38,494 nt of DNA from a virus. Below, piece after piece: positions 1 through 38,494 of the stretch (position 1 is the stretch's first letter; every line of letters starts with the position of its first letter). The stretch is from IMG/VR virus record IMGVR_UViG_3300027833_000110, positions 1-38,494 of that record; one strand, written 5' to 3'. The notes beneath the pieces are model-generated. The model was not told where the DNA came from, ran no database searches, and saw only the letters and a list, made by a program, of their open reading frames with translations. Both the position numbers and the translations under genes were made by a program.

Positions 1-1233
1 AGTGATGTCACTTGTTGTGTTAGTAAGGTGGGTAAACTGTAACCTTTCAATAGTCGCACTATCAAAGGTTGCTTGTGAACCTATCAAGTTTGTGTTGACT
101 ATGTCTGTAATATTACCTGTAGTAACGTTTGCGGTTACAATAGAGGCGTTGTTTGATGTCAGATTGTAAACTTGTTGTAGTGCTGTGGTATCCGAATCAA
201 TTAACTTGTGCCATTCTCCTGCGTGAGAAAAATACCCACGACCAACATTATGTACGTGTGCATACATACCATGATAGGCGGATGCACTAGGTAATGCCCC
301 CTCCGAATCATAAACGTTTCCGTATAAGATTTTACCGCTTGTGGAAAGGTTCTTATCACCTAGAGTCCACTGTTGGTCTCCTTCATCCCATAAGAAGTCT
401 ACGTTTGCAAGGTCTCCACGTTCAACTTCGATACCACCATTTTCTGTTGGGGTTCCTGTTGCGTTTGAGTTCAGTACAATTGTGTTGTCAGCGAGATTAA
501 TGGTTTCTGTGTTTACTGTAGTCTCTGTTCCAGTAATGGTAAGATTACCATCAAGGACAGTATTACCGAGAACTCTTAGTTCACCGATGTTAACACTGTC
601 GAAGGTTGCTTGACTACCTGTGAAATTTGAACTAGCTAGGTTAATAATGGTCGCACTATCAATCGTTGCACCATTAAGTACAGTTACACCTTGGTGGAAC
701 GTATCATTGATATCCGTTCTTGCGATATCAGAGTCATTAAATGTTGCAACACCAGTTTGAGGATTAAACCCCAAAATACCACTGTTGTTAGTAACCAGAG
801 ATATCTGTAGCGCCTGTTTAACCCCGTCATCATTAATAGAAACAAACTTACCGCCACTATCTTTTAGTTGTAGTGTTCCGAGGTTGATAGTTTGTCCAGA
901 AAGATATAAATCTCTCCACTTTTTCGATGCCGTACCGAGGTCATAGACTTCATTAGAATCTGGTACTAAACTGCCAGTAAATTCTCCACCAGTAAATCCA
1001 AAGTTGTATGAGAGATTGGTACTATCATAGTTAACCGTTATATTATTAGAACCACGAATAGCGGTTACTTCATAATCATCAGTAGACGGTCTGTACGCAA
1101 GAATCGAACCATCGGATTCTGTAGTATCAGTATTAACACCAGATAGATTGTCAATAGAAAAAGCACCAGATGTGACTCTCTTTACGGGAGTCCCAACTAT
1201 AATCTTTTTCAGTATAATTTTATCTACAGCCAT
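1..1233 (-). CDS. tail fibre protein, 3' end cut by window edge
   Basis: I translated this from the minus strand: an open frame runs from ATG at 1233-1231 to the left edge, 411 codons without a stop, so the C-terminus lies outside the window. An AAGGGA ribosome-binding site precedes the ATG and overlaps the stop of the upstream 122-residue gene, 12 bases away. The protein carries the phage-fibre motif YDLGTASKKWRDLYLSG near residue 100, repeated segments such as GSQATFDSATI and GSQATFDSVNI, and many Thr/Asn/Ser/Gly/Val beta-strand stretches (for example LRVLGNTVLDGNLTITGTET). That motif is common in long fibres of T4-like marine phages, so a distal or long tail fibre subunit is likely. Receptor specificity and true length cannot be judged. 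Confidence 0.8.
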   Translation of the reverse strand, partial: MAVDKIILKKIIVGTPVKRVTSGAFSIDNLSGVNTDTTESDGSILAYRPSTDDYEVTAIRGSNNITVNYDSTNLSYNFGFTGGEFTGSLVPDSNEVYDLGTASKKWRDLYLSGQTINLGTLQLKDSGGKFVSINDDGVKQALQISLVTNNSGILGFNPQTGVATFNDSDIARTDINDTFHQGVTVLNGATIDSATIINLASSNFTGSQATFDSVNIGELRVLGNTVLDGNLTITGTETTVNTETINLADNTIVLNSNATGTPTENGGIEVERGDLANVDFLWDEGDQQWTLGDKNLSTSGKILYGNVYDSEGALPSASAYHGMYAHVHNVGRGYFSHAGEWHKLIDSDTTALQQVYNLTSNNASIVTANVTTGNITDIVNTNLIGSQATFDSATIERLQFTHLTNTTSDIT

Positions 1234-1245
1234 GTTGTTTCCCTT

Positions 1246-1614
1246 TTATTTCGTGACCGAAGGCGACACTTCAATCTGACCCTCTAGGACTCTTTGAATT
1301 ATTGTGTTGCTATCGCTATCAACGTAAGATATCTCTACATCGTAAACATAACGACCACGAGTCTTTAACACATCGGTTTGAGTGTTAGTTAGAGAAAGGT
1401 TTAGGATACCGTCTTCAGCTGGATTAATTACAGTGGAGTTGAACGATATAGTAGTTGGGTCTCCTGAAGAGTCAGAAAACGAACGTTTCATCTTTGCGCT
1501 AACAGACCTATTGGTCAAGTTATATGCGCTGCCACTGTCATGCATCAGATGTATTTCTATCGCAACATCTGTGCCTTGGTTGATAACAATATCTTCGTAG
1601 TTTGGTGCTGCCAT
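1246..1614 (-). CDS. small beta-sandwich virion protein, fibre/baseplate associated
   Basis: 122 residues, no signal peptide or membrane segment. The pattern is a predicted all-beta fold: an N-terminal strand (IVINQGTDVAIEIHL), then YNLTNRSVSAKMKR, a central ILNLSLTNTQT strand pair and a C-terminal IIQRVLEGQIEVSPSVT. This layout resembles the small Ig-like or BppU-N-terminal-like proteins found beside phage receptor-binding genes, which is a fold-level inference only. It sits directly before the tail fibre gene and has its own late promoter upstream (1653-1660), so it is made late together with the fibre. The ribosome-binding site is weak (ATGGGTAA about ten bases before the ATG). Confidence 0.65.
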   Translation of the reverse strand: MAAPNYEDIVINQGTDVAIEIHLMHDSGSAYNLTNRSVSAKMKRSFSDSSGDPTTISFNSTVINPAEDGILNLSLTNTQTDVLKTRGRYVYDVEISYVDSDSNTIIQRVLEGQIEVSPSVTK

Positions 1615-1652
1615 TGAGAATTACCCATATAAAAACAATTTCTTCTTGTCTT

Positions 1653-1660
1653 TATTTATA
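1653..1660 (-). promoter_or_regulatory. T4-type late promoter (TATAAATA)
   Basis: The minus strand reads CTTATAAATAAAG here, an exact match to the T4 late promoter core used by gp55 sigma with gp33 and gp45. Transcription would start near 1647, about 33 bases before the ATG of the 122-residue gene, giving a transcript of that gene and the tail fibre. It lies in the 66-base gap after the oxygenase-like gene. Confidence 0.8.
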
Positions 1661-1680
1661 AGGATTGCAACGTCAACCTT

Positions 1681-2349
1681 TTAGTAATCCGACATTATTT
1701 CTTCTAGAATGTCATCTTGTAGACCAGACGACATATCGGTACGGTCAAATATATATGATACCGTGATTCTCCAACAGTCAGTTTCAGCGGCATGATAGAC
1801 CCTATTGTGCCAAGGTTCTCCATATGCACCAAAATATCCCGCTTTACACTGCCATCCTTTTACGTCTTGCATGACAACTTCATTACCAGTGTGTCCATCA
1901 ACATACTTGAAGTTTCCTTCACCCGTCTCAGACCAAGAGAAAATTATGTTATATGCGGATGCGTTTGCATTGTTGTGCCACGAAATGAACCCATTGGGTG
2001 GATACAGTTGAGTCAATGCATTGTTTCGTGTTGACAATAGTGTACAAAGTTTTTCGTTTAAGTTACTGTATCGTGCGATAAGGTCGGCCGCTTTAGAATC
2101 AGAACCTTTAAGATGTTCTAATCTGTCTGCCTTCAATGCATAAGAGTGTCCAGCGTCAGGAAATCCCTCATGTTTCTCGTCCATTGCGATAACTTCGTCC
2201 CGATACTCTGCACCAACATAGAAATCTCTATCCTTTGCTTTACCGTGTAGGTGTAGGTTTTTCTGAATAAAATCCTTGTTATCATAATACCACAAGAACT
2301 CGTTCAAGACATCTAAGATTTCTTTGTTTTTTATCGGGACATTCTTCAT
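1681..2349 (-). CDS. 2OG-Fe(II) oxygenase-like protein
   Basis: 222 residues. The C-terminal half looks like a double-stranded beta-helix oxygenase: WHNNAN around H125, a strand IIFSWSETGEGNFKY, then PWHNRV with H181 and CWRITVSYIF with R194, a possible 2-oxoglutarate-binding Arg. Family members use an HxD...H iron triad; here the second ligand position is Asn (H125-N-N127), so iron binding may be altered. The residue assignment is mine and not from an alignment. The gene starts inside the last codons of the glycosyltransferase gene (ATGA overlap at 2346-2349), so the two are translationally coupled and may act on the same substrate, perhaps a virion or surface glycan/protein. No substrate can be deduced. 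Confidence 0.6.
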   Translation of the reverse strand: MKNVPIKNKEILDVLNEFLWYYDNKDFIQKNLHLHGKAKDRDFYVGAEYRDEVIAMDEKHEGFPDAGHSYALKADRLEHLKGSDSKAADLIARYSNLNEKLCTLLSTRNNALTQLYPPNGFISWHNNANASAYNIIFSWSETGEGNFKYVDGHTGNEVVMQDVKGWQCKAGYFGAYGEPWHNRVYHAAETDCWRITVSYIFDRTDMSSGLQDDILEEIMSDY

Positions 2350-3095
2350 ACTATTAATACATCTTTCTTGAGAGAGCCAGAGTAGTGTCTCAGGATAGGT
2401 GGTTTACCATCAATAGATTTAAGTCCTTCATACGCATATTGAGTAAAGTAGTTCCAACGAATGTCATCGTAGAAGATACCAATCTTCAAGTCTTTGTATT
2501 TCTCTTCTTTCTCAGTCAACCACCAAAGTGTTGTCTGGTCAAAATGTCTTAGGTCACGGTCAAACTGTTCCTTGTTAAAACCTTCTGGTCGCCACATATC
2601 TCTTTGTTGTTTATTGTACAACTCGAACCAGTCTTCCATGAACTCACGTACCAATGGTTTGGCACTATTATAAAGACACACACCACCACATAGGGTGAAC
2701 TTCTCAGTACCACCACCATAAGCGAATTCACGAATTGCGTAATATTTCTCACGTTCTGGAGTTAATGCGTGGAAGACCATATCATAGTCTTTCATCTCAT
2801 CCCAGACTTTTGCAATGTCCTCGTGTTCACAATCCATGTCAGCATCGACATACATTGTAATGTCCCACGGAGATTGTGCCATACCCCACAGTTTTGCACG
2901 GTAGTGGTCATCACACAGAATAATTTTGTCGGCTTCATCCGCACGGTCATCAAGAAAATGTTCTTCCGTGACGAGACAGATTTTAGCTTCGGGGTAGTAG
3001 TCTCTGATTGACTCTATTAGATTGACTGCATATGTATAGAAGTTTTGATTCTTTGATGCAACAATTACAAAACCTTTACTTGGTGTTTTCTTCAT
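2346..3095 (-). CDS. GT-A fold glycosyltransferase
   Basis: 249 residues. The N-terminus has a Rossmann-like start (GFVIVASKNQNFYTYAVNLI), followed by a strand YVDADMD at 82-88 holding a DxD metal/nucleotide-sugar motif (D84, D86). LCGGVCLYNS and FDQTTLWWL resemble acceptor-side segments of nucleotide-diphospho-sugar transferases such as GT8-like families. No signal peptide or membrane helix is present, so it acts in the host cytoplasm. The start overlaps the upstream 149-residue gene by 20 bases and the end overlaps the oxygenase-like gene by 4. Phage glycosyltransferases in tail-fibre regions may modify fibres, DNA or host surface glycans; the position here favours a virion or surface target, but that is inference. 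Confidence 0.8.
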   Translation of the reverse strand: MKKTPSKGFVIVASKNQNFYTYAVNLIESIRDYYPEAKICLVTEEHFLDDRADEADKIILCDDHYRAKLWGMAQSPWDITMYVDADMDCEHEDIAKVWDEMKDYDMVFHALTPEREKYYAIREFAYGGGTEKFTLCGGVCLYNSAKPLVREFMEDWFELYNKQQRDMWRPEGFNKEQFDRDLRHFDQTTLWWLTEKEEKYKDLKIGIFYDDIRWNYFTQYAYEGLKSIDGKPPILRHYSGSLKKDVLIV

Positions 3096-3525
3096 CCAAC
3101 GTTTCCTTCACAATCATCATAGCATAGAGATTCACTTCAGGAATCGATTTGGAGCGTCTTAGTTTAGATTTTAAAAGACGGTTCTTAGAAACCTTAATCT
3201 CTTCAATCTCAAAAGTCTCTAGTTTATACTCGAACAATTTTTCTAGTTTCTTTGCACGTTCGTGTTCTAGTTTCTTTTGTTTCTCAAGTTCAGCTTCACC
3301 CTGTTTCTTTTCCAATCGTTTCTTACTGGACTCATCAATCTTATCTTGTCCAAGGAATGCAACAGCTTCGATGAACAGTTCATTGTCTGTTCCATCTTCG
3401 TTGACCTTGTCCAATCTATGAACTTGACGAACCTGTTTGTTTCCAACTTCATCTTCACTGATTGCATTCAATATTTGTTTTTTGGGGGTTTCCCAGAATG
3501 CATTATCTAACCAATTTTTTGCCAT
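3076..3525 (-). CDS. conserved phage hypothetical with charged coiled coil
   Basis: 149 residues, unknown function. The N-terminus (MAKNWLDNAFWETPKKQIL) and the segment HRLDKVNEDGTDNELF look like conserved parts; residues about 65-105 are a Lys/Glu-rich predicted coiled coil (KKRLEKKQGEAELEKQKKLE), followed by a basic stretch. The start at 3525 is supported by AGGAG eight bases upstream. The 42-base gap before it carries a TATAAT-like box but no clear -35. It follows the repeat adhesin gene and overlaps the glycosyltransferase gene, so it belongs to the same transcript. An assembly or scaffold-like role would fit the coiled coil but nothing proves it. Confidence 0.6.
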   Translation of the reverse strand: MAKNWLDNAFWETPKKQILNAISEDEVGNKQVRQVHRLDKVNEDGTDNELFIEAVAFLGQDKIDESSKKRLEKKQGEAELEKQKKLEHERAKKLEKLFEYKLETFEIEEIKVSKNRLLKSKLRRSKSIPEVNLYAMMIVKETLDEENTK

Positions 3526-3567
3526 GTTAAGTCTCCTATGTCTTCTTCACTATTATATATACGATGT

Positions 3568-6195
3568 TTATGCTGTTCTTTGATAGAGGGTGTAGGTCTT
3601 AATTGTAGACGTTCCAGAATCAATTGTTGTACCCACATAGTTACCCACATAGTTACCTGTAAAGTCGCCAACAAAGTTACCAGTAAAGTCGCCAGTAAAG
3701 GTTGTAACACTCGTTCGTGTTCTACTGTAGTTACTCGAACGCACCACGACACTAGTTCTAGTGAATGTTGCAACAGAGTTTCTTAGAGAGTTTCTGGTAG
3801 AATTTATTGTGTATGTAGATGCACGATTTCTTTGATAGTTTGCACTGTACAAGGAAGTTCGTGTTCTAGAATATGCAGCTGAGTATGTTGACGCTCTTGT
3901 TCTTTGATAATCCGCAGTAAAACTTCTCGAATAGTTACCAGTATACTCACCAAGGAAGTTACCAACAAAGTCCTGTAACGAGTTTCGAGTATAGTCAGCA
4001 CTAAATGCACGGGCATAGTTTCCTGTGTAGTTACCTGTAAAGTCACCAGCAAATGTTGCAACACTATTTCGAGTATAGTCAGCACTAAATGCACGGGCAT
4101 AATTACCTGTGTAGTCACCAAGGAAGTTACCAACATAGTCGGTAACACGAGTTCTCTGATAGTTTGCTGAAAAGTTTCGTGCGTAGTTACCTGTGTAGTC
4201 ACCAAGGAAGTTACCAGCAAAGTCACCTGCGAAGCTACCTATGCGAGTTCTTTGGAAGTTAGTTCCATAGTTACCAACGAAGTTACCAGTATAGTTACCT
4301 ACAAAGTCACCCACATAGTTGGTAACACGTGTTCTAGCGTATGCAGTCGCTCTTGTTCTGTTGTATGCGGTAGCACGTGTTCTTGAGTAGTTTCCTACGA
4401 AGTTACCAGTGTAGTTACCCACAAAGTTACCCGTGTAGTTACCCACATAGTATAAAGTTCTGGCATAGTTACCTACAAAGTTACCAGTGTAGTTATAAGC
4501 GTTACCACCTTTACCACCACCCGCATAGTTAGTAGCACGTGTTCTCGCATAGTTGCCAGTGGCTGTACGAGTTCTTGCGTATGCGGTAGCACGAGTCCTT
4601 GCGTATGCAGTCGCTCTTGTTCTTCCATAGTTACCTACGAAGTTACCTGTGTAGTTTCCTACGAAGTTACCTGTGTAGTTTCCTACGAAGTCACCTGTGT
4701 AAGTAGTTACACGAGTCCTTGCATATGCAGTCGCTCTTGTTCTGAGGAAGTTACCAACATAGTCGCCGAGGTAAGATGGAGTTGAAGTTCTGGTTGAAGT
4801 TCTGGTTGAAGTTCTCTGATAGTTCGCACTAAATGCCCGAGCATAGTTACCAGTGTAGTCACCGAGGAAGTTACCAGTGTAAGTAGTTACACGAGTTCTT
4901 TGATAGTTTGCCGCATAATTACGAGCATAGTTTCCTACGTAGTTACCTGTAAAGTCACCAACATAGTTAGCTACCCTGTTTCTAGTATAGGCGGCCGCAT
5001 AATTACGTGAATAGTTTCCTACGTAGTTACCAGTGAAATCACCCGTATAAGTTGTTACCCTTGTTCTGGAATAAACAGCTGAGTAAGCACGTGCATAGTT
5101 ACCTACGTAATTACCAAGGAAGTTTCTTGCGTAGTTACCAGTGTAGTTACCTACAAAGTTTCTTGCATAGTTTCCTGTGTAGTCACCAAGAAAACTTCTC
5201 GAATAGTTACCAGTGAAATCACCAGTGTAGTCACCAGTGAAATCACCAACATACTCACCGAGATAGTTTGCTGTGAAACTTCTTGCGTAGTTACCTACAT
5301 AATCAACACTTCGAGCAAAGTTCTGTGTAGAGTTAACTGTTGAGTCTGCTGTACTGTTTCTAGTATAGGTAGCAGAATAATCTGTGTTGACCAAATCATA
5401 ACGGGTGTCGGTTGCAGTTCCTTTTGCAGCCCATGTACCAGTATCAGATGGAGCTCCCTGAATGTTACTACGTAGTTGATATGTACCAATACCAGACGAA
5501 CCATTCATGATACGGGACTGGACTCTTGAACCAAAGGTATATCTTATTTCCGCATCGGTCATCTCTTTGATGCCTTGGAAAGAACCCGTCAGACCACTTG
5601 ACCGTTTAATTGAAACGGGTCTTATTGCCGTTGGTGATGTCATCGAAGACTTCACATATAGGTTGTATGCGGTTCCACTAACGGTAGGTCGAAGTTTATC
5701 GGTAAACACTCCCGCCTTGTATACAGAGAATGTTCCGCCTGGCGATGAGGAACCTAGACGATATACGCCTGGATATTCTGACACCGCAATACGAGATAAG
5801 AGTCTGTCTGTGAGTGTGTTAACTTCAGCTGAATCTAATTCGTGAAGTTCTGGTGTTCCACCGTTATCAGCAAACTCTGTCGGATATCTAAACGAATCCG
5901 AGTCTCCTGCAAAGTCGGTTACACCTTCTTTCTGATAGAACGAACTTGTTGTTTGTATAACAGGAACATTACCACCACTGAATCCGTGTGTGCCTGTTGC
6001 ATCGGTAAAACTAGTATCTGTGTATGTACCGATTAAAGTGTTGTTTGTACTGGTTGTTGTGAGTGCCGCTACGGCACTAGAATCTAATGCAGACAAATGC
6101 AACCCCGCCTGATAGGCGAGGTAATTCTCTTCGGTGGTAGTTATCTGCTTGAGGTCACCATTGGTGCCTTCAAGTTTTAGTGTAGTAGTTCCCAT
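3568..6195 (-). CDS. tetrapeptide-repeat adhesin-like protein A
   Basis: 875 residues. Residues 1-45 (TTEENYLAYQAGLHLS) and two related N-terminal modules (about 117-150 and 211-245, each with an E-[LM]-x-[SD] start, an R-x-x-S-R-I helix and a G-x-Y strand) precede a very long low-complexity region. From about 273 to 855 the chain is almost wholly four-residue units of the form aromatic/Arg-x-Gly/Arg/Ala-Asn/Asp/Thr, such as YTGN, FVGN, YARN, RATA. The end (TIKTYTLYQRTA) matches the end of the neighbouring paralogue. The start is supported by AGGG five bases upstream. Placement among fibre genes suggests a host-binding or tail-decorating structure. I know no assigned function for this repeat type. 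Confidence 0.75.
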   Translation of the reverse strand: MGTTTLKLEGTNGDLKQITTTEENYLAYQAGLHLSALDSSAVAALTTTSTNNTLIGTYTDTSFTDATGTHGFSGGNVPVIQTTSSFYQKEGVTDFAGDSDSFRYPTEFADNGGTPELHELDSAEVNTLTDRLLSRIAVSEYPGVYRLGSSSPGGTFSVYKAGVFTDKLRPTVSGTAYNLYVKSSMTSPTAIRPVSIKRSSGLTGSFQGIKEMTDAEIRYTFGSRVQSRIMNGSSGIGTYQLRSNIQGAPSDTGTWAAKGTATDTRYDLVNTDYSATYTRNSTADSTVNSTQNFARSVDYVGNYARSFTANYLGEYVGDFTGDYTGDFTGNYSRSFLGDYTGNYARNFVGNYTGNYARNFLGNYVGNYARAYSAVYSRTRVTTYTGDFTGNYVGNYSRNYAAAYTRNRVANYVGDFTGNYVGNYARNYAANYQRTRVTTYTGNFLGDYTGNYARAFSANYQRTSTRTSTRTSTPSYLGDYVGNFLRTRATAYARTRVTTYTGDFVGNYTGNFVGNYTGNFVGNYGRTRATAYARTRATAYARTRTATGNYARTRATNYAGGGKGGNAYNYTGNFVGNYARTLYYVGNYTGNFVGNYTGNFVGNYSRTRATAYNRTRATAYARTRVTNYVGDFVGNYTGNFVGNYGTNFQRTRIGSFAGDFAGNFLGDYTGNYARNFSANYQRTRVTDYVGNFLGDYTGNYARAFSADYTRNSVATFAGDFTGNYTGNYARAFSADYTRNSLQDFVGNFLGEYTGNYSRSFTADYQRTRASTYSAAYSRTRTSLYSANYQRNRASTYTINSTRNSLRNSVATFTRTSVVVRSSNYSRTRTSVTTFTGDFTGNFVGDFTGNYVGNYVGTTIDSGTSTIKTYTLYQRTA
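3631..5379 (-). repeat. coding tandem repeat, 12-bp/4-residue unit, protein A
   Basis: About 146 units of 12 bases encode tetrapeptides whose first residue is mostly Tyr, Phe or Arg and whose last is Asn, Asp or Thr. In the plus orientation the array shows as endlessly varied tagttacc/gaagttacc words. Units are not identical at DNA level. They cluster in higher-order blocks, such as YTGNFVGN pairs and RTRATAYA pairs, and one Gly-rich interruption (AGGGKGGNAY, residues 558-567) breaks the period. Confidence 0.9.
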
Positions 6196-6206
6196 AACAA
6201 CCCTAT

Positions 6207-8690
6207 TTATGCAGTTCTTACATAGAGAGTATACGTCTCAATGTTTTGATTACCAGACCCGATTGTCGCACCAGCATAGTTGCCAGCAAATGTTCTGGAA
6301 TAGTTACCAGTGAAGTTACGAGTATAATCTCCCGTATAGTTACCAGCATAGTTTCTTGAGTAGTTACCAGTGAAATCCGTTGAGAAATCTCTAGAGTAGT
6401 TACCCACGAAGTTACCAGCGAAGTTACGAGAATAGTGTGCAAGTCCAGTGTATGTAGACGCACGAGTTCTAGTGTAATTTCTAGAGTAGTTACCAATAAA
6501 GTTTCTACCGTAGTTACCAGTGAAATCACCAGTAAAGTTACCTAAAAAGTTACCAGCGAAGTTACCAGTAAAACTTGTAGCTGAGTTTCTTGTAGAGTTT
6601 CTGGTGAAACCTCTAGCAAAGTTTCTAGAGTAGTTACCGACATAGCTTTCAGCGTAGTTACCGACATAAGAGGTCATCGTTCTTCTTCGTATATCATAAA
6701 CTGGGTCATTAAAATACGTACCACGATACGAACCCTTGCGAATCTCATATGCCCCTATTTTAACGGCAGTGATATTTTGCATATAAACAATGTAGGTTGA
6801 ATCACTAGCCTGTAAAAAGTCCTTAAAAGATGGTATCGTGGTACTACCATTATACTCAGTAATCTGTTCGTGTTTCTCCTGAGTTATTAGTCGTTGAGAT
6901 GTTGTCCCTCCTGTAGTTTGTCCCCCTTGTATCCAAAACTGACCAGCACCTTGGCCATCATATACCATCAACTGCGGGGTAGTATCACCTGCAAGAGGGA
7001 CTTTCCAATACATTGATGTGGTATTGCCTGGGGTTGCATAAAGGACACCACTCAAAGAACCTGTCGCAGCCACACGATTACGAGTATAGTAATTCTGACC
7101 AACGAAGTTGCCAACATAGAACTCAATGTTGCCTTGTTTTTGGCGACCTCTACTAAATGTGGTTTCATAACCCATTGTACCTATACTAGTTCTAGTAAAG
7201 TTACCAGCGAAGTTTCTTGCATAGTTACCAGTAAAGTCACCAGTAAAGTTACCCGCAATAGTTCTCTGTGAATCTCTGGTACTAGTTCTCTGTGAATCTC
7301 TGGTACTGTTTCTAGTATAACTAGACTGGCGAGTTCGTGTAAACGCACGTCCATAGTTACCAATGAAGTTACGAGAAAAGTTACCTTGGGTCGATACTCT
7401 TTGATACGCAGCTGAGTATTCACCAAGGAAGTCAGAACTATAGTTACCCATATATGTCAAGTCTCTGGTAAAGTTACCAGTAAAGACATTAGTTGAAGTT
7501 CTAACATAGTTAGCAACTACTGTAGAACTTCTATTATAGTTTCCACCCACACCAGCATAGTTGCCAGTATATGCTAATAGACGAGAATAGTTACCAGAGA
7601 AGTTACCAGTAAAGGCGCTTGCGTAGGGAGATGTCGTGACCGAAGTTCTTGTAAATGTTCCTGACGTTGTTCTTGAATAGTTACCTGTGTAGTTACCAAG
7701 GAAACCACTGATTAAATAAGTACTGACTCTGGTCTTAGTATACGTAGCTGAGTATGTGCTTGTTCTCGTAACATTAGAAGACCTTGCATACGTAGAACTT
7801 CTTGACCTAGTATAATCCGCAGTATAGTTAGAGTTTCTTAATCTTGCATAAGTGGATGCACGATTTCTTGTATAGTTTACATCAACAATTGCATTACGAG
7901 TATCAGTCGCAGCTCCCTTTGATTGCCAAGTACCAGTAAACCCTGCGTTGGTTGGTGTTCCTGTTGAGGAACTTAATACCTTATATGTACCAATACCACT
8001 AGTACTAGACGCAATCTTATTCTTTAACCTTGTACCAATACTATATTTTACTTGTGCATCGGTCATCAACTGAAGACCCTGATAGGTTCCCGTTGCACCG
8101 CTAGAACGTTTAATCGCAAAAGGCAACACCTTTGTGGGTGGTGTCATGCTTGTTCGTCTATAGATGTTTTTCTGTATTGACGTACCTTCAGCTCTGGTGT
8201 CGGTTGTCACATCCGATAATGCGAGTGTGTAACCACCAGCTGGTGTTGACGTTGCGAGTTTATATGAGCCTGGATAATCGGACGTGAAGATACGTGAACC
8301 AATTCTTGTTAACAAACTATCTTCATCAGCATCACTCATTTCCTGAATGATTCTTTGTCCATCACTATCTCTTTGTGTAACAGGAATACGATAGTTGGTT
8401 CCCGAAGGAGTCACTGTACCAATGGTCTGTCTGATTGGTGTTGTTGTTGTGGTAAATGTTAGGAACGAACCATCACCACCTGTTCCTACTGCGGAATCAT
8501 AGGCAGTGTTTGTGAAAGAACCAATGTTGTTCTGAGTGCCATGGATACCAAACGCAAGAGAACCTACATCAGAACTGTCGTCAGATGCAAGTTGTAGACC
8601 AGCTTGGTACGCAATGTAGTTCTCTTCTGTAGAGGAAAACTCAACAAAATCGGCACTAGCACTGTCTTTTAGTTTTAATAGAACAGTCAT
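6207..8690 (-). CDS. tetrapeptide-repeat adhesin-like protein B with inserted domain
   Basis: 827 residues, a paralogue of the next gene downstream: both share the N-terminal TEENY.AYQAGL motif, the paired modules (about 117-146 and 208-238 here) and the C-terminal ETYTLYVRTA. Repeats of the aromatic-x-G-N type fill about 272-505 and 673-806. Between them, about 540-672, lies non-repetitive sequence with Trp, Lys and Glu (MYWKVPLAGD, QFWIQGGQ, SFKDFLQASDSTYIVYMQ), which looks like a folded domain carried inside the repeat shaft. No membrane segment or signal peptide is visible. The two genes are 11 bases apart and probably arose by duplication. A receptor-binding role for the inserted domain is inference. 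Confidence 0.75.
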   Translation of the reverse strand: MTVLLKLKDSASADFVEFSSTEENYIAYQAGLQLASDDSSDVGSLAFGIHGTQNNIGSFTNTAYDSAVGTGGDGSFLTFTTTTTPIRQTIGTVTPSGTNYRIPVTQRDSDGQRIIQEMSDADEDSLLTRIGSRIFTSDYPGSYKLATSTPAGGYTLALSDVTTDTRAEGTSIQKNIYRRTSMTPPTKVLPFAIKRSSGATGTYQGLQLMTDAQVKYSIGTRLKNKIASSTSGIGTYKVLSSSTGTPTNAGFTGTWQSKGAATDTRNAIVDVNYTRNRASTYARLRNSNYTADYTRSRSSTYARSSNVTRTSTYSATYTKTRVSTYLISGFLGNYTGNYSRTTSGTFTRTSVTTSPYASAFTGNFSGNYSRLLAYTGNYAGVGGNYNRSSTVVANYVRTSTNVFTGNFTRDLTYMGNYSSDFLGEYSAAYQRVSTQGNFSRNFIGNYGRAFTRTRQSSYTRNSTRDSQRTSTRDSQRTIAGNFTGDFTGNYARNFAGNFTRTSIGTMGYETTFSRGRQKQGNIEFYVGNFVGQNYYTRNRVAATGSLSGVLYATPGNTTSMYWKVPLAGDTTPQLMVYDGQGAGQFWIQGGQTTGGTTSQRLITQEKHEQITEYNGSTTIPSFKDFLQASDSTYIVYMQNITAVKIGAYEIRKGSYRGTYFNDPVYDIRRRTMTSYVGNYAESYVGNYSRNFARGFTRNSTRNSATSFTGNFAGNFLGNFTGDFTGNYGRNFIGNYSRNYTRTRASTYTGLAHYSRNFAGNFVGNYSRDFSTDFTGNYSRNYAGNYTGDYTRNFTGNYSRTFAGNYAGATIGSGNQNIETYTLYVRTA
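6273..6674 (-). repeat. coding tetrapeptide-repeat array, protein B distal part
   Basis: About 33 units of 12 bases encode residues 673-806, such as YVGN, YSRN, FTGN. The array is highly regular and directly precedes the shared C-terminal tail. Confidence 0.85.
7176..7877 (-). repeat. coding tetrapeptide-repeat array, protein B proximal part
   Basis: About 58 units encode residues 272-505. It is less regular than the distal array, with more Ser/Thr/Arg units (RTST, RDSQ) and short interruptions. A direct DNA duplication encoding TRDSQRT twice is visible around 7262-7312. Confidence 0.8.
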
Positions 8691-8701
8691 GTTCTCTCCG
8701 A

Positions 8702-10216
8702 TTAATTAAGTTGCGTTCCATTCTCGTTAAAGATTAATGGAATATCAGCTCTCAGTGCGTTTAGGGCAGCAACAAAGTTATTTCTTTCAGCACCCACAAA
8801 TGCGCTGTTTAAATCTACTAGTGAACCCAATCTTGAGTTCTGTAATGTACTATCTGAATCTAGTAGTGTGATGTCATCCGCAAGTGAGTTGACCGCTCTT
8901 ACGAGGTCAGTTCTGTTTCCGATAGAACCATCACTATTTAGTATTGCTAGATTACCTACAGCACTATCTAGGGAGTTGAGAGATGCACCAATATTAGCAG
9001 TGGTAGTGTTGTGTGTACTACCAATCGCAGAACCAATCTCACCGTGCAATTCATTGATTGCACCACGTAGTGTGGTTGCGGATGTATTTAGTGAAGCACC
9101 ACCAATCTCTCCATCGACTTCATTGATTGCACCAGTAAGAGTCTTTGCAGTTGTCGTAAGAGTTGTATGCGGTCTTGCACCAATGTCACTATCAAGTTCG
9201 TTTACTGCATCAGCAAGTGAGTTTGCGGTAGTGTTTAATGCCTGTGTGGGTTCGCAGAATGCATTGAGTGTATCAATTTCTTGTTCTAATTCGTAAATGG
9301 CAGATGATACAGTACTTGCAGTTGTACCCATTGCAGCAGCACTAATCGTACCCAACTCTGCATCATGTTCGTTGATTGCATCGGCAACAGTTGTTGCGGT
9401 AGTTGTGATTGCTTGTTTAGGTTCAACAAATGTAATTAAAACATCACGGTCACTGTCAAGTTCGTTGATTGCAGTACTTACTGTTGATGCGTTTGTACCC
9501 ATTGCAACAGCAGTAATTGTACCTAGTTCCGCATCGTGTTCGTTAACAGCACCCACTAAATCATTAGAAGAAGTACTTATATTGTAGTTTGTTGTAGTAC
9601 CACGTATTGCAGTTTCTAGTTCATTGATTGCATCAACGATACCAGTCTGGTCGGTTGTACCAAGTGACGCAAGGGTTCTTTTAGTTCCACCCTCTGCGTT
9701 AAATATGTCTGCTTCAAGTTCATTGACCGCAGCAGTGAGGTTCTTTGAACCAGTTGTAAGAGTTGTATGCGGTCTTGCACCAATGTCACTATCAAGTTCA
9801 CCAATGGCCAATACTAGGTCATTTGCGGTAGTTGATAGGATAGCTGCAACCAGTCCGTTATTAGTTCCCCTGATACCCAATTCAAGTTCATTAACACCTG
9901 ATACGATATCATTCGCATTGGTTGTCAAGTCTGCCTTTGCGTTACCACCACCAGCACCATGAAGGTCACTATCGAGTTCATGTAGTGCAGAGACAATGTT
10001 GTTTGCGGTAAAGTCTGCAAGGTCTGAATCGACTAGTTTATTGGATGTACCACGAATACCTAGTTCCAGTTCGTTAATAGCTGCAACGGCACTAGAATCT
10101 TCGTTCGTGTTTAGTCTACCTGTTGCACCTAAGTCTAAAGACACTGTATTGGAATTAGTTACCAGTTCAGTGAACGTATCGTTAATTGTCGTGATAGTCG
10201 GGGTCGTTGTTGCCAT
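8702..10216 (-). CDS. repetitive fibre protein with ELDSDIG-type repeats
   Basis: 504 residues made of roughly a dozen 30-45-residue units. Each contains a short helix of the type AINELDSDIG or AVNELELGIRG, followed by a Thr/Ser-rich linker (TTLTTTAKTL, AMGTNASTVS). The heptad-like spacing of Ile/Leu suggests a trimeric coiled-coil/beta shaft as in T4-type short or long fibres and whiskers. The start codon shares one base with the stop of the 67-residue gene (TAATG). It is transcribed with the two tetrapeptide-repeat proteins downstream. It may be a tail fibre shaft, a baseplate-attached spike or a whisker; the sequence alone does not decide. Confidence 0.7.
   Translation of the reverse strand: MATTTPTITTINDTFTELVTNSNTVSLDLGATGRLNTNEDSSAVAAINELELGIRGTSNKLVDSDLADFTANNIVSALHELDSDLHGAGGGNAKADLTTNANDIVSGVNELELGIRGTNNGLVAAILSTTANDLVLAIGELDSDIGARPHTTLTTGSKNLTAAVNELEADIFNAEGGTKRTLASLGTTDQTGIVDAINELETAIRGTTTNYNISTSSNDLVGAVNEHDAELGTITAVAMGTNASTVSTAINELDSDRDVLITFVEPKQAITTTATTVADAINEHDAELGTISAAAMGTTASTVSSAIYELEQEIDTLNAFCEPTQALNTTANSLADAVNELDSDIGARPHTTLTTTAKTLTGAINEVDGEIGGASLNTSATTLRGAINELHGEIGSAIGSTHNTTTANIGASLNSLDSAVGNLAILNSDGSIGNRTDLVRAVNSLADDITLLDSDSTLQNSRLGSLVDLNSAFVGAERNNFVAALNALRADIPLIFNENGTQLN
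9156..9199 (-). repeat. 44-bp exact direct repeat, copy 1
   Basis: An identical 44-base segment recurs exactly 600 bases further on (9756-9799). Both copies are in the same reading frame and encode ELDSDIGARPHTTLT. This is much closer identity than between the other units of the fibre gene and suggests recent duplication or gene conversion. Confidence 0.85.
9756..9799 (-). repeat. 44-bp exact direct repeat, copy 2
   Basis: Second copy of the repeat at 9156-9199. The 600-base spacing is 200 codons, so recombination between copies would keep the frame and shorten the fibre by 200 residues. Confidence 0.85.
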
Positions 10217-10419
10217 TACAGTTTCTCTATTAGTTTGTTGAGGAGTTCTTTTATCTCACCGACTTCATTCTTTAATTCTCGAAACTCTTTATCTTTATTC
10301 TTTCGTTTGATTTTATTCGAACGTGCTCTATCTATCTCATCTTTATTTATATTAATTATAGCACCCGATTGCGTCCTTGCAAAACTTTGACTTCCATCAA
10401 CCATTGTATACTTACTCAT
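10216..10419 (-). CDS. small coiled-coil protein beside DUF4815 gene
   Basis: 67 residues. The first half is polar (MSKYTMVDGSQSFARTQSG); residues 33-67 are a strongly charged predicted helix ending in a leucine-heptad coiled coil (ELKNEVGEIKELLNKLIEKL). The gene shares one base (TAATG) with both its upstream and its downstream neighbour, which indicates translational coupling with the giant wedge protein and the fibre protein. Unknown function; a small connector or chaperone for trimeric fibres would fit. Confidence 0.65.
   Translation of the reverse strand: MSKYTMVDGSQSFARTQSGAIININKDEIDRARSNKIKRKNKDKEFRELKNEVGEIKELLNKLIEKL
10344..10351 (-). promoter_or_regulatory. possible intragenic late promoter (TATAAATA)
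   Basis: An exact TATAAATA core lies inside the 67-residue gene, where it encodes part of NINKDE. It would start a transcript about 120 bases before the fibre gene at 10216 and could boost the fibre block. The same NINK-coding word gives an intragenic match at 29827-29834, so codon use alone may explain it. Confidence 0.35.
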
Positions 10420-13400
10420 TATACCGCCAGTGCAATTGCTCTAAAGTCTTTGAATACTGGTATCCTAGATGAGTTGTTCGAACGCATCACAATCTTAAAC
10501 TGATATTGTGTGAATGGGTCAACAGAACCACCATCACCACCAATCAGAAAACGATACTCACGGAAGTTTCTTTCGTCTGGCGCAATTGATGATTCTGGAG
10601 CTTGGTACGTCCAGTCCTCATTAAAGATAACAACACCGTCCGTTGCAACTCTGTAGTACAAGTCGAAGTCTGCACCAGAAGGTCTCAATGCAGCAACAAG
10701 TACTTTCATACCAACAGCATCTTCTGCAAGAGTCGCTGGTGAGGTAATATGTTTCGCAAGTGCAGACCCACCGAAAGCTACGGTTTCTGCTGTAAACGTT
10801 AATGGAATGTTGACACCATTCTCAGTACCACTGGCAACCTGATTATCAATAAGGTTGCTTATTGTTGTAAGAGAAGTTCTTTGTGCATCAATCAATGGTG
10901 ATACATCTGCACGGACAGTTGCCATATTAACTTTGAATGTTGTTGACCGAACACCCGAACCAAGTTCAGACGTTTCGTTCTGTGTTTTTGCAATAAGTTT
11001 TGGTGAGGAGAAAAAGTTCTCTTGACCAATAGCTACTTCCGAACTGTACTCCGCATCTTTCTGATATCTTACTTGTTGACCAGTTACAGCAGCAAGAGAT
11101 TTACCAGTAGTATATTTTACACCATACGTCAGTGATGTGTCATCAGGTAAGAGTGTAGTAAAGTTTGGTGTGACACCGTCAAACTGAATTTGTTTGTCAG
11201 CGATTACTGTAGCACCACCAAATCTACCACCAGATGTTGAAGCACTGTCTGCTTCAAATCTTAGTCCGAACCCGTCAACGTGTGTAACAACTTTACTTCC
11301 GTTAATACTTGAACCAAGGATACCATTATATCTGGTTGCGTCTGTAAGTCCTTCAATGATGATTGTGTCAGTCTTTGCATAACCATGATTTGGGAACAAC
11401 ATAGTAACTGTTGCATCACCACTGTCAGTAAAGAATGGATTACTTGACGCCAATTCTTTTTCCGTATCACGGTTTTCGAAGATTGCATAACCACCCGCAG
11501 TATCGAATTGTGCTTGAAAGAGTTTGAACGACAAGTCTTTTGTTTGGTCTGGTTGCCAAGTCTTACCATTCTGTGACTTAAACAATGAACCCATTGAAGG
11601 TTGACGAGAGATTCTTTTCTCGGTAGAACCCAATTCAAATGCATAGGTCTCTGCAACATATGCTTCGTATTCAATAGATTCAGCCAAAAGTACAATCGCA
11701 TAATCCGTATTAGCATTCAAGTAGACTGGTTCGTCAAATTCGAATGTTGTAGGTGCAGCAGCTACTCCAGCTTGTGTCTGGGTTCCTGCTACACTGACCG
11801 ATGACGGTGGTAGTACTTTAATCGCATTACCGATAATATCTTCAGCAGAAGGGACACCGTTAACCATAGGACGAATCTGTAGTTCAATCGAAATACTACT
11901 ATCCTTACTCTTAAAGAAAGTTTGAACCTTAGTTACAAACATACCAGAGGGGTTGGTTACCGTGAACGATTGTGCAAGTGGGTCACGATTACGGACTCGT
12001 GTAGTTTCTGTCCATCTTCGAGTTCTGGTTTGGGTAATACGAGTAGATGTAATACTTCGTTGTTTAGTTTCCAATGTTCCCTGTGCAACATAGTTTATGT
12101 TAGCATGAGACAGTGCGTTTGTGTCATCATTCTTACTGATATCAAGTAACTTAAACTCACGAGTACCACAACGGAAACGTTCCGTAGGTGAACTCGGAAG
12201 AAAGAATGAACCTTCAATTCTACCATTAACATCGGCTTCTAGGTTAGAAGTACCTTGTGGGTGAGAAGAACTATTTTGAAACTGTCGTCCATAGAAAGTA
12301 CCACTGTTTTTACGAGCAAATCTATCGAACGTTTCTTCACGACAGAAGTGTGCGACTGGTTTGCCATCAAAGAATGGGAAGTAACGAGTACTAGGTCGTA
12401 GACCTTCTGCTTTAAAGAATATTTTTCTTGAACGCATGAAAGGAATAAATGTCAGTGATACTGTTCTGTCACCAACTACTTTACGAACAGTTCTATTACC
12501 TACAACAACACTCTGTGAGAACGTGGTGGTTGTTACTCTATCTTGACCGAAAGTCGTATTAGAGGTTGCACTGATACCGTTGGATTGTCTAGATGTGGTT
12601 GTATCTACACCATTCCAGTTCCATGCATTCACTCCTCTCCATCCACCAAACAGATTACCACCAAAACCACCTTCACCACCAATACCAAATCCAAATCCAA
12701 GCATAGGAATGAATGGACGACCACTCCAGACCCAAGGAGTCATTCCTCTACCAACAGCGGTTCCCGCTGCAAGTTCGCCTTCATTGAGGATACCGAGGTC
12801 TTCGGTTGAAGTCTTGTTGATTACATTTGCTGGTGAATATGTAGTTGATTGCCAGTCATCAGATGCTGGTGACAATGTAAGAGAACCTTCACCAGTGATA
12901 ACGGCAAATGGGTTTACATTCTCTGTTCCAGACACTAATGGTTGGGAGATAGCTTCTTTATGTGTGTAGTTAAGATAAACAGTATCACCTTTCATGATAG
13001 TGTTACTTGAAAGCGCACTATCGTATATAAGTGAAATGTTGTCTTCTACTGTCTGGGGTGCTAATAGACCTCTAGATGGGTCAATGGCAGAACGGTTTTC
13101 TGCGTTTGCAGCATCAGTAAAACTTCTATCTACGAAGTTGTCAACAAAGAAACCAGACTTAGTTCTTGTATTACCGTCACTATCTAACACCAATAGAGAA
13201 GATGTCTGAACTTCAAGAAGACTTAACGAGGTTACTTCTTCTAGATTGTCAATACGTTTCTCAAGTTTAGAGATGTCCTTCATCGTGAATCGTTTTGCTT
13301 CAAGTGGATTCATCGCAATGTCGGAGTCATTCAAACCATATGCGTTATGTTCTATTTCAAAAAGACCCAACGTATCTAGTGGAGTAGCTGGAATCTGTGA

Positions 13401-15629
13401 AGCAAATCCTGCTTCACCTAGAATGTTTTTAATCTCACCATCTTTTGTAACAACAATCTTATCAGAACGAGGAACATAATATTCAACATCCCCTTGAAAG
13501 ATATCACCGTTAGTAGGTATTTCGTTATGTGCTGCGTCACCGGCAACAAATAGTCCAGCTGAGTCAACCGAAGAACGAAAATCGATTACGTCACGTAGAC
13601 TAACTGAACTACGAGGGCCAACATTAAAAGTAGGAATATCTTCATACTCAACTTGACCTGTGTAAGAGTTCACTGAAAAGTAATCACCAGCACCATGAGT
13701 GAAGTGTTTATATCTTGTGAATACCGCACCAGAGGGCGCTGTTGCACCACCATCAAGAACGAGACGAGCGTTATCATAGAAACCCGCACGTTGTCCGTTA
13801 TCAACAGTAAAGAGATAAGATAAGTCTGCACCAGAAGAATCATTTTGTTTGATTGACAGTGTGTTATATAAATCTGTTGCGTGTAAGTTTACAAACTTAG
13901 TTCCTGTTCCGTCCGACTCAACCGCACCACTAAAAGTAGTTTCGACTAATGTCTTTTGACGAACCGAAGGTTGCGCTTTGTTTACTTTAGCATATACCGT
14001 AACTGCTTGACTATTAGGAAGACTTGTGATTGTTGATGAGTTTGTTCCCGCACCGTTAGCGGAAGCAGCAACTATAACACCAGTATCGTTACGTGTAAAA
14101 ATCCACTGAGAGGTATTAGCAAAAGTCTCTCCCGTGGCGGAAAGTGATATTGTCAACGAACCCGAACCATTTGACGTACCAGTTATAATACGTTGAACTT
14201 CAAAGTCAACATCTGTAATATTCTTTGGACGAGGGTTAGGTAAAGCGTACACCAAGTTTGTAGCAAGTGATTGTTTAATTACAGCCTTATTACCAACTAG
14301 TATAGGTTGAGCAACTCGTATACTACTAGTACCCAAGGACTTAACGTTACGTAGTGATTGTCCACTGTTCATTTGAATATCGAACAGGTATACACGATAG
14401 TTTGCACCATCTTCTTCTACAGCACGAACTCTTGCAGTACCTATGGTAGAACCACCATGTGCCACAGCAGAACGTAAATTCTGTTTTGCGAACGTTCTGA
14501 TATCCAAATTACCTTTCAAGACATTACACAAAAAGTATTGTCCGTAAGTAATACCAGCGACTTCATTAGTAAGTGTCGCAGTGCCTCTTGGTTTTGGAAT
14601 GACCAATGGGTCTGATGCGCTAGAGTTGGCACGATGACCATTTACATAAGCCGTACCATCAGATACCGAAGCGATTAAGTTTGTACCAGAATCAGAGAAA
14701 TCTACAGTGAAGGTCTTTGCGATATAATCACCAGACTCTTCTTTAGTTCTTATCGCAACCATTTCATCAGGTGCTGCATAACCATCAAACCCAGAAACTT
14801 GGGCAACCGTATTACCATCAACCACTTTTGCGTAGTAAACAAAGTTCTCATCACTAGCAACTAGGTCTTGTGTAGTAAGTGTAAGTTTGATACGATAACG
14901 GTCTGCGCCAGGCGAAGACAGGTTAGGTGTAGAGCCTTGGTTATCATATAACTCTTGAGTATCAGCAACAGTAATAATATCTTCTGTTACTTTGAAACCA
15001 ACAACCTTGCTTGGATATCTAGTATACTTCGAAAGATGAATGGTTTGTGGAGGAGAATATACGAATCGACCACGAACAAAGAAGTCACCCTCAGCAACTG
15101 AGAATTGACACCCTACACCAATAGCAGGGTTCGCTACTGTGTTAGTAGACTGGACAGTAAGTGTGTCCGACCCATTAGAAATATCTTCACCAGCATTCAG
15201 ACGAATGGTTAATTCACCAGCATTGGCAGATGCGGTACTTGTGTATTGTACATATAATGTTGCGGGGTCACTACCTTCGGCAGCAAGAACTTCTAATACT
15301 CTCGCTTTAACACCAGACGTTTGTCCAGTAAACTCAGTTCCAACTAAGGTCGTTAGGACTGTTGGTAGAGTGTTTGTAGCCGTATTTAGTTTAATGAATT
15401 CGGATGCGGTATCTGGCGATGACCCGCCTGGATTTACAGCTGCACCATCTTCAAAGAGGTTTCGTCCTAACCTACTAATTTCTTCTTGGACAATAGTTTG
15501 CATCTGTGTAAGTTCACGTGCTTGCAATGCACGACCACTGTTAAACAGAATACGATGATAGTTATCACTATCTTTAAAATCATCCTTGTAAGAGGAGTTA
15601 AATACGTTGGATGTAAATGTCTTTGGCAT
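10419..15629 (-). CDS. giant DUF4815-type baseplate wedge protein (gp7/gp10-like role)
   Basis: 1736 residues, the largest gene here. The N-terminus (NYHRILFNSGRALQARELTQMQ) and the mid region (RFTMKDISKLEKRIDNLEEVTSLSLLE, with a coiled coil near residue 800) are typical of DUF4815 proteins of cyanophage-like myoviruses. Near 970-1010 there is a Gly/Phe/Trp-rich loop (GFGFGIGGEGGFGG). The C-terminal third (DPLAQSFTV, YAIVLLAE, LSFKLFQAQF) is beta-rich. It lies directly downstream of gp8 and takes the place where T4 has gp7 and gp10, so an outer wedge component holding fibres is likely. The assignment to gp7 or gp10 is by position only. The start lies 11 bases after the gp8 stop; no frameshift is seen over 5.2 kb. 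Confidence 0.75.
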   Translation of the reverse strand: MPKTFTSNVFNSSYKDDFKDSDNYHRILFNSGRALQARELTQMQTIVQEEISRLGRNLFEDGAAVNPGGSSPDTASEFIKLNTATNTLPTVLTTLVGTEFTGQTSGVKARVLEVLAAEGSDPATLYVQYTSTASANAGELTIRLNAGEDISNGSDTLTVQSTNTVANPAIGVGCQFSVAEGDFFVRGRFVYSPPQTIHLSKYTRYPSKVVGFKVTEDIITVADTQELYDNQGSTPNLSSPGADRYRIKLTLTTQDLVASDENFVYYAKVVDGNTVAQVSGFDGYAAPDEMVAIRTKEESGDYIAKTFTVDFSDSGTNLIASVSDGTAYVNGHRANSSASDPLVIPKPRGTATLTNEVAGITYGQYFLCNVLKGNLDIRTFAKQNLRSAVAHGGSTIGTARVRAVEEDGANYRVYLFDIQMNSGQSLRNVKSLGTSSIRVAQPILVGNKAVIKQSLATNLVYALPNPRPKNITDVDFEVQRIITGTSNGSGSLTISLSATGETFANTSQWIFTRNDTGVIVAASANGAGTNSSTITSLPNSQAVTVYAKVNKAQPSVRQKTLVETTFSGAVESDGTGTKFVNLHATDLYNTLSIKQNDSSGADLSYLFTVDNGQRAGFYDNARLVLDGGATAPSGAVFTRYKHFTHGAGDYFSVNSYTGQVEYEDIPTFNVGPRSSVSLRDVIDFRSSVDSAGLFVAGDAAHNEIPTNGDIFQGDVEYYVPRSDKIVVTKDGEIKNILGEAGFASQIPATPLDTLGLFEIEHNAYGLNDSDIAMNPLEAKRFTMKDISKLEKRIDNLEEVTSLSLLEVQTSSLLVLDSDGNTRTKSGFFVDNFVDRSFTDAANAENRSAIDPSRGLLAPQTVEDNISLIYDSALSSNTIMKGDTVYLNYTHKEAISQPLVSGTENVNPFAVITGEGSLTLSPASDDWQSTTYSPANVINKTSTEDLGILNEGELAAGTAVGRGMTPWVWSGRPFIPMLGFGFGIGGEGGFGGNLFGGWRGVNAWNWNGVDTTTSRQSNGISATSNTTFGQDRVTTTTFSQSVVVGNRTVRKVVGDRTVSLTFIPFMRSRKIFFKAEGLRPSTRYFPFFDGKPVAHFCREETFDRFARKNSGTFYGRQFQNSSSHPQGTSNLEADVNGRIEGSFFLPSSPTERFRCGTREFKLLDISKNDDTNALSHANINYVAQGTLETKQRSITSTRITQTRTRRWTETTRVRNRDPLAQSFTVTNPSGMFVTKVQTFFKSKDSSISIELQIRPMVNGVPSAEDIIGNAIKVLPPSSVSVAGTQTQAGVAAAPTTFEFDEPVYLNANTDYAIVLLAESIEYEAYVAETYAFELGSTEKRISRQPSMGSLFKSQNGKTWQPDQTKDLSFKLFQAQFDTAGGYAIFENRDTEKELASSNPFFTDSGDATVTMLFPNHGYAKTDTIIIEGLTDATRYNGILGSSINGSKVVTHVDGFGLRFEADSASTSGGRFGGATVIADKQIQFDGVTPNFTTLLPDDTSLTYGVKYTTGKSLAAVTGQQVRYQKDAEYSSEVAIGQENFFSSPKLIAKTQNETSELGSGVRSTTFKVNMATVRADVSPLIDAQRTSLTTISNLIDNQVASGTENGVNIPLTFTAETVAFGGSALAKHITSPATLAEDAVGMKVLVAALRPSGADFDLYYRVATDGVVIFNEDWTYQAPESSIAPDERNFREYRFLIGGDGGSVDPFTQYQFKIVMRSNNSSRIPVFKDFRAIALAV

Positions 15630-15640
15630 CTCTGGTTACC

Positions 15641-16999
15641 TTAAATTTGGATTACGATTTTAATATCTTCGGTCTGTTCAGCACTACGTGTAATTGACGC
15701 ACGATTGTCAATGTATAGTACATCCCCAGAGAATATATCTACTTCAGGATTAACGAATGGAGCATATGTTGCATTCAAACTACCAGCACCATTACCGACA
15801 AGTTCTGTTATGTTTTCACCAGCACCAAAGTTTCCGAATCCAGTTACTTCTGTCTGGTGATACCAAATAGTGTCGGAGTCTATCTTATCTATATAAGCCT
15901 TCACACCAGATGTTCCACCGACCATAATGTTATCGGTAGTAAATTGTGTTGAGAAACTTGAGAACTCTAAACGCTTAAGTGCAAGACCTGTTGATGCAGT
16001 AAAGTCTACTGAACCAGAACTGTCCTTCATATTCTTTATGAGTCCAACCTGACGGAAGTCGTTACCGATAATAAAGTCAGTACCCTCAGCACCTTCAGGT
16101 TTTACGTTGAACATAATTGCGGTAGAACGAAGGTCATCCCTTGGGTCTGCACCGAGTCCACCTACACTACCTAAGACAGCTCTTACCGATGCGGGTTTAG
16201 TTGGTGAACCACCACCAGTTATTGACACAGAAGCGGCATTGTATCCCGAACCTAATGTGTATGAACCAGAACTATCAATAAGTTCTACTTGGGTAACCTG
16301 TCCACCAGAAATACCTGCACCAGCTTTTGCTTTTGTTCCGTCACCTACAATAGTAACCGTAGGAGTAGATGAGTAACCACTACCACCTGAGTCGATTACA
16401 TAACCAACAATTTGTCCTACAATTGCAGCCTGTTGAACTAATTTCTGTTCTACGATTGCAGCAGGAGAATCCGAGTCGGTAGCACCAACCAATGTTACTG
16501 GGAGGTAGTTTGCGGAGATATATTTGTTTGCATCCAAAGCACCAATAGAGTACAAGAACTTCCAGATATAACCATCTGCGGTATCAAACGGGGTTCCTGT
16601 CGTGTTACCAGTAGGTTGCACGGTAGACACCTGTGCTTGACCAACAGTGTTCTTTGATTGTTGGATACACATATAAACTTGGTTGTTATCGTTCATGACA
16701 TAGTATGTCTGTGCGGGATAACCTACCTGTGCGTCATCGTATGCACTATAAACTGCACCAGAAGACCAGTTGTATCTAGGAACAACAAAAGAGTAGTCGA
16801 TAACATTTTTGACAGACTGTAATCCAAGACGAAAGTTTCTTTCTTCTCGTGAACTGTTGATAGCCGCAGGTGCAATGTCAGAATCATTCCAATCTTCGGA
16901 ACGTCCAATTCCAATGAAGTATTCTTCAGATGCAGTACCTATGTCAGCTGATATCGACTGGATGACTTGTTTTTTAATTCTTTGAGTTACAATCGCCAT
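15641..16999 (-). CDS. 8: baseplate wedge protein gp8
   Basis: 452 residues against 334 in T4. The N-terminal pattern is that of gp8: EEYFIGIGRSEDWND, then a conserved VVPRYNW and DGYIWKFLYSI (residues 143-152), the core fold of this dimeric wedge protein. Extra length comes mainly from a Gly/Val-rich insertion at about 195-275 (GGSGYSSTPTVTIVGDG, then LGSGYNAASVSITGGG), two copies of a beta motif often inserted in marine phage structural proteins. AAAGGATAA precedes the start. It lies between the gp10-like gene and the DUF4815 gene, all wedge components. gp8 binds the gp7/gp10 and gp6 side of the wedge in T4. Confidence 0.85.
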   Translation of the reverse strand: MAIVTQRIKKQVIQSISADIGTASEEYFIGIGRSEDWNDSDIAPAAINSSREERNFRLGLQSVKNVIDYSFVVPRYNWSSGAVYSAYDDAQVGYPAQTYYVMNDNNQVYMCIQQSKNTVGQAQVSTVQPTGNTTGTPFDTADGYIWKFLYSIGALDANKYISANYLPVTLVGATDSDSPAAIVEQKLVQQAAIVGQIVGYVIDSGGSGYSSTPTVTIVGDGTKAKAGAGISGGQVTQVELIDSSGSYTLGSGYNAASVSITGGGSPTKPASVRAVLGSVGGLGADPRDDLRSTAIMFNVKPEGAEGTDFIIGNDFRQVGLIKNMKDSSGSVDFTASTGLALKRLEFSSFSTQFTTDNIMVGGTSGVKAYIDKIDSDTIWYHQTEVTGFGNFGAGENITELVGNGAGSLNATYAPFVNPEVDIFSGDVLYIDNRASITRSAEQTEDIKIVIQI

Positions 17000-17011
17000 T
17001 TCATTTATCCT

Positions 17012-18043
17012 TTAGGGGTTCACTATTGTTGTGCCGTTATTAGACACAAAGAACCATTTGCTTTTTGTTGAGTTCCATACTAGTATACATCCGTCACCTT
17101 CACCAAATGAAACGTAACCATTGTTATTACAACCAAATATTTTAGATGTACTTCCTGCTTGTAATCTTACTTCACCAGCACCTACATTACTGAAGTGTTT
17201 TACTTCAGCTTGAATAGTGCCATCCGAAATAGTCGGAAGAATCAGACCACCAGAGTTAAATACTGTTAATGGTTCCGATAAATCTACAGCAGTTGTTGTT
17301 GCAACGTCCGAACCCTTTTCAAGAACAAGTTTGTTTACAATCTGTACTGCACCAGTACCCTTTGCACCAATCTTCAGACTGATATTAGTATCACCACCGT
17401 CAACATCGATTACAGCTGCATTACCTGTCGCAGCGTTTGTGATTGTAACGAAGTTAATCGCACTTGCAGTCTTTACAAACTTTAAGTACTCATCACCGTC
17501 ACTATCGAAGAGAATTGAACCACCATCAATACCACCAAACGTTGGATTGTTGACAGTTAAACTACTGATAGTCTTATTGGTTAATGTCTGAGTCTGGTTT
17601 GCAAAAACGAATGTGTCGTTAGTAGTTAGTGCGGGGAGTGCCATGTTACGATTCGCACTTATGTCACCTACTGTTAAATTGTAAGTATGACTTGCGTTCG
17701 CATCACGAATCTTAGGGGTTGTCATTATAGGAACAAGAATGGTCTTATTAGACAACGTCTGTGTGTCAGAGTCTAGAATAATAGTACCACTTGTATCAGG
17801 AAGATATATGTCATTACTCTGTGTTGGTTCTATTGTTTGCACCAACGTTTGGAAAGAATTTTCAGCTTGACCTTCGAATAATGCACCACCAAGAGTCAGA
17901 CTAACAGATGCTGTGGCAGAGTCACCACCAACTGCCACATAGAGTTCTGTGAAGTTCTCGTTTATTTTCTGTGCAGCAACACGTAGGGTATCACCCGTTC
18001 CGTCATTTGCCGCTGTTCCTCTGTTTACCGTCTGTCTTGCCAT
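17012..18043 (-). CDS. gp10-like N-terminus structural/fibre protein
   Basis: 343 residues. The start (VNRGTAANDGTGDTLRVAAQKINENFTELY) closely resembles the N-terminus of T4 gp10 and of other wedge-attached proteins. The rest is repetitive beta sequence with motifs TQTLSNKTI and TQTLTNKTI and NKLVLEKGSDV, typical of fibre shafts, ending in SKWFFVSNNGT. T4 gp10 has 602 residues, so this is shorter and its C-terminal domains differ. It has its own late promoter 25 bases upstream (18068-18075). It is probably a baseplate-peripheral trimer that holds fibres or covers the wedge; calling it gp10 outright would go too far. Confidence 0.65.
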   Translation of the reverse strand: MARQTVNRGTAANDGTGDTLRVAAQKINENFTELYVAVGGDSATASVSLTLGGALFEGQAENSFQTLVQTIEPTQSNDIYLPDTSGTIILDSDTQTLSNKTILVPIMTTPKIRDANASHTYNLTVGDISANRNMALPALTTNDTFVFANQTQTLTNKTISSLTVNNPTFGGIDGGSILFDSDGDEYLKFVKTASAINFVTITNAATGNAAVIDVDGGDTNISLKIGAKGTGAVQIVNKLVLEKGSDVATTTAVDLSEPLTVFNSGGLILPTISDGTIQAEVKHFSNVGAGEVRLQAGSTSKIFGCNNNGYVSFGEGDGCILVWNSTKSKWFFVSNNGTTIVNP

Positions 18044-18067
18044 TGTTTTGTTCCGTCTTGTTTTATC

Positions 18068-18075
18068 TATTTATA
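18068..18075 (-). promoter_or_regulatory. T4-type late promoter (TATAAATA)
   Basis: The minus strand reads CTTATAAATAGATAAAAC in the 42-base gap between two genes. A start near 18062 leaves a leader of about 19 bases with a weak CGGA site before the ATG at 18043. It would drive the gp10-like, gp8, DUF4815 and fibre block. Confidence 0.85.
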
Positions 18076-18085
18076 AGAGTTGTTA

Positions 18086-19084
18086 CTATAAAGTAAATGT
18101 TTTTAAGTACTGGTCTGAGTCTGCACTATACCACCTAAATGCGTCTTGGTCTAACGTCTCGAAGGAGAAGTTGTTACTCATATCCATACCGTTTGTCTGG
18201 AATTGGTCTGAGTCATCAAACGTAGGTGACGTTGCAGTCTGTGCTTCACGTAAGGATGAGTACTGATTCTCTATATCTTGAATCGTACCAACCTTATCAA
18301 AGTCATCCATAGACGTGAGTTCTGCGTTGATTCTACTTAACACACCAGCTGAATCTGTATATAGGTCATCAACAAGAGATGTAATACTACTCAATGCATA
18401 GTCTCCAAATAGACCCCTTCCCTCTACCACGATTGGTGGTGGTGGTTCGATTTGAACAAATGGTGCTGTCAATGTATCAAAACCTTCAGATACAATCTGA
18501 ACCTCTGACCCAATGAACATACCAGCGGGGTGGGTGAATAGTTTATATGGTTCTTTCCATTCACTAAAGGCGATATCAGACTTGACAAGTATAGCAAAGG
18601 TCTGGTATAATTTGTTATCGGTAATATACTTTTGTGAGTTCAAACCAATCTGTGAATCTTCTTCGCCAACCTTAAATACATTTTTCTTGGTGTAAATTAC
18701 ATCGGGGTCAATACTAAAGAAAGTTCTAAAGAACTGTTCTATAGAATACTTAGTACCCTTTGATTGGTACAGAGTACTTGAGTATTTTGATGCAGCTCTC
18801 TTGTCAGCAAAACCTTCGAAGTATGATTGTCCCAAGAGAAGTTCATCTTCTATATAAGATAATAAATCTATATCCGTTTGTGTAATGTCACGACTATAGA
18901 AGAGTTCATTAACCAATTTAGACGGAGACGTGTCACCATCTTCAAAACCGTAGTACGAATCAAGTAAAGTAATTAACTTGGGGTACTCTTCTCTAAAGAA
19001 TGCAGGCAACACTTCCTCGACCGACTGATGCGGAAATGCAATAGCTCTTCTATTCAGGTCTGTTAGAGTGTCATCTTGTTTCAT
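18086..19084 (-). CDS. baseplate wedge-associated protein, marine T4-like type
   Basis: 332 residues. The N-terminus (VEEVLPAFFREEYPKLITLLDSYY) has the FREEYPKxxxxLxxYY signature seen in a protein that follows gp6 in many marine T4-like phages, where it is taken for a wedge component. Later segments include YSIEQFFRTFFSIDPDVIY and a Pro-rich stretch IEPPPPIVVEG near 215. It starts on the gp6 stop (TAATG), so its synthesis is coupled to gp6. No T4 counterpart is obvious; a gp7-like function is possible. It is followed by a late promoter for the next block. Confidence 0.65.
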   Translation of the reverse strand: MKQDDTLTDLNRRAIAFPHQSVEEVLPAFFREEYPKLITLLDSYYGFEDGDTSPSKLVNELFYSRDITQTDIDLLSYIEDELLLGQSYFEGFADKRAASKYSSTLYQSKGTKYSIEQFFRTFFSIDPDVIYTKKNVFKVGEEDSQIGLNSQKYITDNKLYQTFAILVKSDIAFSEWKEPYKLFTHPAGMFIGSEVQIVSEGFDTLTAPFVQIEPPPPIVVEGRGLFGDYALSSITSLVDDLYTDSAGVLSRINAELTSMDDFDKVGTIQDIENQYSSLREAQTATSPTFDDSDQFQTNGMDMSNNFSFETLDQDAFRWYSADSDQYLKTFTL

Positions 19085-20910
19085 TAGTTAGTGACCCCAG
19101 TGTCCACGGTGACTACACGAGAGAATGTGTTACTTGGGTCTAGTTCAAGAATGTCTTGTCTAAACGGAGATATAGCACTTTGGTTTGCTGGTTTAGCTGA
19201 GAGTTTAATGAATCCATCTGCACCAACAAAATTGTCAATCTGTAGTCCTACAATAAAGACTGTGTCTGTTGAGTAACTACCAACATTATCAACGATAACC
19301 TCATTACCTTCTGTGTTGTACACTTCTAGTTTATTGGTATTCAATTTATTTCTAATAATACACGTTTTGTTCTTGTATCTAAACGGAGAAGATGTTATAA
19401 TATAGTTGACATCATCAGGAGTCTGCAAAGTTGTTGCATACCTAAGTGTATAGTCTTGAATCTTAGTTAGTGTTGGAGTGAATCGTCTCTGTACAAACAC
19501 ATCACAACGTGAAGAAAGAACCGCAGCACTTACATCATCGACCAACGTAAGAAGATTCGAACGTCTAAACGATTGCGAAAACTTACCAATACTAGTCTCA
19601 AAATAAGACTTGATAGCAGCGTTCACTGTGTCCTGAATAGTATTTCTAGAGAGTGTAGTCAGACTAGGGTTGTATTGGAAGAACGTTCTAGTCTCTATGA
19701 ATGTCTTGACTGGGTCAGTAAACTTAATATTAAAAGAAGCAACTGACAGTTGTTTAGCAAGGTCAACGATAGAATCTTTTGTGGTCGCTATGGTTACCGC
19801 ATCAACGTCTGCGTTGAATAAGATTGATAGGAACACTGTACCAAATTCTGGGTCGAGTGCATCCTCACCACCAAATGATTGAATATCTTTAATCAGTGTG
19901 GAGAAGTTTCTTAGTACTAAGGTAGAATAATCTACCGCAGTTACCATTCTATTCTGAGATGCATATTGGAACGGAGCGTTCTGACGAATGGATTCTGTTG
20001 TTTCTTTTGCAGAACCACCAATGCCGATAGCTACCGTAGCAACATTCATTGAATAACCACTACCAGATACCGTAACTTGTGATTGGGGTTCGAACGTATT
20101 CGCAGTATTAGCAGAAGCGCCACTAGCTGCAAGATATGTTGCAGTAACCTTTGAACCAGTCTTAGGTGCAGCACCAAGAGTTGCACCGTTACCGAATGAC
20201 AATTCAAAGAAACCATTAGGTGCTTCTTTGAGAATGTATATTGTAGAGTTGGCGTTAATAGTTGTCGCTTTTAGGATACTAGTATATGCAGTAAAGACCG
20301 ATGAAGATGGTTGTTCATATGTACGAATGATTGCGGTATCGATATCCATTTGTGCATCAGGAATAACATACACTGCGTTGTCTTCAGCTCTAGAGACGAG
20401 GAAAGTTTTTACTCGTTCGACTCCTTCGAAAATCTTAATATTCCTACTACCAGCAATGTTTTTAAACTCATAAAGACCTGAACCATTATCTATTGCGTTA
20501 ATATTTTCTTGTGTCTGAAACACATACTCCGCATCGTTCACGGTTGCATTAAACTTTAACCCACGTGGGATTTGTATCTCAGTCGTTCGGTCAGTAACAC
20601 CCGCAAGGTTCAACGTCAAGTTAACAATCGCTTGAGAAGATGTCATAGAATCTGGAATGTATCCAATACCTTCGGCAAGAGATAGTATGGAACTACGCAA
20701 CTGTGCGGTTCCAAGAAAAGATTCATTCAATGCGAAGTTAGCTGTCAGTGCATTATAATGTGTGTTATATGCAAGAACGTCTAAGATATTGGATAGACCA
20801 GATGCTTCGAAGTTGTAGTCCGCAAACTCTGGTTTATCAGCAAGAAATACTTTGAGGTTATTTTTAATTGCATCAAAATCTAATGATGTCGATTTTATTG
20901 TTGTTGCCAT
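19084..20910 (-). CDS. 6: baseplate wedge protein gp6
   Basis: 608 residues (T4 gp6 has 660). The N-terminus LDFDAIKNNLKVFLADKPEF and the core LSNILDVLAYNTHYNALTANFALNESFL are the hallmark of gp6, the J-like protein that dimerises to form the continuous inner ring of the baseplate. A second conserved segment, YSTLVLRNFSTLIKDIQSFGGED, near residue 330, matches the baseplate J-like domain. The gene starts one base after the gp25 stop, and gp6 and gp25 bind each other in the T4 wedge (with gp53), which fits the order here. Ends inside the start of the 332-residue gene. Confidence 0.92.
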   Translation of the reverse strand: MATTIKSTSLDFDAIKNNLKVFLADKPEFADYNFEASGLSNILDVLAYNTHYNALTANFALNESFLGTAQLRSSILSLAEGIGYIPDSMTSSQAIVNLTLNLAGVTDRTTEIQIPRGLKFNATVNDAEYVFQTQENINAIDNGSGLYEFKNIAGSRNIKIFEGVERVKTFLVSRAEDNAVYVIPDAQMDIDTAIIRTYEQPSSSVFTAYTSILKATTINANSTIYILKEAPNGFFELSFGNGATLGAAPKTGSKVTATYLAASGASANTANTFEPQSQVTVSGSGYSMNVATVAIGIGGSAKETTESIRQNAPFQYASQNRMVTAVDYSTLVLRNFSTLIKDIQSFGGEDALDPEFGTVFLSILFNADVDAVTIATTKDSIVDLAKQLSVASFNIKFTDPVKTFIETRTFFQYNPSLTTLSRNTIQDTVNAAIKSYFETSIGKFSQSFRRSNLLTLVDDVSAAVLSSRCDVFVQRRFTPTLTKIQDYTLRYATTLQTPDDVNYIITSSPFRYKNKTCIIRNKLNTNKLEVYNTEGNEVIVDNVGSYSTDTVFIVGLQIDNFVGADGFIKLSAKPANQSAISPFRQDILELDPSNTFSRVVTVDTGVTN

Positions 20911-20911
20911 T

Positions 20912-21361
20912 TTATCTTAACCTTGCTAGTGTTGTAGTGAACTCAACTTCTTCTTCGGTATTAACTACCTTAAACATTATCGTTGCGTCTAAACTATTGT
21001 TGTCTGGTTGGAGGTTTACACGAACATCGATGACCTTTGCTCTTGGTTCATAGACTTCTATGTTTTCTATGATACCTCTACGTAATGTATCAGACTTACC
21101 CCTATCCGCTAGTTCAAACAACTGACCTTGGACATTTCCCCCGAAGTTTGGACGAAACGGTTTCTCCAGTCTATTTGTCATAACTAGTGTCTTGACCGCT
21201 TGTCTCACCGCAGCTGCATCCGTCTTCTTGTAGATTTCTCCACTAGTCGGTTTTGCTATAAATGCAAGGTCGATATCGGTATACTGACGTACACGACTGG
21301 TCGTTACTGACGCAGTCTGTAGGTTAGTGTCTTCTTGTGCGAACGCTCTTCGTATTGCCAT
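20912..21361 (-). CDS. 25: baseplate wedge protein gp25
   Basis: 149 residues (T4 gp25 has 132). The DIDLAFIAKPTSGEIYKKTD segment, then VRQAVKTLVMTNRLEKPFRPNFGG, and LRRGIIENIEVYEPRAKVIDV are the defining motifs of gp25, the structural glue of wedge assembly and sheath start, shared with type VI secretion TssE. It sits upstream of gp6 as in many T4-like phages. There is no convincing Shine-Dalgarno; instead TATAAATA lies five bases before the ATG, so the late transcript may begin on the start codon. Confidence 0.93.
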   Translation of the reverse strand: MAIRRAFAQEDTNLQTASVTTSRVRQYTDIDLAFIAKPTSGEIYKKTDAAAVRQAVKTLVMTNRLEKPFRPNFGGNVQGQLFELADRGKSDTLRRGIIENIEVYEPRAKVIDVRVNLQPDNNSLDATIMFKVVNTEEEVEFTTTLARLR

Positions 21362-21366
21362 AGTTC

Positions 21367-21374
21367 TATTTATA
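21367..21374 (-). promoter_or_regulatory. T4-type late promoter abutting the gp25 start codon
   Basis: The minus strand reads TATAAATAGAACTATGG. With the usual T4 late spacing (core at -13 to -6) the first transcribed base is the A of the gp25 ATG. A small TGACT-AAAA-AGTCA hairpin over the upstream stop codon lies just before it. The same arrangement occurs at 31687-31702. Confidence 0.7.
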
Positions 21375-21381
21375 TGACTTT

Positions 21382-21975
21382 TTAGTCACTTTCCTTTATT
21401 TCTATTAATTCATCTGAACTCATTAACTCATTATTAAAATAAGTCCCAACATCTCCACTAAATGAGATATCAAAGGAAGTTGGAGCTTGTGGAAACTCTA
21501 GACCAATCTGTGCAGTAATACTACCGTCTGGATTATAGTTATCATAGTCCAGATATAGTTTACCAAAATTGATATAGTCTTTCCAATACTCCGCAACATC
21601 AAACGTTTGTTCCAGATTGATTTTACCGTCTTGACCTATTACTTGATAATAGACTAAACGACCATCTGATTTCTTCTCCATGACCTCATCACCGTCATCA
21701 ATATCTTTGAGGTCATAAACACCTTCTGATACAATCAAACGAATGTCATTAAAATTCTCGATATTACCATTAATGATTCTCATTGCTTCTGCTTGTAGAT
21801 ACAAGTTTCGTGCAATTGTTTTTCTCTTAGTCTCACTAGTCACATGATTGAATGGGGTTCTATCACCATACGCACCAAGGAACTTTGCAACAGTAATGCC
21901 TGGCGCAAGCTTGGTCAACGATGTGATGTTGGTCTTAAACTCTGGGTTATATACTGGGTCAACTAATACTATCAT
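21382..21975 (-). CDS. unknown hub/spike-adjacent protein
   Basis: 197 residues, not recognised. Visible segments: LAPGITVAKFLGAYGDRTPF, then a helix TIARNLYLQAEAMRIIN and a strand DIRLIVSEGVYDL. This helix-strand order recalls small peptidase M15-like domains (target-capture then Ser-Gly strand), but no HxxxxxxD or HxH zinc ligands can be seen, so activity is doubtful. The C-terminal half is acidic and Tyr-rich (FGKLYLDYDNYNPDGS). It overlaps the spike gene by four bases (ATGA) and precedes gp25, so it may be a hub or spike-tip component. Confidence is only in it being a real gene. Confidence 0.6.
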   Translation of the reverse strand: MIVLVDPVYNPEFKTNITSLTKLAPGITVAKFLGAYGDRTPFNHVTSETKRKTIARNLYLQAEAMRIINGNIENFNDIRLIVSEGVYDLKDIDDGDEVMEKKSDGRLVYYQVIGQDGKINLEQTFDVAEYWKDYINFGKLYLDYDNYNPDGSITAQIGLEFPQAPTSFDISFSGDVGTYFNNELMSSDELIEIKESD

Positions 21976-23474
21976 CTTGTGAATCTCTTTCCTCTATTTT
22001 CAATTGCATTACCAATCGATTCAAAACCAAATCTAGATGACGGAGACTTCTTCACGGTTCTACCAATGGCAGGAGGAGTCTTTGTCTTATATTCCGAATT
22101 AAGTCTTTCTTCCGAAACAAGTACACCACCAACCACACTTCTAGAAGATGAGTTCCTAAACGCAGAACGAATCTCTTGGGTCGTTGGTATCTTATCGAAC
22201 ACATCAAAATAATCATCGGTCAATAGGGTTTTATTCTTTAATACGTCACCACCATCGATGACTACAGTTCTAATTGAGTAATCACCATTGGTAGAATGTC
22301 CTACGACAAACTCACCATTGATTGGGCCATTACCCTGACCAGAACTGGTATATTGTTGTTCTTGAACGAATACTGGAACATGAACCGCAGCTGTTAATGC
22401 CGTTGGGACGGTGAATGTTGCAGCACCTGTCGCAGCGGTTCCTGCGGTTACTGCTGTGGTCGCAGCACCAGCATTGGTTGCCCAGAATGACCTTAATGCC
22501 AAATCACATTTGTCTGCTTGGTCGGCCGAAATTGCTTCAGATGCTTTACCAAACAATGTTCCGTAGAACGCAGCACCAGAGTTAAATGGAACCGCACCTT
22601 CACCACCCATAAAGGCGTTACCTGTGAAGTCTACCATTCGTCCACCGATTGCACCTTTCTGACCCATTACTGATACAAACTTTGCACCTGTAATGTTAGT
22701 GTTCTTACTCGTTGCAGCGAACGCTTCCTTACCCGTGAGTAGTATAGTGTCTTCAGAAGACACCTGAACATTACCTTGAACAAGAGTCTTCATATCAAAC
22801 TTGACGTGTTGGTTGAAGTCTGATAACATTTGGTCAGTGCTTGTTCCAACCGTTCTAGTTGTCTTGGTCTTCTTAGTAATATACTCGGAGTTACCTGTCA
22901 CGGTTGTCTTATGATTGTGTTCTATAGACTCGTTTTGACTACCAGCAACATTGACGTTATAGTTTCCACCTACGTCCACGTTATAGTCACCAGTGACTTT
23001 AAGGTTGAGATTACCTTGATACACTAGGTTACCGTTACCTTCAATGATAACCGTCTGGTCACCACCCGTAACTTCTACTTTGTTATTGACCGCAGAGATG
23101 ACAAGAGTGCCATCTGCCCGCATCTCAACACCAGCACCAGTACGATGTTTTATAAGAATACGTTCACCGCCAGGCGTATCATCGTATTCGACAATATGAC
23201 CCGAAGGAGTCTCTTGTACTTGATTAAACGGAAACTCGGAAGGACGTTGTTTTTCTATATTAAGAGAGACACCAACATCACCACCCCCAACATACAACTC
23301 ATTAACACTAAGTCCACGAGCAGCTTTGTTGATTGAAGAACCGTAGTTATATTCTCTCTTTGGATATTCACCAGTGGGGTCTTGCATACCATCATTAGGT
23401 ACACCAAGGGTATTCTCTGTACCCACTCCCAGTTTCTCCACTCGGATATCAAAATTGTCTTGTTTAGTTGTCAC
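21972..23474 (-). CDS. beta-helix tail spike, gp5 C-terminal-like
   Basis: 500 residues. Residues about 90-200 hold short strands of the type GAGVEMRADGTLVISAVN, KVEVTGGDQTVIIEG and YNVDVGGNYNVNVAGS: the alternating Val-x-Gly pattern of the T4 gp5 C-terminal triple-stranded beta-helix and VgrG spikes. HIVEYDDTPGGERILIKH at about 93 resembles the entry to that helix. After it come an Ala/Gly/Thr-rich linker near 340 and a C-terminal basic end. In T4 this needle is part of gp5; here it is its own gene, downstream of the OB/lysozyme-like gene and the amidase gene. It probably forms the membrane-puncturing needle. Confidence 0.75.
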   Translation of the reverse strand: MTTKQDNFDIRVEKLGVGTENTLGVPNDGMQDPTGEYPKREYNYGSSINKAARGLSVNELYVGGGDVGVSLNIEKQRPSEFPFNQVQETPSGHIVEYDDTPGGERILIKHRTGAGVEMRADGTLVISAVNNKVEVTGGDQTVIIEGNGNLVYQGNLNLKVTGDYNVDVGGNYNVNVAGSQNESIEHNHKTTVTGNSEYITKKTKTTRTVGTSTDQMLSDFNQHVKFDMKTLVQGNVQVSSEDTILLTGKEAFAATSKNTNITGAKFVSVMGQKGAIGGRMVDFTGNAFMGGEGAVPFNSGAAFYGTLFGKASEAISADQADKCDLALRSFWATNAGAATTAVTAGTAATGAATFTVPTALTAAVHVPVFVQEQQYTSSGQGNGPINGEFVVGHSTNGDYSIRTVVIDGGDVLKNKTLLTDDYFDVFDKIPTTQEIRSAFRNSSSRSVVGGVLVSEERLNSEYKTKTPPAIGRTVKKSPSSRFGFESIGNAIENRGKRFTR

Positions 23475-25389
23475 TATTAATCTCCGCTGGACTCAAGGGC
23501 CCTTTTGTTGACGGTTCTATCAGTTTGTTTTCTTTTCTGAATACCGATTCAACATAATCTGACACATCAAAGTATGGGTCAAGTTCATTCTCATCTACAT
23601 CATTATGACCGAACACCTGACCGCCAGGATATTTCCTGTAGAAACTTCTCAAGAACTTCTCAAGAGTCGTGTACTGTTGACGAGTAAACGACTGTGCAGA
23701 TTTGTAATCTGTAGGATTATCATCACCCGCAGATATATTTAGACCACCTACTAAAACGATACCTATAGAGAAAGTGTCGTGTCCATTTACCACAGCGTGG
23801 TCACCGATACGACTCACTGGACGAGCACGTTGTAGTCTACCATCTCTTCTAATGACATAGTGGTAACCAATACCGTCATGACCCAGTTCAATCTGTAGGT
23901 TGTTTATTTCAATTGCACCAATGTCTTTGTTCGTATATGTTTCGGATGCGTGAACAATAACCTCGGTCACTTCTCTCTTGACTGTTGCAAACTCAGCATC
24001 AAGTTCTTCGACAGATGCGACATAGGTAAATGTATCTTCAGGACTATTTCGACCACTCCATTTCTGGTTGTTCTCATCAATAGGTATTGCTTCGTCAAAT
24101 ATACCAGCATCAACAACAATTGTACCACTGATTGTAGTGTCTAGTTTTTTCATCTTACTATCGATGGTCGCAAGTACTTCGGAAGCTTCACTGATTTCTT
24201 TTTCTGGGATACCTCGTCTTCTAGCTTCATCCGTAATAGCGTTATTTAAATCGGATGCAGTTGGTTGTGGTTTCACATCCTCGAATACCTGTTTCATTGC
24301 AGCGGAAACTGTATTTGATTTGGTAACAAGTGTCTTTACTGCAGCTGCTTTCTCTGTGTCATCTCCCAAGGAGAACTGTTTCAGTATTGCCTTTCGTTCT
24401 GTTTCGGATGCAGAGACCCCGCCTGGCACTAAATTGTTAATGAAATTATTAGCAGCACCCGTCAGTCCTTCTCCTAAATTCTGTAAAACACCACCTAGTC
24501 CTTCACTAACCCTTCCATCGAACTCGTCAACAAAGTTATCAACATCATCAACGAAGTCCTTAACAACCGAAAGTTTATCGGTCAATCCTGTAGTTACGAC
24601 ATCACTTAAATCTGTGAATGATTTTAGTTCAGACTTTGCCTTATTGATTGTAGCTACCATACCCTGAATCTGCGTAGAGTTTACGACTTGGTCACCAACA
24701 CCTTCAAGACCAGCAAAGAGTTCTCCTGTTGCGTCTTTAATACCCAATTCGACTTTGTCTTGGAACTCACCTATCTTATCATTCAAGTCTCTGATTGGTG
24801 CGAGTGCTTTTATTTCTGGTAATAGGTTACCGATACTCAATACAGACAGTGCAGCTGAAATCTTACCAAACAACCCACCACTACTACCCAGACCTGTGGC
24901 GTTCTGTGCTTCTATGATAGAAGTGAATGCAGAGATGTCTTCGAATGATTTTTTGGTTGCACCCTCGACCAATGCGACACACTCCGCAATACTCTGAGGT
25001 GTGCCATCAGATATAGCCTCCATCCCAGAATTAGGGTTGTTACACTTGATAGCAGGAAGACCTGTTAATGATGTCATATCCGTTACAATACCATCACTAT
25101 CTGTTTGTGATATGTTCGGTAATTTGATTCCACTGAGACTAGGCATCTTGTCGGTTAATGCACCGATACCCGCAGTAATAACTTCTTCAGCTGAACTAGC
25201 AGACTGTCCAAGTGTTTTAATACCACCCAAGACTTCTCCGTCAACCTTACCGACTAGGGTAGATGTCTTGACGAACACCTCATCAATTGCCTTATCAGCT
25301 TTTCCTTTGAAGAGTACATTCTGTGCCTCTTTCTTTCTTGCTTCAGAAACAAGGTTGAGATTTAAGTCTGATTTCTTTAACTCTGCCAT
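23464..25389 (-). CDS. hub/tail protein with C-terminal N-acetylmuramoyl-L-alanine amidase
   Basis: 641 residues. The first 420 are helical and low in cysteine, with Gly/Ala/Asp-rich segments such as FVDDVDNFVDEFDGRVSEGLGG, unrecognised. Residues about 470-615 form an Amidase_2/PGRP domain like T7 lysozyme and AmpD: zinc ligands H480 (VIVHAS), H595 (FGHND) and D604 (ELDPYFDV), the tyrosine Y509 in GIGYHYVIRRDG, and IGDHAVVNGHDTFSIGIVLVGG. The third ligand is Asp as in AmpD, not Cys as in T7. All catalytic positions seem intact, so it should cut the MurNAc-L-Ala bond of peptidoglycan. No signal peptide, and the setting between gp5-like and spike genes, imply a virion-borne enzyme used at DNA entry. 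It shares one base with the gp5-like gene. Confidence 0.8.
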   Translation of the reverse strand: MAELKKSDLNLNLVSEARKKEAQNVLFKGKADKAIDEVFVKTSTLVGKVDGEVLGGIKTLGQSASSAEEVITAGIGALTDKMPSLSGIKLPNISQTDSDGIVTDMTSLTGLPAIKCNNPNSGMEAISDGTPQSIAECVALVEGATKKSFEDISAFTSIIEAQNATGLGSSGGLFGKISAALSVLSIGNLLPEIKALAPIRDLNDKIGEFQDKVELGIKDATGELFAGLEGVGDQVVNSTQIQGMVATINKAKSELKSFTDLSDVVTTGLTDKLSVVKDFVDDVDNFVDEFDGRVSEGLGGVLQNLGEGLTGAANNFINNLVPGGVSASETERKAILKQFSLGDDTEKAAAVKTLVTKSNTVSAAMKQVFEDVKPQPTASDLNNAITDEARRRGIPEKEISEASEVLATIDSKMKKLDTTISGTIVVDAGIFDEAIPIDENNQKWSGRNSPEDTFTYVASVEELDAEFATVKREVTEVIVHASETYTNKDIGAIEINNLQIELGHDGIGYHYVIRRDGRLQRARPVSRIGDHAVVNGHDTFSIGIVLVGGLNISAGDDNPTDYKSAQSFTRQQYTTLEKFLRSFYRKYPGGQVFGHNDVDENELDPYFDVSDYVESVFRKENKLIEPSTKGPLSPAEINSDN

Positions 25390-26246
25390 TAACCTATCCT
25401 ATCCATCATACGACCAGCTGTTAATTCAATTTGTTTAGTCTTCTCAACATCACCAAGATAGTATTTTGCAATGATGTGACATATACCCTTCTCTTCAAGT
25501 CGTTTTGATTGTAACAATCTAATGTTTGCGGCCGTCTGTGAACCGTTTAGTTCGTATGCGACAAAAGATAGTTGGGTAAGAAACCTATCAAAACTAGGTG
25601 AAAACTTCTGTAAATCACTGTAACGATTTTGCGTAAAGTTCGCTAATCCTTTTGACTGGGGATTAACACTTGGTCGCATTCCCGAAGAAAAAGATAGAGC
25701 CGAGGTGAGACCAATGGATTGTTTTATAGAATATCCAAGATTCAAAAAGAATTTTACTGCGGTCTTCTCTCGTTGTAGTTTAACTAGGTTATTGATATTG
25801 CCAGTATTCTCGTTTTGTATATCGATTTCTTTTGGTTGTAGTACTTCAACAGTCCTTTCCCACAAAGTCTCTGGTTTGTTATCGTTTCCTATATCTTCCT
25901 TCTTCTGTCCAACTTGTTGACTAGTAGGAAACTCCACATGAGGAAGAGAACCCAATACGACAGGCGTCTGGGAATTCATGCCATCCATAAACATACCGAA
26001 TACCAATGCGCTCGGTTGTAGTTGCGGCATTCTACCTATACCAGATACACCACCTTCTGTAGTGGGAACGACACATTGTGCCCATGGTAAGTCACTCTGA
26101 GGAATTAGTCTAGTCGATGGTGTGTGGAGACCGTGTACACGGATTCTTACCCGTCCTTCGAAACCGTATGGGGGTGATGCGTCAACAACAGTTGCAATGA
26201 ACCATCGTGTGTTGTCACCATAGAACTCAGATAAAATCGGTTTCAT
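25389..26246 (-). CDS. 5: gp5-like baseplate hub protein, OB domain plus degenerate tail lysozyme
   Basis: 285 residues. Residues 13-105 match the OB-fold of T4 gp5/VgrG (GFEGRVRIRVHGLHTP, LPWAQCVVPTTEGG, ALVFGMFMDG, PVVLGSLPH). Residues about 158-270 look like the phage tail-lysozyme fold: AVKFFLNLGYSIKQSIGLTSA, then FSSGMRPSV, LANFTQNRYSDLQKF and FLTQLSFVAYELNGS, where active members have a QESGF-like motif, GLAQWT..R and QL.F.W.EL. The catalytic Glu position appears to be Ser187, so it is probably inactive. T4 gp5 has 575 residues including lysozyme and beta-helix; here the needle is a separate gene. It forms the hub with the gp27-like protein encoded just upstream (TAATG coupling). Confidence 0.78.
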   Translation of the reverse strand: MKPILSEFYGDNTRWFIATVVDASPPYGFEGRVRIRVHGLHTPSTRLIPQSDLPWAQCVVPTTEGGVSGIGRMPQLQPSALVFGMFMDGMNSQTPVVLGSLPHVEFPTSQQVGQKKEDIGNDNKPETLWERTVEVLQPKEIDIQNENTGNINNLVKLQREKTAVKFFLNLGYSIKQSIGLTSALSFSSGMRPSVNPQSKGLANFTQNRYSDLQKFSPSFDRFLTQLSFVAYELNGSQTAANIRLLQSKRLEEKGICHIIAKYYLGDVEKTKQIELTAGRMMDRIG

Positions 26247-27610
26247 TATGGAAGTCTCTCCAGTTTACACAGGTTCATTGACACTGTGTGTGAGGTTCCA
26301 GCAAAGGTGTGTCTTGTATCATATATGATAAAATCACCAGATTTGTTTTTGTCTATTAGGTCATCTTCGGTTGCTGCGTTCGATGACTCTACGTTATCGT
26401 TAACTACTTTTAGATTGATAACGTCACCGACCCCTGCTTTCGATACAATAAAACCCGCACCCTCTACCACAATATTTAACATATTCTTGTACAGATGATT
26501 TAGTATTGCACGACTCTCAAGTTTCTTTTTAAACTTAGTTCCGTCATGTTCATCGTGATAACTTTTATGTCTACCGTAAGTACCCGTAGAAGTGACTGTA
26601 TGGTATACATGAGAGTTATACTCATCTACATTAATACCGTCTACTTTGAATTCTCGGTCAAACACACCCTGATTGGCACCTATAATACTATCACTCTGTA
26701 GTCTATCTAGGACATTCCTTATAGTGTGATGAGTCTTAAATACCTGTCCAGTGTTTAAGTTTGTGTTCTGGTATGTTGCTCCGACTGCACCCTGTCTAAT
26801 AAGATTCAGTGTGTTGGCCATCTTTGATGTCTTAATTGCCTTAATTGTAAAGGTCTTTTCAAATTCGGTTTGTGATTCTGCGTTCGATACGTTTGCGGGA
26901 TTGAATGTGTATGGTAACTCTTTGTTAAACGCTTTTTGTGATAACATGGAGTCCAGATTACCCAGACGTAGATTGTTGTCGTGCATTGACGCATAGGTAA
27001 AGAATGGAGAACCTGTAACCGTAGTCGCACGTTTGGTCAACCAGTTAACCGCCTCGATTGGTGATAGGTTAGGGATGATTCCTTTCATATCACTCTGTAA
27101 CGGAAGCGACCTTACTCCATTGGGTAGAAATAAGTATGACAAGTCTATATCAAGATTCATCTCTGTAGCCAACAACTTAATTAGAACCTCATCAATCCTT
27201 CCATTAAAAGATTTACTAATCTTCTTCAGACTAGATAAAAATGCGTGTTCATCCAATAGTGTGAATACATAGACACTTGATTTCCCGTTGTCATTCGACT
27301 TAACCGAACGTTCGATTCCTGTCATGACAAAGGTGCGTTCAAATACTGTATCCAAATCATTGTCTACAGAAGACATCTTTATTCGAAACCTTTCGGTTCC
27401 CTGAAAGTTAATCTTATCAAACAATGCTTTGTCATCTAGTATAACAACCTGACCTGTTAGGTAGGGTTTATCCAGAGTTTCGAAGACATTGAATTCCGCA
27501 ACAGAAGTTCTAATGTCGAATGAGTTTGCAGCAAAACCACCGAAACGGTCAGCCGTAATAGATGCTTCAGTTATCTTGAACTGTTGCGACTGTGATGGTT
27601 TAGACGCCAT
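26246..27610 (-). CDS. 27: baseplate hub protein, gp27-like
   Basis: 454 residues (T4 gp27 has 391). The N-terminal part (FETLDKPYLTGQVVILDDKALFDKINFQG, ERFRIKMSSVD) is the strand-rich tube-like domain of gp27/gpD hubs. PIEAVNWLTKRA at about 185 and DVINLKVVND near 410 are typical of this fold, and GDFIIYDTRHTFAG matches the conserved C-terminal hub strand. It lies between gp53 and the gp5-like gene, whose product binds gp27 as a trimer in T4. The assignment is from pattern and position, not from clear sequence identity. TAATG overlaps at both ends suggest coupled, equimolar synthesis. Confidence 0.7.
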   Translation of the reverse strand: MASKPSQSQQFKITEASITADRFGGFAANSFDIRTSVAEFNVFETLDKPYLTGQVVILDDKALFDKINFQGTERFRIKMSSVDNDLDTVFERTFVMTGIERSVKSNDNGKSSVYVFTLLDEHAFLSSLKKISKSFNGRIDEVLIKLLATEMNLDIDLSYLFLPNGVRSLPLQSDMKGIIPNLSPIEAVNWLTKRATTVTGSPFFTYASMHDNNLRLGNLDSMLSQKAFNKELPYTFNPANVSNAESQTEFEKTFTIKAIKTSKMANTLNLIRQGAVGATYQNTNLNTGQVFKTHHTIRNVLDRLQSDSIIGANQGVFDREFKVDGINVDEYNSHVYHTVTSTGTYGRHKSYHDEHDGTKFKKKLESRAILNHLYKNMLNIVVEGAGFIVSKAGVGDVINLKVVNDNVESSNAATEDDLIDKNKSGDFIIYDTRHTFAGTSHTVSMNLCKLERLP

Positions 27611-28359
27611 TAGGTTGCCTGTTTATGAAAGTTGTTGAACTCGGAAACGACCTTAGTGATAACATCGGGTCTTAAGACAACGATTTCTTTTAAGTCTTCG
27701 TTAGCCATGTTGAGTCTGTCCCTATATGTGACAGGTATCCAAAGCGCTGATGGGTTTGCAAAGTCGAACAACGGTAGGTCTTGGTAAACACCTTGGGAAT
27801 CCATATAATGATGGATTGCATCATATTGTGTAGATTCTTTTACAAGTTGTGCGGTGTAGAAAGCACCCTCTTGACTGAGGTACTGAATACTCTCGGTTGG
27901 GCCAAAGTTGTTATCATCTACAGTATCAATAATCAATTGACCAAACTCTAAACGTCTTGCGACAATAGTTCCTACCGTATTACTAGTCGTACCAGTTACC
28001 GTAGTTCCTACAGGAAAGTTCGTTGCAATCTCATCATTCGTGGTTACTGTTCTATGCGGATACTTTGATATAGCAGTTGGAAGAATTTCGTGTGCGAGTA
28101 CAGGCCATCCTTGTTGACGTATATCGTCATTTAACAAAAAGAATGTCCAATAGTAATCCGTTGTACCATATAACTTATAGGACAATGTGTCTGGTCTATC
28201 ACCCGATACGATGGTGTATTGATTATAGAAAGATATGTTATCCTTTATACCATCAATCATGTCAACGTATTGGGTCAAGTCATTAAACATGACTGGTTTT
28301 TCGTTGTCACCAAATCTATATGCAACTGTATTAAAATTGCGGAAGTATTTTGTTGTCAT
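27610..28359 (-). CDS. 53: baseplate wedge protein gp53
   Basis: 249 residues (T4 gp53 has 196). The start MTTKYFRNFNTVAYRFGDN and the LysM-like stretch YTIVSGDRPDTLSYKLYG followed by YYWTFFLLNDD are classic gp53, which joins wedges through gp6/gp25 in T4. The conserved C-terminal DLPLFDFANPSALWIPVTYRD is followed by NMANEDLKEIVVLRP, also family-typical. An insertion of about 50 residues near 100-160 (TTVTGTTSNTVGTIVARRLEFG) explains the extra length. It shares one base with both neighbours. T4 also has gp53 next to gp4 and gp5; here gp4 lies across the divergent promoter region. Confidence 0.9.
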   Translation of the reverse strand: MTTKYFRNFNTVAYRFGDNEKPVMFNDLTQYVDMIDGIKDNISFYNQYTIVSGDRPDTLSYKLYGTTDYYWTFFLLNDDIRQQGWPVLAHEILPTAISKYPHRTVTTNDEIATNFPVGTTVTGTTSNTVGTIVARRLEFGQLIIDTVDDNNFGPTESIQYLSQEGAFYTAQLVKESTQYDAIHHYMDSQGVYQDLPLFDFANPSALWIPVTYRDRLNMANEDLKEIVVLRPDVITKVVSEFNNFHKQAT

Positions 28360-29441
28360 TAGAATCCATCCTCTTCAACATCTTTTCTGTTGAGTGTTCG
28401 TGTTTCTTGGAAGGACAGCGACATCTCAATCTCTTGAAAATTACCATCAGAATGCATAGACATTGCAGTATTGTTATATGTTACACTAATATCTTTAAGA
28501 AAGCAAGGTTTAATTTTTGTTGCGATATCTTGACCGTCATACTCAACATCGATTCTAAATTTATTAGGAAACTTATAACCAATGGAGATTGAACTACCAG
28601 CAACATCTAAGTTAATGTTTTCGGGATAGAGTTCTGTTCGGAATAACTTAATAATTTCTTTTACTTCCTCAGCTTCTTTTCTAGAGGATGGATAGAACTT
28701 AAACGCAAATGCAAACTCTCTGAGTGTAACAGACTTGAACAATACACGAGTGTTTGGATTTGATGTTACGCCTGTCGCAGACCTGAATGCTCCTGATACC
28801 TCATCAGGAAAATTACTCATTATTTTTACGGTGGCAAGTTTTGCAACATCAGCGTTAGCGTTACCCGACAATCCAGAAGTCAGTGTTTTGAATCCACCCT
28901 CAATCATTCCTCTTATTGCACCTTCTCCACTCTTCAATCCAGCTTCTGCGCCTGCACCCATAGCACCTAAGTCCATATTATCATAACCAACATTATCACG
29001 GTACTGTAGTCCTACGGGAAGATATAAAGATACCTTTCTACCAACAGCCGACAATCCTTTAGGTTTAGTTACTGGTTGTGTTTTTGCATCCTCACCCTTG
29101 AACGTAGTATTTCCTGTTTGTATTTCTTCGGGGTTATCTGTACCAATAGCTGATGCAATCGCTGTTACCGCAGATTTACCAAATTCAACAACCGTAGCAA
29201 GTGCGTTACCGATATCAGTCTCCGCTTCTTCCATCACATTAAAGATAAGTCTACCTTTATAGTCATCGGCATTATTCAATGGATACTCAAGGTCTTTTAA
29301 CTTTAAATTTTCTTCTACTGCCTGAGTAGGGGTACTACCAACAATCTTGCGTGGTTCTCGGCCTTCTGCTACAGCATTATTGTTTTCTGCTATCTGTCGC
29401 AATGCGATTGTCTGGTCTTCTGTTATTGGTGCCGTAGCCAT
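28359..29441 (-). CDS. 48: baseplate tail tube cap gp48
   Basis: 360 residues, nearly equal to T4 gp48 (364). Residues 125-155 (VGRKVSLYLPVGLQYRDNVGYD) and the C-terminal half (LFKSVTLREFAFAFKFYPSSRKEAEEVKEIIKLFR, then FPNKFRIDVEYDGQ, FLKDISVTYNN) match the tube-like fold shared by gp48, gp54 and tail tube protein gp19. gp48 sits between the hub and gp54 and starts tube growth. It is the first gene of the minus-strand baseplate operon, 38 bases after a TATAAATA late promoter, with AGGT before the ATG. gp54 lies on the opposite strand. Confidence 0.88.
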   Translation of the reverse strand: MATAPITEDQTIALRQIAENNNAVAEGREPRKIVGSTPTQAVEENLKLKDLEYPLNNADDYKGRLIFNVMEEAETDIGNALATVVEFGKSAVTAIASAIGTDNPEEIQTGNTTFKGEDAKTQPVTKPKGLSAVGRKVSLYLPVGLQYRDNVGYDNMDLGAMGAGAEAGLKSGEGAIRGMIEGGFKTLTSGLSGNANADVAKLATVKIMSNFPDEVSGAFRSATGVTSNPNTRVLFKSVTLREFAFAFKFYPSSRKEAEEVKEIIKLFRTELYPENINLDVAGSSISIGYKFPNKFRIDVEYDGQDIATKIKPCFLKDISVTYNNTAMSMHSDGNFQEIEMSLSFQETRTLNRKDVEEDGF

Positions 29442-29453
29442 GCTTACCTGTCC

Positions 29454-29461
29454 TATAAATA
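29454..29461 (+). promoter_or_regulatory. T4-type late promoter (TATAAATA), plus strand
   Basis: The exact core lies 33 bases before the gp4 ATG and predicts a start near 29467. It lies inside the leader of the opposing gp48 transcript. It should drive gp4, the radical SAM gene and perhaps the rest of the plus block. Confidence 0.85.
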
Positions 29462-29478
29462 CATCTATGGTTTTCTTT

Positions 29479-29486
29479 TATTTATA
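29479..29486 (-). promoter_or_regulatory. T4-type late promoter (TATAAATA), minus strand
   Basis: The minus strand reads CTTATAAATAAAAG, with a predicted start near 29473, 32 bases before the gp48 ATG at 29441. It faces the plus-strand late promoter 17 bases away, so the two transcripts would overlap by a few bases at their 5' ends and each polymerase crosses the other promoter. Confidence 0.85.
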
Positions 29487-29494
29487 AGGTTTTT

Positions 29495-29995
29495 ATGGCA
29501 TATTCGGGCAGATACAAGGTAAAAAATCCAGAGAAGTATGAAGGTGACCACACTAAGGTTACCTATCGTTCTCTGTGGGAGAAACACGCATTTCGATGGG
29601 CGGATGATAATCCAGATTTGGCAAAGTGGTCTTCCGAAGAAGTTATTATACCATACTTATATGAAGTAGACAAGCGTTATCATAGATATTTTATGGATTT
29701 AAAGTTATCTTATAAGGATGGTAGAACGTACTTGGTCGAGATTAAACCTGAGAAGGAAACTAGGATACCAGCTGGTGACCGTAGGACTAGAAGATTCATA
29801 TCGGAAAGTATGACCTATGTTAAGAATATAAATAAGTGGGAAGCTGCAAATGTGTACGCACAAGACCGAGGATGGAAGTTCGTCATATGGACAGAGAAGA
29901 ACGAACCCCTGAAGAGTCTTATTCCCAAATCAACAAAACCCTTGAAACCGTTAGGCAAAACATTAAGACCTTTTAGGAAAAAACGTAAGAAATGA
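29495..29995 (+). CDS. 4: head completion nuclease-like protein gp4
   Basis: 166 residues (T4 gp4 has 150). YRSLWEKHAFRWADDNP, then YFMDLKLSYKDGRTYLVEIKP show the gp4/TnsA-like PD-(D/E)xK pattern with E29, D68, E82 and K84. These are the positions expected for a nuclease. T4 gp4 (gp50/65) joins filled heads and is required to make heads ready for tails. The C-terminus is very basic (KTLRPFRKKRKK), as for DNA binding. It is the first gene of the plus-strand late block, and the radical SAM gene starts inside its last codon (ATGA). Confidence 0.9.
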   Translation: MAYSGRYKVKNPEKYEGDHTKVTYRSLWEKHAFRWADDNPDLAKWSSEEVIIPYLYEVDKRYHRYFMDLKLSYKDGRTYLVEIKPEKETRIPAGDRRTRRFISESMTYVKNINKWEAANVYAQDRGWKFVIWTEKNEPLKSLIPKSTKPLKPLGKTLRPFRKKRKK

Positions 29996-31695
29996 ATCAT
30001 GCTTTAATTTTGACTGGGGCTAGTTTTTCATACCCCGAAGATTATCATATTACAGAAGTACCCGTAAGGGGAACAGGGGCACATAGAATTGCCTCACATA
30101 TGAGGGAGACTGGTGAGTGGGACATCGAAGTTTTAGACTTCGTAGATGCGTGGACTATCGAAGAACTAAAAGACTTTGTTGATAGTCGGGTTTCTAGTAG
30201 TACCAAGTGGATAGGGTTTAGTGTCTTCTTTACTTATTCACCTTTCAGTGAGTTGACCATTGTTACAAAACACAATGCGATAGCAAAATACGTAAAAGAA
30301 AAGTATCCGTGGATTAAGACTGTTGTCGGTGCCAATAAACTAGTGAATGTTGTACGTCATAGACATATGGATTACTATTCTATAGGTAACGGTGAACACG
30401 CAATAGTTGCCCTATGTGAGTACTTTGTCGGTAGAAATCCTGAACCTATTGTGAAGGTGATGACTAATCCACTCGACCTTATTGATATGCATGGGGTCAA
30501 GTTTAATATAATTGATTGTTTCAGGGACTATCCAGCATACCCACATAGGAATCCAAAAACCTCATATGAGGAACGAGACTTTATAAAGAGTCATGAAGTC
30601 TTGACCATGGAGTTGTCAAGAGGATGTATCTTTAAATGTACCTTCTGTGACTATGCACCGTTGGGTGTTAGGGGTGACAATAGTAGAGAGGTTGGTAACT
30701 TCAAAGAAGAACTTGTAGAGAACTATGAGAAGTGGGGTGTGACTCACTATTGTCTAGCTGACGAAACAGCCAATGCAAGTTCTGGTTACATATCAAAGTT
30801 TGCGGATGCAGTAAGAACACTACCCTTCCAACCACAGTTCCATGGATTTATTCGAGGAGACTTGTTCGTAAGACGAAAACAACAAGACTGGGATAATATG
30901 ATTGACATGGGATTCACAAGTCACTCTATGGGTCTAGAGACATTCAACCATGCAGCTGGTAAGTCTATTCACAAAGGTTTCTCCCCGTTACAATTACAAG
31001 AAGGACTTCTACAGGGAGAGGAATACTTTCGAAGTAACGTTCTGCCGGGCAATCATTACACGTGTACGATATCGATGATTGCGGGATTGCCACATGAGAC
31101 GTTTGAGTCTTTAGATAATACCGAGAGATGGTTGAATAAGTATTGGCAGAATCAGATTACAATGCATCCATTGTACATCTCACAACACGTTACTAATGGT
31201 ATCGATGCGGTGTCAGAAATAGAACGTGACCCCTCTAAGTATGGGTACACTTACAGAGAAATGGGTCTTTATGATAAAGCGTTTATGAGATTTGCAGACC
31301 ACAATGGCGAGTTTGCGTTCGAAGGTTATAGTCAGTGGGAATCACTATCAATCAAGGAAAAGTATAATCTGATTGATGTTGAAAACACTACAAAAGAAAT
31401 TCTAAAAGACAGGGCAGCGGAGACAAAGAGTCTAGTATGGGTGCATCCAAGTGGAGACTATGATTATATTGACATGGTTGAATGGGCGGCAAAATTCCAA
31501 AACAACCGAGTAATAGAACTAAATAGACCAGAGAGTCAGAGTGGTTGGCATATGGGTTGGTACAAACAACACGGGTACACTGATTTACGTGAGGTCTATA
31601 ACGGCAACCCACCAATCATAACATCATCCGATGTTGGCCGATATTATGATTTTATTGATAATTATAAAAAAGACAAGATGAATTGGTATAAATAG
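29992..31695 (+). CDS. radical SAM protein with B12-binding-like N-terminus
   Basis: 567 residues. C212, C216 and C219 form the CxxxCxxC cluster in RGCIFKCTFCDY. Upstream segments resemble the Rossmann cobalamin-binding domain seen in class B radical SAM methyltransferases and cyclases: KWIGFSVFFTYSP, IAKYVKEKYPWIKTVVGAN, MDYYSIGNGEHAIVAL. No DxHxxG B12-ligating His motif is visible, so cobalamin may not bind. Later SMGLETFNH and SMIAGLPHETFESL match the SAM-binding strands of the TIM barrel. It starts inside the gp4 stop and is followed by a late promoter sharing its stop codon. Substrate unknown; it could modify a virion protein, a tRNA or a cofactor. Confidence 0.85.
   Translation: MNHALILTGASFSYPEDYHITEVPVRGTGAHRIASHMRETGEWDIEVLDFVDAWTIEELKDFVDSRVSSSTKWIGFSVFFTYSPFSELTIVTKHNAIAKYVKEKYPWIKTVVGANKLVNVVRHRHMDYYSIGNGEHAIVALCEYFVGRNPEPIVKVMTNPLDLIDMHGVKFNIIDCFRDYPAYPHRNPKTSYEERDFIKSHEVLTMELSRGCIFKCTFCDYAPLGVRGDNSREVGNFKEELVENYEKWGVTHYCLADETANASSGYISKFADAVRTLPFQPQFHGFIRGDLFVRRKQQDWDNMIDMGFTSHSMGLETFNHAAGKSIHKGFSPLQLQEGLLQGEEYFRSNVLPGNHYTCTISMIAGLPHETFESLDNTERWLNKYWQNQITMHPLYISQHVTNGIDAVSEIERDPSKYGYTYREMGLYDKAFMRFADHNGEFAFEGYSQWESLSIKEKYNLIDVENTTKEILKDRAAETKSLVWVHPSGDYDYIDMVEWAAKFQNNRVIELNRPESQSGWHMGWYKQHGYTDLREVYNGNPPIITSSDVGRYYDFIDNYKKDKMNWYK
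31687..31694 (+). promoter_or_regulatory. T4-type late promoter abutting the next start codon
   Basis: The strand reads TATAAATAGAAGTATG. The core overlaps the stop codon of the radical SAM gene and lies exactly five bases before the ATG at 31700, so the transcript would begin on the start codon. This matches the gp25 arrangement at 15 of 16 bases. Confidence 0.7.
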
Positions 31696-31699
31696 AAGT

Positions 31700-32293
31700 A
31701 TGTCAAATATATTTAATAAATTAGAGTTACAAGCATTCCGTGCAGGAGTAACCCCCCGCACCAAGGAAAGTCGTGCGTGGTTCCAAAAGAAAGCATCTAA
31801 TATGCGTTCCATCAATCGTGAAGCATTGATGAAAGAGGAACAGATAAAGAGTCGTGCGAAGAGTGGTGTTGTGGGAACAATGCAGATGTTCTTCTATGAC
31901 CCCAAGACTAAGGACACACTTCCGTATTACGATTTGTTCCCCTTGGTTATTGTTGTTGGCCCTGCAAAGGGTGGGTTCTATGGATTGAACCTTCACTACC
32001 TTCCACCTATCCTTCGTGCAAAGATGTTGGATGCGTTGATGGAGACTTCGGCTAGTAACAAGACTGACGATGCAAAGTTTGCTATCAACTATAAGAAATT
32101 ACAGAGTATTGCGAAGTTGCGATACTACGAACCGTGTTTCAAACATTACTTGACAGCACACGTCAAGAGTAAGTTTGCGGAAGTACCACAACCTGAGTGG
32201 GAGATTGCAACATTCTTACCAACCGCACAGTTCCGTAAGGCAAACTCTCAGAAGGTGTACTACGATTCAAGACAAAAGATAGGTAAAAGTTAA
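31700..32293 (+). CDS. conserved T4-like phage protein, unknown
   Basis: 197 residues. The core (MFFYDPKTKDTLPYYDLFPL then GGFYGLNLHYLPPILRAKML, residues 63-109) is a pattern I know from marine T4-like phages without an assigned function. A basic N-terminus (KAGVTPRTKE-like; RTKESRAWFQKKASN) could bind DNA or a partner. It lies between the radical SAM gene and gp54, so a role in tail or head completion is possible; a DNA-end protector (gp2) like role is only speculation. Its end shares one base with gp54 (TAATG). No clear Shine-Dalgarno precedes the start. Confidence 0.65.
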   Translation: MSNIFNKLELQAFRAGVTPRTKESRAWFQKKASNMRSINREALMKEEQIKSRAKSGVVGTMQMFFYDPKTKDTLPYYDLFPLVIVVGPAKGGFYGLNLHYLPPILRAKMLDALMETSASNKTDDAKFAINYKKLQSIAKLRYYEPCFKHYLTAHVKSKFAEVPQPEWEIATFLPTAQFRKANSQKVYYDSRQKIGKS

Positions 32294-32994
32294 TGGGATT
32301 CGCAATCGATGACTTCAAGTCACAGGTAGGTCAAGGCGGTGGTATAGCGATGGGGAATCTATATAAGATTTTCCTACCACCTATTAGGGGTGACGCAAGA
32401 GCGTTAAACCTGTTGTGTAAAGCAACATCTCTGCCAGGCAGACAAATCCTATCAAACGAAAAAACGATGGGTCTTCACACTACCAAGATGGCATACGGTT
32501 ATGCAGTTGAAGATGTAACACTGACCTTTCATTGTCTTAATGATATGGAAGTCAGACAGTACTTCGAGACATGGCAGAACCTTGCGGTCAATCAAGAGAC
32601 CCAAGAGATTGGTTACTTTAACGAGTACACCCATCCAGTGATTATTCAACATATTAAGAAGAGCGCATCTTTCCCCATCAAAAAGAAAAAGTTATTTGAT
32701 TCTGGTAAGATACCTTCCTCTATACGTGGAAGATTACCAAGACTAGGGCCAATCGACCTTGCACAAGGCGAGTTAGATTTAAATTTGGTATTCGGTGATG
32801 ATATCACTTATACTTTAGTCCTAGATAAAGCATACCCAACATCATTGAGTGCAATTGAGTTGAGTGATGACGGACAGTTACTTGAGGTTACGGTACAACT
32901 ATCGTACAAGAATTGGAAGTCCAAAGACGGTGACAACAAAGGCAGCGACTTTATACAAGGTCTAGCTGGTGAGTTGATTAGAAAATTTTTATAA
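32293..32994 (+). CDS. 54: baseplate tail tube initiator gp54
   Basis: 233 residues (T4 gp54 has 320). LLCKATSLPGRQILSNEKT, then VEDVTLTFHCLNDMEVRQYFETWQNL show the tail-tube fold shared by gp54, gp48 and gp19, and LEVTVQLSYKNWKSK is the closing strand of that fold. T4 gp54 polymerises on gp48 and starts gp19 tube. The neighbours gp26 and tape measure support gp54 rather than gp19, although the short length leaves a divergent tube protein possible. AGGT precedes the ATG. Confidence 0.75.
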   Translation: MGFAIDDFKSQVGQGGGIAMGNLYKIFLPPIRGDARALNLLCKATSLPGRQILSNEKTMGLHTTKMAYGYAVEDVTLTFHCLNDMEVRQYFETWQNLAVNQETQEIGYFNEYTHPVIIQHIKKSASFPIKKKKLFDSGKIPSSIRGRLPRLGPIDLAQGELDLNLVFGDDITYTLVLDKAYPTSLSAIELSDDGQLLEVTVQLSYKNWKSKDGDNKGSDFIQGLAGELIRKFL

Positions 32995-33020
32995 CATATT
33001 ATTATTAGAGAGAAAATATA

Positions 33021-33722
33021 ATGGCATTACCCAAGTTAAATAGTAACCCCAAGTATGAGATGACAATCCCATCAACACAACAGGGCGTAAGATTCCGTCC
33101 ATACTTAGTCAAGGAAGAGAAAGTTCTTCTTATGGCATTTGAAAGTCAAGACACGGTTCAGGCAATGAAAGCAATCATTGATACAATCGTAGTGTGTGTT
33201 GATGATAAGATTGTTGGTGCAGACCTTACCACGTTTGATGTTGAATATATGTTTACCAAACTTCGCAGTAAATCTGTAGGTGAACGAAGTAACATTAGTA
33301 TTGCCTGTACGGAATGTGATGAGAAGAACGAAGTATCTATTAACATTGATGAACTTGAGATTGTACTTGACAACCCGTCACAGACTATTGAACTACAGAA
33401 AGATGTTCATGTAGAGATGGGATATCCTTCAGCGAAAGTGTTGATGGATATGAAAGAAGGCCTTTCACAGACCGAACAATTGATTGAACTAGTCATATAC
33501 AGTATCAAGAAAATTATGACTGAAGACGAACAAATCGATGCAAAGGATGTGTCACAGAAAGATTTACGTGAATTTGTTGACTCAATGACGGGTGAACAGT
33601 TCAAGAACATTAGTGAATTTGTGGCGACAATTCCAACATTGACTAAAGATATTGATTTCACGTGTAATAAATGTGATACAGAGAACACACATACTTTATC
33701 GGGGTTTACTGATTTTTTTTAG
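33021..33722 (+). CDS. 26: baseplate hub assembly protein gp26 (zero frame)
   Basis: 233 residues. The start (YEMTIPSTQQGVRFRPYLVKEEKVLLMAFES) is the signature of the T4 base plate family (gp26, PF12322). Two CxxC pairs (C96/C99 in ACTECD and C215/C218 in TCNKCD) could bind zinc. T4 gp26 takes part in hub assembly with gp51 and gp28. The stop TAG lies in a run of eight T (33713-33720), and the -1 frame is open for 64 further codons, so this protein is probably made along with a longer frameshifted form. AGAGAG lies before the start, with a 26-base gap after gp54. Confidence 0.85.
   Translation: MALPKLNSNPKYEMTIPSTQQGVRFRPYLVKEEKVLLMAFESQDTVQAMKAIIDTIVVCVDDKIVGADLTTFDVEYMFTKLRSKSVGERSNISIACTECDEKNEVSINIDELEIVLDNPSQTIELQKDVHVEMGYPSAKVLMDMKEGLSQTEQLIELVIYSIKKIMTEDEQIDAKDVSQKDLREFVDSMTGEQFKNISEFVATIPTLTKDIDFTCNKCDTENTHTLSGFTDFF
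33713..33720 (+). other. slippery T8 run, predicted -1 frameshift site
   Basis: The zero-frame codons are GAT TTT TTT TAG. A simultaneous -1 slip on T-TTT-TTT avoids the stop and continues with TTA GTA AAC. A six-pair A/U-rich hairpin (TGATAA-ACTT-TTATCA at 33744-33759) lies 24 bases downstream, further than usual for a stimulator. Confidence 0.7.
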
Positions 33723-33913
33723 TAAACCTTTCCCATGATAGTCTGATAAACTTTTATCAAACTAATTTTTCGTTAATGCAACATCATCACTATAGTTTAA
33801 CAGAACTAGAAGCGATGATACCGTGGGAAAGGGAGGTATACGTTTCTCTACTTACAGATTACATAAAAGAAGAGAACGACAGAATTAAAACAGAACAAAA
33901 AAGGACAGGGTAG
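33719..33913 (+). CDS. 51: -1 frame extension of gp26, gp51-like
   Basis: From the slip site the -1 frame encodes 64 residues with no stop until TAG at 33911: NLSHDSLINFYQTNFSLMQH, then HYSLTELEAMIPWEREVYVSLL and a charged end. The segment SLTELEAMIPWER is a pattern of the gp26/gp51 hub assembly proteins. No Shine-Dalgarno serves the internal ATG at 33776, and conserved-looking sequence begins well before it, so frameshifted fusion (297 residues in all) is more likely than independent initiation. The frame ends four bases before the tape-measure ATG. In lambda-like tails the G/GT pair has the same position and chaperones the tape measure; that parallel is my inference. Confidence 0.7.
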   Translation, partial: LVNLSHDSLINFYQTNFSLMQHHHYSLTELEAMIPWEREVYVSLLTDYIKEENDRIKTEQKRTG

Positions 33914-33917
33914 ATAG

Positions 33918-35840
33918 ATGGCAGAAGATATGCATCCAGCAAAGGGCTCAGGTAGAGATAGTGATTCGCAGAAGAACCTTCTGCGTAAGGTCATTAATAC
34001 TCTTAATAAAAGTTCTGAAAAGGCAGAACTTGGCGCTGTCCATATTAGTGAAACTGTCACTGATAAGGTTGACGAGCTCATAGGTGTATATGTCAAGACT
34101 AATGCCAAGGATGAGAAGAAGGAGAACTCTAAAAAGGGTGACGCTGCGGAAGAAAAGAAAGAAAGAATGACCGTTTTCCAAACACTCCTTAACCTACCCG
34201 AAGCATTAAAAACTGCTGCTGGTTCTGCAAAGGACAAAGGTAGTAACCTAATGGGTTCTCTTGGCAAGAAGGTCAAAGGATTCACTGGTATGTTGGGTAA
34301 ACTTGCTATGGGTGCAGGCGCAGGTATTCTTGCGATTGTTGCTGTTGCTGGTTTAATGTCATCAGGAATCATCGATGCAGAGAAGGTTAAGAAATCTGTT
34401 CTTACCTTATTGAGTATTGGTGATGAGATGTCGATGAAAGGTTTGGCAACTCTCGCATTCTTTTCGCCAGCCATGAAACGACTGGGAACGGGACTCGCTT
34501 TCTTTGGTGCTGGTAGTGCCATTGCGGGTATGTCTAACGCACTGTTGGAGAAGTTCGGTGCTGGTAACTGGGCACAAGGTGTTAAGGATAACGTCCTCAC
34601 TTTACTGAGTATTGGTGATAGTGCTGGACTCAAAGATATTGCAACACTCTTAGCATTCCAACCAGCAATGATTGCGTTAGCAACGGGACTTGCTGCGTTT
34701 GGTGCTGGTAGTGCTGTCGCTGGTATGTCTGACGCACTGTTGAAGAAGTTTGGTTCTGGTGGTTGGGCAGAAACAACAAAACAGAACGTACTTACGTTAT
34801 TGTCTATCGGTGATGAGTTAACTGCACCCCGAATATTAGCAATCGCTGCCGTTCCTGTCGCACTGATAGCACTTGGTGCGGGTCTTGCTGTATTCGGTGC
34901 CGGTTCTGGTATCGCATCTCTGACTACTAGTACTGACTGGGCAGACAATGTCAAGTATTCGGTATTAACCCTATTAAGTATTCCAGATGAAGCGGGTGGT
35001 AACATTGGTATGCTCGCAAGTGGCGGAACAGTGGCTATTGCACTTGGGGTTATAGGTGCGGGTCTTCTTTTATTTGGTGCTGGTTCTGCTATTAACTCTC
35101 TTGTCAAAGACACTAAATGGTCAGGACGAGTAAAGACAAATGTATTAACCCTATTATCTATTGCGGATGATGTAGGTGATGACTTTGTCAAGAAGTCAAA
35201 TAGTGTTGCAACTGGACTGGCCAAGCTTGGTGGTAGTCTTGCTGTATTCGGTGTCGGCACATTTGTCTCTAGTCTTGGTGCAGCAGCATCTGGTATACTA
35301 GACTTCTTTACGCCAGGCAAAGGCCCAGTTGACATAATGTTAACACTCGCAGACCGTGAAGTAGAGATTAACAAAGCAGCAGGTGGTGTTACTAAACTTG
35401 CGAATGCAATGACTAAGTTATCTGGTATTAGTTTCAACGGTGGTAACATTGACATCGAAGGGATGTTGAATGACTTTGGTCACCTACCCGCATTACTGGA
35501 TGGTCTTGCAAATGGTTCTCCTAATGGGCCCATTGAGTTTGAAACAAGTGGTATAAACAAGAAGATAGACTTTAAGAGGGGTATCCTTGACCCATCCCTG
35601 AAAGTACCAGAGATTGCGGCAACAATGAACCACGTAAACTCTGTACTTGGATTGGGGACACCAAGAAATTCAACACAACAAGCAACCTCTTCCGAGAATG
35701 CAGAGATGAAATCTGCTAGTAGTGGTGGGACTGTTGCTGTCAATACGGGAGGAAACACCACTAACAACACTAGTTCAAGTAGTGCTGTGGCAGTGGTTGA
35801 CGCATCTCCTGCTACGGATGACCTAGACAGGGTTGCATAA
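33918..35840 (+). CDS. 29: tape measure protein, gp29-like
   Basis: 640 residues (T4 gp29 has 590). A helical charged N-terminus is followed by a hydrophobic Ala/Gly segment at 125-148 (GAGAGILAIVAVAGLMSSG) and five tandem repeats of 58-65 residues, each starting V/T-K-x-x-VLTLLSI (157, 222, 287, 345, 405) and ending FGAGSAIA-like. A weaker sixth start is at 471 (VDIMLTLADRE). The C-terminus is Thr/Ser/Asn-rich. Length, Ala/Gly-rich helices, position after gp26/51 and before the terminator, and repeats all fit a tail-length ruler. Identity with T4 gp29 is by context; AGGACAGGG precedes the start. Confidence 0.75.
   Translation: MAEDMHPAKGSGRDSDSQKNLLRKVINTLNKSSEKAELGAVHISETVTDKVDELIGVYVKTNAKDEKKENSKKGDAAEEKKERMTVFQTLLNLPEALKTAAGSAKDKGSNLMGSLGKKVKGFTGMLGKLAMGAGAGILAIVAVAGLMSSGIIDAEKVKKSVLTLLSIGDEMSMKGLATLAFFSPAMKRLGTGLAFFGAGSAIAGMSNALLEKFGAGNWAQGVKDNVLTLLSIGDSAGLKDIATLLAFQPAMIALATGLAAFGAGSAVAGMSDALLKKFGSGGWAETTKQNVLTLLSIGDELTAPRILAIAAVPVALIALGAGLAVFGAGSGIASLTTSTDWADNVKYSVLTLLSIPDEAGGNIGMLASGGTVAIALGVIGAGLLLFGAGSAINSLVKDTKWSGRVKTNVLTLLSIADDVGDDFVKKSNSVATGLAKLGGSLAVFGVGTFVSSLGAAASGILDFFTPGKGPVDIMLTLADREVEINKAAGGVTKLANAMTKLSGISFNGGNIDIEGMLNDFGHLPALLDGLANGSPNGPIEFETSGINKKIDFKRGILDPSLKVPEIAATMNHVNSVLGLGTPRNSTQQATSSENAEMKSASSGGTVAVNTGGNTTNNTSSSSAVAVVDASPATDDLDRVA
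34386..35297 (+). repeat. five ~60-residue repeats in the tape measure
   Basis: Repeat starts at residues 157, 222, 287, 345 and 405 share VLTLLSIxDE and a distal GLAxFGAGSAIA motif. The first two are closest in sequence (both have GMSNALLEKFG/GMSDALLKKFG), which suggests recent duplication. Units would change tail length in steps if the protein is a ruler. Confidence 0.8.
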
Positions 35841-35863
35841 AAAAAGGGACTCCGAAGAGTCCC
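35839..35863 (-). terminator. TTCG-loop intrinsic terminator for gp32 transcript
   Basis: On the minus strand GGGACTC-TTCG-GAGTCCC is followed by seven T. The stem of seven pairs, the UUCG tetraloop and the U-run are a strong factor-independent terminator 35 bases after the gp32 stop. On the plus strand the hairpin comes right after the tape-measure TAA but lacks a U-run, so it would act mainly on the minus transcript. Confidence 0.9.
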
Positions 35864-35897
35864 CTATAACCTTTAACGGTTTATCCTAAGGCAAGGA

Positions 35898-36824
35898 TTA
35901 GTCTTCAGCAGCTAACTTTGCAAAGTAACTCAGAGTATCATCATCACCAGCGGCAGCAGTGATACTAGGTTCAGGTGCAGAGTTCGAAACCACTGTAGGT
36001 TCCGCAGTCCTCATAGGAGCACTCTCCGCAGTCTGTGTTAATGAGTCATTCTTTACAGTACTACCCGCACCAGTCGATTGTCCTAAGACAACTTCCAAAC
36101 GTCCTTTCAACTCGTCATAAGACTTGTATGAAGACGGTGCAGTGAATTCTGTCACGTCATGTAACTGATTGTAAGTCGATTCAAGTTTAGTCTCATCCGC
36201 TTCCAGTAATGGAGCTTCTGCTTTAAACTCTGACTTATCATAGTTACGATAACCCGCAACGTTACGAATCTTCAACTGGAAATCAGCACCAGACCAAAAA
36301 TCAAATGGATTGATTGGAGTCTCGCCTGGAAATTCAGGTTGCATCTTATCCATAATCTTATCAAAGATTTTCTTACCGAAGTCGTAAAGGAATACTTTAC
36401 CTTCGTTAGCAGGATTAGCTGGGTCATTCATGACCATGATGTTCGCAACATAGTGAAGTCTGCGTTTCTGTCTACGTGCAGTCTCTTTGTCTTCATCGAT
36501 ACCACTGTTCCAAAGGCGTGAATTATATTCACTCACTGGGTCATTTTGTCCGTTAAGAGTAGTCAGAGACTTCTCAACATACCATTGACCAGAAGGGCCT
36601 TTAAAGAAATGGTCGAAGTAACGTACCCAAGGTAGTTCTTGACCTTCCCCAGCAGGAAGAAAACGAACGACTGCGTAACCGTTACCACTCTCATCGACAG
36701 TGGGTTTCCAGAAACGTAAATCTTCGTATTTGTTGGTTGATTGTTTTGTACCAGACATCTCAGCTGCGGCATTCGCCAGTTTTGAAACGTCAGTACGATT
36801 GGTTTTTAAATTTGCAAAAGACAT
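35898..36824 (-). CDS. 32: single-stranded DNA binding protein gp32
   Basis: 308 residues (T4 gp32 has 301). The basic N-terminal cooperativity segment (LKTNRTDVSKLANAAAEM), the core (RFWKPTVDESGNGYAVVRFLP, LPWVRYFDHFFKGPSGQWYVEKSLTTLN, LFDFWSGADFQLKIRN-like NPFDFWSGADFQLKI) and an acidic C-terminus ending DDDTLSYFAKLAAED are all gp32. The T4 zinc-binding Cys cluster is missing: there is no Cys in the whole protein, and the matching stretch reads NGQNDPVSEYNSRLWNSG. It is preceded by a sigma70 promoter with perfect boxes and by GGAG nine bases before the ATG, and followed by a strong terminator, so it is an independent transcript. Confidence 0.93.
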   Translation of the reverse strand: MSFANLKTNRTDVSKLANAAAEMSGTKQSTNKYEDLRFWKPTVDESGNGYAVVRFLPAGEGQELPWVRYFDHFFKGPSGQWYVEKSLTTLNGQNDPVSEYNSRLWNSGIDEDKETARRQKRRLHYVANIMVMNDPANPANEGKVFLYDFGKKIFDKIMDKMQPEFPGETPINPFDFWSGADFQLKIRNVAGYRNYDKSEFKAEAPLLEADETKLESTYNQLHDVTEFTAPSSYKSYDELKGRLEVVLGQSTGAGSTVKNDSLTQTAESAPMRTAEPTVVSNSAPEPSITAAAGDDDTLSYFAKLAAED

Positions 36825-36872
36825 ATTTTGTATTCTCCGTATATTTGCGTATTAGTTGTATTTTGAGTATTC

Positions 36873-36901
36873 ATTATATCATAATCAAAAGGGTTTGTCA
36901 A
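36873..36901 (-). promoter_or_regulatory. consensus sigma70 promoter for gp32
   Basis: On the minus strand TTGACA (36901-36896), a 17-base spacer and TATAAT (36878-36873) match the bacterial consensus at all 12 positions. A start near 36866 gives a 42-base leader to gp32. No late box is present except a weak TTTAAATA, so gp32 is likely expressed early by unmodified host polymerase. Confidence 0.9.
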
Positions 36902-36908
36902 CCTTTAT

Positions 36909-37178
36909 TTAAAGAGTAAGGTTAGCACTCTTTTCGAGAAAATTAAGTTTCATTGCTTCTAACTCAATCTTCTCTTTGACAGATGTCGCAATGTATTTTT
37001 TGACATCCTCAATCTCTAGGTTATTCTCATCACAGAGATAAACCGTTGCATCCATATAACTCATGGACTTTGTTCTTACACAGTCTTCCACCATCTTGGT
37101 GAATTTCTTTTTATTCATGAAGTTTGATTCCTCGTTAGAAGAATCTACCCCACCTACTATCATATCAAGTTTCATCAT
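36909..37178 (-). CDS. 33: late promoter coactivator gp33
   Basis: 89 residues from ATG 37178 (or 37175); AAGAGG is just upstream and the longer reading from 37196 lacks a site. FTKMVEDCVRTKSMSYMDATVYLCDENNLEIEDVKKYIATSV followed by KEKIELEAMKLNFLEKSANL is the gp33 pattern of T4-like marine phages. gp33 binds the RNA polymerase flap and links the sliding clamp to gp55-directed late transcription. It overlaps the upstream 213-residue gene by 14 bases, and a TATAAATA box lies 19 bases before the start, so its own late expression may be fed by itself. Confidence 0.82.
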   Translation of the reverse strand: MMKLDMIVGGVDSSNEESNFMNKKKFTKMVEDCVRTKSMSYMDATVYLCDENNLEIEDVKKYIATSVKEKIELEAMKLNFLEKSANLTL

Positions 37179-37806
37179 CAACCTCTTCGTTGTCATTATT
37201 TATAGGAACGTGAATTTCCCTTTTGTACATATTCGCATACTCTTTATCGTTTGCGAATTCTTCTTCCAGTTCACGAGTCCATACTTGTGCAATATCTGGA
37301 TACCAAGTGTCGTATTGGCGCTTTGCCGTTCCGTCACTATAGTATGCCATTGCGATACACACTTTCTGTATTCGTCCTTCACGTTGTTCACCATAACGAA
37401 AGTCACACCATATACCACCACTCAGATACTTCTTCATGTTAGTTATATATGTATTGAGGTCAATGTAGTCCGCACGTTCCTTAGAAACTTTGGAGTTCTT
37501 ATAACTACTCATCGACTTAAGTTGAAGTTGATTGGCCTTCAACCACTCTTTAACTTTCTTCCAGTGTAAGAAATGGTCTTCGGGCAAATCTCGTATGTCT
37601 TCATGTACAGACTTACTTCCATCTGCCCCTCGAGCTTCACGTGCCTTAGCAAGACGTTCAATCGCTGCCTTCTTCTGTTCCTCAGACATAGGTTTGCGTT
37701 TAGTCTTAACTTTTTTACGTTCGAAACCAAGTTCTTTCAGACCAGCGAGTTTCTTCGCTTCTCTGGTTTTACTTGCTTTCTCTGATGCTGTTAGTTTCTT
37801 GGCCAT
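37165..37806 (-). CDS. conserved basic protein next to gp33, unknown
   Basis: 213 residues. The first 60 are strongly basic and helical (KASKTREAKKLAGLKELGFERKK, then KPMSEEQKKAAIERLAKAREARG). Then SVHEDIRDLPEDHFLHWKKVKEWLK and a C-terminal beta segment GIWCDFRYGEQREGRIQKVCIAMAYYSDG. I recognise the pattern from a gene beside gp33 in marine T4-like phages, function unassigned. The basic arm suggests nucleic-acid or polymerase binding. No Shine-Dalgarno precedes the ATG; a sigma70 promoter ends ten bases before it, so the transcript may be almost leaderless. Confidence 0.65.
   Translation of the reverse strand: MAKKLTASEKASKTREAKKLAGLKELGFERKKVKTKRKPMSEEQKKAAIERLAKAREARGADGSKSVHEDIRDLPEDHFLHWKKVKEWLKANQLQLKSMSSYKNSKVSKERADYIDLNTYITNMKKYLSGGIWCDFRYGEQREGRIQKVCIAMAYYSDGTAKRQYDTWYPDIAQVWTRELEEEFANDKEYANMYKREIHVPINNDNEEVDDET
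37197..37204 (-). promoter_or_regulatory. T4-type late promoter before gp33
   Basis: The minus strand reads CCTATAAATAATGAC inside the end of the 213-residue gene. A start near 37191 gives a 13-16-base leader carrying AAGAGG before the gp33 ATG. This would let gp33 be made late, under its own control. Confidence 0.7.
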
Positions 37807-37815
37807 ATATTATAT

Positions 37816-37844
37816 AGTATATATTAAACTGCGGTAAATGTCAA
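37816..37844 (-). promoter_or_regulatory. sigma70 promoter almost on the start codon
   Basis: On the minus strand TTGACA (37844-37839), 17 bases, TATACT (37821-37816). The -35 lies in the last codons of the DUF2693-like gene. Start is expected near 37809, so the leader to the ATG at 37806 is only a few bases. A second TATAAT box overlaps the start region at poorer spacing. Confidence 0.7.
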
Positions 37845-38078
37845 GAGCGAATCAACACGGAATGAACGCCAATCTGCTACATCTAAGTCAAATACACGAA
37901 CCGCAACTTGGTTCTTCTCAGTGTTTGCATTAGAATCAGTCTTAGGCATCTTTTCAACTGGTATATAATCTTCTACCAGAGTAGCTCGCATCTCACGTAC
38001 TGCACCATCTTTTACTTTTGTAAACGATAGGTTCACGATACCTAGGCGTAGGGTGTTAATAATTTCTTCATAAGTCAT
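37824..38078 (-). CDS. DUF2693-like small SH3-fold protein
   Basis: 84 residues from ATG 38078, which has GGAG six bases upstream; longer forms (from 38090 or 38132) lie inside the preceding gene. The pattern INTLRLGIVNLSFTKVKDGAVREMRATLVEDYIP then VAVRVFDLDVADWRSFRVDSL matches the small DUF2693-type protein common in T4-like phages (SH3/WYL-like, function unknown). The start lies two bases after the stop of the previous gene, so translation is coupled. The strong promoter for the next gene overlaps its end. Confidence 0.65.
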   Translation of the reverse strand: MTYEEIINTLRLGIVNLSFTKVKDGAVREMRATLVEDYIPVEKMPKTDSNANTEKNQVAVRVFDLDVADWRSFRVDSLLTFTAV

Positions 38079-38079
38079 T

Positions 38080-38292
38080 TCATTCTCCATTAGGGTTTTC
38101 CAATATGTGAGGGGCGAGTTCCGCAAGGTCATCTAGATACATATCCCAAGGGTAGTGTCGAAGGCAACTTGATGCCATCTTACGTATCTCAGTCATGTTA
38201 TCTCTTTTGTATATACCTCTAGGGTTCTGCAATTCTTTTAGAAAGGTTGCAGTTCTCTTAAGGGCATAATACCGTTCATCGGGCATAGTCAT
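38080..38292 (-). CDS. BPSL0761-like small conserved protein
   Basis: 70 residues from ATG 38292, chosen because AAGGAGT lies seven bases upstream. MTMPDERYYALKRTATFLKEL, then IRKMASSCLRHYPWDMYLDDLAELAPHIL is the pattern of the BPSL0761-like family found in phages and bacteria, function unknown. It shares a base with the stop of the upstream partial gene (TAATG). Confidence 0.65.
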   Translation of the reverse strand: MTMPDERYYALKRTATFLKELQNPRGIYKRDNMTEIRKMASSCLRHYPWDMYLDDLAELAPHILENPNGE

Positions 38293-38492
38293 TAGGCTAC
38301 TCCTTCCGAAAACCATAGTGGAGTCTCAACGTTCTTCCACTTTGCGAATTCTACCTTCTCGTTTATATAGTAGAAACGGTATGCTTCTACAGGGTCTTCA
38401 CGTTTGCAATACTCAGGCATTGCTTGTGCGAATTTGGTAAGTCTTACGACTTGTTTAATATTACGTGGTGCAAACCACAGGTAACCACCTAA
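38292..38492 (-). CDS. conserved phage hypothetical, 5' end cut by window edge
   Basis: I translated this from the minus strand: 66 residues to TAA at 38294-38292, open to the right edge, so only the C-terminus is seen. The motif FAQAMPEYCKREDPVEAYRF followed by YYINEKVEFAKWKN recalls a conserved tail of hypothetical proteins in T4-like and other phages (QAMP..Y..xDPVxAYRxYYxxEKxxFAxW). I do not know its function. It is the first gene visible of a small coupled operon leading to gp33. Confidence 0.55.
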   Translation of the reverse strand, partial: LGGYLWFAPRNIKQVVRLTKFAQAMPEYCKREDPVEAYRFYYINEKVEFAKWKNVETPLWFSEGVA

Positions 38493-38494
38493 CT

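Follow-up and report, generated by a model that had tools for sequence, protein, structure and literature searches.

Phages lambda (G and GT) and P2 (E and E') use −1 slips to make two tail-assembly chaperones from genes just upstream of the tape measure gene. In Escherichia coli dnaX, the heptamer A_AAA_AAG is accompanied by a Shine-Dalgarno (SD)-like element about 10 nt upstream and by a downstream structure. For T4-like phages, a 2022 paper in Virology by Vladimirov and colleagues reportedly proposed that several groups use frameshifting, whereas T4 has 26 and 51 as separate genes. This paper, an assignment of T4-like tail chaperone genes, is listed in the references of PMC10885494 and PMC12846349, and the latter cites it in connection with polyT slip sites in the TAC-N genes of T4-like phages. 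In the chaperone loci of Vandenendeviridae and Andersonviridae, the −1 frame is open in all genomes and a conserved T-rich motif ends TAC-N (PMC12846349). Since the 2022 publication covers the T4-like tail chaperone genes, the locus described here is not a new kind of system; the two-form arrangement in T4-like phages is already published, and our locus is a further, uncultivated marine member.

The sequence analyzed here (hereafter the window) is an IMG/VR virus record of 38,494 bases, derived from an uncultivated marine T4-like phage. Like lambda G/GT and P2 E/E', the locus very probably has a short form and a −1 extended form; the gene just after them is a presumed tape measure gene (Table 1). 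Unlike those systems, it has a different heptamer, no sequence similarity to their chaperones was shown, and the gp26 family carries an extra zinc-ribbon-like Cys region. An open −1 frame and a T-rich end are common to the window and the Vandenendeviridae and Andersonviridae loci, but the motif there is GTTTTT and the proteins are different.

Table 1 Features of the gp26 locus and its surroundings, numbered from the first base of the window
Feature	Coordinates	Strand	Basis
Tail tube-like protein, upstream context	32293-32994	+	phrog_45 (tail tube), E 1.3e-33
gp26, short form (TAC-N), 233 aa, zero frame	33021-33722	+	PF12322, phrog_150, AlphaFold2 model, chaperone structure matches
GGGG, weak counterpart of the relatives' SD-like element	33701-33704	+	Family signal, duplex energy; putative function
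Slippery heptamer T_TTT_TTT, in phase with gp26	33713-33719	+	In phase in 79/79 and 80/80 loci
−1 extension, gp51-like (TAC-C), 64 codons and stop	33719-33913	+	phrog_634, coding signature, alignment A3, helical model
Predicted hairpin, 19 nt 3' of the heptamer	33739-33764	+	Folding energy, family-wide structure excess; putative role
Presumed tape measure gene, 640 aa	33918-35840	+	Position and character

Slip site and its conservation

In the zero frame, gp26 of the window ends with GGG TTT ACT GAT TTT TTT TAG, where the eight-T run occupies positions 33713-33720 and the stop codon positions 33720-33722. The −1 frame, whose first codon is TTA at 33719, has 64 sense codons before a TAG at 33911-33913, and four bases separate this stop from the next ORF, whose ATG is at 33918. 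Reading in the +1 frame is shut after five codons. A first-pass annotation, made from the letters alone, had claimed the T-run ending of gp26, an open −1 frame with hub-assembly-type sequence and the early stop in the +1 frame, and all three were reproduced.

Homologues were collected by scanning viral contigs with the gp26 alignment and adding annotated phages, which gave 95 loci. The 79 loci with less than 70% mutual identity were analyzed for the slip site as representatives and span marine phages, cyanophages, Otagovirus, Menderavirus, and Rhizobium and Vibrio phages. T4 and four Ackermannviridae-like homologues, all without the site, were inspected outside this set. An in-frame T_TTT_TTN was present ahead of the gp26 stop in 79/79 representatives, and the distance to the stop was 7 or 10 nt in almost every one. 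The first Phe codon of the site was TTT in every representative, and the codon before the two Phe codons (GAT, AGT, TCT, AAT or GCT) always ended in T. Only the seventh base of the heptamer varied (T in 41, C in 30, A in 6 and G in 2). Under the codon usage of these genes, and ignoring shared ancestry, the chance of 79 in-phase heptamers is 10^-28.9; elsewhere in these genes, the pattern occurred in 7 of 144 F-[FL] pairs.

A second scan used the extension alone, so that loci were not selected via gp26. It returned 80 loci, 51 of them new, and all 80 carried the in-frame heptamer, although locus counts of this kind represent non-independent events. One locus (L016) has a short extension, which runs off the contig end. 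Because the heptamer was in phase in 79/79 representatives and in 80/80 extension-selected loci, a chance origin of the slip site is excluded. The first-pass annotation had named relatives lacking the T-run or carrying stops in the −1 frame as refuting its claim; apart from the T4 group and the four Ackermannviridae-like homologues, every locus kept the T-run and an open −1 frame.

In four loci from Ackermannviridae and relatives (L094, L097, L100 and L101), a gp51-like −1 frame follows gp26, and the T-run heptamer is missing. In two of them, L097 and L100, the gp26 stop instead overlaps a start codon as TAATG, which suggests another route to a long or second product.

The −1 extension and competing explanations

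The peptide encoded by the −1 frame of the window matched phrog_634, 'baseplate hub assembly catalyst', with an E-value of 9.1e-28. It also matched positions 235-278 of the 282-position gp26 profile phrog_150 (E 5.7e-7), and since this match lies at the end of a gp26 profile, some family members read gp26 into the gp51 segment in one frame. Over 78 loci, the entropy of the −1 frame was coding-like, with values of 1.06, 0.63 and 1.48 at codon positions 1, 2 and 3, respectively. The extension was modelled as helices, with a pLDDT of 82.8.

We consider it highly probable (about 0.9) that the locus encodes a tail-assembly chaperone pair by −1 frameshifting, namely TAC-N (gp26) and TAC-NC (gp26-gp51). 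With the heptamer in 79/79 and 80/80 loci, the lambda G/GT-like slip put forward in the first-pass annotation is still the best reading. We infer the occurrence of slippage, its rate and the binding of the products to the tape measure protein along the following lines. Most ribosomes would halt at the UAG and release gp26, the 233-aa TAC-N. A minority would step back one base while both their P and A sites, placed on U_UUU_UUU, hold tRNA-Phe, and would read on in the −1 frame, yielding a 297-aa gp26-gp51 fusion, TAC-NC. As the tail is assembled, the two forms would bind the product of the presumed tape measure gene just downstream.

An improbable alternative is that gp51 is a separate gene, expressed from an internal start or by termination-reinitiation after the gp26 stop, with the T-run being incidental. 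Public phage records do list gp51 as a CDS of its own, with starts differing between phages, and in some relatives the gp26 stop is part of TAATG or TGATG. However, the first ATG usually lies at codon 19-20 (codon 20 in the window) and lacks a good ribosome site. As had been claimed for the internal ATG, no start among the first 26 codons of the extension in the window had a scoring Shine-Dalgarno match, and across the family loci none of the internal starts in the extension had a ribosome site that reached −6 kcal/mol; for comparison, the median for the starts of gp26 itself was −5.85 kcal/mol. Moreover, the codons ahead of the usual ATG are already under selection in the −1 frame, the entropy of its first 17 codons being coding-like at 0.94/0.70/1.43, and a separate gp51 leaves no reason for the retention of the heptamer.

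Even less probable is slippage of RNA polymerase on the T-run, with mixed transcripts encoding both forms. The T-run of the window is eight bases long, and long homopolymers can cause transcriptional slippage, but 38 of the 79 representatives have exactly six T, all phased T|TTT|TTN as tandem tRNA slippage requires. This constant phase in exact six-T runs is not needed by a slipping polymerase, which makes transcriptional slippage unlikely. Homopolymers also attract sequencing errors, and the T4 long form is one in-frame gene, so we also considered that the break might be an artifact of sequencing or assembly, or the remains of a fusion gene in decay. This explanation, to which we give next to no weight, is refuted by the conservation of the split: the same break occurs in more than 100 distinct contigs and also in isolate genomes, with a T-run of 6, 7 or 8, and the distance from the first base of the heptamer to the stop is 7, 10, 16, 31 or 34 nt. 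Under the frameshift reading, gp51 in the window and in most related marine phages should be annotated as the shifted end of gp26, and a small separate gp51 gene with an arbitrary start is the wrong annotation for these phages.

Candidate RNA elements around the slip site

Sequence signals resembling those of dnaX, an SD-like element ahead of the heptamer and a structure behind it, are present in the family and allow concrete RNA elements to be named as candidate stimulators. A Shine-Dalgarno core 5' of the heptamer was found in 67/79 representatives and in 45/51 new loci, compared with a background of 13%, and mostly ended 9-11 nt before the heptamer. A conserved [EKR]-G pair explains much of this signal, but codon choice contributes as well, with a duplex energy of −6.0 compared with −5.2 for synonymous shuffles and a stronger duplex in 56/79 loci. 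The element in the window is weak, consisting of GGGG only, with a duplex energy of −6.2 compared with −3.2 for synonymous shuffles.

Downstream of the heptamer, the RNA at about +12 to +57 was more stably folded than its synonymous shuffles (z averaged −1.36 and was negative in 59/78 loci), with no folding excess past +60 in the same 78-locus comparison. The stem arms lie at about +18-29 and +33-44, and the hairpin predicted in the window has a folding energy of −6.7 kcal/mol. The excess was repeated on 48 new loci (z −1.40, below zero in 35/48) and was absent in five gp51 genes of the T4 group (z 0.04, −0.68, 0.31, −1.05 and −0.08). The stem is farther from the heptamer than usual stimulators: in contrast to dnaX, where the structure is closer, it starts about 19 nt downstream in the family of the window, and its register is not conserved. 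A single conserved, covarying hairpin was rejected, as a comparison of 77 loci brought out no shared helix register.

We tentatively propose, at somewhat less than even odds, that the slip in cyanophages and marine T4-like phages may be tuned by the SD-like element, T_TTT_TTN and a hairpin about 19-45 nt downstream that is retained as structure without fixed pairing, and that the T4 group, whose long form is encoded by a separate gene, may lack this arrangement. In the literature compared, which covers the 2022 Virology paper by title and citation, we found neither an SD-like element ending 9-11 nt before the heptamer nor a hairpin under selection that starts about 19 nt after it.

Relation to T4 gp26 and gp51, and neighboring genes

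The gp26 protein of the window matched PF12322 (E 1.6e-54, 185 bits against a cut-off of 24.5) and phrog_150 (E 2.9e-56). Its sequence had no match among solved structures. The AlphaFold2 model was confident (pLDDT 87.8), and a Foldseek search of this model against the PDB gave no significant match, the highest-probability entry being the HK97 tail assembly chaperone 2ob9 (0.63). When the Foldseek candidates were realigned, HK97 gp13 (2ob9) ranked first, with a Z-score of 7.1 over 84 residues and an rmsd of 4.0, covering gp26 residues 1-88. Bacillus subtilis YqbN was second (Z 6.6), and the third candidate reached only 3.5. Both HK97 gp13 and YqbN are tail assembly chaperones (PMC9603447). A Z-score of about 7 is moderate, but it is telling that both top matches come from the expected family, and the model points to a chaperone-like fold for gp26 residues 1-88.

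Residues 1-201 of T4 gp51 (249 aa) cover the entire gp26 Pfam model, and the protein matches phrog_150 nearly end to end. It also aligned with the joined product of the window across the junction, with a score of 142, compared with a maximum of 65 in 300 shuffles. T4 gp26, on the other hand, aligned with the short form up to the slip point, where GLKEFF in T4 corresponds to GFTDFF in the window. Because T4 gp51 aligns across the junction and T4 gp26 with the short form, T4 appears, as judged from these alignments, to encode both forms in separate genes, the long form being made in frame. Unlike in the window, the two T4 genes lie on opposite strands and there is no slip site. The link from T4 gp26/gp51 to the tail chaperones, suggested in the first-pass annotation, therefore holds up, with T4 gp51 as a gp26-like domain plus extension and the fold matching HK97 gp13 and YqbN; both fold and sequence thus tie the T4 hub-assembly genes 26 and 51 to the tail chaperone system at large. 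In one T4-like genome (L195, 1501-2246), gp51 loses its frame after codon 120, near TTCAAAAACCCATAG, and resumes in another frame, which reflects either a sequencing error or a real split.

The ORF downstream of the extension had no match in Pfam, PHROGs or phage tblastn. Its product contains hydrophobic segments and a repeat of about 60-65 aa, starting with VLTLLSI, in five diverged copies. In S-CAM7 and Vibrio D525, the gene in the corresponding position has a weak match to tape-measure PHROGs. The extension had been described as lying directly before the tape measure; the adjoining ORF is indeed there, its ATG following at once, and its identity as the tape measure is presumed from position and character. 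In 11 loci (L050, L054, L055, L057, L059, L060, L063, L066, L072, L074 and L085), a small gene of about 104-127 aa directly follows the gp51 extension. These small genes are of more than one sequence type, and the other loci have a long downstream gene at this place. In the window, a 567-aa Radical SAM protein (PF04055, E 5e-7; 29992-31695) is encoded beside the DNA end protector gene within the tail cluster.
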